From NCBI GenBank assembly GCA_032622095.1, contig CP136065.1, positions 55,857,949 to 55,921,948 on the forward strand: DNA of 64,000 nucleotides, given 5' to 3'. The translations under genes and the position numbers were made by a program. The notes below the pieces were generated by a model that did not search any database, was not told the DNA's origin, and saw only the letters and a program-made list of their open reading frames with translations. Shown here piece by piece: positions 1 through 64,000 of the stretch. Position 1 is the first letter of the stretch, and each line of letters opens with the position of its first letter. Source of the stretch: Siphonodentalium dalli. Lineage: Eukaryota > Mollusca > Scaphopoda > Gadilida > Siphonodentaliidae.

Positions 1-180
1 TACATCATAATATTCACCATTTTGGAACTTCAATCTGAATCTATGTCTCCCGTAGCAGATGAGGCCATGCAGAATGAGGTTCCCAGAGGGTGAATTTAGT
101 GGTGCTAGCCCGCTATGCGCGATAGCGTCACTCAACTCACCCTCTGGGACCTCATTCTGCAAATGACTGACACACTAAAC
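1..180. repeat. Dispersed hairpin repeat, copy 1 (partial)
   Basis: An inverted repeat of about 31 bp (69-99 with 137-167, CAGAATGAGGTTCCCAGAGG and its complement) follows a segment reading AACTTCAATCTGAATCTATG. The same two parts occur at 14456-14780 and 29265-29560, so this is a dispersed non-coding repeat cut by the window edge. The frame over its right part is not a gene. Confidence 0.6.
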
Positions 181-914
181 TCAGGCTTGGGTGACACACG
201 TGAATACAAGTTTTACAGCGAGAATGAATATTTTTTGAAAACAACAATAATTGTTCATTTGCCATTCTGGTATATAAGAACGACCGAAAGGCCACAAAGT
301 CTATCTTATTTTGTGACACCACAACGTTTTAGATAAGACCGACAAAGCGAAAACTGGTTGGGGGTAGAACGTTTCCGGTACAAATTTCGGACAACCCAAA
401 TCAGTCGACGTGCAATCTCTCATGACCATCAACAACAACCTTATCGTTACGTCGATCATCTCACCAACATTCTACTATCTTATGGCTACCTAAATTCATC
501 AAATCGATATGTTTTTTTTATTGGTTATAGCTATTAGTAGGCCTATAAAGAGTTTCTAACGATCTCCAAGATCAAATTCCTGGACCGTCTCCTTCTGATG
601 TAGAACGTTTTGGACAACACTCGAAACTTATCAGTTGCACAGTGTATCTAGGAAAATTTAATTATCATGAAAACAGATTATGCCCCAAATATGTGGGTAC
701 AAATTTGAAATAAAATAAAATAATTTGGCGGACATTATTAATTTCTACTATATAGTCATACAAGCAAAATAGTAAAATAACTATTATAGCGTAGCATTTT
801 GCTGGTCAAATATTGGAAACTGCTATATAATTAAATATGTCTATAGCATGTTGCTACCCGCTGTCTATTGTTAGTGAAATGGATCAAGTATATGTATAGT
901 TGATCTGCGCATGA
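181..914. other. No recognisable feature
   Basis: AT-rich sequence with stops in all frames; I see no exon, RNA gene or clear repeat here. Confidence 0.5.
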
Positions 915-1292
915 TTACAGTGATATGAAACACTCCGGTAGGCTGATCAAATAGAAATGGAGGATAATCTTACTCAAATTAGTTATTTTTTCAAATATTA
1001 AATCCAAAATGACAACACACACACAGTCATTATTATATATTAATTAAATTCAGTGACTCTCCATGGCGAAATCGTTTTCGTTACTTTATCGCCGATAGTT
1101 GCGTCCCGAATCGAGAAGTAAATATATTTACAATTGAGCGTAGTTCAGATGATGTTTTCTGTGGAGTGGTACAGTGGATTTGCTTGAGATTTTCGGCGAT
1201 GAAGTAGATTTATATATTCCTCCTGTTGGCATAGCATCTGAATACTAACATGACAGTTTAACGCACCGAACAAGTCCATAATATGTCTTTAA
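915..1292. mobile_element. F3 TTAA element (non-autonomous), copy 1
   Basis: Starts TTACAGTGATATGAAACACTCC (first TTAA decayed) and ends GTCCATAATATGTCTTTAA. Colinear with 41997-42361 and, in reverse, 47467-47851. Shared landmarks are GTTGCGTCCCGAATCGAGA and GAACAAGTCCATA. About 378 bp, no coding capacity. The TTAA borders suggest mobilisation by a piggyBac-type transposase, which is an inference. Confidence 0.75.
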
Positions 1293-1524
1293 AGGGAAAG
1301 CTCACAAAAAACTCTTCATGACAGCTTCATTGTGCTATATTATGTGTTGCTAAAATCATGGCGTTGGTTCAGCAGTTGTGTTTCTTAGGATATAAAAAAT
1401 TCCCTTCAAAATGGCTTCTGCTATTCAATTATCCAATTTGCATAGCGAAACAAAAAAATTATTACACTCCTTGTACAAGCCAGGAAAATATTCCACGCCT
1501 AGATCGGCGTAGTTACGCCCCACA

Positions 1525-1995
1525 TCGGCTTAATAAGCTGTGTCCATCCGACGCCCAGTGTGCACATGCATGCGTCGGGGCGTCTGTCCGTCCCAGATGG
1601 TTTCCGGATGATAACTTTAGTTTTAGTTTTCTGATTGTTTTCAAATTTAGTATGTGCGTTACATGTCAAGTTCGAATTTGGGTTCGGCCCAGAGGTTTTG
1701 CCGGAATTATGATCCTTGTCGACTTAGAATTTGCCCATTATTATGGTTTCCATGTGAGATAAATAGTTTTAGTTCTCTGATTGTTTTCAAATTTAGGTTA
1801 TGGATTACTCATATGAAAATACAGATCAGGTTCGAATTTGGGTTCTGTTCTCACTTATAATTTGACGATTATTTTGGTTGCCGGGTATAGTTGTCTATTG
1901 TTTTCAAATTTGGTATAAATTCAGATCAAGTTCTATGTAAGGTTCGGTCCGCCATTTTGGCCCTAGTTATTGACCTTGTTGACTTATAAGTTGAT
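1525..1995. repeat. Tandem repeat, about 160-bp unit, ~3 copies
   Basis: Successive modules repeat TTTTAGTTYTCTGATTGTTT, then CAAATTTAG, GTTCGAATTTGGGTTC and a DNA 'GACTTAtAAtTTG'-like stretch. Copies are diverged. Open frames here (1358-1860) are produced by the repeat and are not genes. Similar modules are widespread in mollusc-type genomes, from memory. Confidence 0.65.
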
Positions 1996-2859
1996 AATTT
2001 GGGCCCAATTCGAATCGGGGAAATTTTAAGATATTGAAATTTAAGCCATAATGCTTATAGAATATTATTTTTACATTCTTTTCGAAACTTCAGTTGATTT
2101 ATGAAATACCCATGCAGTCCCATGTATCCCTGTCGAATAACCAGTAATACGGGGTCCCCGTGGACTCAATTGATAAGATTCATAGCGAAGTTGGTTCGAT
2201 TCCCATTGGCAGCTAATTTGTGATCCATGCAAGTTAGGAGGATATCCTGACTCGTGCATCTCGACAAGTTCGCCAACCTAAGTAATTCCTCAGTTAAATT
2301 AGCCATCGTGCAGTGCGATTATTCCTACTCCCATAAAACCCATAACTTGGTAGTGTAGCCTACCTGCTGGAACGACGATAAACCTAGACAACAAAAAGTA
2401 AACCAAGTAAGTAATTCGACTGGACTATTCGAAAGGTCTTTCTGGTGAAGGAATTATTTCTGATGCGTAGAATCTTTGCGGTCGTGAATTTGGCCAAAGG
2501 AATCCCATTATGCCACCAGAAGTGCTGTTTGGACAGAAATGGTAATTGTGTAAAGAAATTCCAAGGACGTGACTCATGATGACACATCGATTGGACGGAC
2601 ATTTGAACAGTACAAAGGGTATATCTATTACCACGAAGTGCCGATCGCGTATCCAAGCTATTGAACATTTGTAGTCACGAACCATTGTGCCTTGGTATTT
2701 TGGGATTTTGTATATATCAGCGATTAACAAGACAGTTACTCACTCCTGAAGACGATGGTTGATAAATATTCATTGGGCTGTTTGCTGGACATTACAGAAT
2801 AAATCCGGGTCACGATGTCTGGGTCGTTTGATTTAAGTGCTCAGAACCCGGATCGACCA
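1996..2859. other. No gene recognised
   Basis: Contains a perfect tRNA B-box-like sequence GGTTCGATTCC at 2193-2203 but no complete tRNA fold, so it may be a SINE or tRNA remnant. Open frames of 60-100 codons overlap on the minus strand and resemble no protein I know. Confidence 0.4.
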
Positions 2860-3321
2860 TGAGCCACAAATAGTGCCGGGCATAACGACCCCATCAGCTG
2901 TGTAGCCAGTTGGTTGTGAGTTGCAATCAGACTGTGGATGCACAGAAGTAATGTAAGAAGAAAAAATGATAAAACTGTTATAGAATATAAGAAAAAAATG
3001 ATAAAAATTGTTATAGAATGTAAGAAAAAATATAAAAAAATGATAACAAAATGTAAAGAATGTAACAAAAAAATGATAAAATTATTAAAGAATATAAGAA
3101 AAAATTAAAAAAATTGTTAAAGAATGTAAGAAAAAATGATAAAAACAAAAATTATTAAAGAATATACGAAAAATTATTTAAAAAATCATAAAATATTGTT
3201 TGGCCAGTGCATTCTCTTATATATGAGAGGCCACCTATGGTCGACTCGCATATATAAGAGAATGCATTGGCACATGGTTTTTAATGTTGCGCCAGCGCAG
3301 CTCCAGTCATGAAAGGGTTAA
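2860..3321. mobile_element. Degenerate F1/F2 TTAA element
   Basis: Right side has the family palindrome (about 3203-3270: TGCATTCTCTTATATATG and its complement) and the end CTCCAGTCATGAAAGGGTTAA. The left portion is an A-rich spacer repeating AAGAATGTAAGAAAAAATGA, the complement of the T-rich spacer inside intact F1 copies, here expanded to several units. The left terminus is not clear. Confidence 0.6.
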
Positions 3322-3634
3322 TACTCTTCTCCAGAAAACTATTTTATGAAGTTATAAGAACAAAGCCATGCAGATTTCAACATCTATGCATCACCGGCGA
3401 TAACTGAAAATATTATAAAGCCCAGGTTCCGAGACACCGACGAATAGCTGTTTGCAAACAAATCTTAATTGCTAATCGTTTCCGTGCTTATTTTTCGGGT
3501 GTTTGCAACAAAATAACATTATTCTGCTTACCGTTGAGACTTATGTTCTTGCTCTGCCTCAAATTACAGTTCTACGAAAGAGAGTACAATTAGTATACTT
3601 CCATTCATGCATCCACACTGCAACTGTGGCTATA

Positions 3635-3905
3635 ACCCTTTGATGACTGGAACGTCCTGAATATTTACAAAAACCCTTTGCCAATGCATTCTTTTATATA
3701 CGCGAGTCGACCACAGGTCGACTCGAATATATAAGAGAATGCATTGGCCTAACAATATTTACCTTGATCTTGTTAGCCAGTGCATTCTCTTATATATGCG
3801 AGGCGACCTATGGTCGACTCGCATATATAAGACATATAAGAGAATGCAGTGGCACAGGGTCTTTAAAGCTACGCCAGCACACAGCTCCCGTCATGGCCGG
3901 ATTGG
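3635..3905. mobile_element. Degenerate F1/F2 element with two palindromes
   Basis: Two copies of the roughly 70-bp family palindrome lie at about 3679-3748 and 3776-3855 (CCAATGCATTCT...AGAATGCATTGG, loop GTCGACC). They are flanked by ACCCTTTGATGACTGG on the left and by an 'AGCTCCCGTCATGG' remnant on the right. Terminal TTAA sites have decayed. The open frame across it is repeat-derived. Confidence 0.65.
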
Positions 3906-4599
3906 TCACTGCCGCAAGGCTTCAGGGAATAGTTTTCCCAGGATCATCAAAACGAGGCTCAGTATAAGTGTAATTTCAACAGCTGTATTTGCAGAGAAAT
4001 TGCCGTATCATACGTCCCAACACAGGAGGTCGCGTATACCCTAACGAACAATCTAGAAATTTAAAGAGATTATTGCATGGTGTGTACAATGTTGTATGCA
4101 GCAGAGGAGCATTATATGGAACATGCTCCAAAAGCGGTGCGTAAAAGTACATTATTTCCACAGATATGACAAAAGAATATTGTAGATACAGATTCAAACT
4201 TGTTATGTTAATTTAATTGCACAAGCATTATGATAGCCTCTAACAATTGAAAGTCGGACCTATTTCATTTGATAAAGTCACTAGAACGACCGGAAACTTG
4301 TGTGGTTAAATTATTACAACAAGTCTCAAGGGGTATCTCCAATATTCGTCAGTCTTATTATCATATACCACGTTCGATAATATAATGTTCTATAGTGTTC
4401 TAACTAGATCTCATCCAACTGGCCTGGCAGGTTTCTTCGAAAATGAGGGCAACCTGGGTTACATATATGTCTGTATCTAAGAAACCCGCGAGACCACATG
4501 CCACACTCCCTCGGGTCCGTCAAAGAAGAGCATATGCATATACATATGTCTGCTTATATACTAACTATCACATTTAATCGTTGACATAGTTGACACAAT
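3906..4599. other. No recognisable feature
   Basis: No exon, RNA gene or clear repeat seen. Confidence 0.45.
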
Positions 4600-4835
4600 A
4601 CATATTATGATGGGGTCAGCAGCAAGACAGCCACGGACGAGGTTATGCCAACCCCAGGCTGAGTGCACCCCATTTAGGAGTCATATATCCATATCTTGCT
4701 GACCATCAACTGGGCAAGTAACTGATCTTATGCACTTGACGATTCAATCCTATTTATGATTATTTTTGTATCTCCTGTATTCTTGTATAATGAATGCACT
4801 TTTGCCAATAAATTATCTATCTATCTATCTATCTA
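4600..4835 (+). mobile_element. Probable 3' end of a non-LTR retrotransposon with (TATC)n tail
   Basis: The segment ends CAATAAATTATCTATCTATC, that is, an AATAAA-like signal running straight into a simple tetranucleotide tail at 4813-4835. This is the usual 3' structure of CR1/L2-type LINEs or their SINEs. No reverse transcriptase sequence remains. The 5' limit is uncertain. Confidence 0.45.
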
Positions 4836-6046
4836 GGCTTGCACGGCAAAACTATATAATTATTAATTTTCACAAATAACGGCATCCATAATACACATAA
4901 TATACAAGCATAATCAAATGTGGTTTTATATATCTGGACATTACATTTCAATTCCGGGACGTTTGGGCTATAAGTGCTTACGATACGGATCAACTATGAG
5001 CCACGAATATTGTTGGATATAACGTCTTCATTGCATAAACAACTTTCTGTGCAACATGTGGGTCACATGGGATCTGGGAATTGTGTCACCCAGGATATAC
5101 AAGACGAGGAATAGGTTATCATGTATCTCCCAACCCAGACATGGATCAAGTTGTCAAGAATTTCAAAATCGTGTGCATCCTTCACTTGAGCTCCCACGGC
5201 TGAAAATTTGAAACCATTTTGTTTTAAGTTTTGCAATCCCCAGATAATCCTATATGACAACTGTTATAGAACGATCGGGGCAAATACATTCATTTAAAAC
5301 TTTAGGCGTGGCTGGTTGAAGCCTCGAACCTCTGACTAAATAGCAATAAATATATTTGGGGATGAACTATATAAGCAGAAGAGTCGACACGTGGGTGGTT
5401 GTAAATTATCGTTTTGACGACATTTCGAAATACAGGGTAACCTAATCTGCATTGCGAAGATACTGGACAACCTAATGATGTACCCTTATTTGGTGGTAAA
5501 GTGTAAACTAATTATCGACAGCGTATACGACATTTACCAAGTATGTTTATCACACAAAACATCATAAGACAGATTGATGATTAATTCTGGAGTTGTGGAA
5601 CCCTGCGTGTGTGGCAACATCCCATCTAGCAAATTTCCTTGTTGGGGTAATTAAGCCTTCTAAGCAAGTGCGGGGCAACCACTTCAGGATGTAATCGCAT
5701 TGAAGTCAGAAGAAAAGTGACTTCTTGTGACAGAGGTCAGGTCACTGACAATGGCGTGTCCACTCAGACATGATCATCACGTAACCACCGTTACTTAATG
5801 TTTCGGGCAATTACCCTCGAACTCTGAAGTATGAAGATTGCAAATACTCGACACATGAGTAGGCCAGCGACCTGTTGTATAGTCGCTAAGTTACCCTTTG
5901 ACTCGAAGCCCCGTTGTCGTATTTAGTTGTCCTAGCTATGTTAACCGTTAAAGTGATCTAAGACACTCCAACCTGGTGAATCAATGGAAATATAGAATAA
6001 TCTAGTTCACAGTAGTTCATAATATATAATATATATCATAGTCTAA
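4836..6046. other. No gene recognised
   Basis: No convincing exon. The segment GGCGTGGCTGGTTGAAGCC at about 5306-5324 has a complementary-looking counterpart near 45905-45955, so part may be an old dispersed repeat. Confidence 0.4.
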
Positions 6047-6639
6047 TTTAAAGGGGTACTGTACGCCATTTTCATTAAATTTCCGGTGACAACAACGATC
6101 TAATATCGATAATATATAGAAACATAAGTAATTTGAGTCGAAGATGTATTCTGTAAACGCTCAGGTTAATAGGCTATCTTAAAATTTAATAATTTAAAAG
6201 TTAATAATTTGATATAAATTGAATTTATGACTGGAGCCATAAAATGGCGTCAATTAAATTACGAATTACCGTAATCAAAAACAGTAATTGAGGGATACTG
6301 GATTGTTAAACCGATTGCACACACGATCGCTTAAAATATTATGATGATACGGGGAGAACACTCAAGCCACTCACTGACTAGCGATGATACAATAACTTAA
6401 ATGATTATATGGGACTAGTATGCATATAATATAACTTTTATTTGATTCATTTGGTTGAAAACTTTACAAAAATTACTCGACAACGACAATTTGTATTTTT
6501 GTATTCCGGTAAATTTGTCATCCGTAATATGACTTCGTACTCAACAGACTTTCAAATAATGGAATTTTTTTTACCTTATTCTCCGACTCGGAGACTATAG
6601 AAACCAACAACAACATTTGGCGTACAGTACCCCTTTAAA
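6047..6639. mobile_element. F4 TTAA element, 593 bp
   Basis: Bounded by perfect inverted ends: left TTAAAGGGGTACTGTACGCC and right GGCGTACAGTACCCCTTTAA. TTAA lies at both borders and there is no open frame of note inside, so this is a non-autonomous piggyBac-like element. A related element with ends GGGTTACTGTACA and GGGTACAGCACCCCTTTAA is at 33869-34194. Confidence 0.85.
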
Positions 6640-6965
6640 GCTAATCGATGGTCCCCATATAATCAGATTCCAACAACAAAAATGCCGCTTCAGTTATCAG
6701 AATCGATTAATTGCCCATAAATAATGCTAACCACTGTCAACTATAGTATAAAATTGCCCGAAACGTGTTATTTATCAACATGCTGTTCGCCAAAATTTGG
6801 CAAAGCCTCTTTAATTTTGAGTTATCCATCTTCATCCGAAATTTGGTCCGAGACCGTCGGCTCGTCGACTTTTTACTGTGCCACTAATAAGCCTCGATGG
6901 TGAAAAATAATAGATTAAAAATATATCGATATCTAATAACTCTGAGCTTTGTTGGTTGTTGTCAC
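6635..6965. mobile_element. Partial F5 element, inverted relative to the 49.5-kb copy
   Basis: Abuts the right end of the F4 element. Its sequence (ATCGATGGTCCCCATATAATC, CGCTTCAGTTATCAGAATCG, AACTATAGTATAA, CTCTGAGCTTTG) is the reverse complement of 49640-50000. Similarity ends near 6960. It may be an F5 copy into whose border F4 inserted, or vice versa. Confidence 0.7.
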
Positions 6966-7220
6966 AGAAATTTTACAAGTGTGTCAAACGATCAGAAATT
7001 TAATCGTATAATGAAGAATGATACCCCTGACATAAGCAGAAAAATATGCAACGTGGTCCGGCGCTTCTTTGATAAGCGTTCAGAATGAATATTATGCACG
7101 CAATCACACAAGATAACACAATTATACCACGATCGCCTATCTTACTATATAAATAAAGCCATCTGTTTAAATTTTACATTTAATCAACACCTGTTGATTA
7201 AACGTGCCTACTGTTGATTA

Positions 7221-7388
7221 AACTTCGCAGAGTGGATTAAACTTTCTCCATACAATTTGAACGGAAAAGTGTTTATCCATCGCATTGTAAAGATCGTGGC
7301 ATAAACTTCGCAGAGTGGATTAAACTTTCTCCATACAATTTGAACGGAAAAGTGTTTATCCATCGCATTGTAAAGATCGTGGCATAAA
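7221..7388. repeat. Tandem duplication, 83-bp period
   Basis: Two nearly identical 83-bp units begin AACTTCGCAGAGTGGATTAA at 7221 and 7304. The near-identity implies a recent duplication. The minus-strand frame across it is a repeat artefact. Confidence 0.9.
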
Positions 7389-7389
7389 C

Positions 7390-7495
7390 AAAATATACGC
7401 GTAGTGTTTCTGAATAACAAATTTAATCCACTCGTGGGATCGCCAATCCGACTCGTGGATTAAATTTGTTATTCAGAAACACTATGCGTATATTA
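7390..7495. repeat. Long hairpin
   Basis: Left arm (about 7393-7430, GTAGTGTTTCTGAATAACAA, then ATTTAATCCACTCGTGG) pairs with the right arm (about 7452-7492). The loop is about 20 nt. It directly follows the 83-bp duplication and shares the 'GTGGATTAAA' word with it, so both may belong to one element spanning 7170-7500. Confidence 0.8.
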
Positions 7496-7729
7496 TTTAC
7501 AACTGCGTATACTTCAGACGTTAGAATATGATACATGAACATCATAAACACATTAGTTCACAAAAGATGACAATTGGGTTTTACATATATAGAGATGTAT
7601 CAATCAATGATATGGAGATGGCCTGGGTGACTATACATAACTTATATGTGGATATCGACGAATAGCAATCTTATCAATGATAGTGCATATCCTCTCGCCA
7701 CCCGTGACCCAAAACGACACCAAATGTGA

Positions 7730-9600
7730 TTTAATTCATCGTATCATTAGAGAAGAACGTGTATGAATTTGGTGGAAATTAGTGCTAGATATATTTGTAT
7801 CAGCTTTGGTGCAACTGCCATCCTCATGCATGACTTTAACGGCGCCACTTTTGACATATTTAAACCACGTCCATTAGACTCATGGATGCATGATATACTG
7901 GAGATGATTATATATAGGTTTGGTGGTATTCAGCAACTAAACAAATTCTTAGAATAGTTATGATCCCCCCCCCCCCACATCTCTCACCCAAACGGCAGCA
8001 ATTTGGCGTCTTTAAATCACATGATTATATTCCTCGTATCATAGAGAAGAAGAATATATCAATGTTTGTGGAAATCTGCGCTAAAAAGAGTTTATTAAAT
8101 CAAATGTTGATGCCTCCATGCAACGCTGACTCGAACAGCGCCATATCGCGGAGGTGATATGTATGCGTTTGTTGGAAATCGGCGACAAAACTATTTCACC
8201 ATATTTTTTTTATTTTGCCGACCTCCCCCTTTTCTTCCCCTGACACCAACAGCGTCACTTTAGAAAATTTTAACCCGCACCATTATCTTCCTCGTAAAAA
8301 GTTACCCCTCTTAGAATTGCACATCGTGAAGCTATACACAGAACGCATGCAGACAGACAGAAAGACAGACAACACGATTTGATTTATCGTATCATTTGAG
8401 AAGAACGTGTCTGAATTTGATGGTAATTGGTACTAAAAATATTTTTTATCAGTTTTGGCGACCCTCCCTATTTTGGACTCAAGCGGTGCCACTTTTGTCA
8501 CCGTTAAACCACACATTTAGACTCATTAGAGATTAGAGATGCATATATATAAAATTGGTGGAAATTGGCGAGTATACAAATTCGTATCAAATTCAAGGTC
8601 CCCATATCTCTCACTCAGAGGGCACCAAGTTGGTGTATCTAAACCACACGATAAGATTCCTCGTATCACGGAGAAGACTATGTTTCAATCTGGTGGAAAT
8701 CGGCGCTAAACATATTGTTATAATGTTTTGTGTCCCTCTCACCTCTATACACCACTTACTCAAATGACCCCACTTGTGACATCATTAAACCACACAATTA
8801 CACTTATGATATCATGGGAATGATTATTTATAAGTTTGGTGCTAATCGGCGACTAAACAAATTTTTATCAAATTTGGTGTCCACCCCTCCCCTCCCCATA
8901 TCTCACCCAAACATCACCAATATGGCGTCTTTAAATCACACGATTAGATTCATCGTATCATGGATAAGAACGTGTATCATTTTGGTGGAAATTGGCGCTA
9001 AAAATATTGTGTATAAATTTTGGTGCCCCTCTCCCTTTCAGTGCACCCCTGACTCGAATGATGGTAACATTTGACAGATTTAAGCCACACCATTAGACTC
9101 CTCATTCCATGGAGATGATTTTGTATAAGTGTGGTGGCAATCGCCGACTAAACCCATTCTTATCAAATTTAGTGCCCACCACCCCCAATCTCTCACCCAA
9201 ACGACAACAATTTGGCGTTGTTAAATCGCACAATTAGATTCCTTGTATCATGAAGAAGAATATATATCAATTTGGTGGAAATCGGCGCTAAAATTAGTTT
9301 GATAAATTTTGGTGCCCCTCTCTCCTTCCGTGCACCCCTGACTCGAACGACGCCACTTTTGCCATATTTAAACCACACCATTAGATTCTTCATATCATGG
9401 GGATTATTATATGTAAGTTTCGTGGCAATCGGCGACAAATAAAATTCTGCCCCTCCCCATTTTCTGGCCCTGACAACAACGGCGTCACTTTAGAAAATTC
9501 TAACCCCCACCATTATCTTTCTCGTAAAAAGTTACCCCTAGTAGACCCCTTTTGTATCATCTAGATGGTCCCCTGTGAATTTCTATAGAACACAGACAGA
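7730..9600. repeat. Array of diverged tandem modules, several hundred bp each
   Basis: Modules recur with the words ATCGTATCATNGAGAAGAA, TTTGGTGGAAATYGGCGCTA, TTTGGTGCCCCTCTC, ACTCGAACGACGCCACTTTT and TTAAACCACACCATTAGA. The GGTGGAAAT word appears near 7771, 8559, 8692, 8983 and 9272. Two sub-blocks end in (GACA)n runs (about 8355-8375 and 9593-9615), which look like retroelement tails. Short frames inside it are not genes. Confidence 0.7.
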
Positions 9601-9679
9601 CAGACAGACAGACATACATTCGCAAATATAGATATAGAAGATAGAAGATGTAGTTATAATTGTTATAGCATGACTTGTT

Positions 9680-9875
9680 CACATGCAATTATTTATTGAT
9701 TATTGTTTTATTATGCATTGTATTCTTAGCATACTACCTTTATTGGTTTTTATTCAAATAAATCTTATCTTATCTTATCTTATCTTATCTTTTCATTTCT
9801 TTTCCTTTCTTTTCTTTTCTTTTCCTTTCTTATCTTTTCTTATCTTATCTTATCTTATATTATCAGTATTACAAG
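9680..9875 (+). mobile_element. Retroelement 3' tail with (CTTAT)n / T-C-rich run
   Basis: ATTCAAATAAAT runs into CTTATCTTATCTTATC and a long TTTCTTTTC-type pyrimidine tract. The AATAAA signal followed by a simple repeat is typical of a non-LTR retrotransposon 3' end. The plus-strand frame rich in Phe, Leu and Ser comes only from the pyrimidine tract. Confidence 0.5.
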
Positions 9876-9988
9876 TAAGTTTATGAGTCTTTTTTTCGGA
9901 AATAACCCCAGAGTTTTTCGCTCTGTTTACTTCTACCCTCTACTTATTATGCATGGTGATTCTGCTGCGAAATGATGGGTTAAATTAT

Positions 9989-10128
9989 AAGAAATAACTC
10001 TTGTTTCAATTAACGTTGTGAGCTATAAACGAAAAGTTACATTTCTATAACGCACGTATCGCATTATAGAATTTATCTTGAAACTGTTCGGTTATGCATT
10101 ACCTTAATTGAAACAAGAGTTATTTCTT
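9989..10128. repeat. Short inverted-repeat element
   Basis: Perfect 25-bp arms: AAGAAATAACTCTTGTTTCA plus AATTA at 9989-10013, and its complement at 10104-10128. About 90 bp lie between. A small MITE or hairpin; no coding capacity. Confidence 0.8.
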
Positions 10129-10149
10129 AAATATTCATAAATTATATTT

Positions 10150-10385
10150 CCAAATTAGCAGCAAACAACGCCATTCGAATATATTAATTATGTGCAGTGA
10201 ATCTTGTTGATGAAATCGTTGTCGTCTGTTTACCTGCGATAATTTCGTCCCTAATTAAGGATTAAATGGTTAGAATTGTGCGTATATATAGTTAAGATAT
10301 TGTTTTTTCTGAAATGATATTGGACAGAATTTCTTGGAATTTTCGGCAATATTAGTTGAATGCTACATTTTTTTCTATATCACAT
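10150..10385. mobile_element. Very degenerate F3-like remnant
   Basis: Colinear words with F3 copies (ATATTAATTA, GCAGTGAATC, ATGAAATCGTTGTCGT, GGAATTTTCGGCAATATTAG, TTGAATGCTACATT). Both ends are lost. Confidence 0.4.
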
Positions 10386-10810
10386 GATTACTAGCTCATC
10401 AGTTTGATTCAATGAAACAAGCACACGATATGTAATTGTATTTTTGTGAAACTTCTCTATTAATACACGGCACATGTATGCACACAACAATAAGCCAATC
10501 GTTCATTAGCGACCTTCTATGAATCACGATGGTATCCGGGATTAGCAAAGGTGAACAACGCTGATTGGTTATTTGTCGGGTAATGCATATTCGATCGCAT
10601 TTTCTTATACCTGTTTATCTGATCATCTAAATTGATGTGACATAAATGTGTTTACCATTACGCATTTGCTAAATCGTGAAGTTATGTGCACATTTGTGTT
10701 CAAATTCATCGCGCAAAGGACCACCAACGAGGGGTGTCGAATAATTCCGAAACACAATAGAGTCAATAACACTGAAGTTCCTCTTGAAGCGATATCACCC
10801 ATGGTTAAGT

Positions 10811-11745
10811 GGCTCCTGCTGAATTGCTATAATGCTGGTGGGTCCTGCTGAATTGCTATAATGTTGGTGGATCCTGCTGAATTGCTATAATGTTGGTTGG
10901 TCCCGCTGAATTTCTACAATGCTGGTGTGTCCAATGTCCTGCTGAATTGCTATAATGCTGGTGGGTCCTTCTGAATTGCTATAACGCTGGTGGGTCCTTC
11001 TGAATTGCTATAATGCTGGCGGGTCCTTCTGAATTGCTATAATGCTGGTGGGTCCTTCTGAATTGCTATAATGCTGGTGGGTCCTTCTGAATTTCTACAA
11101 TGCTGGTGTGTCCAATGTCCTGCTGAATTGCTATAATGCTGGTGGGTCCTTCTGAATTGCTATAACGCTGGCGGGTCCTTCTGAATTGCTATAATGCTGG
11201 CGGGTCCTTCTGAATTGCTATAATGTTGGTTGGTCCCGCTGAATTTCTACAATGCTGGTGTGTCCAATGTCCTGCTGAATTGCTATAATGCTGGTGGGTC
11301 CTTCTGAATTGCTATAACGCTGGCGGGTCCTTCTGAATTGCTATAATGCTGGTGTGTCCAATGTCCTGCTGAATTGCTATAATGCTGGTGGGTCCTTCTG
11401 AATTGCTATAACGCTGGCGGGTCCTTCTGAATTGCTATAATGTTGGTTGGTCCCGCTGAATTTCTACAATGCTGGTGTGTCCAATGTCCTGCTGAATTGC
11501 TATAATGCTGGTGGGTCCTTCTGAATTGCTATAACGCTGGCGGGTCCTTCTGAATTGCTATAATGTTGGTTGGTCCCGCTGAATTTCTACAATGCTGGTG
11601 TGTCCAATGTCCTTCCGAATTGCTATAATGCTGGTGGGTCCTTCGGAATTGCTATAATGCTGGTGTGTCCAATGTCCTGCTGAATTGCTATAATGCTGGT
11701 GGGTACTGCTGAATTGCTCTAACTGACGGGTCCTGCTAAGTTGAC
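10811..11745. repeat. Minisatellite, 29-bp unit with 37-bp variant, ~30 copies
   Basis: Basic unit TTCTGAATTGCTATAATGCT + GGTGGGTCC (29 bp). A longer unit containing GGTGTGTCCAATGTCC sits near 10920, 11101, 11253, 11347, 11470, 11593 and 11659. The gaps (181, 152, 94, 123, 123, 66) differ by about 29, giving a higher-order pattern. Complementary single units occur at 12105-12170, so the array lies at one end of an inverted-repeat element. Confidence 0.95.
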
Positions 11746-12175
11746 GCTGGTAGGGCAAAGTGATGCTGTTAAGAAAAAAAATACCGTTATTTTATTTAAA
11801 GTTGTCTGCTGATCTGAACACATCGAAGAAAAGCCACTATATGTGTATAAAACATTCAAAAACATGTATATTGCGAAATATATAAAATATATCTGTTCTT
11901 GGTTGTTGCAAACCAACCATGGTTGAGATGGCTGTTCATATCTTCTTTCAAACACCAGAGCCACCATATATTTTTAAAATATATATGTTCTTGATTGTTT
12001 CACACATACACTGGCTTTTTTCCAAATCGCCCGGTTTAATCAAACACCTCAGAAATGACAACTTTTTAAGAAAAATAACGATATTTTTTCTTAACAGCAT
12101 CGCTTTTGCCCTACCAACATCATAGAAATTCAGCATGGCCCACCAGCATCATAGCAATTCAGCAGGACCACTCAA
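11700..12175. mobile_element. Hairpin MITE carrying the minisatellite at its end
   Basis: Left arm (GACGCTGGTAGGGCAAAGTG, ATGCTGTTAAGAAAAAAA, ACCGTTATTTTA) pairs with the right arm at about 12060-12175 (TTAACAGCATCGCTTTTGCC, CTACCAACATCATAG, AATTCAGCAGGACCA). Inner parts also match (ACATTCAAAAACATGTATAT, TGTTCTTGGTTGTTGCAAAC). Related copies at 35500-35872 and 36870-37320 share GGTCCTGCTAA ends and AATTCAGCAGGAC. No transposase is encoded. Confidence 0.75.
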
Positions 12176-12259
12176 ATAGGGGTGGGCGTGGTACTAAAGA
12201 GTACAGCACTTAGTACACTGGCTGTCATCATGTGGTGAAGGGTACACAGTTCACTAGAG

Positions 12260-12598
12260 AAATTGAGTTTTTTTTTATTTTTCAGTTATTTCCCAAATTT
12301 TTACAAACCTATTTTACAAAAATCACCAAGTTCGCCTTTCTTAATTAATTAAATGCAATGACTCTCGACGACGAAATCATTTGTGTTATAGTTTATCGCT
12401 GATAGTTGCGTCCAGAATCGAGATAAATTTTTTACAATTGAGCGTATAGTTCAGACGATGTTTTCTATGGAGTGGTATGATCGATCTCTTTGAATTGTCA
12501 GCGTTCTTAGTAGAATGCTACATTCCACAGGTTGATATAGTGCCTGAGTACTAACTTCTCAATTTCACGCACCAGAACAAGTCCATAATATGTCTTTA
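12260..12598. mobile_element. F3 element, left-truncated
   Basis: Matches F3 from TTAATTAAATGCAATGACTC through GATAGTTGCGTCCAGAATCG to GAACAAGTCCATAATATGTC. The right TTAA has mutated to TTAC and the left end is replaced. Confidence 0.7.
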
Positions 12599-12638
12599 CG
12601 AAAGCCAGAGTTGTGACTTGAGACCGCCATAGAGGAGG

Positions 12639-12855
12639 TACAGTAATGCCCTAAGTAATCGACTCTTTAACTACAGAAGAATTATAGGTAACTTTTCTGG
12701 ATTTAGTCGGAAATATGGCTTGTTGCCATTCATCGGAAAGCTCTCGTGGAGAGCTTTCCGATGAATGGCAACAAGCCATATTTCCGACTAAATCCTGAAA
12801 AGTTACCCATAATTCTTCTGTGGTTAAGGAGTCGATTACTTAGGGCATTACTGTA
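12639..12855. mobile_element. 217-bp near-perfect palindromic MITE, copy 1 (TA borders)
   Basis: Left arm begins TACAGTAATGCCCTAAGTAA, right arm ends with its complement GGCATTACTGTA. The arms of over 100 bp meet at GGAAAGCTCTCGTGGAGAGC with almost no loop. TA borders suggest a mariner/Tc1-type target. An identical-length copy is at 35925-36141. Confidence 0.9.
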
Positions 12856-14020
12856 GTTATCGATTTGCGTGGGAAGTGATATTTTTAATCGCAGAGGAAT
12901 TCAAAATGAAAAAAATATGATCTAAGATGTCGGAGTGGGTGGAATATTACAATTGTCGTTATGTTAATAAATGCCGAAGAAATACCCAATGTATAATCGG
13001 TGGAAGTTTGCCGCCTCAGGTCGCATAATCGATTAGATATTTTCCCAAATGGGAACCTGATTAGCTGGCAAATCACGTTGGCAAATTTACGAGGAGACAA
13101 AGCGAGCGCAATTTGTGAATGTATTCTTTCAACTGCAGATGGTGTATAGAATAACTGGATAACCTATTATGAATTAAGAACTCAGGGGACAAGGAAGAAA
13201 TTATCGATGATTCAATACCTCTTTGTCCCCACCCACGATTAAATTGGTTGTATTGAATTTATGAACCGGGAGAGGAGCTAAATTAGTATATTCTGTTCCT
13301 ATTATTAAAAAGACGATTAAAACTTATTGTATATTAGAATACAAATTTAGGGGATTGGGGACACCTTCTTGAAACTTACATGCATGCACCCCCGCTCACC
13401 ACAAGCACAATAATTACTACAACGTATTGCAACAAGAAATATTAGTTAAATGCAACAATTTGGAAAGAAAACATGAAAGAAGAGATCTGCGAACATTTCA
13501 AGAAGACAGACAGCCTAAACTTAAAGGGTAGCTTATCAGATTGGACGGCTACACGCTGGCGCTATTCGTAAATATCGTGTCCCGAAATTTCGAACATATG
13601 ATGTAATCTCAACCTCTAGACTCTCTGCGGGTCTGAATCTTCGCATGATCTCATCTCTTTGCCCCTCTGCCCTATACAGTGTTCCCCTACCGCGGCTAAA
13701 CACAAATCAAGGAGCTTTCGTTTAAATCGTCTACAATAAGTGAAATTATCTCAGCGGAAGCTATCATTATGAATGTGATTCAAACAGCATGAACTGTTGT
13801 TCGAATTGTCTGACATGAGTGTCATTATACGCACGTTCTACGTGAAGAGTTGGCCACACATTAGAGGAATTTTGGAGCTTGAATATCGTCTCAGTTCGGA
13901 GAATGTAGACCGTATACTGGTATATCGAATGCGCCGTGAGACTGTTTGGTTTGATTGCTTGTGGTTTCATCCATTAGACCATATCATTATCTGGTATGCT
14001 TTATTGCTAGACATTTAACA
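12856..14020. other. No gene recognised
   Basis: Overlapping short frames on both strands near 13770-14018 match nothing I know. No clear repeat. Confidence 0.4.
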
Positions 14021-14025
14021 TGATT

Positions 14026-14318
14026 GATTGATTGATTGGGGTTTATTGTCGCTTTAGCAACTAAGGCCATATCACGACATTGACAGTTTTAGTGGTGGAG
14101 GAAATCCGCACACTTGCGACTAATGATTTCAATGGCTGATAAACTAGTCAACCATGTCTGGCAAACCACCGGCCATCGGCGAGCAACTGGTAACTCCACC
14201 AGATAACGAATTTCGAGTTACAAAGTCCACGAAGGAAACATGTGGATTTGAACCCTTATCGCCAGCGCTGGAGGTCGAAACGGCTTGGAGTTGTACCCCT
14301 AACCGAGGCCCCTGACAT
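14026..14318 (-). mobile_element. tRNA-derived SINE
   Basis: Read on the minus strand, it starts near 14314 with a tRNA-like head (GGCCTCGGTTAGGGG...) containing a polymerase III B box, GGTTCAAATCC (plus-strand GGATTTGAACC at 14244-14254). It ends in an (AATC)n tail (plus strand TGATTGATTGATTGATTG at 14021-14038) behind CAATAAACCCC. ACATGATT flanks both sides, a likely 8-bp target duplication. A partial body copy (GCCATATCACGACATT) is at 42424-42545. Confidence 0.75.
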
Positions 14319-14455
14319 GATTTAACATATTACATGCAAAACATATATACATAAATACAAATGTGGATTAGGATGCCTACAATGGGAGACAGACACAAGC
14401 CATTGGAACGACAACTCTATATATATGCCACCAAGTCCTTTCACGACGTGAACAA

Positions 14456-14780
14456 GTCTTAAAATAGTGTGTCTGTCATTTGCAAATGAGGTCCACAGAG
14501 GGTGAATTTAGTGACTCTAAACCGCACAGCGGGGCTATATAGCATCATAAAATTCACCCCCTGTTGACCTCTTTATGTTTAAGGCTCATCTTCTGGGAAG
14601 TATCTATAGTCACAAAATAACATTGTGTTTAGTAAGGTTAGTTACTTTCTCCTTTCTGTTCAGATTCTATATCCCCTAATTTGCAGAAGATAAAATGCAT
14701 AATCGTGGTGACTAATGGGTGAACATTATCAACTTCAACTGGGGAACTTCAATCTGATTCTACGTCTCCCATATAGTTGA
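14456..14780. repeat. Dispersed hairpin repeat, copy 2
   Basis: GAGGTCCACAGAGGGTGAAT pairs with ATTCACCCCCTGTTGACCTC, followed by CTGGGAAGTATCTATAG and GAACTTCAATCTGATTCTAC. Same order as 29265-29560. No coding. Confidence 0.7.
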
Positions 14781-15385
14781 TGCCATATATACAATTATAA
14801 TAAATACAATACCTCATTAACACATCAGCTTAGCGCTTTCATCGTACCTAAAAAGTGTTGAGGTATGGTACAACATATGGACACGTGTCCCGAAATTTCG
14901 AAAAGGTGCTGACTGGCATGTTCACATGTATATAGTGAAATATCGTTCGAACTGACGCTGTTTAGTTGTTTACGTCTCTCGCGATTTTAGCTAGAATACT
15001 TGTTTACGTTCAAATGAAAATTAGATTTAACGGAAAACAAATTTCTGGTGGGCACCAGGAAATAACACTATTGATGTAACTACATCAGCGCCGTTAACCG
15101 ATATCCGTATCATTAAAAATAAGCATTTAACATTCATTATATAACGCTGAACCCCAGTGAACTTGCAAGTGCCCTTGGAGCGAAAATAGCGACAAGGTGT
15201 AAACAACTAAACAACGATCTTTCGAATGAGATTTCAAAACATGTGTATGACTATAATGGGAGGCCGTTTTCAGCGTCGCGGGGGGGGGGGGGGGGAGGGG
15301 GGGGGCTGTGGCCCATGTGTGCGCTTTGCGCACATTTTGAACTTAGACAGAGCCTTTATTAAGCGGCGGCGCACATTTTGTTTGC

Positions 15386-15811
15386 TTAAAGGCACAGTCG
15401 GCGTTCGTTGCAGAAATATTCATATTTGTTCAAATCGCCATCAACAGGAGGAATATTAAAATATATATAGTTTTGTTCATATGCCAAACACAATCAGCTC
15501 GTAAATAGTTTATTGTCGTCAAGACGTACGATGGTGTACGTAAACAAGAACCTTCTCGTGTTACATAAGTTTTTCTTCTGTTTACATAACACAGCGCAAT
15601 TATATTGGTTAATCACACACAAATGATATAAACGCTCTTTATTATTTCAAAGGAAAAACATTTGACAATAACATACTGTTTATGCCATATTTCTTATTTG
15701 TATAAGAACAAAGTCTGTCTATATTTTACTATTCTTTCTGTTTATGGCGGTTTTTGACGGAGCTGAATATTTTAACAGCATACCCACCACCAACGCCGCT
15801 CGTATATTTAA
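15386..15811. mobile_element. F6 TTAA element, copy 1
   Basis: Starts TTAAAGGCACAGTCGG and ends at TTAA near 15808-15811. Shares ATATTCATATTTGTTC, TAATCACACACAAATG, TAAACGCTCTTTATTA, ACATACTGTTTATGCCATAT and GGTTTTTGACGG with 44270-44769. Non-coding. The right terminal repeat is decayed in this copy. Confidence 0.7.
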
Positions 15812-17140
15812 ACATTTTTGTTTTGTTTTTTAATTCAATTAATTTTTTTTAATATAGATTGAGCTAATTTAACAAACATTTTTTTTTAATGAAAAACTAA
15901 CGCCGTTATAACATCCGCAAGGTACCCCGAGTCTCTACACCACATTTGGTTGAAATCGGTCTGGTGGCCTGGAAGAAAAATCAGAACACACAAACATACA
16001 GACATATTATGCTTAAGCGTAAATATTTACGCTTACGTGTTATTCATTTACACTTAAGCGTAATTAAATTATTCAATTACGGATTATACAAAAAGCCATA
16101 TTAGCTTATTTGAAGCCATGTCCCTTTGAAAAGGTCTGCCTTCCGGATAACGGTCGTCTTGTTTAATGACTCATCCTCGTATTCTCAACAACTCAATGTG
16201 AACGTAAACCGAATCGCCAAAGTTCCTACCACAAAATACCTCAGGCTTCAAGCGATTAACAGACGCTTAAAGATACTACTGCGACATTCGATTAATCCGC
16301 CGACTGAATTCGACTCGGAGGAGGTCTTTCGTTCCAGACATAATCTTTGATGTCATAAGATCAGAAGAAAGTCACGGTTCGACATTTTTCCAATCTTTGT
16401 AATTGTGGCGGAGTGTAAACTTTCCCACCGTCCCTCTGTATAATTAAAGGAATCGTGTTTGGATGCAAAACATTTGTCGGGTTGGCAATCATGTGCTTCT
16501 CGCCACCTAGTGTACTTTTGAATTATGGGTAAGTTTGCCTTGTCGACGATTCTCGGCATGCGCCCTCCCGGGTTTGCTCAGTATTTAATTCTTAGGCAAA
16601 GGAGATCAAAATAGCAGCCGATGTGTTTAGGTAAGGAAAATAGAATTAACAATACAACCTGTTTGATCCGATGTATTGTGCCGACCGTACCAATCTCACA
16701 CGTCATTGTCCTAGGTTTGAACTTGTCAATCTAACGTTTTGATAATCTAATTCGAGATGTCTCGAATTAACAAATCGCGGAAATGCTAGCACGATATACA
16801 CTACATCCTAAAATCTACATGTATTCACGGTTGGGAGTCACGTGGTTTCGAGGTTGGTGAGTATACCACTCATTCAAAATGTGCAAACGCACAAGAATCA
16901 ACTCGAAACCACGTGATTCTCCACCATGGTATTGATATGTTCAGAAATTCCACTTAAAGCAAAAAACTACACAATCTTTTATTTATATATATGGGCTTCG
17001 TATATTATATATTCCTTCAAACTTGCCACGTTGTATCAAAACTTGCACGACTCATATACCTATATTCTAAATAACTTACCAACATCAGCATATTGCCAGT
17101 AGTTTTCTAATTGTTCATATGCAGGCAATATAAACGCTCT
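15812..17140. other. No gene; two small inverted repeats
   Basis: Near 16010-16065 a palindrome-like run alternates TTAAGCGTAAATATTTACGC and its variants. At about 16833-16921 GAGTCACGTGGTTTCGAG is mirrored by CTCGAAACCACGTGATTC, both containing the E-box CACGTG. No exon seen. Confidence 0.45.
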
Positions 17141-17224
17141 TTATATTGACCATAAAGGGAATACAAAACAGTGAAGTCCGAACCGATTTTTATCTCAACT
17201 TCCAACTGCAACTTCACGAAATAT

Positions 17225-17780
17225 TAGCTATTGGGACAGCTGATTGGGATGGGTTGGCATCTGTCGTCCGCCCGTCAACAATGTCCTTCGGCACACCCTA
17301 CAAGCCACACCCATCATCCGATCGTTACCAAACTTAATATATGTGATCTTCGCTGTGACCGCTTGATGGGAGCCATCGCATTTTTCGAACTTGAAATTCA
17401 TTAAAACATGGCCCACAACCAGTTTGCATTTCACATTGAATCCATCGGCACAAACTGCGGCCCGCATTTATGGAATAAATGTTTTTGAAAATGTACAGGC
17501 ATTTATTGAACATCGCGAGATGGGAACTAAAAAATTGTCGATGAAAAACATGGCCACTAGCAGCCATATTGAATTGTACACCACTAACTCTTTCGGGATG
17601 CCGCACAACCCGCGTTTTTTCATCCCAATTGATCCAAAACTCCATATAGATTTTCGGGTTGACCCCTATAGTTTTGAGCTATTGTGTTTCTCTGAATATC
17701 GTTTCAAAACATGGACGCCAGCGGCCATCTTATATTTCACATTTGAATATCGGCACACCCTATATACATATAGCTCGCTA
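17225..17780. repeat. Dispersed ATGGCCGC-type repeat, inverted copy
   Basis: Its reverse complement matches the 28.0-29.0 kb array: GATCGGATGATGGGTGTGGC, then TAGGGTGTGCC, then TTGACGGGCGGACG. Further copies are at about 23960-24380 and 26215-26345. The 136-codon plus frame here is repeat-derived. Confidence 0.65.
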
Positions 17781-17799
17781 GCCTCGCACCAATGTTTTT

Positions 17800-20700
17800 A
17801 AATTAAATTCCTTGGTTTATTAATATTTATTCCCACTCAGAATATAAATTACAATATAATATATTGGTAATTCATTTTACCATGTTCCTTGTGTATGGGA
17901 GTGGATTCGGCCATAAGCCTATATGGCTTATATTTGCCGTCTCCACAAGTGACCTTATCATTGGTGGACATAATATAAAATGTCGTGACAAAGCAAGCAA
18001 TATTTTTATGCTGCATAATTCGAGTCGCGTCCCGTCGTGGAGTTGTCGGAGACAGGTAATGAATTGGTATATTCATGTGCTATATGTTTACACCATGTCT
18101 AATATATTATAGAATGGGTTTTTAAGAGCAATACAGACACAGACATATATACAACATTTGTGTGTCACCTGTCATGTCGGTCATCAGCTATTTTAATCTT
18201 TGGATATTTACTTAATGTAATTATTATAATTATTATTGAGCAGTGCCATATAATCTGCATATATTAGCTCGAAAAGCGTTCTGTCATGATTATGTATTTC
18301 TGGACTGTTTTAAATATAAAAATATTTTCCCTCAGACTATTTGAAATCGTCCCGTTCAATTCCTTCATTGTAGTACTTTCTCTTCTCCAAGTTGAGCTAC
18401 AATACAGTGTAATTGATGCTTTCGATTTCAATTATGTGACTTGAAGCGAACCGTATCATATGTAAAAGCGAATTGAAGTATTTAACGTACCATGTTATAT
18501 ATGTAAATCGATACATCATGGAAAATCTTCGATCCGTCGTCACTTGTAAGAACTACAAATACATACCAGACTGAAGGTACAGGAAATCAGTTCTCCAAAT
18601 CCACAAGTCGTGGTCATATCGTCTGGGTTAATTATGTCATATATATAATTAAAATATATGCAGACAAGTGTTGAGGTTATGGTCTAGTCCTTTCGAGTTC
18701 ATATCTATCGTTATAGCCGTTCGATTAACATTTTCAGAACTTCATAGATGTCCAGTTTGGCAGTTATTTGAAAACTTTACTTCATTACTATGTCGACAGA
18801 TGACTTAACTCAGTATATATAGATGATATCACCAGTGGTTTATATGCTGTGAAAACATTACAAACGTGCGAACGGAACCTTTAATCGACCGTCAAGCAAC
18901 CCTCACTCAAACCCAATATTACGATTTTTATAACGCGCAAGATATCGCAATATTAAGCGCGATATATCGCAGTATTTAACCGCGAAATGTCGCAAACGGT
19001 GCGCTTGTAAGCACACCATCTGCCATATTAGCGGGATATTGGGCGCGAAAATAGCGTGCTTAATATACCCATTCTTTTGATTGGCATTTTACAAATACTA
19101 GTTTTATTGTGTCCAATGGGAGAGGACTTCCTTGATACTTCTATTTAAAACATCTACCTCGGAATAAAGCTCTTATAAACAACTGGGTAGTGTCATAATC
19201 AGACATGGGAAATTACAATTGTTTATATCGCTATTATCAACAAGGCTAGACAACTGATCAAAATGTCTTAATAATTGATCATGTGACCACGTTTACCACA
19301 CAATTTATATACGATTATGGAATGCAGTCCACTCTGACCTCATGTTAGTTTTAAGATGAAGGCCAGTCTTATGCACCGTGTGACATATAAATACCAGAAT
19401 CTACCGTGGCGATGTACTCAGAAGGAATTTGATTCCCCTGGAAGGAAACAATAGCACGTAGTCTCATCAATGATTCCTAACTCCTCTGTTATTGTTTTCT
19501 TCGTTCTCATGGAATCGAATTTCATGCTGGGGTATATTTAATGCTTGCAAGGAATGCCCCCGCACCGCTGAAGTCTGATATTAGCTTGTTTCTGGCTTTG
19601 GTGGCTTCGTGAGAACTGATGTAGAAGCGAATAGTTGACGTCGCCCGCCAGAATTTTTGTCGGACGATGTGTCCTTGTGTGGCCGAATAACCCATATACA
19701 TTCTTCAGGTCGCAGTATGGAAAGAAAGCTTGGAAGACGTTCGAGGCTGGTATTGAGAAAGTAGAACTATACACCAATAAGCGATTTAAAACTAATACCT
19801 GGTGTGGTATTGAAGACAGGCATGTGTTGCATTTATTGGAGCTGACATCGACAATTAAACAGGATAGTTTTAAACTTCACCATGCAAATTCGCAAACTTA
19901 TGCCAAAGTGTGTGGTGCAACTGGAATAGGTATGACGACAACATGACATGTCGCTTATGCCGGCTATCCACCGGTTTCTGTTTTGTAGACATCATATATA
20001 TCGGTATTCGAATACACACCAGCCGATGTTCTAGCCGATAACACCCAATCCGCCATGAATGTGACCAAGAGAAGAAACGGCTTGGAGTAACCATAACCGA
20101 TTGAGTCAACGAGCCTCCCCAGAGGAACATAATGGTATCAACGTTGTAGCACCACACCTTTACTAGGACCGAGGGGCCAAGGATCAACTGACTTGACACT
20201 GATCAGTCAGTGTACTGGTTTGTATGGCCGTTTTGAAACAGCAGAGATAGAATTGTCTAGTGCTCTCAATGGTCAGCTTCACCAATTGCTGTTCGGTCGG
20301 TTGAAAGGCGATCATTTCAGGAGCGAGATGTTGCTGTTAGTTACTGGTGGTTTGGTTTCAACCTTTGGTGGGCAATAGATCCCGTCTCTACAGTGGCACA
20401 AGTTGGTCCTCATACCAATGTTAGCGGTCTGACCAAGATCTGTTCAGACCATCCACTTGTAGTCACGCCATGTGGGAGGGATAACCAAATTCAATATCAA
20501 CACTGACCTCAGTGACCTTTGCAGAGCGATATAGAACAATAAAACTTTCTATTTGCTGACGATAAACCCATGCAGTTAATGAAATAAAAGTCATTGATCA
20601 GCTCAATGTTATCTGGGATACACCAAATACCATTAGGTCAATTCGCCAATAGCAAAGCGTATATTTTTTCACAATTAGCTATGAACCTTGTTACAACACT

Positions 20701-21100
20701 GTCTAGGGGGGCATAGTCTGTGTTAGACTCGAGTTTTATCTCGTTCCGTACAGTTATTGGTTAGACTGAGCCTAATTATCCAGCTAATATAGCTGCAACT
20801 GGCGGGTGTGAATGATTTAGCTCAGCTCTTGAGGCGACACAGAGACGGATCAGCCGGGGTAGAATAAATCAAGCACACCTTATCAGTCTGCACTGTTCAG
20901 ATACCTCAGATGTTTCTTTGTGGGTCCTTTCCAGTATCTTTCCAAATAATAAGCGGCGTAGGTTTAAGTACATTGGCGATATGAACCTTTCAGTGATACT
21001 CATTGTACTCCATCGTGTATCTTCCACACACGTGTTACATGCTTTTTTGATAATGACTGTCTTGTAATTTTTAGTTCAAGGTGGCACAGAATGGCTTATA
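17800..21100. other. Sparse region, no gene recognised
   Basis: Frames of about 100 codons at 19635-19946 and 19870-20199 (opposite strands) match no family I recognise and lack splice-flanked coding character. At 18930-19060 there is a local CG-rich island of GCGATATCGC-like words in otherwise AT-rich DNA. Confidence 0.35.
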
Positions 21101-21128
21101 GCTTGTCTTCCACAGTGGTATTTAGCAT

Positions 21129-21600
21129 TGGTAACGCCACCAAGATCATATTATTAGCCATAAATATAAATTATAATATAAAATATATTGGTTACATCAA
21201 TGCACCGCCTCAGAATTCCGTTAAAACAACTAATCCTTCAAATTATTACAAACAAACCACGCTTATTAAATCGACGTAAACATCTCCGTAATAATTATAA
21301 TATTACGTCGACACGAATTCATGTAAAAACCCATTTCCATAACAATGGGCTTCCCCCAATATCGTGACGTCATACTGATGTCGCAGACATTCCAAATAAG
21401 GAATAATTTATGCGCGCCGACAACACTTGAAATTGTTCAGATATCAACCATGAAATAACTGTCTCTTTCAAGATAGACGAAACACACTTCAACAAGAAAA
21501 CCATAGTCAGAAATGGTAACGCCACCAAGATCATATTATTAGCCATAAATATAAATTATAATATAATTATAATATAAAATATTATTCATTAGTTAGCGCT
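21129..21600. repeat. Direct repeat, ~52 bp, 385 bp apart
   Basis: GGTAACGCCACCAAGATCAT followed by ATTATTAGCCATAAATATAA occurs at about 21129-21180 and again at 21514-21565, nearly identical. A perfect 14-15 bp hairpin (ATTAGTTAGCGC / GCGCTAACTAAT) lies just beyond at 21590-21622. Possibly the ends of an insertion. Confidence 0.7.
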
Positions 21601-22204
21601 AATATAGGCGCTAACTAATGACTTGTTAAATACCATCTAATAAATATTCATCTTATTCACAACTTTAAGGAGTCCTTCTGGCACACGAGAATATTTATCG
21701 CCGTTTGATTTGCACCAAGTGAACTCGGCGCATATATAATTGATAGAACTGACCTTTATTATGATGATCGTGCCGTTATTTGTTTAAGATACGTATCAAT
21801 TGACTTATACGCACCCGTTCCCTATTAAATTCTATATATATCGCCCATTTTAGGGGACCTCCGCGAATTCGGGGACTTCCGCAAAGTGATCTCCACAAAT
21901 CGGGACCTACTGCAAATCGTCGCACCCAATGCAATTTGTAAACAAATACGATTGACATGCGTTTTAACGAGGTGATCTTTAATTAAACGAAAGAAGCATT
22001 CTACATAAACTATTTGTCATGGACTCAGCCAGTGTGCCATATATATGTGTCAACTAAGGTCGCTTTGCGTGGTAAAAGTGAAAAGTGAAAGTGGAAAATC
22101 CTATTGAAAATGAAAGTAGCCTACAATTTTGGGAAATTCCGCGGCAGATTGCAGTGAATCTATACTATTGGAAGTGAATGTACAATTCCTGGAATTCTAT
22201 CAGA

Positions 22205-22280
22205 TATCCCGACTCTGCTCGTTTTCGTGATCATAGGTTATATAGGCCCTATATGACCACGAAAACGAGTCGAGTCGCGA
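22205..22280. repeat. Hairpin
   Basis: CGACTCTGCTCGTTTTCGTG pairs with CACGAAAACGAGTCGAGTCG around a loop containing the palindrome TATAGGCCCTATA. Confidence 0.75.
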
Positions 22281-22469
22281 TACATCCATCGGTACAAACA
22301 CATTGTGTATATGATACAATTTTGACTTGATGACCAGAAAATAAAAGATGGCGATTAATCCAAGTCTCCAACAGAACAGACATGCGCGCTCCAATTAAAA
22401 TTACCCATAATTCACTTCACTACACAGGGGTTCCCAAAGGGTTATATATTATTTTCAGGCTATCAGAGT

Positions 22470-22640
22470 ATTTATATTTTCAACAACATATTATTACACC
22501 GGTGACTTTAAGTTTACAATTTCAGCCTGTCCTGACCCTATGGATACGATTTATGATATTTTCAAAAACGTATTATACACCGGTGCCGTTAACTTTACAA
22601 TTTCAGCATATACGTGATTCTATTGGTACGATTGAGTAAG
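22470..22640. repeat. Tandem duplication, ~84 bp
   Basis: TATTACACCGGTGACTTTAA...TTTACAATTTCAGC and TATACACCGGTGCCGTTAAC...TTTACAATTTCAGC are successive diverged units. A further GTATACACCGGTGGCGTTAA word lies at 23503-23522. Confidence 0.6.
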
Positions 22641-24394
22641 GTACAAAAAAAATATCCAAGAATATATTTCTCCATTCGACCATGAGTCTATACAGATATG
22701 TACACTAGTGTCCACCCACTTCGTGGCGGTAATAACACATCGTTTCGGTCTTTGTCCACTGTAACACTCATTTTCCTATTGTGATGAGATTATTAAATGC
22801 GTCGAAAACGAGTTTTACCCATGAATAAATGTCTTTCTTTTAAAAGACACCGGAGCTATTTTTACGGGACACGCGCAGCTGTTATCGGCTAGCCAGTCGG
22901 GGTTAGCGGTTTCTGGTACCGCTTCCAATCAAAACAAGGAATTTCCTGGTATATCCCCAAGTCTGGAAATAGCTTTCCGGCCAGTCCTGTTCGACTCAGA
23001 TGAATTTATATCATATACTGAGTCGAAATTTATGTCGACTTGGCTTATTACTGCAGGTGTTTCATTCACAAAACCAGAAAGCTTCTAAATGCGAATCAAA
23101 AATTGTGTTGCCGCCATAAAATCTTCAAGTGTGCATGGCCCAGCCATTGTTAATACCTAAATATCGAACGCATGCAATTAACGCGGTCATAATAGTTACA
23201 CACTGCAACTATAAGACATCCAGCGAATACACACCCCACGAAAATCCGAAATGTGTTGTCCTGCGAGATATCCCATCGCTATAGCTCAATTTGACACGGC
23301 CAGGTTAGTCTTCCTAAAACAGTAAAGCTTCTCATATCATCGGCATAGTCAGTAGAATTTTCACGAACTTGGACATTCCAACTACAGCTTTTACCGGACT
23401 CGGGGTCGCAGTACAACTTTTACGCGTCCCAAAATAACCGGAAAAAACAATTATATATTTATAAAATCCCCATGGGACCACATATTTCTAAAATTTGTAG
23501 AACAGTATACACCGGTGGCGTTAATAAGTTGTATCTGGCAATACTGGGGACACACTAAAATTGTATACCCATATGTATCGTTTGAACATGGAGGCGGAAC
23601 CGACTTTTTTCTGCGGAATTTAACATTGAAATCAATATCGCCCAGAAGAATTAAATAGCTGACCAGTGGATTGGATTTGACGCCCACATAACGTTCTAGA
23701 ACAGCATAGGAATTGAGATACCAGTCCAAAAGCCACACGTATACCAAGTTAGGTTCGAATACTCTTAAAATTGCACCATGTTTTTCGTGTTAAACTTTTC
23801 GTGATATTGTGATGTATTGACAACGCTATTTATCGAAAATAACACTATTTACTAATATTCATATGCTATCGTACGACACCAAATGCTATATACAGTTCCC
23901 ACAGTACCTCTATAATAAACATGTTTAGTTCTTGTAAAGTTTGAGCTATTGCTGTCGGTTGGTATCAGTCGTCCGTGCGTGTGTGTGCCCGTCAACAATT
24001 TCCATTAGCACGGGCTACAGGTCGAACCTTGAAGATGGGTACGAGTCATTTTGGGTTCATTTGCCAAAAGGATATGGCCGCCAGCGGTCATCTTGGATTT
24101 CGGAATTCAATCCATCGGCTCTGGCTTTTGTCTCGTAACGTTTGTCTGATATTTTGATATTTTGTCTTGGTTATCAGTACTAAACAATGTTAATCCAGTA
24201 GCACGGGTTACAGGCCGTACCATTGGTCTGATGATTATGAAATTTGTCTTGGTCGTTGTCATTGACATGTAGATGGGAAACAGTAATGTTTCAGTCATTC
24301 GGGAAAAAACATGGCGGTCATCACGTATTTAAAAATGCAATCCATTTGCACGGTCTACAGCTCGACTGTTCGTCTGATCATCATGAAATTTATA

Positions 24395-24755
24395 CCTACT
24401 ATATTAATTGATAGAAGCCTTTCCGGACAGGGGTCTTCAGTTCATATTAATTGATAGAAGCCTTTCCGGACAAGGGGTCTTCAGTTCATATTAATTTATA
24501 CCTACTATATTAATTGATAGAAGCCTTTCCGGACAAGGGGTCTTCAGTTCATATTAATTTATACCTACTATATTAATTGATAGAAGCCTTTCCGGACAGG
24601 GGTCTTCAGTTCATATTAATTGATAGAAGCCTTTCCGGACAGGGGTCTTCAGTTCATATTAATTGATAGAAGCCTTTCCGGACAGGGGTCTTCAGTTCAT
24701 ATTAATTGATAGAAGCCTTTCCGGACAGGGGTCTTCAGTTCATATTAATTTTATA
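24395..24755. repeat. Satellite, 42-43-bp unit, 7 copies
   Basis: Unit TTGATAGAAGCCTTTCCGGA + CAGGGGTCTTCAGTTCATATTAA. Copies begin near 24409, 24451, 24513, 24577, 24619, 24663 and 24706. Two longer units (about 63 bp) contain an extra TTATACCTACTATATTAA. Copies are almost identical, so recent. Confidence 0.95.
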
Positions 24756-24782
24756 CCCGCGCAACTATTTCAAATTTGTTAT

Positions 24783-25182
24783 TTAACCCTTTACCCAACA
24801 AACCGGCCAAAACCGCCCAAATAAAGCTTCAACAGCCCAAAATATCTTCGGTCTGTCTCAATAGAACCATACAAATATGGATATCATTGGAACCGGCTCA
24901 TTGACCACATTGTGATGGTTACAGTTATGCCCTGTGCCAATGCATTCTCTTATATATGCGAGTCGACCATAGGTCGCCTCGCATATATAAGAGAATGCAT
25001 TGGCCTAAAAAAAATCTTTTTTTAACACTTTTTACCATTTTTTCTTACATTCTTTAACAATTTTATAATTTTTAATGTGTTAAGCCAATGCATTCTCTTA
25101 TATATGCGAGGCGACCTATGGTCGACTCGCATATATAAGAGAATGCATTGGCACGGGGCCGTTCGGTTGGGTAAAGGGTTAA
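24783..25182. mobile_element. F1 TTAA element, 400 bp, copy A
   Basis: Begins TTAACCCTTTACCCAACAAA and ends GTTCGGTTGGGTAAAGGGTTAA-like, with TTAA at each border. Inside are two ~70-bp palindromes (24937-25005 and 25084-25153; CCAATGCATTCTCTTATATA, central GTCGACCATAGGTCG) separated by a T-rich spacer with TTCTTACATTCTTTAACAAT. No coding capacity; non-autonomous piggyBac-like by its borders. Confidence 0.9.
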
Positions 25183-25679
25183 AGAGATAATCCATCTTTA
25201 ATTGAAAATCTGGGGTATATCATTGTGACACTGGCACGGCTTCCATTTTCAACGACTCGGGAATTTCCGATTTCAGAGCGAAGAGGAAATAGCCGATTGA
25301 TTCAGAATAATACGACTTCCATTTCAACGACGTCAATTTACGATTTCAAAGATAAGAATGGCACGACTTCGTGTGTGGTGGTTCAATTTCGTGATAGTTT
25401 CGACCTAATCGGTTCAGGAATAGCACGATCTTTTCGTGCGCATGTCTGCGAATGACCCTCTGACTGACTTTAAAATAAAAATTAATTGCGTGGGTTTCCA
25501 AGATTCGGTATTCAATGCTATTGTGTTCTCTTTGTCCCACAAAGACTCGCCCTCCGCACGCGTCGGTGTTCCACCCGGTGAACGTCGCTTTCCTTGGATA
25601 CGGATTCCGGAAACGGACGCAACGATGTCTAATACCTACGCATATCATCCCCACCTAACGAAGTTATAGAGGGGTATAC

Positions 25680-26345
25680 TGCAATCATCTTGTCAGTCCG
25701 TCTTCCGTCCGCCCGTCCGTCCGCCCATGGACGCAGCATTGTGCCAGATTGTATTCCTTCGTTTTCAGTCAATGTTTATTTAAACTTGGCACAGACAAAC
25801 TTGAATTAATGACCCTGGAGATATTCCATAATTGTAAGCGACGCAAAGCAAAATCGCTCACAAAGTCATGTCAGGAAGATAATTTTGAATTCGATGTGCT
25901 CTTCAATTTGCAGTCAGTGAAGTTCCTCCAGGATTGGAGAGATACTGTTGAATTTCATGGTCCTAGTGATGAGTCTGTCTGCGCTGTTTTGTACTATATT
26001 CAGGGGGGGGTCGGAAAAAAAATTCTGGTTGTTTTCCTTTCGACCCTTGTTGGGACCCATCCACCCTCGCGTACAATTTTTTTTCAGTTTTTGGCAGTTT
26101 TGTCCATACCATTTTTGGACACCCACCCCCCTTTTAACACTAAAATAGAGATTTGCGGGGGAAATTCACTGTAAACAGCTGTATATGTGTATATTATTTG
26201 TCATGGATGTTAACATTGACATGTAAATAGGAACGAGTCATTTTGGGGTCATTCGGCCAAAAAAACATGGCTGCCAGCGTCCATCTTGGATTTCAAAATT
26301 CAATCCATTAGCATGGGCTACAGGCTATACTGTTTGTCTGATCAT
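25680..26345. repeat. Dispersed repeat with GTCCGTCCG run and ATGGCTGCC module
   Basis: Contains CCGTCCGCCCGTCCGTCCGC (about 25707-25726) and at 26220-26345 the AACATGGCTGCCAGCG / CATCTTGGATTTC module shared with 23.96-24.38 kb. A 49-bp segment at 25817-25865 (GTAAGCGACGCAAAGCAAAA) is inverted at 26944-26992. The 141-codon frame across it contains no domain I recognise. Confidence 0.55.
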
Positions 26346-26739
26346 CATGAATTTTTTCATTTATGTTAATATTGACATTCTAAGGTGTTTTAAGCCAAAC
26401 ATTGCAAAAACAGTCAAAAAGACTTGCAGGAAAAAAAAAATTCAGTTGCGGAAAAAATTGTTTGTTTGTCCCAACGAACACCCACCCACCCCAGCATATG
26501 TGACCGGAAAAAAATCCACAGCCCCCCCCCCCCCCCGCTATATTGAGAATTTTTGTTTACAAGCAGCAAACTGCTGCAACAGTCCAGTCTGGTTCTCACA
26601 AATCCATGGACGAGTGGTTCCGTCGTTTTCCGGTCTCTCACGTTTAGGATTCTGGCGATATTTCTCAAATACTCTGCAGATTTGCGTGCACGTCTGCCGA
26701 CAATCCACCGCCCATGAGGTATTCCAGATTCTAGATCAT

Positions 26740-27250
26740 GCCATGAATCTCTACTCTACGCCCGTAGAGATCATATTCCACCAGTACAAAACCTTGGAAC
26801 TTTTTGAAGTTTTGACAGGGAACCTTATAAAGTCGAAAAAATAACGCGGGGAATATATTTCTTAGGTATTATCTGTTCTTTCATAATGTAATTCACTATA
26901 GGTGAAGGTCCTAATATAACTCGAAATTTCACTATTTAAGTGGCTTTGTGAGCGATTTTGCTTCGCGTCGCTTACAATTATAGAATTTCTCCTAGGCAAT
27001 TAATTAAATGTTTATGGCGATATAGGCTCAGAAAAATCACAGAAAAGCATGCAATTTAGAGTTGGGACCTTCCCATTTAGTGAAGTACATTCTTAAGGAA
27101 CAGATAATTACTAAGGAATATATTCCCCTCGTTATGTTTCCGACTTTATAAGGTTCCCTGTCAAACCTTCAAAAAGTTCCAAGGTTTTGTACTGGTGGAA
27201 TATGATCTCTACGGGCGTTAGCCATAGTATAGATTCATGACATGATCTAC
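26740..27250. repeat. Large imperfect inverted repeat, ~190-bp arms
   Basis: Left arm about 26740-26935 (ATCATATTCCACCAGTACAA, ACAGGGAACCTTATAAAGTC) is mirrored by about 27060-27245 (GACTTTATAAGGTTCCCTGT, TTGTACTGGTGGAATATGAT). Because both arms carry the same former coding stretch, translation of each gives EIIFHQYKTLELFE. Two opposed copies of one element, one attached to LINE sequence. Confidence 0.8.
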
Positions 27251-27422
27251 CCAGATTCCTAACCGCGGCAGACGGGGAAACGATGCTTTCGTCAAACACC
27301 ATATCAGATTGAGTCAATTTACATAACTGCTTTGGAGTACCAATATATAACAATTCAGTCTTATCAGAGTTCAATTATAGCATGTTCTGTGCAATCCACT
27401 CCATTCGACCATGCACGTCACC
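27249..27422 (-). pseudogene. Non-LTR retrotransposon reverse transcriptase fragment
   Basis: The minus-strand translation reads NSDKTELLYIGTPKQL followed at normal distance by SPSAAVRNLG. These are typical of the CR1/L2-like LINE reverse transcriptase thumb region (LN.DKTE.L.IG and VRNLG). Upstream, WIAQNML is followed by an in-frame stop, and only about 58 codons survive, so it is a dead fragment. It ends where the inverted repeat begins. Confidence 0.75.
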
Positions 27423-28049
27423 TAATTGAAGAACATATACAAATATTCTGAAAAATCAAAAGATATTTGAATTTATACTACACGTTTAGCGATGTCTGTT
27501 GGCAAATCACTGTAACAGTTCTGTTTACATAGCATTGGTTTCAACACGCGAAAGTATGCTGTTGGAGAAATATCAATAATGGATATGAGAACAACGTTTA
27601 TCTATTTCTCTTAGTGGTGATATTTTTACAAACTTATATATTTTCCCACATTTACCCACTGCGAGTGCCTTGGATACCGTTGAAACGACCCGTAATCTAC
27701 ATGTCTCGAATTTGATATGGTAATTTCTATTTTTGTCACATTCCCATATACTAATATACATACTTTATATACTAAAACCAGACTAACCGAAGTCATAGAA
27801 ACTCAGTAACTCTTATCTTGTATGTTCCACACATACACTGTAAGTGACAGGAAACGCTCTTTTTTATTACCAAATCTGGAAAAGAGTAACACGGGACGCT
27901 GTGTAATATTCCACTCTGAAGAAATTGAAAGTGCCAATGACACTATAACTCAACTTGGGAAGGATGATAAAGAATAAGGAAAGCCAAAAGTTACAGTAAA
28001 GGTTTTGTAGTGTGTTGATGAAATTATTTTCATTTCAAACATTTCACCA

Positions 28050-29060
28050 ATAAATGCGGGCTGCATGATGTGCAGATGGATTCAAATTTGAAATTCAAGA
28101 TGGCTGCTGGCAGCCATATTTTATAACGAATTTCAGAAAGAATCGATGGCTACAATCTATAGGGGTCACCCCGAAGATCTATGTTAAGTTTAGTGAAGAC
28201 TGGATGAGGGGTGTGGCCTGTAGGGTGTGCTAATTAAAGGATTTAGTCAGGCAAAGAATACAATCAAAGATGGCAATTGGCAGCCATGTTTTTAACGAAT
28301 ATCGGAAATAATCGATAATTCCCATCTAGAGGTAACCCCGAAGACCCATATAGAGTCATGCGAAGTGTAAAATCCAAAATGGCCGCTGGCAGCCATGGTT
28401 TTCTACGAATTTCGGGAAAACATTCGATGGCTCCCATCCAGAAGTCACCATAAAGATCCATATAAAGTTTGGTGATGATCGGATGAGGGATGTGGTCTGA
28501 ATGGTGTGCCAAAGGATTTAGAGTATTATACAAGATGGCTGCCGGCGACCATGTTTTTTTTTATCGAATTTCGGAAATAATCGATGGCTCCCATCTTGAG
28601 GTCACACCCAGAAGACCCAACTGAAGTTTCGTGGCGATCAGATGATGAATGTGGTCAGCAGGGTGAGCCTAGGAATTAGTCACGCAAAGAGTAAAGTTCA
28701 AGATGGCTGCTTATGTTTTTCACCGAAAATTGCTAAAAAAATATTGACAGCTCCCATCTAGATGTGATCCTAAACATACATGTCATTTTTCAAAACATTT
28801 CTCAAATAAATGCGGACTGCAGGGTGTTCCGATGGATTGAAATCCAAAATGGCTGCCGGTGCCATGTTTTTTTAAACGAATTTCGAGGAAAAAAAATGCA
28901 TCTAGAGGTCACCCCGAAGTTCCTTATGAAGTTTGGTGATGGTCTGATGAGGGGTGTGGGCTTTAGGGTGAGCCAAAGGAAATTGTTGACGGACGCACGG
29001 ACTGACAGACGGACCGAAGACGGACGACAACCCATGGCAATAGTTCATTATTTTCAAAGT
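28050..29060. repeat. Tandem array of ~110-180-bp modules, ~6 copies
   Basis: Each module has AAGATGGCTGCYGGCAGCCAT, CGAATTTCGGAAATAATCGA, GGTCACCCCGAAGA and GATGAGGGGTGTGG. Starts lie near 28089, 28267, 28376, 28534, 28699 and 28847, ending in GACGGACGCACGGACTGACA. The ATGGCYGCYGGCRGCCAT core is itself palindromic. Short frames inside are artefacts. Confidence 0.8.
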
Positions 29061-29264
29061 AAAGTTGAGCTATAAAGGAAATGCGATTAATTAAACAAAT
29101 TTACTAGAATAGTCATGCGGAGAGCAGCTTAGTTGTGCATGTAACCTCTTGATAATGTCAAGATTTGGAGGGCGTTTTAGTGTCCGTATCCACAGCTGTT
29201 GGAGACTGTTCTGGCAATGTTTGGTCCCATATATAGCAAGCCTCAAAATATGGTGCAGGACATT

Positions 29265-29560
29265 ATTTGCAGAATGAGGCCCCCAAAGGGTGGATTTATT
29301 GACACTACCCCCCCCCCCACAACGGTCTAGCATTTATCCTCTGGGGACCTATGGCTATATTATAATTCTACTTAGGAATCATTTTCACTGGAAAGTATCT
29401 TTATTACCAAATTAACATGTTTTTTAGTTAACTTTTTGTCTTTTTTAGTTTAATTTCTATACAATATATCACAATCGTCAACATCTGGGAACTTAAACTG
29501 AATCTAGGTCCCCCTCGAGGTCCCCCATAGCCGATGAGGCCATTCAGACGGATGTGTATT
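29265..29560. repeat. Dispersed hairpin repeat, copy 3
   Basis: GCAGAATGAGGCCCCCAAAG, a poly-C run, TTTATCCTCTGGGGACCT, then GGAAAGTATCTTTAT and GGGAACTTAAACTGAATCTA. Colinear with 14456-14780. Confidence 0.65.
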
Positions 29561-30558
29561 TAGTATACGTTTATACGGCACCGGCCAATCGACTCCGTGA
29601 CGTTTAAGCATTTTGATGGTAAATTTTCTCGCTCAATCGAGGAAGTGCGCTTTTTTGTTTTGCTTGACTGTTCCGAGATGGTTGCCAAAATGGCAATCAC
29701 ATGCTGGAATGTTATGCCGTCGGTAGATTTAACAATATATTTTCATACAGATTCGTTGTATTTTGGATAATTGAAGTCAGAAAGATATCAAATATGATAT
29801 TAATTTAAGATGACAGCCAATTTTGCGTGCATTATAAACATCGTAAATTGAATCGAAATCGAATATTGATTTAAGCAAAGTGTGGGTAAAAGTTGTATAT
29901 TCTCGACGCATCTCTGGTTCGTGAGTGGAAATATTAGTATTGTTGGGCGAATGAACATGTTGTTATACCTATAGAAGAATTGTTCTAGTAAGTCGATTTC
30001 CACGGACACCACGGTTGTTTGTGCTCCCCGCAATTGAAGCCTTACAATGCGCATGGCTAACAGTGTAACCCAGATGCCATTGAGGTGAAAATGTGTATGA
30101 CCGACTTGTGGAGTGACTTGGTCACTTGTGAGGTCCACCTCAAAAGTTATGATTTTTAAATGACTATAAATTGTATTCCTGAACATCAGATGGACATTTT
30201 GATTTTCACCTCACAAGTAAAAATTTGTCCATTCCAGATAGACACAATCATCCAATCAGATTCATGTATTATCCTTGATTCGCAAATGTGTTTTCTATTT
30301 TGTGACATCATTCGAGCCAATCAGTGAGGGTTAACATCTGGGGTGCACCACGTGTAGCAACACCTCTTCAGAATTGTGTGTCACCAGTTTTGACCCAGAT
30401 AAAAAAATCATGTTTTTTTTTATACTAATTCCATAACTAAATTGAAATCTCAATGTATTTTACTTATTTACAAGAAAGTTATCGCACAACATTAAATTTA
30501 ACTTGCATCCCATTACTTCCTGGACAGTTGACGCCGCAATCCGGGTGGGTGTCGGCAG
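29561..30558. other. No gene recognised
   Basis: A minus frame of 128 codons (29800-30186) resembles no family known to me. I see no splice-bounded coding signal. Confidence 0.35.
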
Positions 30559-31012
30559 TTAACCCTTTACCCAACAAAACGGCCAAAATAAAGCTTCAAC
30601 AGCCTAAAATATCTTGGGTCTGTCTCAATAGAACCATACAAATATGGATATTATTGGAACCGGTTCATTGACCACATTGTGATGGTTACAGTTATGCCCT
30701 GTGCCAATGCATTCTCTTATATATGCGAGTCGACCATAGGTCGCCTCGCATATATAAGAGAATGCATTGGCCTAAAAAAATCTTTTTTAAATACTTTTTA
30801 CCATTTTTTCTTACATTCTTTAACAATTTAAAAAAAAATCTTACATTTTTTAACCATTTTTATAATATTTTTCTACATTCTTTGACAATTTTATCATTTT
30901 TAATATGTGTTAAGCCAATGCAGTCTCTTATATATGCGATGCGACCTATGGTCGACTAGCATATATAAGAGAATGCATTGGCACAGGGCCGTTCTGTTGG
31001 GTAAAGGGTTAA
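30559..31012. mobile_element. F1 TTAA element, 454 bp, copy B
   Basis: TTAACCCTTTACCCAACAAA ... GTTGGGTAAAGGGTTAA. Same two palindromes as copy A; longer because the T-rich spacer (TTCTTACATTCTTTAACAAT) is expanded to extra units. Confidence 0.9.
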
Positions 31013-31585
31013 TATGAGGTGGCATCACAGTCACAAGTCTATCTACAGGGATATCACCTGATACAGCTCCAATCTAAGATGCCACAGAAAGCATGACAAA
31101 ATACGTGACACATCACGATAGTAGCGAATCCACTGAATAGACTGTACAGATGTTGATTTTCACCGGACTGGTCATTCTCACACATATACCCTACAGTCCT
31201 ATTTCGCTACATTCTCATCTCATAAGAAAATTAATCTCCCACTATACCCCCCCCCCCCCCTCACCCACACAGTTACAATGTTGAACACACCTGACTGCCT
31301 TTGGGTAGAAATTTCTCTTGTAAAGATATTGTATGGGCGAGGTGATAATTAGATTGGTAGCAGTCTCTTTGAAAAGCCGACGAAAATCCTTTATCGGATG
31401 TACGTCTCTAGAAGTGTCCATAACATTTCATTTCTACGACGACGCGGCTTTTCCAACATGACGTAATAAACCGTTTCCAAATATGGAGTGCATTCCTGGC
31501 GTAGTAAATGTTTGTAAGAATCGTAGTATTTAGAAATAGTTATAAATACAACTAGATGCGAAAGAATAATAAGTCATGAATATTG

Positions 31586-31985
31586 TTAACCCTTTACCCA
31601 ACAGAACGCCCAGAAACGCCCAAATGAAGCTTCAACAGCCTAAATTATCTTGGGTCTGTCTCAATAAAACCATACAAATATGGATATCATTGGAACCGGC
31701 TCATTGACCACATTGTGATAGTTACAGTTATGCCCTGTGCCAATGCATTCTCTTATATATGCGAGTCGACCATAGGTCGCCTCGCATATATAAGAAAATG
31801 CATTGGCCTAAAAAAAATCTTTTTTTAACACTTTTTACCATTTTTTCTTACATGCTTTATCAATTTTATAATTTTTAATGTGTTAAGCCAATGCATTCTC
31901 TTATATATGCGAGGCGACCTATGGTCGACTCGCATATATACGAGAATGCATTGGCACATGGCCCTTCTGTTGTGTAAAGGGTTAA
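31586..31985. mobile_element. F1 TTAA element, 400 bp, copy C
   Basis: TTAACCCTTTACCCAACAGA ... CTTCTGTTGTGTAAAGGGTTAA-type right end. Same structure as copy A and only about 570 bp downstream of copy B in the same orientation. Confidence 0.9.
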
Positions 31986-32043
31986 CTGATAAAAAAAAAC
32001 TCGAAGATCATGTCTCCTATATTGCGATGAGTAAAATGAATTA

Positions 32044-32150
32044 TTGATATATATGGTCTGTATTATGGATATATATGGTCTGTATTATTGATATATATGG
32101 TCTGTATTATGGATATATATGGTCTGTATTATTGATATATATGGTCTGTA
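32044..32150. repeat. Minisatellite, 22-bp unit, ~5 copies
   Basis: Unit TGATATATATGGTCTGTATT with alternating TTATTG and TTATGG junctions. Confidence 0.95.
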
Positions 32151-33868
32151 CTCAGTTTTCCAACAATAGTTGAATTTGACAATGCATAGGAAAATTGTCA
32201 TCGCGTCATTGACCTCTGATCTCTGACGTGATCTGCTTTGCCATAAGCCAATGAAATCGCGAGCAGTTTGCGCCACTCTCCAACGAAATGAGGGAATCCC
32301 TTCAATACAGAACCTAATTTTAATAGAGAGTTATAGAGACGTACATCCGATATAGGATTTTCGTCGGCTTTTAACAAGAGACTGGATTGGGTAGGTGGAT
32401 GAAATCACATAAACTGTTTTTGGTTTTTTGTCATCTTTTATTCTTGACATGTGAGACATGGCATTTATGACATTTTGATGATATCTTTAATGAGATGATA
32501 TTCTCTGTGGCAAACTTGATAACGACAATGACAAATGTAAATTACATAAAGTGGCGACATATCGCAATGCATGAATACTGATAATTAGTGTGCAAATTGT
32601 GGAGTCATTTATAAATATTAAGCAAGTATATAGCACTTTACATTCGAGACGCACAAAACGAATAAACTCTGGCAATGTGAATGATGAAAACGATTAACAC
32701 AATCTCAACGGATTGCGCAGCGCAGACATCTACAATGTGTCATATATACTGGCCTGGCACGTTGCTTGAGTTCTAATGGAGTCGTTCAATATATATTCTC
32801 AAACACATACTGTTCACGATCTGCAAATTTTCATAACCTCTCTATTGGAGATCAAATCTGGAATCGTGTGCATGCAATTCAGTCGTCCAGTTGTGCGGAG
32901 AAGCATAATGTTGTGTCCGTATACCATTTAGTTTGGACCTTTGGTCCAGCTGTGGGGAGTAATTTTTTTTAAATCAGTGATATAGTACGAGACATGTGTA
33001 TATTTAAAGTGAAATACAACTCTGGGAATAAATGATTAGAGTTGACCCTTCTATAGGAAATGCAAGTGAGACAAAGCTGTCATAACAAGTGAAAATAGAA
33101 CTAAGATTTCACCCCCATTTCTCTCAGGCCCCAGCCACGAAATATGCAGTGGGACCAAGACAAGACGTTTTGCTTTTGGGACACAATCTAATACACGGAA
33201 GAAAATATTGTGCATACATCTTAATTGATTGGTAGCGTGCATGTTGATCCGTGATGACTAGAGGACGAAACCCCAGTACCAGTTATTAACAACCCGTTAC
33301 TGCGCGAGCGTGCACGGCGGCTGAATATATATACTTATAGAATATCTATATAAGTATCTTAAATAAATCTTAGACACCTTTAGCATAATGAACTACTGCT
33401 GATAAAAATTACGAATAGCTAATATAGTAGTTGTAAATTTTTAGGATGGTCCAAAAACAGTTTCGCAGAATTGACGACTACGAGTCGGTTTGTGAGAAAA
33501 TAGGGCCTTTCAAACTTCTTGCAACTCGCAGTAAGGTGATATAGTTTTTTTTGTGGTGATTATTTTGTACTTTAACGTGTTATTATCAGGTCATAGTTAG
33601 TGGTACGCTTGATGATTGAATGAAAAACTCGCGTGTCCAGCTTTGGCTTCTCTGATCGTAACTACTGATAAGGCAACACGACAACTGATAGAAAGAACAC
33701 AAATTCTAGTGACGTAGTACCCAATTAGTCATTCTTACCAGCAGTAGTTCATTATGATAATCATGCAAATCTACCAATCCGTTGAATGTTTGAGGATGGG
33801 TCCATTACTATGTATTCTCTACAATCTTAACAACCTAATCACAGACTGTCAAGTGGTCTTTAGTTTCG
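32151..33868. other. No gene recognised
   Basis: A few frames of 60-70 codons, none with family features. No clear repeat. Confidence 0.35.
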
Positions 33869-34194
33869 CTAAAAGGGTTACTGTACACTAAATTATGTGA
33901 CCATCTCCTTTTATAGCCAACAGAAGATAGACAAAAAATTAATGAATTTATGAACATGGATTAGTGTAAAATACACTCGTGTGCGCTACATGAACGATGC
34001 AAACAACATGGTAATTATAATGAAAATGAATTCATGAGTCATATTCATTTTCATTATACCATGTTGTTTGCATCGTTCGTAGAGTACATGAGTGTATTTT
34101 GCACTCATCCATGGCTCAAGTTAATTCATGTGTTGCATATATTCTGTTGAGTATAAATGTAGGTGGCCGAATTTAGGGTACAGCACCCCTTTAA
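33869..34194. mobile_element. F4-related palindromic TTAA element
   Basis: Left end CTAAAAGGGTTACTGTACAC, right end GGGTACAGCACCCCTTTAA. The core (33964-34106) is a long palindrome: GAACGATGCAAACAACATGG with ATTATAATGAAAATGAA, then its complement. Ends resemble F4. Confidence 0.8.
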
Positions 34195-35016
34195 CACAAT
34201 GTATTTTAGCTGAAAACTAAAGACTGAACTCATCCATTAACTTGTTCCACCAATTAGTTTGCTTGCATTAGTTAACGAAAAACTTGGCCATGGAAGTCAG
34301 AATCGAAACTCTATTTCATCATAGATCGGAACCAGACTGTTACACGCCATAGTGAAAAATCTCAATCTGTCCATTATCGAGTCCCCGCCCCGAGTTCTGG
34401 GGTCAGTACTATAAAATTTATATGCGTCAAATTATAGATTTAAAGGAGTCCGTGTACAATACAAGTCAATGTTGCTGAAATGGTCACTGTCATCCCCTTT
34501 CGTTCAGTTAGGTACCCAGCTTTTTCATTTTCAGTTGGGTACCCAGGTTTTGTAAAATTTACATATGGGTACCAGGCTTTATGAAATCTCACACAGAGCG
34601 TGATTTAATTAGTGATTGCTGTCAGTTGATTGCGAAATGAACCTGTTAAATTTGTGAATACTTGTTTATATGATATATATTCGTCACGATGGTTGAAAAT
34701 AATATCGGAGCGGACATGTAGGTAAGTGCTGGGTACCCATCTGAACGAAAGGGGTTGACAGTGACAATTTCAGCGTCAATGGTTCATAACAATGTGACCT
34801 TTCTATTGCTCTTATATTTATGATGTGTGAAGATACAGAAATAATAGAGAAATTCCGCTTGTAGCTTATGACGTGTAGCTTGTAAAGTAAATGACAAAAC
34901 ATCATAGTGCACACAACAGAACGCAATCAAATTAGGGAACATCTGGTTACACCTACTTCGAAGACTACTATGTGCATCACGATGGTGAATGGATAACTCT
35001 TTAGAAGTTGCGGAGT

Positions 35017-35274
35017 TTAACCCTTTCACAGCGGGAGCTGTGCTAGTGCAGCATTAAATCATATGTGCCATGCATTATCTTATATATGCGAGTCTCACGT
35101 CGCGCGTAGAAGAGATTGCACTGGCATACAAGGTCATAGTAAATATTGTTAGGCCATGGCATTCAATTGTATACGCAATGCTCCCTATGGGAGACTGGTA
35201 TACAATAGTATGCGAGAATTCATTGACACAGGGTTTTCGAAACAGTTCAGGAAGCTCCAGACATGGAAGGTTAA
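35017..35274. mobile_element. F2 TTAA element, 258 bp
   Basis: TTAACCCTTTCACAGCGGGA ... GGAAGCTCCAGACATGGAAGGTTAA-type end. Contains a decayed family palindrome (ATTATCTTATATATGCGAGT) and a second near 35150-35230. Confidence 0.8.
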
Positions 35275-35499
35275 AGAACTGTTAGCAATCGGTTGAGTTA
35301 TAAATTCGAAACGCCAATCACGGAAATCATTTCTATTATATCGAACTCTGATCAATCTCACATCCAGAAGAAAGAATGTACATGATTGGTCATTTTACGA
35401 CAATGGCAATTTAATGTTTACAAGCTACATGTACAAGCCACAAATGGAACCTATCTACTAACAATAAGAAAGCATATATTCGAGCAATTTTTTTTACTC

Positions 35500-35872
35500 C
35501 TGGTCCTGCTAATGTGTTATGATGTTGGTAGGTCCCTCAGAACTGCCAATTTGGGCCATTTTGTTTGTAAAATATTCAAGCTCATAATATTTAAATAATG
35601 ACACTTTGGGTAGTTGCAAACCGGCCATATAATAATCAAAATGGTAATTACTATCGAGCAGCCATGATTAAACTATTTAAAATATATATTTTCATGCATG
35701 TTTCATGTAGACAGTAGTTTTATTTTTCTAAAATCGCTTGTAGTAGTGCCAATCACCGCAGAATGACAAGTTTAGAAAAAATAACGACACATGTTCTTAA
35801 GATCATCGTTTTGGCCAATCAGCACCATAGCAATTCAGCAGGACTTATCAGCATCATATCAAATTAGCCGGA
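35500..35872. mobile_element. Relative of the 11.7-12.2 kb hairpin MITE
   Basis: Ends GGTCCTGCTAATGTGTTATG and CATAGCAATTCAGCAGGACT. Inside it shares AAAATATATATTTTCATGCA-like and AAAAAATAACGAC words with the 12-kb copy. Only one end unit is present here, so no minisatellite has formed. Confidence 0.65.
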
Positions 35873-35924
35873 CCATTTAATCAGGGGTGGATTATTGTAC
35901 TCAAAATGTTACTATCGTTGAAGG

Positions 35925-36141
35925 TACAGTAATGCCCTAAATAATGGACTCCTTAACCACAACAGAATTATGGGTAACTTTTCAGGATTTAGTCGGAAAT
36001 ATGGCTTGTTGCCATTCATAGGAAAGCTCTCACAGAGAGCTTTCCGATAAATGGCAACAAGCCACATTTCCGACTAAATCCTGAAAAGTTACCCATAATT
36101 CTGCTGTGGTTAAGGAGTCGATTATTTATGGCATTACTATA
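35925..36141. mobile_element. 217-bp palindromic MITE, copy 2
   Basis: Same length as 12639-12855. Left TACAGTAATGCCCTAAATAA, centre GAAAGCTCTCACAGAGAGCT, right end GGCATTACTATA. The arms remain almost perfectly complementary. Confidence 0.9.
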
Positions 36142-36387
36142 CGCATGTACTGTAGAAGTTTTATAGTACTGACACCTTGTCTCCGAATTTGCTGAACGTT
36201 TCAGGCCATGTCGTGCCATTTTAACAAGTAATCTTATGTACACATGGAACTCTCGTCACTTGTGGATATCGATGACTCTTCCAAAAATAACTTATAAATT
36301 ATAAATACAGCATATTTACAACAATGGTGGATAATAGAGGACTCAGATCGACTCATGGTTCACATTTCCCTTTAGTTCACACACCTG

Positions 36388-36850
36388 GCTACCATTTGAT
36401 GACGGAGGCTGCGTTGGTGCAGCACTAGCTATCATGTGAAGTGCATTCTCTTATATAGGGAGTCTCACGTATATAAGAGAATGCATTGGCTGACAAGGTC
36501 AAGTTCAATATTGTTATGCCAATGTATTCTCTTATATATGCGAGGCTCCATATATGTCCATGCGAGGCTCCCATTGAGTTTTCGCAAAATTTCAGGAAGC
36601 TCCAGTCATGCACTGGTGCAGCATTAAATATCATGTGCCAGTGAATGTTCTTATATAGTGCATAGGAAACATAGGGAACATCGCATATATAATAGAATGC
36701 ATTGGCTTACAAGGTCAATGGGAAGTATTGGAAGCCAATGTAGTCTCTTATATATGCGAGCCTCACTATGGGAGACTCGTATATATAAATTAATGTATTG
36801 GCACAGGGTTTTCGCAAAATTTCAGGAAGTTCCAATCATGAAAGGGTTAA
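36388..36850. mobile_element. Two F2 elements fused in tandem
   Basis: An F2-type start (TGATGACGGAGGCTGCGTTG) runs through palindromes to an internal F2 end (GGAAGCTCCAGTCATG), which joins directly to another F2 start (CACTGGTGCAGCATTAAATA). The block ends AATCATGAAAGGGTTAA at 36850. Confidence 0.7.
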
Positions 36851-36869
36851 ATGGTTCTTCTAACTGACT

Positions 36870-37320
36870 ATAGTGTTAATGGGTCCTGCTAATTTGATAT
36901 GTGTTGGTGGGTCAATGTAATGCTGTTAATAAAAGTACAGTTATTTTAAATATAATTTCCGCGGTCTTTAACAACAATCCGAGCGAGTCGAGAAAATGCA
37001 AGTCTGTGTGAAACATTCAAAAACATATATTTTAAAATATTTTGTCAATGGCTGCTCTGGTTGTTGCAAAATAATTGGAAGAGCCAACTTGGTTATGGTC
37101 GCTTTTCAACATTCAAACACAGACATTATTAACAGATTTTAAAACTAGTTTTTGAATGTTTTAAGCAGAGGAATTTCTTCGAAATATTGGGATTAGCCAA
37201 AGACCTCTAAACTGACAATTTATGGTAAATATCAGTACTTTTTCTTAACAGCATAAGTTTTATCCACCAGCATCATATAGGTAAATCAGCAGGACTAATG
37301 CCATATTAAATTAGCTAAAT
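36870..37320. mobile_element. Second relative of the hairpin MITE
   Basis: GGGTCCTGCTAATTTGATAT and ATGCTGTTAATAAAAGTACA at the left; TTCTTAACAGCATAAGTTTT and AATCAGCAGGACTAATG at the right, mirroring 11.7-12.2 kb. It adjoins the F2 pair. Confidence 0.6.
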
Positions 37321-37330
37321 CAGGAGTAGT

Positions 37331-38911
37331 TTACAAATAGAGAGGATGGAATATGACTACTGAAATATGGTGTTAATCACGTGTGTCCCTTTATAACAAC
37401 TCTCCCGTTTCGAATTCCAAGTTACGACTGAATGGCTAAGGCTACGTTCACACACGGCAATTTTTCCTGACAAAGTTTCGTGTAATCGTCGCAGTTGGCT
37501 ATCTATTGCATATTTACGTGAACAATTTAGGAGTGTTGTATTTATATATATATATCACATGAAACCTCTATAATATCATTGAAAAACCCATTACATATTT
37601 TCTTATCTGACACTATAGTGTGTAATCGCCACGTGCTTCCCGGGATACTTGGCATTGCGCCAAATAAATTACCGTGCGGATTAATACTATTTAGAAAAGC
37701 CGCGCTTGAAACCACTACCAGACAATGCAAAAATTATTGCTTTGTTCATTAAAGTTCAATTATTTTCCAACTTAGTTGAACTAAGGAAAATAGGCTCAAA
37801 AACAAAGAGACCAATTGGGGGACTATATGTTTCGTCGCAAGGCAGAACGCGCAATACTGTCGTATACGGTTGCGAAGCGTTTCAGCCAAAGCCGTGCTTG
37901 TAAGCATTTTACATGCATTTTTCAGCTTCTTTTAAAGATTTTGATTTGTTAAAAAGGCATAAACTCTAGTTTTTTTCATGTGATATACAAGATCTTCAAC
38001 TCGTTATGTTGGGATAAAAGATTATATGAAACTCGTTCCATAAAATCTTATATCCCAACATTACTCGTTGGAGATCCTCTATATAGTTAGGAAATGTCAA
38101 TAGTAATAGCGCAATTGATTCTTGATACTTGAATCAAAAGTTCGGGCAAATGTCGGTTGTGGAATCAATGTGGAACCAGATGTCTTACTTCTCTGTGCTT
38201 TTTATTTTTATTACTTGGTTTAAGGGTTTCCCTTCCCTAAAAAAAGTTGCTTGTAGAAAAAGAAATAAAATGCAATTCATGTTTTGATTCCCGCCGATGA
38301 GAATACTAATCCAGACACATAAAAATATATATCAGATATATAGGTTATGGTTGCATAAAATATACAACAATCGATCAAACAGTGAAGCCGTCTGGTGATG
38401 TTTATGGTACACTACAGCTCTAGTAATAGTATGTAAATTCACAAGGGAGACAACTATCTGGTTGTAGTTCCAAGATAGGAAGATAATTTCCAATGGATAA
38501 GTTGAAGATAATCGCAAACATGGCGGACCCCGATCTTGGCGATATTTTTCATATATCCGCCCCTTACTTTAAAGATATTTCCAAACCAAAAACTATATTT
38601 GTCCATGCAAGTTGACACGAGCAAAGCATATGCTATCTTATGGCTGCGTTTTAGACGAGATAATTTTACAGCTGAAATCTGCCAATAACAAATTATACCT
38701 ATTCTATTTAAATTGTTTCCCTCCCAACTCCCTACCTTTGAGCCAAAACAAATCCGTAAACAAAGTAATCATAATAAAATGCCGTATGAGTAAGCGATGC
38801 TGTAAGTGTATTAGTTCAATCGACGGTTCATATTCCAGAATACCATGGTTCTCCCCGAGATATAAATTGCCTGAAATTTTACCATAAAAATTTGCCATTG
38901 TGTGAACATTG
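37331..38911. other. No gene; one inverted repeat
   Basis: At about 37970-38080 GATCTTCAACTCGTTATGTTGGGATAAAAGATT-type sequence folds back on AATCTTATATCCCAACATTA. No exon recognised. Confidence 0.4.
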
Positions 38912-38921
38912 CCATAATAAC

Positions 38922-39263
38922 CCTGAAGGGGTCACTCTCACCACAAAAGTGCTGAAGGTAACACAGGTTTTTCAAAATGTGCTGAAGGGTACACAGGTTT
39001 TTCAAAATGTGCTGAAGGGTACACGAGTTTTTCAAAATGTGCCGAAGGGTACACAGGTTTTGAAATGTCGTTAGAGAATAATTGTTTACGTTCCAATGAA
39101 TATTAAAATGTACTGAAAACAAACTGCTAATGGATGCCAGACTTTCATAAACACAATTTAAGTAATGGAGTTCGTGCTGATCACAAACCCTGTGTACCCT
39201 TCAGCACATTTTCAAACCCGGTGTACCCTTCAGCACTTTTTTTGGTGAGAGTGACCCCTTCAG
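38922..39263. mobile_element. MITE with 10-bp target duplication and internal minisatellite
   Basis: Inverted ends CTGAAGGGGTCACTCTCACC (left, 38923) and its complement (right, to 39263) are flanked by the direct repeat CCATAATAAC (38912-38921 and 39264-39273). Inside, a 30-bp unit (TTTTTCAAAATGTGCTGAAG + GGTACACAGG) is repeated about four times on the left and about twice, inverted, on the right. A 9-10-bp duplication would fit a Mutator-like element. The frame with VFQNVLKGTQ repeats is not a gene. Confidence 0.88.
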
Positions 39264-39859
39264 CCATAATAACTACACTTCATTTCACTTGAAGGTTACA
39301 ATTCATGATCATATCAATGTACGATTACTGTTCAAGGGTGTCATGGCAACACTATGTACCAAAAATCAAGAATGCTGGAATAAAATGATTGCAATCATAA
39401 AAAGTGTCCTAATTGTAATGCAGTATTGTTTACTTAAGCAAAATATTGCAACACAATAATGTGACAATATCGAGTGGTCCGCGTTACTGGTATCTACGTG
39501 GTAAAAGATGTCCCATCCGATATGATATTAAATTAATCAATATTGCTTATGTCAAATTTCCGCTTAGGTATCACTAGGACCTCAGAAAACATCCTTACAT
39601 TAATAGTAAGCATACACCTTGTTTGAAGAGTGCTCTTTAACGTTAGTATTTAGTGGTCAGGAATACAATAAACGCACTTTATCATAGATGATATTTTGTT
39701 CATATTAGTCGGCCGAACAAAATTTAAATACTCGTAAGTCTTTCACTTTTGAAACTCGTTATCAAAACCACATTCGAATGAGCTAATAAACCCCAATTCC
39801 CGATCTCATTGTTTTTTCTGATATACAAAATTTTTCTGTGTCAAATCGGATGGACATTT

Positions 39860-40110
39860 TTTACCCTTTAATGAGATTCGTGACGGGACCTGTGCTGGTG
39901 GAGCATTAAATACCATGTGTTAGTGCATTCTCTTATATATGCCAATCTCCCATGGGGAGCCTCGCATATATAAGAGAATGTACTGGCTTACAATGTCAAT
40001 GTAAATATTGTTAAGCCAATGTATTTTCTTATATATGCAATGCTCACTATGGGTGACTTGCATATGTGAGAATGCATTGGCACAGGATTTTCACACAATA
40101 TCAGGGTTAA
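39860..40110. mobile_element. F2 TTAA element, ~250 bp
   Basis: ACCCTTTAATGAGATTCGTG, GTGCTGGTGGAGCATTAAAT, two family palindromes, and end ATCAGGGTTAA at 40110. The left TTAA is degraded. Confidence 0.75.
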
Positions 40111-40690
40111 ATACAAGAACATATATTCAGAGATGAAGAGACAGGTAATAGGTGGGTATTATAACTGTCATTGGTGTAGTTTCCTGTGGTTAATCCTCCG
40201 TCTCTGCATGTTTATATAAAGCTGCTGTGCAATTTCTTAGCTGAAAACCAGACTGATATCATTTCGACTTGGAAAGCTGTAAACATGAATTTCAACGGCT
40301 AGACTGTTTCTCGTTCTGCGAGGTAACCTTAGATAACATTTTCCACAAATGACAAGCAAATCAAAGTGAAAAGTGAGTATATGGTAGTATATAGTAGAAC
40401 GCTTTCAGAAGTTCAGCGTACTCTATACATGTATTGCCAAAATAAGCACAAATTCCAACAAAATGAAGATAAAACACATTCATCAATGTCCACCGAATAT
40501 TCATTAATGTTCATGCCACGACTAGGTTACGTTCACACACTGAGGAACTTTGTCTGGCAATTTGTCCAGGCAATCCATTGTAGAGAGCTGTAGTGTGCCA
40601 CAACATGAGTGACAAAGTGCGTGTAAATAATAATATATTGGACCCATGCAATGCTACGAGTTATTGCACGGTTGATTTTTTTCAGATATT

Positions 40691-40778
40691 TGACAGAGTT
40701 CGGTCCCCTCGCTGCGTTGTTCTGGCAGAGTTCAGTCCCCACGCTGCGCTGGTCTGACAGAGTTCAGTCCCCTCGCTG
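40691..40778. repeat. Minisatellite, 32-bp unit, 2.7 copies
   Basis: TGACAGAGTTCAGTCCCCTC + GCTGCGTTGGTC, starting at 40691, 40723 and 40755. Confidence 0.9.
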
Positions 40779-41057
40779 TATATAAAATGGAATATGGTGT
40801 GGATAATGTGATCTGGGCATTCCAAAAAAAATAAGTGGGCCTTTAAACTGTTGGGTATGTGCAAATTATATAAATAGTCGTAAACATATCCTAGCACACT
40901 ATACAGCCATCTACGATGAATTGCCTGCAAAATTACCAGAATGTGAACGCACCCTAAAGCACTGACCTTTATATGGGTGAACTGGCAAATGTGTGTATTC
41001 GACTCAATAAAGAATAAAGAACTGAAAGGCGTGACCATTGGCAAGAAAATGAAATCA

Positions 41058-41307
41058 TTAACCATTTCATGGCGAGAGCTGCGCTGGTGCATCATTAAAT
41101 ATCCTGTACCAGGTATTCTCTGATATATAATGCGAGTCTCACATATGGAGCCTCGCATATATAAGAGAATGCACTGGCTTATAAGGTCAAGCCAATATAT
41201 TCTCTTATATATGCGAGGCTCCCTATGGGAGTCTCGCATATATAAGATAATGTATAGGAAAATGGTTTTCGCAAAATATCAGGAAGCTCCAGTCATGGAA
41301 GGGTTAA
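41058..41307. mobile_element. F2 TTAA element, 250 bp, just 3' of the FGF stop codon
   Basis: TTAACCATTTCATGGCGAGA ... AGCTCCAGTCATGGAAGGGTTAA-type end, with TTAA at both borders and two palindromes (TGCGAGTCTCACATATGGAG and ATGCGAGGCTCCCTATGGGA centres). It ends 39 bp from the FGF TGA, so it almost certainly lies in the 3' UTR or the immediate 3' flank. Confidence 0.85.
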
Positions 41308-41346
41308 CAATGAGACCGGTATTCCGTGCATGTGGATTAAAAACCA

Positions 41347-41886
41347 TCAAGTTCTCATTAGCAGCTGCTGACGTCTCTCCAACCGCTTTGTAAACATATG
41401 TTCGCACCGACGATCACGCAACCGCCCCTCCTTGAATTTTGCCCACTTCGATCGAGGACATCTCTTTTTTAAACGAATCCTCTTTCTTTTTTTCCTGTCT
41501 GTCCTGCAAGGGTCTTTTCTACAACGCCGGTTTTTAACCTTTATTTCGCATGTTCCTTTGCGCCTACAAGCACTACACCTTGTCTTACATGTTCTCCCTC
41601 TTGGATTCTTGCACCGACACATAAATTTCCTACGTAGGGGCGGTTCGGGTCGTGGCGTCCGATTATGGTTCGGCACAGAGGTAATAACGTCACCTTTGTT
41701 CACCAACACACAAGCGAAATATGCGAACCTCTTCTGTGTTGAACGAGTTTCACTAGCGTTTCGAACAGTTCCGTTCTTGTTCACTCCAAGGAAATATTTC
41801 CGCCTGTGATAGTCCATTGCGTGGTACGTCATCATTGTATTTGGATGAATTGATTCATTCCAACGACAAGCCGTGTCGTTATACAC
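41347..41886 (-). CDS. FGF-family ligand, last coding exon (trefoil C-half plus basic Cys-rich tail)
   Basis: Final coding exon, opened by a good acceptor (poly-pyrimidine, then CTTTTAG|GTG) and ended by TGA at 41349-41347; 179 codons, phase 0 at its start. The first ~60 residues match the FGF third exon: seven residues to the conserved Cys (VYNDTAC), then WNES, a TY motif, YFLGVNKNGTV, then TRSTQKRFAYF. These align with FGF9 elements YYVALNKDGT and the QK...HF heparin-site region. After that comes a tail of about 115 residues, dominated by Arg and Lys, with 10 or 11 Cys (for example MCRCKNPRGRTCKTRCSAC). Most FGFs end soon after the trefoil. The tail probably binds heparan sulfate, superficially like the VEGF heparin-binding domain; this is inference. 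Potential N-glycosylation sites are NDT, NES, NGT, NAS and NRT. The plus-strand frame over this exon is a shadow. Confidence 0.88.
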   Translation of the reverse strand: MYNDTACRWNESIHPNTMMTYHAMDYHRRKYFLGVNKNGTVRNASETRSTQKRFAYFACVLVNKGDVITSVPNHNRTPRPEPPLRRKFMCRCKNPRGRTCKTRCSACRRKGTCEIKVKNRRCRKDPCRTDRKKRKRIRLKKRCPRSKWAKFKEGRLRDRRCEHMFTKRLERRQQLLMRT

Positions 41887-41996
41887 CTAAAAGAAAAAAA
41901 AAAGGAATACAGTTAGTGATTATCTACAATTGAAATGTACTTTAACAGCATTGAATCCAAAGTAAAATCTACAAACTATCTATGTCAAACATACCT

Positions 41997-42361
41997 TTAA
42001 AGTGATGTGAAACACTCCAGTAGGGTGCTCAAATAGAAACGGTGAATAATCTTCCTCAAAGTAGATATTTTTTTACAAATATTATACACACACCGTCATT
42101 GTTATACATTAATGAAATGCAGTGACTCTCGATGGTGAAATAATTTTCTTAAGTTTATCGCCGATAGTTGCGTCCCGAATCGAGAAGTAACTATTTACAT
42201 TTGAGCATAGTTCGGACGACGTTTTCTATGAAGTGGTACGGTGGATTTGCTTCAGAACGTCGGCTATGTTAGTAGAATGTTACATTCACCCAGTTGGCAT
42301 GGCACCTGAATACTAACTGATAAGTTCCACGTACCCGAACAAGTCCATATTATGTCTTTAA
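41997..42361. mobile_element. F3 TTAA element, 365 bp, copy 2 (most intact)
   Basis: TTAAAGTGATGTGAAACACT ... GTCCATATTATGTCTTTAA with TTAA at both ends. Lies in FGF intron 2, about 110 bp from the exon 3 acceptor. Confidence 0.85.
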
Positions 42362-42423
42362 TTTGTATTGCATGGCCTACTTGCATGAAAATTAAATCCG
42401 AGGTGGTTTGGCTTATATTGTGT

Positions 42424-42545
42424 TTTATCGCCTCTTCAGCCGTTGGGCCATATCACGACATTAATAGTATACGAGAAGAAGAAAGACCACACAAATGGTG
42501 AAATTCACTGGGAAATCATGCATATACACGTAGAAAACACTGATC
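42424..42545. mobile_element. SINE body fragment
   Basis: TTTTATCGCCTCTTCAGCCG, GGGCCATATCACGACATTAA and AGAAGAAAGACCACACAAAT correspond to the body of the SINE at 14.0-14.3 kb. The tRNA-like head and tail are missing. Confidence 0.5.
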
Positions 42546-44102
42546 CCGGAATGTAACTGACAAAGTTGCCCAGATGCACGACTCAGGCTACCATGATAGT
42601 ACAATCCCTATATATGTGTGGATAAAAAATTCGCGCTTATTTTGATTATACATATATAATCAGCTTTAACATTGCTGGGCGGCTTAATTTTGTATATATA
42701 ATGCGCCGTTCATCGTACCAACTTAGCCACCGAGTCCACATACACCCCAGTAGTACATAGAGGGTTTATTTGAAATAAATTATATACAATGGACATCATG
42801 TTTCCTTTAATATATGTTGTTGAAAAGTTATTGTTCCTTCAGCCATAACATCTCTGAAATAATATTTTTTTGCGGTAGAATTAAGGTCTCAGAAGACAAA
42901 AATCTCAGAATTTCCGTGGGAATTAACTGAATTAAATAGATTTTTTTTCATATACGTATAATTAACAGTTAGCATTTTTTTTTTCAATTCACATATATGA
43001 AAATTACTGAATTCCACTGATGTGCAATGGCACTACACGTTGGGGTGGGGGTAGTCAATTGAATTTTTTTTTCAAACGGACGGTTAAGATTTTAATTTGT
43101 TAGAAATTCGATTTGCACCAAAGTGTGAGTGGTAGATTTTTTTTAATTTTGGAGGTCGTCACCCCCCCCCCCCACCCGAACCCAAAAGCCTATATCTACG
43201 TCTATTGGGGTTTAACGCATTATATACTTACTCCACCGTATATGGTTCCGTCGGGTTTCACGCACAATGACAAATTGTTAGCTTTCGATGTGAAACCTAC
43301 AACCCCGTGGTGGCCAACGCTGTGCTTTATCAGTATGCCTGCAAGTGGAAAGAAAACGTATATAAAATGGGACTGGCTCAATTTTGTAATCACATAACTG
43401 AACTACCATACCTACATATATATTGCACTACATATATACAACAACAAAACTATCACCACCGCCTCCATCCACAACCACCATTATCAGAATCAGACAAAAT
43501 ATACTGATCGAAGTTTTTAAAGGTACAACAACTGAACTGACATGCACAATATCACTCGTTTCAAAAGTGGCATCCGAATATTTCATATAAACATCCACAT
43601 TTAAATTCTTATTCTCGTTTCAATTGGAAGGCAGTGAATCGTCAACATACTATTGCAAATGTTGCGAACAAAAATTGCAAATTAACAAGAAAATCGGCTA
43701 TCAATATTGCAAACGCACCAATAAATCGCAATCCAATAATGGTTCTCACTATATGCGGAGCATCAATTCATCAACAGCTCTGTCTGGTTCTAATCTCCCA
43801 TGGGGTGTTCTTATTTACTCGTATTATGGACGATTGTTTGGCTTCGTAATAGCTTCATATACTTATAAATATACCATGAGCTCAAGTACGCGTACACCCG
43901 CCTTTCAATTCCATCACCTGGATAATTTAACGAGCTTGGGGCTTGCCGTGCCGATTCCAATCACGTTCGGACGATTTGTTTCTCACATTGTCAATTTCGC
44001 TATCCTGACTGAAATGTCACTCTCTATCGGAGTGACACATCAGAAAATTTCAACAGAGTTTGGCATAAATTTATATTCAAATTTATTTTGGAAACGATGA
44101 TT
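42546..44102. other. Intronic, no exon recognised
   Basis: The plus frame of 158 codons at 43624-44100 is Ser/Tyr/Asn-rich with no domain I recognise. It ends where a repeat (AAGTTCAACAAAAGGCC) starts. Confidence 0.35.
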
Positions 44103-44165
44103 TAAATTCTCCTATATTCAAATACTAAGTTCAACAAAAGGCCATATAAATTTGTTGAACTTTAT
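44103..44165. repeat. Hairpin of the AAGTTCAACAAA family, copy 1
   Basis: ACTAAGTTCAACAAAAGGCC pairs with AATTTGTTGAACTTTATTAT. Same word set as 44815-44882 and 50546-50598. Confidence 0.6.
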
Positions 44166-44269
44166 TATCTGCGCTTTGCTCCACAGTTGAGTAGTAATCT
44201 TTCTGCATTTCTGATATAATCTGTTATTCTTTTATTGCTGATGAGAGAATAAATTTAGTGAAGGAAGGC

Positions 44270-44769
44270 TTAAAGGCACGTGCGGCCTTAATTGTAGAAA
44301 ATATTCATATTTGTTCCAAACACCGTAAACAGAAAAACATTAAACGCATACAGTTCCGTTCATATAATCCATGACCATCGCGTAAACAGCATGTTATCAT
44401 AAAGACCTACTATATTTTACCTAAGCAAGAGCCTGATTTTGTTACAGAAGACAGCACAATGCTACTGGCTAATCACACACAAATGGCATAAACGCTCTTT
44501 ATTAGTTCCATATCAGGTATTCACCAACAAAAAACGCTCTTTATGTTTACCATCATAATATAAACAAACACCAGAAAAGTAACTTATTATGCTTTTGTTT
44601 ACATAACAATGGTCAAACAAATGACCATAACATACTGTTTATGCGATATTTCTTATTTGTATACGGACAAAGTCTATCTACATTTTGATGTTATTTCTGT
44701 TTGTGGGGGTTTTGACGGGTGGAGATATTTTCACAGGATACCCAGCGCCAAGGCCAACCGTGTCTTTAA
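44270..44769. mobile_element. F6 TTAA element, 500 bp, copy 2
   Basis: TTAAAGGCACGTGCGGCC at the left and GTGTCTTTAA at the right, TTAA at both borders. Colinear with 15386-15811. Contains AAACGCTCTTTATTAGTTCC twice in variant form. Confidence 0.75.
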
Positions 44770-44814
44770 CTCTTTCTATACTAAACCATCACTGATGAGT
44801 ATAGTTATCCCACA

Positions 44815-44882
44815 GGAAATGTTCAGATAATAAGTTCAACAAAAGGACCGTTTATTGAACTTATTATCTAAACATTTCCCTC
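44815..44882. repeat. Hairpin of the AAGTTCAACAAA family, copy 2
   Basis: GGAAATGTTCAGATAATAAG + TTCAACAAA folds on its complement TTATTGAACTTATTATCTAA + ACATTTCC with a loop of only a few bases. Confidence 0.85.
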
Positions 44883-45442
44883 AATAAATAGGGCTGTCGT
44901 CTGCTTGTATCACCTTAAGATCCCTCCAACTCAAAAATAGACCATTCCGATGTACACTATTTAACTGACTGGGAGAATCCATTCAGTATAGAAAAAGGGT
45001 TAATATTGTCTTGTTTTCATAAAACCAATAACGATGTCAATTATATGGGAATCTATCTTGTTGCGAGCAAATGAAACTAACTTCTGGGGATGCAGCCTTT
45101 TAACAAAGTCGTACTCTATAGCAAATTAACTATATTTATCCAGTAAATATGTTAACAATATATGTTTCGGTACAAGAAAATGAACAGATCTCGAGATTGA
45201 GTACTCCAACAGAAAACACGTGTCGACTCATTCATTGTCTGGCATTTTGTTCATCGAATGATTCCTATACATAAGCATGTGAGTACTGTCCAACCTTGAA
45301 CGTGCATCGGAAGATGTATGACCCATATTCATCACACATGTCTGCGAATGAGGAAAGGGACGAGGGTTTGGGGGCTCTCAGGCCCTGTCAACTTCGAAAT
45401 GTTAGAACTGTTATGCCTGACACAACATTAGTTGGAAATTTC

Positions 45443-46245
45443 AGCCCAACAGCAGGTTGAATTTGTTCTGATAGTTGGATTCTAACCAGTATTAAGTGTG
45501 AAATTTGTTTTTATATCAAAATTGATTATTTTCCAACTTTTTTATAAAAAAAATTGGACTGAAATAGCAATCAGATGGAAGTTACCAACGATAAGGGGTG
45601 TTAGGTAACAAATTTCCAACTATTTGAAAGTTTTATGTATCAGCTACACACATCCAACCCAAGCTGGTGCAAATGGAATGATATATAATTCTAAGATTTT
45701 ATAGAATTTATAATGACCATACACTTTTTAAATGGGGCTTTTTATTGACGGATTAAAGTTCAGCGACTCGATCGATGGACTGTATCCCGGTATAGAGCAA
45801 AAACAAAAAAGCCGTTGGATGCATTGCTTGACAATTTGTCTCATTTGAAGGGCTTGTGCTTGAAAACTGGTGAATGATATAGATTTTGAGAACTAACATC
45901 GGGGTTTCGAACTTTCGACCATAGGGGTTTCGACCAGCCACACCTCTTATTTGCTAGTTTCCTGACCGGTGTTAATTGACAAATGATCCAAGACAGAGAC
46001 ATGCAACTGGGGGGGGGGGGGGGGCACCAGTTGAATATTTCAGACCAACTATAGGTTGAATTTATTCTGATAGTTTGATATTCCAACCAGTATTTAGTGT
46101 GACATTTATTGTTTTTAGATCAAACTTTTAAAATGTTCATACTTTCTGTTAATTTTGTTCAACTGAAATGGCTATCAGTTGGAAGTTGTTGTACATTTAA
46201 AGTTGCTGAATACTTTGAGGTACCAGTTGGGAAATTCCAACGCAA
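45443..46245. repeat. Direct duplication (~200-bp units)
   Basis: 45443-45640 and 46024-46245 share GGTTGAATTTRTTCTGATAG, CCAACCAGTATT, GTGTGA and ACTGAAATRGCTATCAG words in order. Between them is a poly-G tract (46010-46024). Confidence 0.65.
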
Positions 46246-46819
46246 GGGTTGTGCAAATCATGCCGTGCATATACCACATTTTATCGAGTATCTCGTATGC
46301 TAAATGCTTCGGTTATATTTTGAACCTTCTGCAATTGACTTAGTTTCCTTCCAAATCGTTCGGTAACAAAGACGAATTGCATACCGGTGACAATGTCCCG
46401 CTTATATAACATGCAGTCATGGCTTCATAATTTAGTGTTGCAATCATTATGTATGACTTTAACACGCCATGCGTTGACGTCCAAAACGCAAAGCCAACGG
46501 TAATTTCAAAGTTAGAATATATGCAGAAAGTTGATATGCTGCTATTGTACCAGGAGGTCTGGAATACTGTGTCAGAGTTGGTTATTTTAAAGTGGCATCA
46601 ATTTATGATATATTTTTCTGTGAAGTGTTGCCAATTCAATTGCGATAGTAATATGCAACATAACAATGTATCCCTTCTCTGTGTCGCGGCTGATTTTGTC
46701 TGGCATTTCTAATTCTATACAAATATATTCAGAACGGTGGAATCTACTCTAACTCTAAGTGAAAAAGCGACTCTGTAGAACGTTATGCAGCTTGAAAATA
46801 GTCGGACTATGCCTTTAAG

Positions 46820-48180
46820 AGTTCACTGTACAATGGGAGCAGCAACGAAAGCTTCGCTGATCAGACACACGAATAACTAACTAACGGCAACAAAGATAAG
46901 ACATTCCGACTGAATCGCAGACACCGTAACACGGAGCGTACCGTATCAGCCAGCTATTCCAGTCTGGCACGAGAAACTATGGGACCCCCCGGAGACTCCC
47001 GATGATCAGTGATATATTTTAGTCAATGAGAGTTTTAAATTCGTGCAACAAGTGTGGGTTCTTGAATGACCGAAAAGTAATCCATGATACAATAAATCTA
47101 TGTGTAATAAAGTATTTCTTTGCGTGAGTATGTCCTTATGTAGCCACGTTATGCACTGTCCTCTGGCTGTCGTGCACAGGTTATTTTTGATAGTACCTCT
47201 GGGTAGACGTTGTAGAGGTCGTTAAGCACGGTCTGCGCCTCGATCATACCACATCTGAGACGTCTGTGTTGGACAGACTCAATGTTTTAGTCTCAGTATT
47301 ATTTCGCGATAGTTCAATTTGTTTAGCTGTGGGACCAGCTATATTACACTGTGCTGTATTCTCTCTAGAGTTACAAACTGATTGATACATTCATATTGTT
47401 GTTGTAACTGGGGGTCTGGAATAATGAAGACTAAAGCTGCTTTCACATACGTCCGGTTATACACCCTTAAAGACATAGTATGGACTTGTTCGGGTGCGTG
47501 AAACTGATCAGTTAGTTCTCATGTGCTATGCCAACTGTTGGAATGTAGCAATCGACTAACATCGCCGAAATCTCAAAGAAATGGACCCTACCACCCAATA
47601 GATATTATCGTTTGAACTACATGTATACGCATAATTGTAAATATTTACATCTCGATTCGGGACGCAACAATCAGTGATAAACTAACGGAAATGATTTCGT
47701 TGTCGGGAGTCATTGCATTTAATTAATATAAAAGAATTATGGTGTGTCTACTGTAAATTTGGATTAATATTCTTAATAATAACAACGTTGAGCGAGATTA
47801 TTCAACAATTTCTATTTGAACACCCAACCGGAGCGTTTCACATCACTTTAAGTGTTCACAATGGAGAGCCGACACGAAAGCTACGTTGATCAAACGCCTA
47901 ATAACAGCCGCGGTAACAAAGATCAGACTTGGCAGGCAAACCGACTGAATGTTTAAAAGATGACCATTATTACGACCTTGACGAATTATTAACTATACAG
48001 TCAGTTTATTTTGGCAGCCAACCCGGATCCGATAAATCGTACCTAGACGCACTATATCTTAGACAGCGTAACGCGGAGCTTACCCACCAGCTTTACCCGT
48101 GATGTGAGTTTGATTGTCTGGGGCGAGAAGCGACGGGACCCCACGGGACCACCGAGAATTAGTGATATGGGCTCGGTATG
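46820..48180. repeat. Direct duplication flanking an F3 element
   Basis: 46840-47015 and 47862-48170 share CACGAAAGCTACGTTGATCA-like, GGTAACAAAGATNAGAC, CCGACTGAATG, ACGCGGAGC, GGGACCCC and ATTAGTGATAT in order. The F3 element at 47467-47851 sits between the copies. Confidence 0.6.
47467..47851. mobile_element. F3 TTAA element, 385 bp, copy 3 (reverse)
   Basis: Reads TTAAAGACATAGTATGGACT at the left and GCGTTTCACATCACTTTAA at the right, the reverse complement of the 42-kb copy. TTAA at both ends. Confidence 0.85.
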
Positions 48181-49553
48181 GGTTTCCAGGAGTAGTGACT
48201 CAACAAGTGGTTGTGTGATAATGACGAGGCTAAGGCAAAAACATAATATCACTCTACGAAAAATAATATAAACCCATAATCCAGTTATTTCATGGTAAAC
48301 AACAGTTTTTTGCTCTAACCCGTTTAGCGCGACAGCGTATTCCTTTGATTCACGCGTCTTTGAATAGAGCTGTGTTTTTGGCCGACGTCCAGGGTACTTG
48401 TAGTAACATATCGTGAACTTTGGGATATAAGCAAGCAAGATTACTGTGCATAAGTATCAATTGTACATCAAATATGTAACATGAACCCATTGGGGATCAC
48501 ACTGGTAATTTATAGCGAGCGGCGTTGAAATGATGTCTATATACACTTGCTGGATCGAAACAGTACATGTGTCTTTACGGAGCCATAATCTCATTTTATA
48601 GGTACCGGATACCTTGGTCGGAAGAACGCTATGACTGCTACGCAAAATTGCTAAAAAATAAACATCGGGTGGATTTATAAAAATATATGAAAATTGTTCC
48701 ACCATACACAGATTCTGCGGAGAAGGCGCAAACATCCCGGGGGTCCAGCCACCCTTGCTGTCATCTGAAGCTTGCGCAAACGCATAATTTACATTGGGGA
48801 AGATCCCTTCTGTGCTTTCGCCACTCCTTACAATATGTAGGGACGGAAAGCATGGCACATGCAGGGGCTCCATGCATTCGTTGACCGAAGGCTGTCCAGA
48901 TGCATGTATTTACATTTGGGATGGGGTGCTCTGTTGGTGCTTGTGCCATAATGACCTTCGGTGCTTACGCCAGCCATGGATAATTAAACTGCTATTCTTC
49001 GCCCGCATAATTTTAGATAGCCACAATCACGTACAATCGACCGCGTCCCATTTAATATATAAATATGTTAAGCCCCCTCCTAACATCGTATATAAAAAAA
49101 ACTTCACTTTTCCCCTATAGATGTACGTCTCTGCTGAATGAGCGCGCTTCCATGGCCACCTAGTACGTAAACTGTAAGTTTTAGATGGCTTACTAGACTC
49201 CGATAATGGGTTATCCATGGCGAGAACCTATGCGGGGTGTGGTGAATCGCTCAAAGAACTATTGAGACTTCAACGTGATGATTAAATGAGCATTCCTCCA
49301 TATGCTTAGCATGGTGCAATTCGCTGGTAATGGTGCGAAGTAATACAGACAGTTTTTCTGTGTCATCTTAAGTCGCTTCGTTATAAATGAATCACAACTG
49401 TACATGTATATACAGGTGGGATATAACGTTGCATCTCGGTATAAGGAATTATCAAGATCGAGAACCTACGTGATAATTTGCTCGAAAATTGCGGCAAGAT
49501 ATCACGCCAAAAAAAGCTCATTTCTCTCCATATTATCCAAAGATATCAGCAAG
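48181..49553. other. Intronic, no exon recognised
   Basis: Minus frames of 128 and 138 codons (48052-48438, 48457-48873) show no recognisable domain. Between 48780 and 48930 the words ATTTACATTKGGGRWG and CTYTGT recur, suggesting a small old duplication. Confidence 0.35.
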
Positions 49554-50017
49554 TTAAAGGTACTCAATCCGAATTAACGGTCGCAAATTACTATTTCCTT
49601 GGCTTCGGGGGTAAACAATATTTTATTCGAGTCGAGGAACCCACCAATCAAAGCTCAGAGTGATCAGATATCGATGATTGAAATCTATTTTTTTTTCACC
49701 ACCGTTAATTTTAAGTGGCCCAGTAAACAGTCGACGAGAAGACTTTCTTTGACCAAATTGCGGATGAAGATGGATACATGTAGCTCTAAAATCAAGTGGC
49801 TTTTTTGTGTCAGATATTTGACAAACCGGCAAAATTTCGCTGAACAAAATGTTGCTAAATAACAGGTTTTGGGCAATGTTATACTATAGTTGACTGTAAT
49901 TAGCATTATTTTTGGGCAATTACTCGATTCTGATAACTGAAGCGGAATTTAAAAAAAAATTGTTGATGTTAGAATCTGATGATGTGGGGACCATCGAATC
50001 GGATTGGGTACCTTTAA
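49554..50017. mobile_element. F5 TTAA element, 464 bp
   Basis: Ends TTAAAGGTACTCAATCCGAA and ATCGGATTGGGTACCTTTAA form about 20-bp inverted repeats with TTAA at both borders. Most of it is present, inverted and truncated, at 6635-6965. Overlapping frames inside are not genes. Confidence 0.85.
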
Positions 50018-52142
50018 TAATTAGTCTATACCCCATTCGCTATCATTTTTGGCTGAGTTATATATAGATAAATAAACGATGTACATGAACTACGATGTGA
50101 CAATGAAAAAACAAAATGCAAATCCAGACGACACAGGATTCCAATGCATGCACTTGAAGGTAATGTTCAGACAAAAATGTTAGCAATCTGCAGAGAGTGA
50201 CTCTTTCAGTGTGAACGTTTGCGGTCAAGAACATGTCTAGAGCAAATAATATCTATAAGTCGGGTGGTATGATAAGTGGGAACACGTGGACATAACATAA
50301 TCGGGTATAATAACTATACAAATTAATATAACTGACCATTTCATTACGACAGGAGCCAATCTAAGAAAGTTTATTCATTCTAATACAGTAGCTCCGTAAA
50401 ATGCAGGGACAACTGAGAAGTGGGAATGTTGCCACTCCAATGGAGCACGGGTGAGCATAATTTGCAATTTTGTGCTCAAAATTATCGCATGAAATAAGCT
50501 GACATGTAATACAAGTACAGAAAGAGTCTTATATACTTGAAAGAAATGTTCAGATAATAAGTTCAACAAATGAAGTTTATTATCTGAACATTTCCTATAT
50601 GAATAACTACTCGTCAATGAGTATTTAGTATAGAACGGGTTAAAATGTTGTATTTTTGGTATTTATGCTTTTGCATGTGATTTAAAATGTTTCCCTTTTT
50701 AAAATAACTAAGCCATTATCTTTGTGTTCTTTCGGTGCCTAACCGACCTTCCTCTAAGTGAGTTACTCGTCAGCGAGTGTTTAGCACCATATGGTTAAAG
50801 TCATGTTCGGGTCGTAGGGTATGTCAGACTATGTCTGGTGGTATTTGTGGAAGCACAACACTAACAAAGACTGGCACGCGTGGCAAATATTATGCACAAT
50901 GATTACAACGCAATTCATCTCTCCCCAATTGAATGTAAGGGGGGATCTTATAGGTTCCACAAAGAAGTGATCTCAAACTGCAAATTTGAAGTAGTCAGCT
51001 ATATGTTGTCCAATAGGAAATTAGTTCGTTATCTTCTGTCATTTGGAGGGCACACACGGGCAACCTACTCCAGTAGCACAATGCAGGATGGAATATATTT
51101 CTCTGGAATTGACAATTTTAGAATAAGTTACATATAAGCATTCTGGTGCATGCATGTGATTTGCGTCATTCCAGGACATACTATTTCCATACGAAATAAG
51201 CCCATATTGGCATTATTTAATCTACATTTTTTACATCGACACAACTTGTCAGATTCACTCTTTACAGTGTGTTTTCACTGCGCCCGCACCATTCTTCTGC
51301 ATAACGGATATAAGCTCGTGGGCTTATTTCAGAATCAAATTCAGTCCAATCAGAACCTATGTGAATATTTAGGTCCAGTATGAGCCTATTTGTACGATGA
51401 TATGTTGTGCACTGATAAGCTAATGTAAAACAATGAGAGACGCGTCAATTTGCACTAAGAGGCCACGATTCGCCGTCTATTAGAAGGATCACATAAAATG
51501 TTCTCATTTCGCAAGTCCTTATTTGATTTTTTTTTTAAAGTCGTTCGCTTCATATCACGATGAAAATAAAGAGCGTTATGTCAGCCATTCTGAACTCCAT
51601 GCCTGTGTCGGGGTCGAAAATGGATTACAAAGCAGGTCTTTGATAACAAATTCCACAGTGTATAGATGTGTTTTTCTGTTCGTTATTTAGCTTTCAGGAA
51701 GTTTCAGTCGGCGCGCAGGCACTGCTCAAATTTATAATTTATCTGAAATGTGCACGGAGCTCGAATTTCATTTTAATTATAACTCTATAATGTGGCGCTC
51801 GCTCGATGTGTGACCCTGGCTATATTGATATGAATAATACGTATCGTGAATACGTATCAAGTGAACCAGAAAGGTATATATTCTTATCATTGGCTCCATA
51901 TCTGATATTGATATGTCCAGGTCTGCCGCAATATAAATTAAGTTGTGAAACAATATAAAATATATTCGCACAAATAACAGCTACACTATAGAAATTGTGT
52001 ATATAGATTGGCAATCTGTACTTAGCTGCAATAAACGGGCCCAAGTCCGATAAAGGGATCGCCGACTATTTTAATATCCCAGACATGATATTTAATGCAT
52101 AGCCATGAACCAACACGAAAGATTAATCCTCGAATTCTAACA
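50018..52142. other. Intronic, minor repeats only
   Basis: Contains a hairpin at 50546-50598 (GAAATGTTCAGATAATAAGT with its complement) related to 44.8 kb, followed by TACTCGTCAATGAGTATTTA, a word echoed near 50765, 54610 and 56160. 51240-51335 is similar to 58815-58920 (GTGTTTTCACTSYGSCCGC, GGCTTATTTCAGAATCAAAT). Confidence 0.5.
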
Positions 52143-53160
52143 GATCAAAGCCGTCAATTGGCGTAGCTGAGAGGTCTCGTCTCACACAGATTGACACTTC
52201 GCCCGATAGATATTGTTGTTCCCCTGTATGTTCTTCTCCCCATACGAACTTACAATCTTTAAAGCTTAATATAATCTAATTGCAAATTAGGGTTTATCGT
52301 GGCATCAATGCCCAATAAAATCTATGTACAGTTCATATAACACCCTTTCATGGCCGTATTTACGAGACGCCTGCATGATCATCATATATATATATATATA
52401 TATATTCCGGAATTGGGTGATCGTAGGCTTTTCAAACTAGTTGGTGCCTTGGCGATCATACATGACATGCATGTCATAAATAGTAGACATGGTAATTCAC
52501 AACTAAATGCCCAGCTGATATAATCCATCGCATAGCAGTTACGGTCGCAAAATTATCCGCCAAAAGTTGTATAAATTTGAACGGACATCTGCGGACATGA
52601 CATATTTGCATCTCCAATTAGGAATACGATGAATCGATGAATAGACAAAATGTCGATCAACAGTCTACAGGCTTTGTATTGTCTGAACACTTGCAAAAGT
52701 CATAAAAAAAATTCCCAGCTGTGTCTAGCCCCCCCCCCCCCCACCCACTAACAGAAACGCTCTTTATGTTTGCCATATCAGGAACATACTAACATAAACG
52801 CTCTTTATTGAAACAGTTCAAAGTCGTCAATCAGCGTTGTAGAGAGATCTCGCATCACAGAATGACACTTCGTCGGATATATATGGTCTTCAAAGCTATA
52901 AAGTTATTTCTAATTAGGGTTCATCATGGCATCAACGCCAAATAAAATATATATGTACAGTTCAGATAACACCCTTTCATGGCCATATTTACAATGCGTC
53001 AGCGCATATACTCTGATTTTTGGTTTGGGTGATCGAATGTTTTTCAAACATGTTTTGCATTAGTGGTCCTATACTCCTATTGCACAAATAACATTCGACA
53101 ATGCATACCAATACGTAAATATAATCCTCCAGAGATAATGGTTGTCAAATTGTCCGCCAC
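52143..53160. repeat. Direct duplication, ~350-420-bp units
   Basis: 52143-52560 and 52818-53160 share AGTCGTCAATCAGCGTWG, TGACACTTCG, AATTAGGGTTYATCRTGGCA, ACACCCTTTCATGGCC, GGGTGATCG and AAATTRTCCGCC in order. A (TA)n tract (about 52384-52405) lies in the first copy and a poly-C tract (52729-52742) lies between. Confidence 0.8.
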
Positions 53161-53224
53161 ATTATTACGCAAAGAAACTTCCACCAATGTTTGACGCTTG
53201 GTATCTGTTAGTATATATACTGTG

Positions 53225-53622
53225 TTAACCCTTTACCCAACAAAACGGCAAAAAACGCCCAAAACCGGCCAAATAAAGCTTCAACAGCCTAAAATATCTT
53301 CGGTCTGTCTCAATAGAACCATACAAATATGGATATCATTGGAACCGGCTCATTGTGATAGTTACAGTTATGCCCTGTGCCAATGCATTCTCTTATATAT
53401 GCGAGTCGACCATAGGTCGCCTCGCATATATAAGAGAATGCATTGGCCTATAAAAAAAAAATTAACACTTTTTACCATTTTTTCTTACATTCTTTAACAA
53501 TTTTATAATTTTTAATGTGTTAAGCCAATGCATTCTCTTATATATGCGAGGCGACCTATGGTCGACTCGCATATATAAGAGAATGCATTGGCACAGGGCC
53601 ATTCTGTTGGGTAAAGGGTTAA
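53225..53622. mobile_element. F1 TTAA element, 398 bp, copy D
   Basis: TTAACCCTTTACCCAACAAA ... TTCTGTTGGGTAAAGGGTTAA-type end; two palindromes as in copy A. Inserted in FGF intron 2. Confidence 0.9.
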
Positions 53623-56600
53623 AGATGTATTGAGGGCGTAAGACTATTTATGGCGCAAACACATATATTGCTTTTGTTTAGATTAATTTGTCGACAATAA
53701 AATGTTTTGGGTCAAACGTTTCGCCTGTTTCATGGAAAAGGGCTATTTTGTAATTGTGAAAGAAAAGACAATGCTTGTTCAAATGATTATTGTATTTACT
53801 GCACGCTGAATTTGTCCCATTTCTTTGTACATGTATACCGTAATAATCAAAGTGTGTGGTCGTCCTCGTGACTTGCTTCCTTGTGCAAAACGTGTGTTAA
53901 ACTTTAGAACGGAATACAGACCACAACACATAACGAGTCTTTCTAACCACATGATGTTGTGCATGCCTGTATGTCGAAAGATACATTAATGACACCATTA
54001 ACTCCCATTCAAATGATCGATGTGATTTTTCAGGGGTTGGTCTAATATGGAGTTCTCACGTTTGTAAATTTGAGAGGAAACGAGCATTGTTTAAGCAAGT
54101 GGACATTTTTACGTGCTTTGTTTGCCTCGTTAAGGTAATTAGTACATTCTGATTGATGAAACACCCCAAGGCGTGATACGCAATCATGATGCAGATGGTT
54201 GCGAATATTTGAACATGGCAGTCGTTTGTCAGATATTCGTTTAATGGATACCTGATAAGATCATAACAAATCGACATGATGGTCAGATTGTCACGATAAG
54301 TGTCGCGATGACCTGAGAGTCCATCGTCAGAATATTTGAACGCGCAAAGCACGGATGCATAACCAGGTAGCCTTGGTCCTTTTAAGTGGTTGATTCAACA
54401 TCATTCAAATAAAACACAGAATACATCACGAAATAGACCGAGGCCCCAGGGCCGAAATCTCTGTTACTTTAAAGCTGTGGTAACTCTTCGATGCCACTGC
54501 CCCTCATGTGTGCAATGAACGTCAATGCATATTCATTCCTCTGTTAGTTTTTTTTTAGCCCATGTGATATATACGGGTAATGCAATGTTAAATAATGCAT
54601 TATCCAATAAGTTATTCATTCACGAGTAAGCATTTAATAGAAATACAGACAATTATCTTCAAATAAACTGCTATTTTACACCAAAAAAAAATACAGACAC
54701 TTTGATATACAAACTAAAATACCGAAATACAAGATTTCCAGACTCACAAAACAAAATATTACATTTTGGACCACCAGAAATATATCAAGGTGGTGAATAA
54801 CTGATGTAGACAACGAGGCAAGAGAAGGCCATAGATGGGGTCAGAACACACACCAGAGTGGTTGCAAATTAGCTCTTCAATTAGAACACACTCTACGTCT
54901 GTATTCGAAAATCTGCCAAGCAGATGTAGGCATTAGTTGAACCTTCGCTATCTTATAACATAAAATATCAAACATCGGAAATTAAATGGGCCAATGACTT
55001 TATCGGGTTAGGAACAGTATAGGAGCCGTTTATTTGATCTTAGGACCCATGCTGGTATAATTTCATGGCGTTTATTTTAAATGCTAGGTATTCCTACTTC
55101 GCCCGTGGCGACCCAAAGAACAAATTAACTCTGTCTAATATGCCTGAATCATCAGTTTAGAAGAGTTTAAATTTTGCCATGAAATGACAATAATACAGTG
55201 CGGTGCAATGTGGTTGATTGTACTCCAACGACTGAAATTCGATCCCATTATACCGAGTGGAATATTATGTAGAGAGGCCCCGTAGATGCAAGCCCTGCAG
55301 GGTGCGTTGGTTTGATTTTTGGTGCAGCTTGTTCACGCTTCCGTGTAATCGCTGTTTGTTGGGTAGAATTTCTCGTCTGGGTCAACTCCGTCCGTCTAAT
55401 AAGGACATGTATCACTCCGGGGGGCTAAAACACTGAAAGCAAGGGCCACAACTGTCAGAAGGGCTCTTTTTGGAATATGTATTATGCATTGATACATGCA
55501 TCAGTTTATAGCAAAGAGTTGTAGCCCCTGCCTCGCTGCCATTGTAACATTTGATGATCGCATAAAAGTGGGCCATGCACAAACTCTGGGTCTCTCAGAA
55601 ATGTGGGGTCTGTTACAGTTACACCTGGCCGTCGGCTGATTTTTTAATATTTTAATAGACACGAAACCTCCCCCAGCCCACCCCAATAAACAAATTCGCT
55701 AACGAGAATGCATCTATTACGGATAAACTAATATTCTATCATCGAGTTATTGTGCTAGATGCTGCATGGGCGGCGAAGATTTGTTCTTCGTTGTACTCTT
55801 GGCGCAGAAAATTTCGCTTCTAATAGTTCTAAGACAAGAATAAGCGCGAAGCACATATAACTACCTCAATATCAAGGAAACCACAGAACTCTAAATTAGC
55901 CATTTGCACGGTATGCTGGATCAACATGCAGTCGTACTGTCTTCACAGGTTGTAGCTTATATTAAGTTATTAACCCTATATTTGCTAAACATTTCACCCA
56001 TGAGTAAAAAACAGTACACAGTATACATGCGTATAAGCAGAGAACAAGCTGAGGAATATAGATACTACAAGTGCAGAATGATTCCTATTATTTGGTGTGA
56101 AGTATTGAGATATCAATAAACGCCCGTACTTATTATCTCAACATTTCCTAAGGAAACTACCCGTCAATGAGTATATAGTAAAGAAAGGCTTGTGGAAAGG
56201 TCTTGTTAATCCACACAATTGCCTTGAAAATTGATATTTTCTGCTTAAGTTTATATAAAAGCATCAATGTGTTTTATATGAATGTACATGCATAGAGCAC
56301 ATAAAACACCATGGGGTGATCGTGCTTGCATGTACATGTCCCAGATTAAGGATGTACCTCTGTGCTGACCAGTAATGCGTCCTGATTCATTCAAAATTTA
56401 AATGGGCATGACTACGTACATTCTATGCGGGACAGGTAACATCGAAACGTTTAGGTGTAAGGAATATAACTAAATTTCCGTCATTTCATGAAATAACTGA
56501 CCCCCACAGTCAATTCACGAAATGACTGATATTTTAGTCATTTCACAATCTGACTGTAACATATACATGTACACCATCAAGATTTCCAACCGAAATATGG

Positions 56601-56698
56601 TATTTTGTTCTTTCAGTTTGAACTGGCACTAAAGGTGACACGTAACCTGGACCGAAAGACCAGCCAATGCGCCAAGGATTATATAGCAAACTATATGT
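53623..56698. other. Intronic, no exon recognised
   Basis: Short frames only. An AACATTTCCTAAGGAAACTA / CGTCAATGAGTATATAGTA remnant at 56145-56190 belongs with the 44.8 and 50.5 kb hairpin family. Confidence 0.35.
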
Positions 56699-57046
56699 AA
56701 TCGGGGTTCACGATTAGATGGCTAGTGGCATCTAATCGCGAGCACAGGTTGAATATCAGAATGTTGGATATCATATAATCCCATAATAATTATGTCAAAT
56801 ATAGCGAATTATCGAAATATGAAATACAACGAAAAAGCGAAATCGGAAAATACAGCAAAATAGAGCGAAAAAGGACAATACAGCGAAATATAGAAATAGG
56901 AAATTATTTTTGTAAACGAAATAACGGAGATATTTGAAGAAGTGTTTTTGACGAAATAACGGTCATATTTGAAGAAGTGTTTTAAAGAGCGTGCCTCCCG
57001 TGGTCGCGATGATATGCCAATAGCCATCTAATCGTGAACCCCGATT
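56699..57046. mobile_element. MITE with perfect 26-bp terminal inverted repeats
   Basis: Left end AATCGGGGTTCACGATTAGA + TGGCTA; right end is its exact complement, TAGCCATCTAATCGTGAACC + CCGATT. Length 348 bp. The interior repeats GCGAAATA and ACGAAATAACGG words. No clear target duplication. Confidence 0.88.
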
Positions 57047-60000
57047 GACTATCTTTTGGTAGTCAAACGTGTGCGTATTAGGTGGAAAGACTGCGTTATT
57101 GCCAGGAATCGAACCGGGAAATAAGATTGGTTTTCTGTCTCATCTGCAGCCGATTGACATGTTTATGCTTTATCAACATTGAGCAATTACGTCTTAAATA
57201 TGCATATTGAACCCATATAGTTTGGCCTGCTGTTTGACACTTAGTGACCAACTATCTAAATTGCGATGTATCACTGTTTAAATTAAGTGTCAAACGTTTA
57301 ATTACTGATCGAATGTGATCAATTAAATGGCATTCACAAGGTATGTCAACACCGCATGTGGTCATTGTACAACACAGACTAATATATAGGGTCATGGTAT
57401 TCAGAGTTCAAAGGTTACACAATCTGCAGCTTCAGGCCATATACGAGATACAAGCAGAGACATATGGTGGTCTGTTCCAATGCACAGTCATGGGAAAGAA
57501 CTTTCCAAATGATAATGGAGTGGCCTACATACACGATCAGAACAAATGGTTCAGGTTAAAAATTGAGGATTTAAAAAATATATAGAGAAAAATACTAGGT
57601 ATTTTTTTTATGAAGACGAGCATATAGTGGTTATATTAGTTTATATATACTAGCCGATGATACCCGAATTGTGGCAAAATACTCATTAGAAAATTTTGTA
57701 AAATTTTCCATTTTAATAATTCTTCGATTGGGAACTTTAATAAGAATGATTCCTCTCCGTGTACATATTTTTCCTACATATATTTTGAGATGCCCAAATC
57801 TTAACATCAAAAAGCTTCTGAAATGAAACTCTTTTGAAAGGAATCTTTCAAAATCAATTCGGTTTTTAAAACACCATGCCCAGTTGTTCAATGTCTAGAC
57901 GCCTGTCCGCTTTGTTCCATTTTCATTATTTTGAGCGTGGGTGTAATGGCGGCATGTAATCTTTTCACACAAAGTATTCGAGCCAAACCCATGTTTAACC
58001 TTGAAGTGGATGTTCTGTTCGCTTACGTAGGCACCCAATTACCATTCTTTCTTATTAACAAGATAATGGTGTGGATAATCTGTGAATATTATACCACGAT
58101 AAGGGGATTACTCAAATACACACGTTACAAACGCCCTGATTGCTTTTCTTCACCGTGACAATCTAGCTTGAGATATCGCTATATAAGATCGATGAAGGGT
58201 ATACAAGATTAATTAAACGGCACCGTTTAGTGGTTTGAAGCATAAATTCATAAAGGCGACTATAAACATTATACAATAATGTGGTCGCATGTACGTTATA
58301 AGAAGGAAACATCTTGCCAAGAAGGAATGTTACACCAATGCACAAATGTTTTGAGCACGTTGAGTTATGGGATTCCGATAGAGTGAGCAATTCGGTATTT
58401 GAAACAAATGATAGTTAATTTATGGTTACGATAAGTGTTATGACTGCATATATAATATTAATCCGAACCTCGAACTTAATCCCGGTACAAACATACATAA
58501 ATTAAACACCACGAGATGTTTAACACCTTCCTCTGCCAAGAGATACAACCTTATTCAATCAAATGTGCTATATGCACAACGAAATATGTATGCTTTAGTA
58601 TAATATATGTGCCATGAAACACGGCCATATCAAATTAATATTTATTATCTACAACCGGTAGAACTTGTTTTGGGTAGATAATCTGCTTAAAATTGCTTCA
58701 TTTTGAGTCGATAATATGCTGAAAATGAGAATAATTTTAGTCACATTATCTACTCATAATGAAGCAATTCTAAGCAGATTATGTGCGGAAAATGACACAA
58801 ATTAGCCAACTCGCGAGTTTTCAGGTGTACGCTCTTTAACAGGTGTTTTCACTCTGGCCCGCCATAATACGAAATAACGGATAAGAGTCTATTACCTGCT
58901 TATTTCAGAATCAAATAATCACATTATGTACCTATTATGTGTACATATTATGTACCTGTCATGTATTATGTGCGTAATTGCGCGAGGATATGTTGGACTA
59001 GCAGAACCGAAAAGAACATGTCTGGATAACAAATTCAATTCAAAATATTCTTGCCAATCAAGGTTGACAACTGGTCCACCATACAATACAAGAACCAATA
59101 GCGGTGGCGTTGTGTATAGATACATATTTCTAATTGACGAATTGAAAAAAAATATATAAAATACAAGTGACATCTTAGATCTTATGGTCATATTGCCGTC
59201 TATCTCTAATTCCCTTTCGGGAAAATGATTCGGGCACAGGTACTATATTTCGCTTCTAAGTATTCAGTCAAGAGTATATATATAAAGCATGCAGGCAATA
59301 TATATCAATAGTTTCGTTACCATGCTGAACCAATCGATACCAGATTATACCGTGGGGTTGGCTGTGAACATAGACGACGTTGAATTGAGAGGCATACAGA
59401 CTTGATCCCGGATTTCATCACTGAATCACGACAGTTTTGCTGTTCCCCAAATGTACGGTAATTCAAGACGTGAAAATTCACGGTTTTTTTGCGCAGTGCA
59501 ACAAGACCTGAACATATATCTCGTGATATTGCCTGCGGCCCGGATAGTTGTCCCATGGGTGATGTTGACAGGCTGGTTACTTTCCATGACACCGGGATCC
59601 AACATCCACGATAGCACAGATCATATGATCAAGAAACAACAGGGGTCCTAACACTGATCACGTGATATCTTCTATGGCCAGGACACATATTGACCTCGGG
59701 GTTATGACGTTTGGTCGTTTATTTATACTTACGCACGATTACTACGATTCTCTCTAATTAGATTACAAGTGTTTATTTGCTATCAATAAATTTGCTTGAC
59801 TTCACAATTAAATCAATACGAAGAAGTGCCCATCTGCCCGGGGCCTGACTAGACACCTCAGTGGCAGTGAATCAACATTGCTAAGTTTGCCACCAGACAC
59901 AGCGTGCCATCTTTGGCCCTAGCGGGTCCAGTGCGCGGTATATGCAAGGCGTCGGAGAATTTAGTTGTCCAAAAAGTAGTCCATTTCACAGAATAGCGTG

Positions 60001-60148
60001 CTAATCATTTGGCTAATGTTCGGCTTCCGTGCCATACATACAGAACAATCTATGTGAGTCTAATGTGAATGACACTCTTATGCCATTTGGGGAGGGCAAT
60101 ATTTTGTACTCATATATACTCTATATAGAGTGACATTCTTGCACCCTA
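57047..60148. other. Intronic, minor features only
   Basis: A perfect B-box on the minus strand (plus GGAATCGAACC near 57103-57113) lacks a foldable tRNA. At 58660-58800 TTTATTATCTAC / GTAGATAATCTGCTTAAAAT-type inverted words form a weak hairpin. No exon recognised. Confidence 0.35.
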
Positions 60149-60273
60149 CCAACCACAGACAACGAACCGCATTACGTCGGTATAGATATATCTATTCGGT
60201 ATAGATATATCTATACCGACGTAATGCGGTTCGTATATCTATACCGACGTAATGCGGTTCGTTGTCTGTGGTC
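60149..60273. repeat. Nested palindrome with duplicated arm
   Basis: CCACAGACAACGAACCGCAT + TACGTCGGTATAGATATA occurs once forward, then its complement TACCGACGTAATGCGGTTCG occurs twice in a row, with the outer GTTGTCTGTGG completing the outer palindrome. TATAGATATATCTAT forms the centre. Confidence 0.9.
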
Positions 60274-61141
60274 ACATACATGCGCAGGGACGCATGTCTT
60301 TGTGTCCACTTGAAGATCGAAATTCATTTTCACCCCCCCCCCCCCTGGAAGATTCCAACTCATCTCAAACTGTCCAACTGATCGGAAAATTCAAATCGAA
60401 CATACCCCCAACGATATGGCTATTTCAGCCCACAACTTTGACTGACAGTAATAAAATAGTATAAATATTGGCCTAAAACGATTTAAATTATACTAAATAT
60501 CGGTTGGTAGAACAATTTAACTATCGCAACAATCGAAACCTATTTTCGGTATAAAATTTGCCGCCACCCCCCTCTGTATGTGATGTGGAAGTTATTTTAT
60601 TGCAACCAAGGCAATATCGGTATTGATGAGCATCTTGGTTCGATACCTGTCATCTAAACTCATGTTAAACATAAGAAAAATATTTCACAAAATTGTGCAA
60701 ATTGACCTTTGAACTACGAACCATGTTGAACCCAACTTGATGAACAACATCAAAGGTATAGTGGTAAAGCATGCAGGGGCACATCGGCACACTCATTGTT
60801 TGCGCAACACAATGGCGTTACTCTATTGGTAATTCGAGCCAAGTCAATTACATTCCTAAACAATGTGAGACCACCTCAAATGTTCCGCATATAATGTCAA
60901 TTCGAAGTTGATATTCCACAGCGCTTCGATTCTAGTTAATTCTCAAGCTTATTCGTAGTTTCCAGTAGAGGCCTTGCACCTATATGGCAAATTTCGAACT
61001 AAATTCTACTGCTGAAACGTTATGAGAGATTTGGGAACCATTTAATTTAAAATATATTTCTATTGACTTATCACTCTCATTAAATGAGGCGGCATGTCGG
61101 TATTTTGACGCAATGCATGGGCATGTTACTCTTGAGTACCG

Positions 61142-61250
61142 ACTATAACCCTTTCATGAATTTTTGCGAAAAGCCTGTGCCAATGCATTCTCTTATATAT
61201 TCGAGTCGACCATAAGTCGCCTCGCATATATAAGAGAATGCATTTGCCTA
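61142..61250. mobile_element. F1/F2 half element (single palindrome)
   Basis: ACCCTTTCATGAATTTTTGC, GCCTGTGCCAATGCATTCTC, then one complete family palindrome to AGAATGCATTTGCC. The rest of the element is missing. Lies in FGF intron 2, about 155 bp past exon 2. Confidence 0.75.
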
Positions 61251-61406
61251 ACAAATTATATATAATTTTGTTTTTAAAATGTGTCTACAAGATTGACAAA
61301 TGAGAATTGAGATATGCTAACAGGAGATGTAGGGATATCAGGTTCACATTGACAGTCACTGTGACGTTACATCAATTAACAGCCATTGATGGCATATTTA
61401 CCTCAC

Positions 61407-61510
61407 GAGAATATCATGAACTTCGTATAAGTAATCATTGACGATCTGTCTACTCGTGCACACATAATGCGAACGGCATCCATAAAAACAATCCAGATCA
61501 CACATATCTG
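61407..61510 (-). CDS. FGF-family ligand, coding exon 2 (104-nt model)
   Basis: Likely middle exon. The acceptor is TTTCTAG|CA (AG at 61512-61511) and the donor CTC|GTGAGG (from 61406). The exon is exactly 104 nt: 2 nt completing the phase-1 codon of exon 1, then 34 codons ending in phase 0, which suits exon 3. A 104-nt second exon with these phases is the classic FGF structure. Aligned without gaps to FGF9, the spacing runs correctly into the Cys and Glu of exon 3, although identity inside the exon is low and it is Cys-rich (CDLDCFYGC). An alternative is a 173-nt exon from 61579 (acceptor AAACAG|GA), which adds a tempting GHYVRVLG motif. That extra segment resembles a local repeat (copy at 62325-62400 containing an in-frame stop), so I prefer the short exon. 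The true exon 2 could also lie elsewhere in the 19-kb intron. Confidence 0.5.
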
Positions 61511-61640
61511 CTAGAAACCCAAGAACCCGGACATAGTGTCCACAAGAAATCTGATTTATATTAACGGTTAACGTTGATCCTGTTTTCTTTTTGAAAGAAT
61601 CTTGAGTTTCTTGTATATATATAGACATGGTTCGGGTTTC
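61511..61640. repeat. Diverged minisatellite-related repeat in FGF intron 1
   Basis: From CTAGA (61511) the plus strand reads AAGAACCCGGACATAGTGTC + CACAAGAAA. This matches CTAGA...AAAAACCCGGATAAATTATC + CACAAGAAACC at 62325-62373. Similarity begins exactly at the proposed exon 2 acceptor. Confidence 0.6.
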
Positions 61641-61686
61641 TTTTGGGTGCCACTCGCCAAATGCGTGGTATATCACTAAAACTTAC

Positions 61687-61948
61687 CATAAATTTGTTTC
61701 TGCTTGGAAGTTCCAACTGTTCCATTTCTATAAATCTCAAAAATAGGTCCCAGTCGGTTTATTAAATAAGTCTCTCTCGTTGACCTAGCGGAATAGGCAT
61801 AAGGTGTCGGGTTTACTCCCGGAACAATCTTTTTAAAATCAACTTGACTGCCAAATCCCTCCTGTGATTTGTGGCGACTAGGCGGTGGCATGGCACAAAT
61901 TCGCATGGAGACACAAAGAATCAAAAACGCATAACATAACCTTGTCAT
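61687..61948 (-). CDS. FGF-family ligand, coding exon 1 (signal peptide and first beta strands)
   Basis: First coding exon of a secreted fibroblast growth factor, an extracellular ligand for receptor tyrosine kinases. The ATG at 61948-61946 opens 87 full codons plus one base (phase 1). Residues 1-19 look like a signal peptide: a hydrophobic run CYAFLILCVSM, then RICA as a likely cleavage site. Residues about 58-87 match the start of the FGF trefoil: TYLINRLGPIFEIYRNGTV resembles the FGF9/16/20-type segment ending LEIFPNGTV. The exon ends at a strong donor (TATG|GTAAGT, intron from 61686). Upstream GTG codons extend the frame to 62005, but that stretch is better read as 5' UTR because the signal peptide starts at this ATG. 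NGT is a potential N-glycosylation site. FGF identity rests on short motifs plus the gene structure. The subfamily is inferred. Confidence 0.82.
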
Positions 61949-62227
61949 CACAATAACGATGCTTATATTTGAACACTTTGTCAACTCCAGAATGTTGAAG
62001 ATCACATATTAAAGAAAAACGATAGCCCATGAACAGTGGTGGTATCAGGAACGCGCTCGGCAACATAGATGGTGATCGGTGTGCCTTAATATATACTGAG
62101 AATGCTGGCCTGTGTCCTTCCGTCAAGGTACTAGCCAGCCTCCTCTGGATATTAAGTTGGAGAACAATCAAATCTTGAGTCTTCAAACATCTTTCTGAAG
62201 AAGGTTCCTCGATGCTCGTTTTGACTC
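61949..62227 (-). other. Probable 5' UTR part of FGF exon 1, with upstream splice acceptor
   Basis: A good minus-strand acceptor (TTTTTTTATTTCAG|GAG, AG at 62229-62228) lies 279 nt upstream of the FGF start codon. It suggests the coding exon begins at 62227 and is preceded by a further non-coding 5' exon outside what I can identify. The stretch contains several short upstream ATGs in other frames, which could reduce translation. No promoter could be recognised. Confidence 0.45.
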
Positions 62228-62324
62228 CTGAAATAAAAAAATAATCGTTATTGGAATCAAGAAAGAATATGTCAATCAGTTTACAAACTTGATGAACGTC
62301 ATCTGAAAAAAATACTCGTAAACC

Positions 62325-62518
62325 CTAGAGATCACAAAAACCCGGATAAATTATCCACAAGAAACCAAATTTGACCTAATTTATGTTAACACGTTCTTAT
62401 TTTTTATCTTGTAGACATAATCTGAGTTTCTTGTAGACATAATCCGAGTTTCTTGTAGACATAATCCTGGTTTCTTGTAGACATAGTCCGAGTTTCTTGT
62501 AGATACAATCCTGGTTTG
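62325..62518. repeat. Minisatellite, ~23-bp unit, ~5 copies, upstream of FGF
   Basis: Unit TTGTAGACATAATCCGAGTT + TCT, with variants (AATCCTGG, AGTCCGAG), follows a longer segment homologous to FGF intron 1. The minus frame with repeated STRNSDYVY comes only from the array. Confidence 0.9.
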
Positions 62519-64000
62519 GTGCCGTTTGTTCAGTGTTTGGAAACTGTAGGTTTCTCCTTCAACAAGCCAAACATGTTGGCTCGATACAAGAGGTTGGTCG
62601 TGTATGGTTAACAAAAGATTATATCAAGTATGTCTTTACTGAACAGAGTTGTGGATTTGGCTTGATCTGATCTCACCAGAGTGCCATATACACACTAACC
62701 TGAGTCACATAGGAAACGAATAACCATTCAGTTTCAGATGGTATCCGCTGTCCAAAATCAAATATATCGGCAGACTGAGTTTCTTGTCGAGAACTCGGGT
62801 TCTTAAAAGGTCATTCCTATTACGTAACGGTGAGGGTCAGAAAGACTGCAGCGTTCACCCAATCAATCGTAAGAATACACATGCGTTCCGTTCTGCGATT
62901 AAATTTGCCACAGACAATCAAACTTCGCGCCAAACACCAAGAAGCGGGTTTTGTGGTGAGAGGGTGACAGAGTTCAAACAGAGAGGCATACCACTTTGGT
63001 TTTTGATACTTTCTCCTATGTCGAAAGGCGACGATCATCATTGTCAATGCATAAAAAGATTCTAATTTGCTATCAACCCTATTCAGAGGCGCATGGCCAG
63101 CTGTTAGTCAAAGGCAGAACAGCTGTGCTGCGCAAAGGCCACGGGTGATTTATCACACATATAATATAAATTAACTCCATTTGCTCGGCTTAAAAGATTT
63201 GTGGTGTGAGTGACTCTACTGCATGCCATCACCTCAGCCGCCCCCTGCAGACATAAGACAGTAGAGACCTCTGTTGATGCCGCCACCCGCTAAGGACTCG
63301 ATCAGTTGCTTGACGTGAAGTGAATTCCTCCAATCTGGCTAACATAAACTTTCAATGGAGCTGAGGTCACGCACCGCTATACGGATAAGTGGATTATCCG
63401 CATCTAACTAATCGCATTGCTAAATAATATAAAACTATGCTGAAGAAATTATGTTTTAAGGACAAGGAGAACATATCTTTGATAATTGTTTTATTCCATA
63501 TTGCATATGTTAGGGACATTTCAGGACATGAAATTGCTCGCAATTGATGTACAATGCATGTATATCGTGGTTTCTAGCAGTATGCAACTGTTACCGAAAG
63601 ACGACCCCACACCCAAAAAATTACTTTCTTGTTTATTTTCGTGAGGCTGCAATATCTTTGTGAATCATGGCTGTTCAATGTGGACATATATATATATATT
63701 CTTGTTCAATATAATTATAGTCATGCGTTCGTGACAATATTCATCGCCAATTAACCCAAATTGAAACGAGCTCCTGTCTGTCGCCAAGTTCCTGAATAAT
63801 AGAAAAAAATGAAAGATGTCAAGATAAGTTTGGGTAACCACGGGACCGCCTGAACGTAGATAACGCTATACCTTGAAGTCTTTAGATGCAAACGAAACGT
63901 TCGCGCCAATACAATAATCCGATATTTGATTGCAATGGGAGATGATAGACGGCAGATGTTCTTTCACGTCGTATTAACAATCAGATATCTTGACATTCTT
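62519..64000. other. FGF upstream flank, no further gene recognised
   Basis: Frames at 62784-63065 and 63104-63286 show no family features. A (TA)n run is near 63685-63702. The promoter and first untranslated FGF exon may lie here or beyond the window. Confidence 0.35.

Follow-up and report, generated by a model that had tools for sequence, protein, structure and literature searches.

The FGF gene and its C-terminal tail

The minus strand of the window, the whole 64,000 nucleotide stretch of DNA that was analysed, carries a gene of three exons (61948-61687, 43338-43232, and 41886-41347) with a spliced product of 302 residues, which on its sequence is an FGF-family ligand with a trefoil. The coding part of exon 1 (61687-61948, minus strand) holds the ATG, a signal-like hydrophobic start, the N-terminal region, and the first trefoil strands, and its 3' boundary is TATG|GTAAGT, in phase 1. 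Residues 1-19 of the spliced protein are signal-like as judged from hydrophobicity alone. Exon 2 (43232-43338, minus strand, 107 bp) lies between a TTGCAG acceptor and a GGA|GTAAGT donor, in phase 0, and supplies the middle of the trefoil, ILIKHSVGHHGVVGFTSKANNLSLCVKPDGTIYGG, with the FGF match running through the exon. The acceptor of exon 3 is TTTTCTTTTAG, and the exon 3 frame (41886-41347, minus strand) is open for 179 residues before a TGA stop codon (41347-41349). The end of the trefoil (41692-41886, minus strand), VYNDTACRWNES...FACVLVNKG, covers Pfam FGF positions 72-123, and a tail of 114 residues (41350-41691, minus strand; residues 189-302 of the spliced protein) continues from it in the same exon and frame.

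The spliced protein matches Pfam PF00167 at 61.5 bits (E=1e-16, cut-off 24) over residues 67-179, corresponding to profile positions 11-123 of 124. Exon 3 alone matches the FGF profile at 32.5 bits, with the trefoil end as its first 65 or so residues, and has no match in NCBIfam. The separate frames of exon 1 and exon 2 have no Pfam match, and the FGF domain is therefore clear only after splicing.

The tail contains 44 Lys and Arg, 9 Asp and Glu, and 10 Cys, with a net charge of +35; the net charge of the 169 residues from Met20 to the start of the tail is +14. Eight of the ten Cys are clustered within 38 residues, from MCRC to DPC (41506-41619, minus strand), with the spacing C-x-C-x7-C-x3-C-x2-C-x5-C-x8-C-x4-C, and the only CXC in the tail is the opening of this cluster. 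The basic C-terminal part (41350-41505, minus strand) is predicted to be helical and carries two convertase-type motifs, RKKR at 254 and RDRR at 280 of the spliced protein. Of the seven N-glycosylation sequons of the protein, five are encoded by exon 3. A preliminary description of this DNA had proposed an FGF ligand with a long in-frame, Cys-rich, basic C-terminal extension, and both the Pfam match and the composition of the tail bear this out, as does the presence in the exon 3 frame of FMCRCKNPRGRTCKTRCSACRRKGTCEIKVKNRRCRKDPC, the motifs said to lie amid basic runs. The length of about 115 residues given there agrees with the tail, while the interval given, 41347-41660, spans about 104 codons and is slightly too short.

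Several repeats lie around the gene. A palindromic MITE-like family around TATATGCGAGGCTCCCTATG is present at 41142-41227 and at 17 further places in the window (19 matches in all, allowing up to 3 mismatches, where 0 are expected), one inverted pair being directly 3' of the FGF stop codon. A minisatellite with a 22 bp unit (62407-62517) precedes the FGF start codon by approximately 460 bp, and one with a unit of about 30 bp follows the gene, an inverted relative being close by (38944-39061 and 39184-39241). Elsewhere in the window there is a tandem array of about 30 copies of a 29-bp unit (10809-11737).

Genome setting and FGF subfamily

The genome totals 2.23 Gb, in 9 contigs. When it was searched with the Pfam FGF profile, 34 candidates were scored, of which 10 match at E up to 10 and two pass the cut-off, one being the window gene, on contig C5, and the other an exon on C2. 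Neither exon 1 nor exon 2 of the window gene is among the matches, showing that divergent FGFs can be missed by such a search. Six equal weak matches to the profile (E=9.5) at 34.28-34.29 and 35.30 Mb of C6, spaced about 4.5 kb apart as two triplets, one on each strand, form a tandem array and are probably not FGF.

Further exons surround the first on C2, and the joined part, which excludes the gene start, best matches FGF18 (8.7e-8); by this match the gene is FGF8/17/18-like. It has the same two intron phases as the window gene, 1 and 0, and a basic tail likewise follows its trefoil. That tail is, however, shorter (about 66 residues, net charge +10) and Cys-poor, with a single Cys, and it cannot be aligned to the tail of the window gene (P=0.54).

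In PDB the spliced protein of the window gene matches FGF9 and FGF1 best, tied at 2.9e-8. The product is best read as a secreted paracrine FGF, and is probably the member of the pair that is not FGF8/17/18, either FGF9/16/20-like or a fast-evolving FgfA-like ligand. One FGF8/17/18 and one FGF9/16/20 are reported for each of two brachiopods and one phoronid (PMC8180254), and nereids are reported to have one FGF8/17/18 and a fast-evolving FgfA (PMC8224027). The window gene would fit the second slot beside FGF8/17/18, as FGF9/16/20 or FgfA.

With a Lox5-type probe, 58 homeobox places were recovered from the genome. The best of these is on C7 and has 94% identity to probe residues 2-68, KLTGP end included; homeodomains of Lox2-, Lox4-, and Post2-like type are on the same stretch. 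We take the names of these Hox genes, and the spiralian meaning of the Lox5 signature, as given; on that signature the animal appears to be a spiralian. Profiles for haemocyanin, cuticle proteins, and hemerythrin gave no match in the genome; absence does not follow from this, and among 14 controls the haemocyanin and cuticle-protein profiles matched in 0 and the hemerythrin profile in 7. The spiralian-type Hox run, with Lox5, Lox4, and Lox2 types, extends over about 1.5 Mb (C7, 77.30-78.82 Mb), and within it two Antp-like homeoboxes with identical translated homeodomains are about 47 kb apart, perhaps through a recent tandem duplication.

Composition of the tail

All six Arg codons are used in the tail (AGA 7, CGG 6, CGT 6, AGG 6, CGA 2, and CGC 1, or 13 AGR and 15 CGN), so that its basic composition is not the by-product of a purine repeat. 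Chance tests were done on 117 residues, the tail together with NKG (45 Lys and Arg), with a threshold of 44 Lys and Arg. Under a third-order Markov model from local noncoding DNA 27 of 20,000 sequences stay open and 0 of 20,000 reach the threshold. A second-order model of the tail itself leaves 1.1% open, with 0.17% reaching 44, and a second-order model of exon 3 leaves 0.7% open, with 0% reaching it. The combination of 10 Cys and 44 Lys and Arg is found in none of the three null sets; 10 Cys by themselves are only mildly unusual, being reached by 1.1%, 6.1%, and 2.9% of the sets, and for the clustering of 8 of the 10 within 38 residues P=0.03. The antisense strand, too, has a fairly long open stretch (145 codons), and openness alone is therefore weak evidence; the case rests on the composition, with its mixed codons. 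By this measure the tail looks like selected protein.

A query of 102 tail residues against the genome has itself as the sole match, which gives no sign of a repeated module, and the best ungapped self-pairs within the tail have a raw score of 30, a figure without a null. Against Pfam there is nothing of note (best E=4.5), and against PDB there is no match at E up to 10.

Binding and retention

How far an FGF spreads decides what is patterned by it, and this is commonly set by contacts of the trefoil with heparan sulfate. With a net charge of +35, binding of the tail to heparan sulfate is a natural inference, yet specificity for heparan sulfate is not implied, as such a tail would bind any polyanion. 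The heparin motif XBBXBX is absent from the tail and XBBBXXBX occurs in it once. We give about an even chance to the tail being a lineage-specific module with no origin in VEGF, one that by binding heparan sulfate or another acidic matrix retains the secreted FGF near its source. The Cys cluster would be folded by disulfides. Whether there are 13 or 14 Cys in the mature protein is set by the position of the signal cut, which makes the pairing uncertain.

In models made from the single sequence, with no alignment (mean pLDDT 52.4 and 61.6), the Cys cluster has no predicted fold (pLDDT 39-44 in 10-residue blocks), and helices are predicted over the last 40-50 or so residues, with pLDDT of 74-93 in 10-residue blocks of about the last 40. 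These helices are the only confident part of the models and, coming from a prediction without an alignment, are weak evidence. A fold search with the tail model returned one meaningless match (E=8).

In the PDB alignment the stretch KKNGSCKRGPRTHYGQK of the FGF1 variant 3fj9, which we take to be the heparin loop of FGF1, its residues presumably having that role, faces NKNGTVRNASETRSTQK of the window FGF. About half of the basic positions of FGF1 are kept in this loop and one is reversed to Glu, and the sequons N161 and N166 are in the facing stretch. With a loop of this kind it is plausible that matrix binding has passed from the trefoil to the tail, and the tail may assume some of the heparan sulfate contact in place of the loop. 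Cleavage at a polybasic stretch, possibly RKKR, could alter how firmly the ligand is held. The fuller proposal is that anchoring has moved to a new disulfide-folded polybasic tail, that the trefoil heparin site is weakened and has two glycans over it, and that proteolysis acts as a switch between an anchored and a mobile ligand; as a whole this is speculative and rather unlikely to be correct. In Drosophila the export of Bnl needs heparan sulfate, and the site studied is in the FGF domain and not in the tail (PMC13041799), which speaks for the usual site in the trefoil.

Alternative explanations for the tail

The tail could instead be mainly a propeptide or inhibitory domain that is removed by furin-type convertases, leaving an ordinary short FGF as the active ligand. 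The motifs RKKR and RDRR, with further basic runs, are consistent with this, and there are precedents in Drosophila Ths and Pyr, which undergo cleavage, with an inhibitory tail in Ths, and in vertebrate FGF23, whose C-terminus is lost (PMC2923630). Basic runs would, however, be expected in any tail of this composition, and both R-x-[KR]-R sites are C-terminal of the Cys cluster, so that cutting there leaves 8 of the 10 tail Cys on the ligand. A tail that is mainly a propeptide or inhibitory domain is rather unlikely.

A tail under little constraint, drifting in sequence, without a specific role, and tolerated for being basic and soluble, would agree with the lack of any match in the genome other than itself, of a family match, and of an alignment to the tail of the C2 gene. 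Drift does not readily account for a frame open over 114 codons, for so extreme a share of basic residues drawn from mixed codons, or for the clustering of the Cys, and appears improbable.

The tail might also be absent from most of the protein made, if alternative splicing or early polyadenylation makes a tail-less FGF the main product, with the long frame confined to a minor isoform. A scan of exon 3 for donors found two candidates with a score of at least 1.9, one at 41694 (AAG|GTGACG, score 3.0), at the trefoil end, and one at 41589 (score 3.6). The modelled donors score 6.5 and 2.0, and both candidates exceed the donor of exon 2. There is an AATAAA at 41545, inside the tail, whereas downstream of the gene the first is at 38212, with one ATTAAA at 39872. 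Given the two donor candidates and the distance to a downstream AATAAA, the 3' end of the gene is to be regarded as predicted. Against a tail-less product are the protein-level signature of the tail and the lack of an acceptor with a strong pyrimidine tract in 41346-38000, by a strict pattern that may miss real ones; such a product as the main form seems decidedly improbable.

That the basic tail serves an intracellular pool as a nuclear localisation signal, to which the dense Lys and Arg runs would be suited, is very improbable, as the signal-like N-terminus, the seven N-glycosylation sequons, and the Cys-rich composition suit a secretory product.

Almost no credence can be given to the tail being a true VEGF-type heparin-binding (silk homology, or BR3P) domain gained by exon shuffling, as it lies in the same exon as the end of the trefoil and its resemblance to such domains is within chance. 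There is a local resemblance of CRCKNPRGRTCK to CSCKNTDSRCK, but the alignment score of 46 to the heparin-binding domain of VEGF-A165 is reached by 14% of 2000 shuffles (P=0.14; P=0.18 when the shuffles keep the Cys positions fixed). BR3P domains are marked by CX10CXCXC repeats (PMC10328876). The strict form CX10CXC is uninformative, being absent from the window FGF and also from the VEGF-A165 sequence used as control; the looser C-x(8-16)-CXC occurs twice in that control and is absent from the tail and from the whole protein. No VEGF family is among the Pfam matches of the tail or of exon 3, and the PDB search, at E up to 10, is likewise without a match. Homology of the tail to VEGF is rejected on these grounds, and the likeness to VEGF heparin-binding domains suggested in the preliminary description does not extend to kinship. 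On the genome 34 candidates were scored with the VEGF_C profile; 13 of them match weakly, the best at E=0.518, and none passes the cut-off.

Comparison with known systems

If the tail does retain the ligand, a spiralian would provide a natural example of a ligand that itself carries the control of its range, convergent with the VEGF isoforms; anchoring moved from trefoil to tail would, if true, parallel the VEGF retention domain without common ancestry. Should the tail prove unconserved or spliced out, it would be a minor curiosity of a fast-evolving FGF. The heparin-binding domain of VEGF-A165 and the BR3P silk homology domain are also basic, Cys-rich, and C-terminal in a growth factor, and differ from the tail described here in the Cys pattern and in the absence of significant similarity.

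The ligands of the FGF9/16/20 and spiralian FgfA groups are alike to the window FGF in its best PDB matches, FGF9 and FGF1, and in the two-FGF sets. They differ in that a basic Cys-rich tail is not mentioned for them in the portions of PMC8180254 and PMC8224027 that were covered, the main text of the latter containing neither the term C-terminal nor the term cysteine. Among the matches listed from the open-licence literature, by titles and the starts of abstracts, none is on point for a Cys-rich FGF tail in spiralians.

It had been stated that FGFs ordinarily end soon after the trefoil, which is misleading, as Drosophila Thisbe, Pyramus, and Branchless have 748, 766, and 770 residues (PMC2923630). 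In these, as in the window gene, a long C-terminal stretch with multibasic motifs comes after the FGF domain. As described there, both Ths and Pyr undergo processing; the tail of Ths limits the range of the ligand, its removal extending the range of action, while that of Pyr does not. The Pyr tail has repeats and low complexity, whereas the tail of the window FGF is 114 residues, Cys-rich, and basic. The basic Cys-rich tail is thus unusual in detail, yet tails on invertebrate FGFs are already known.
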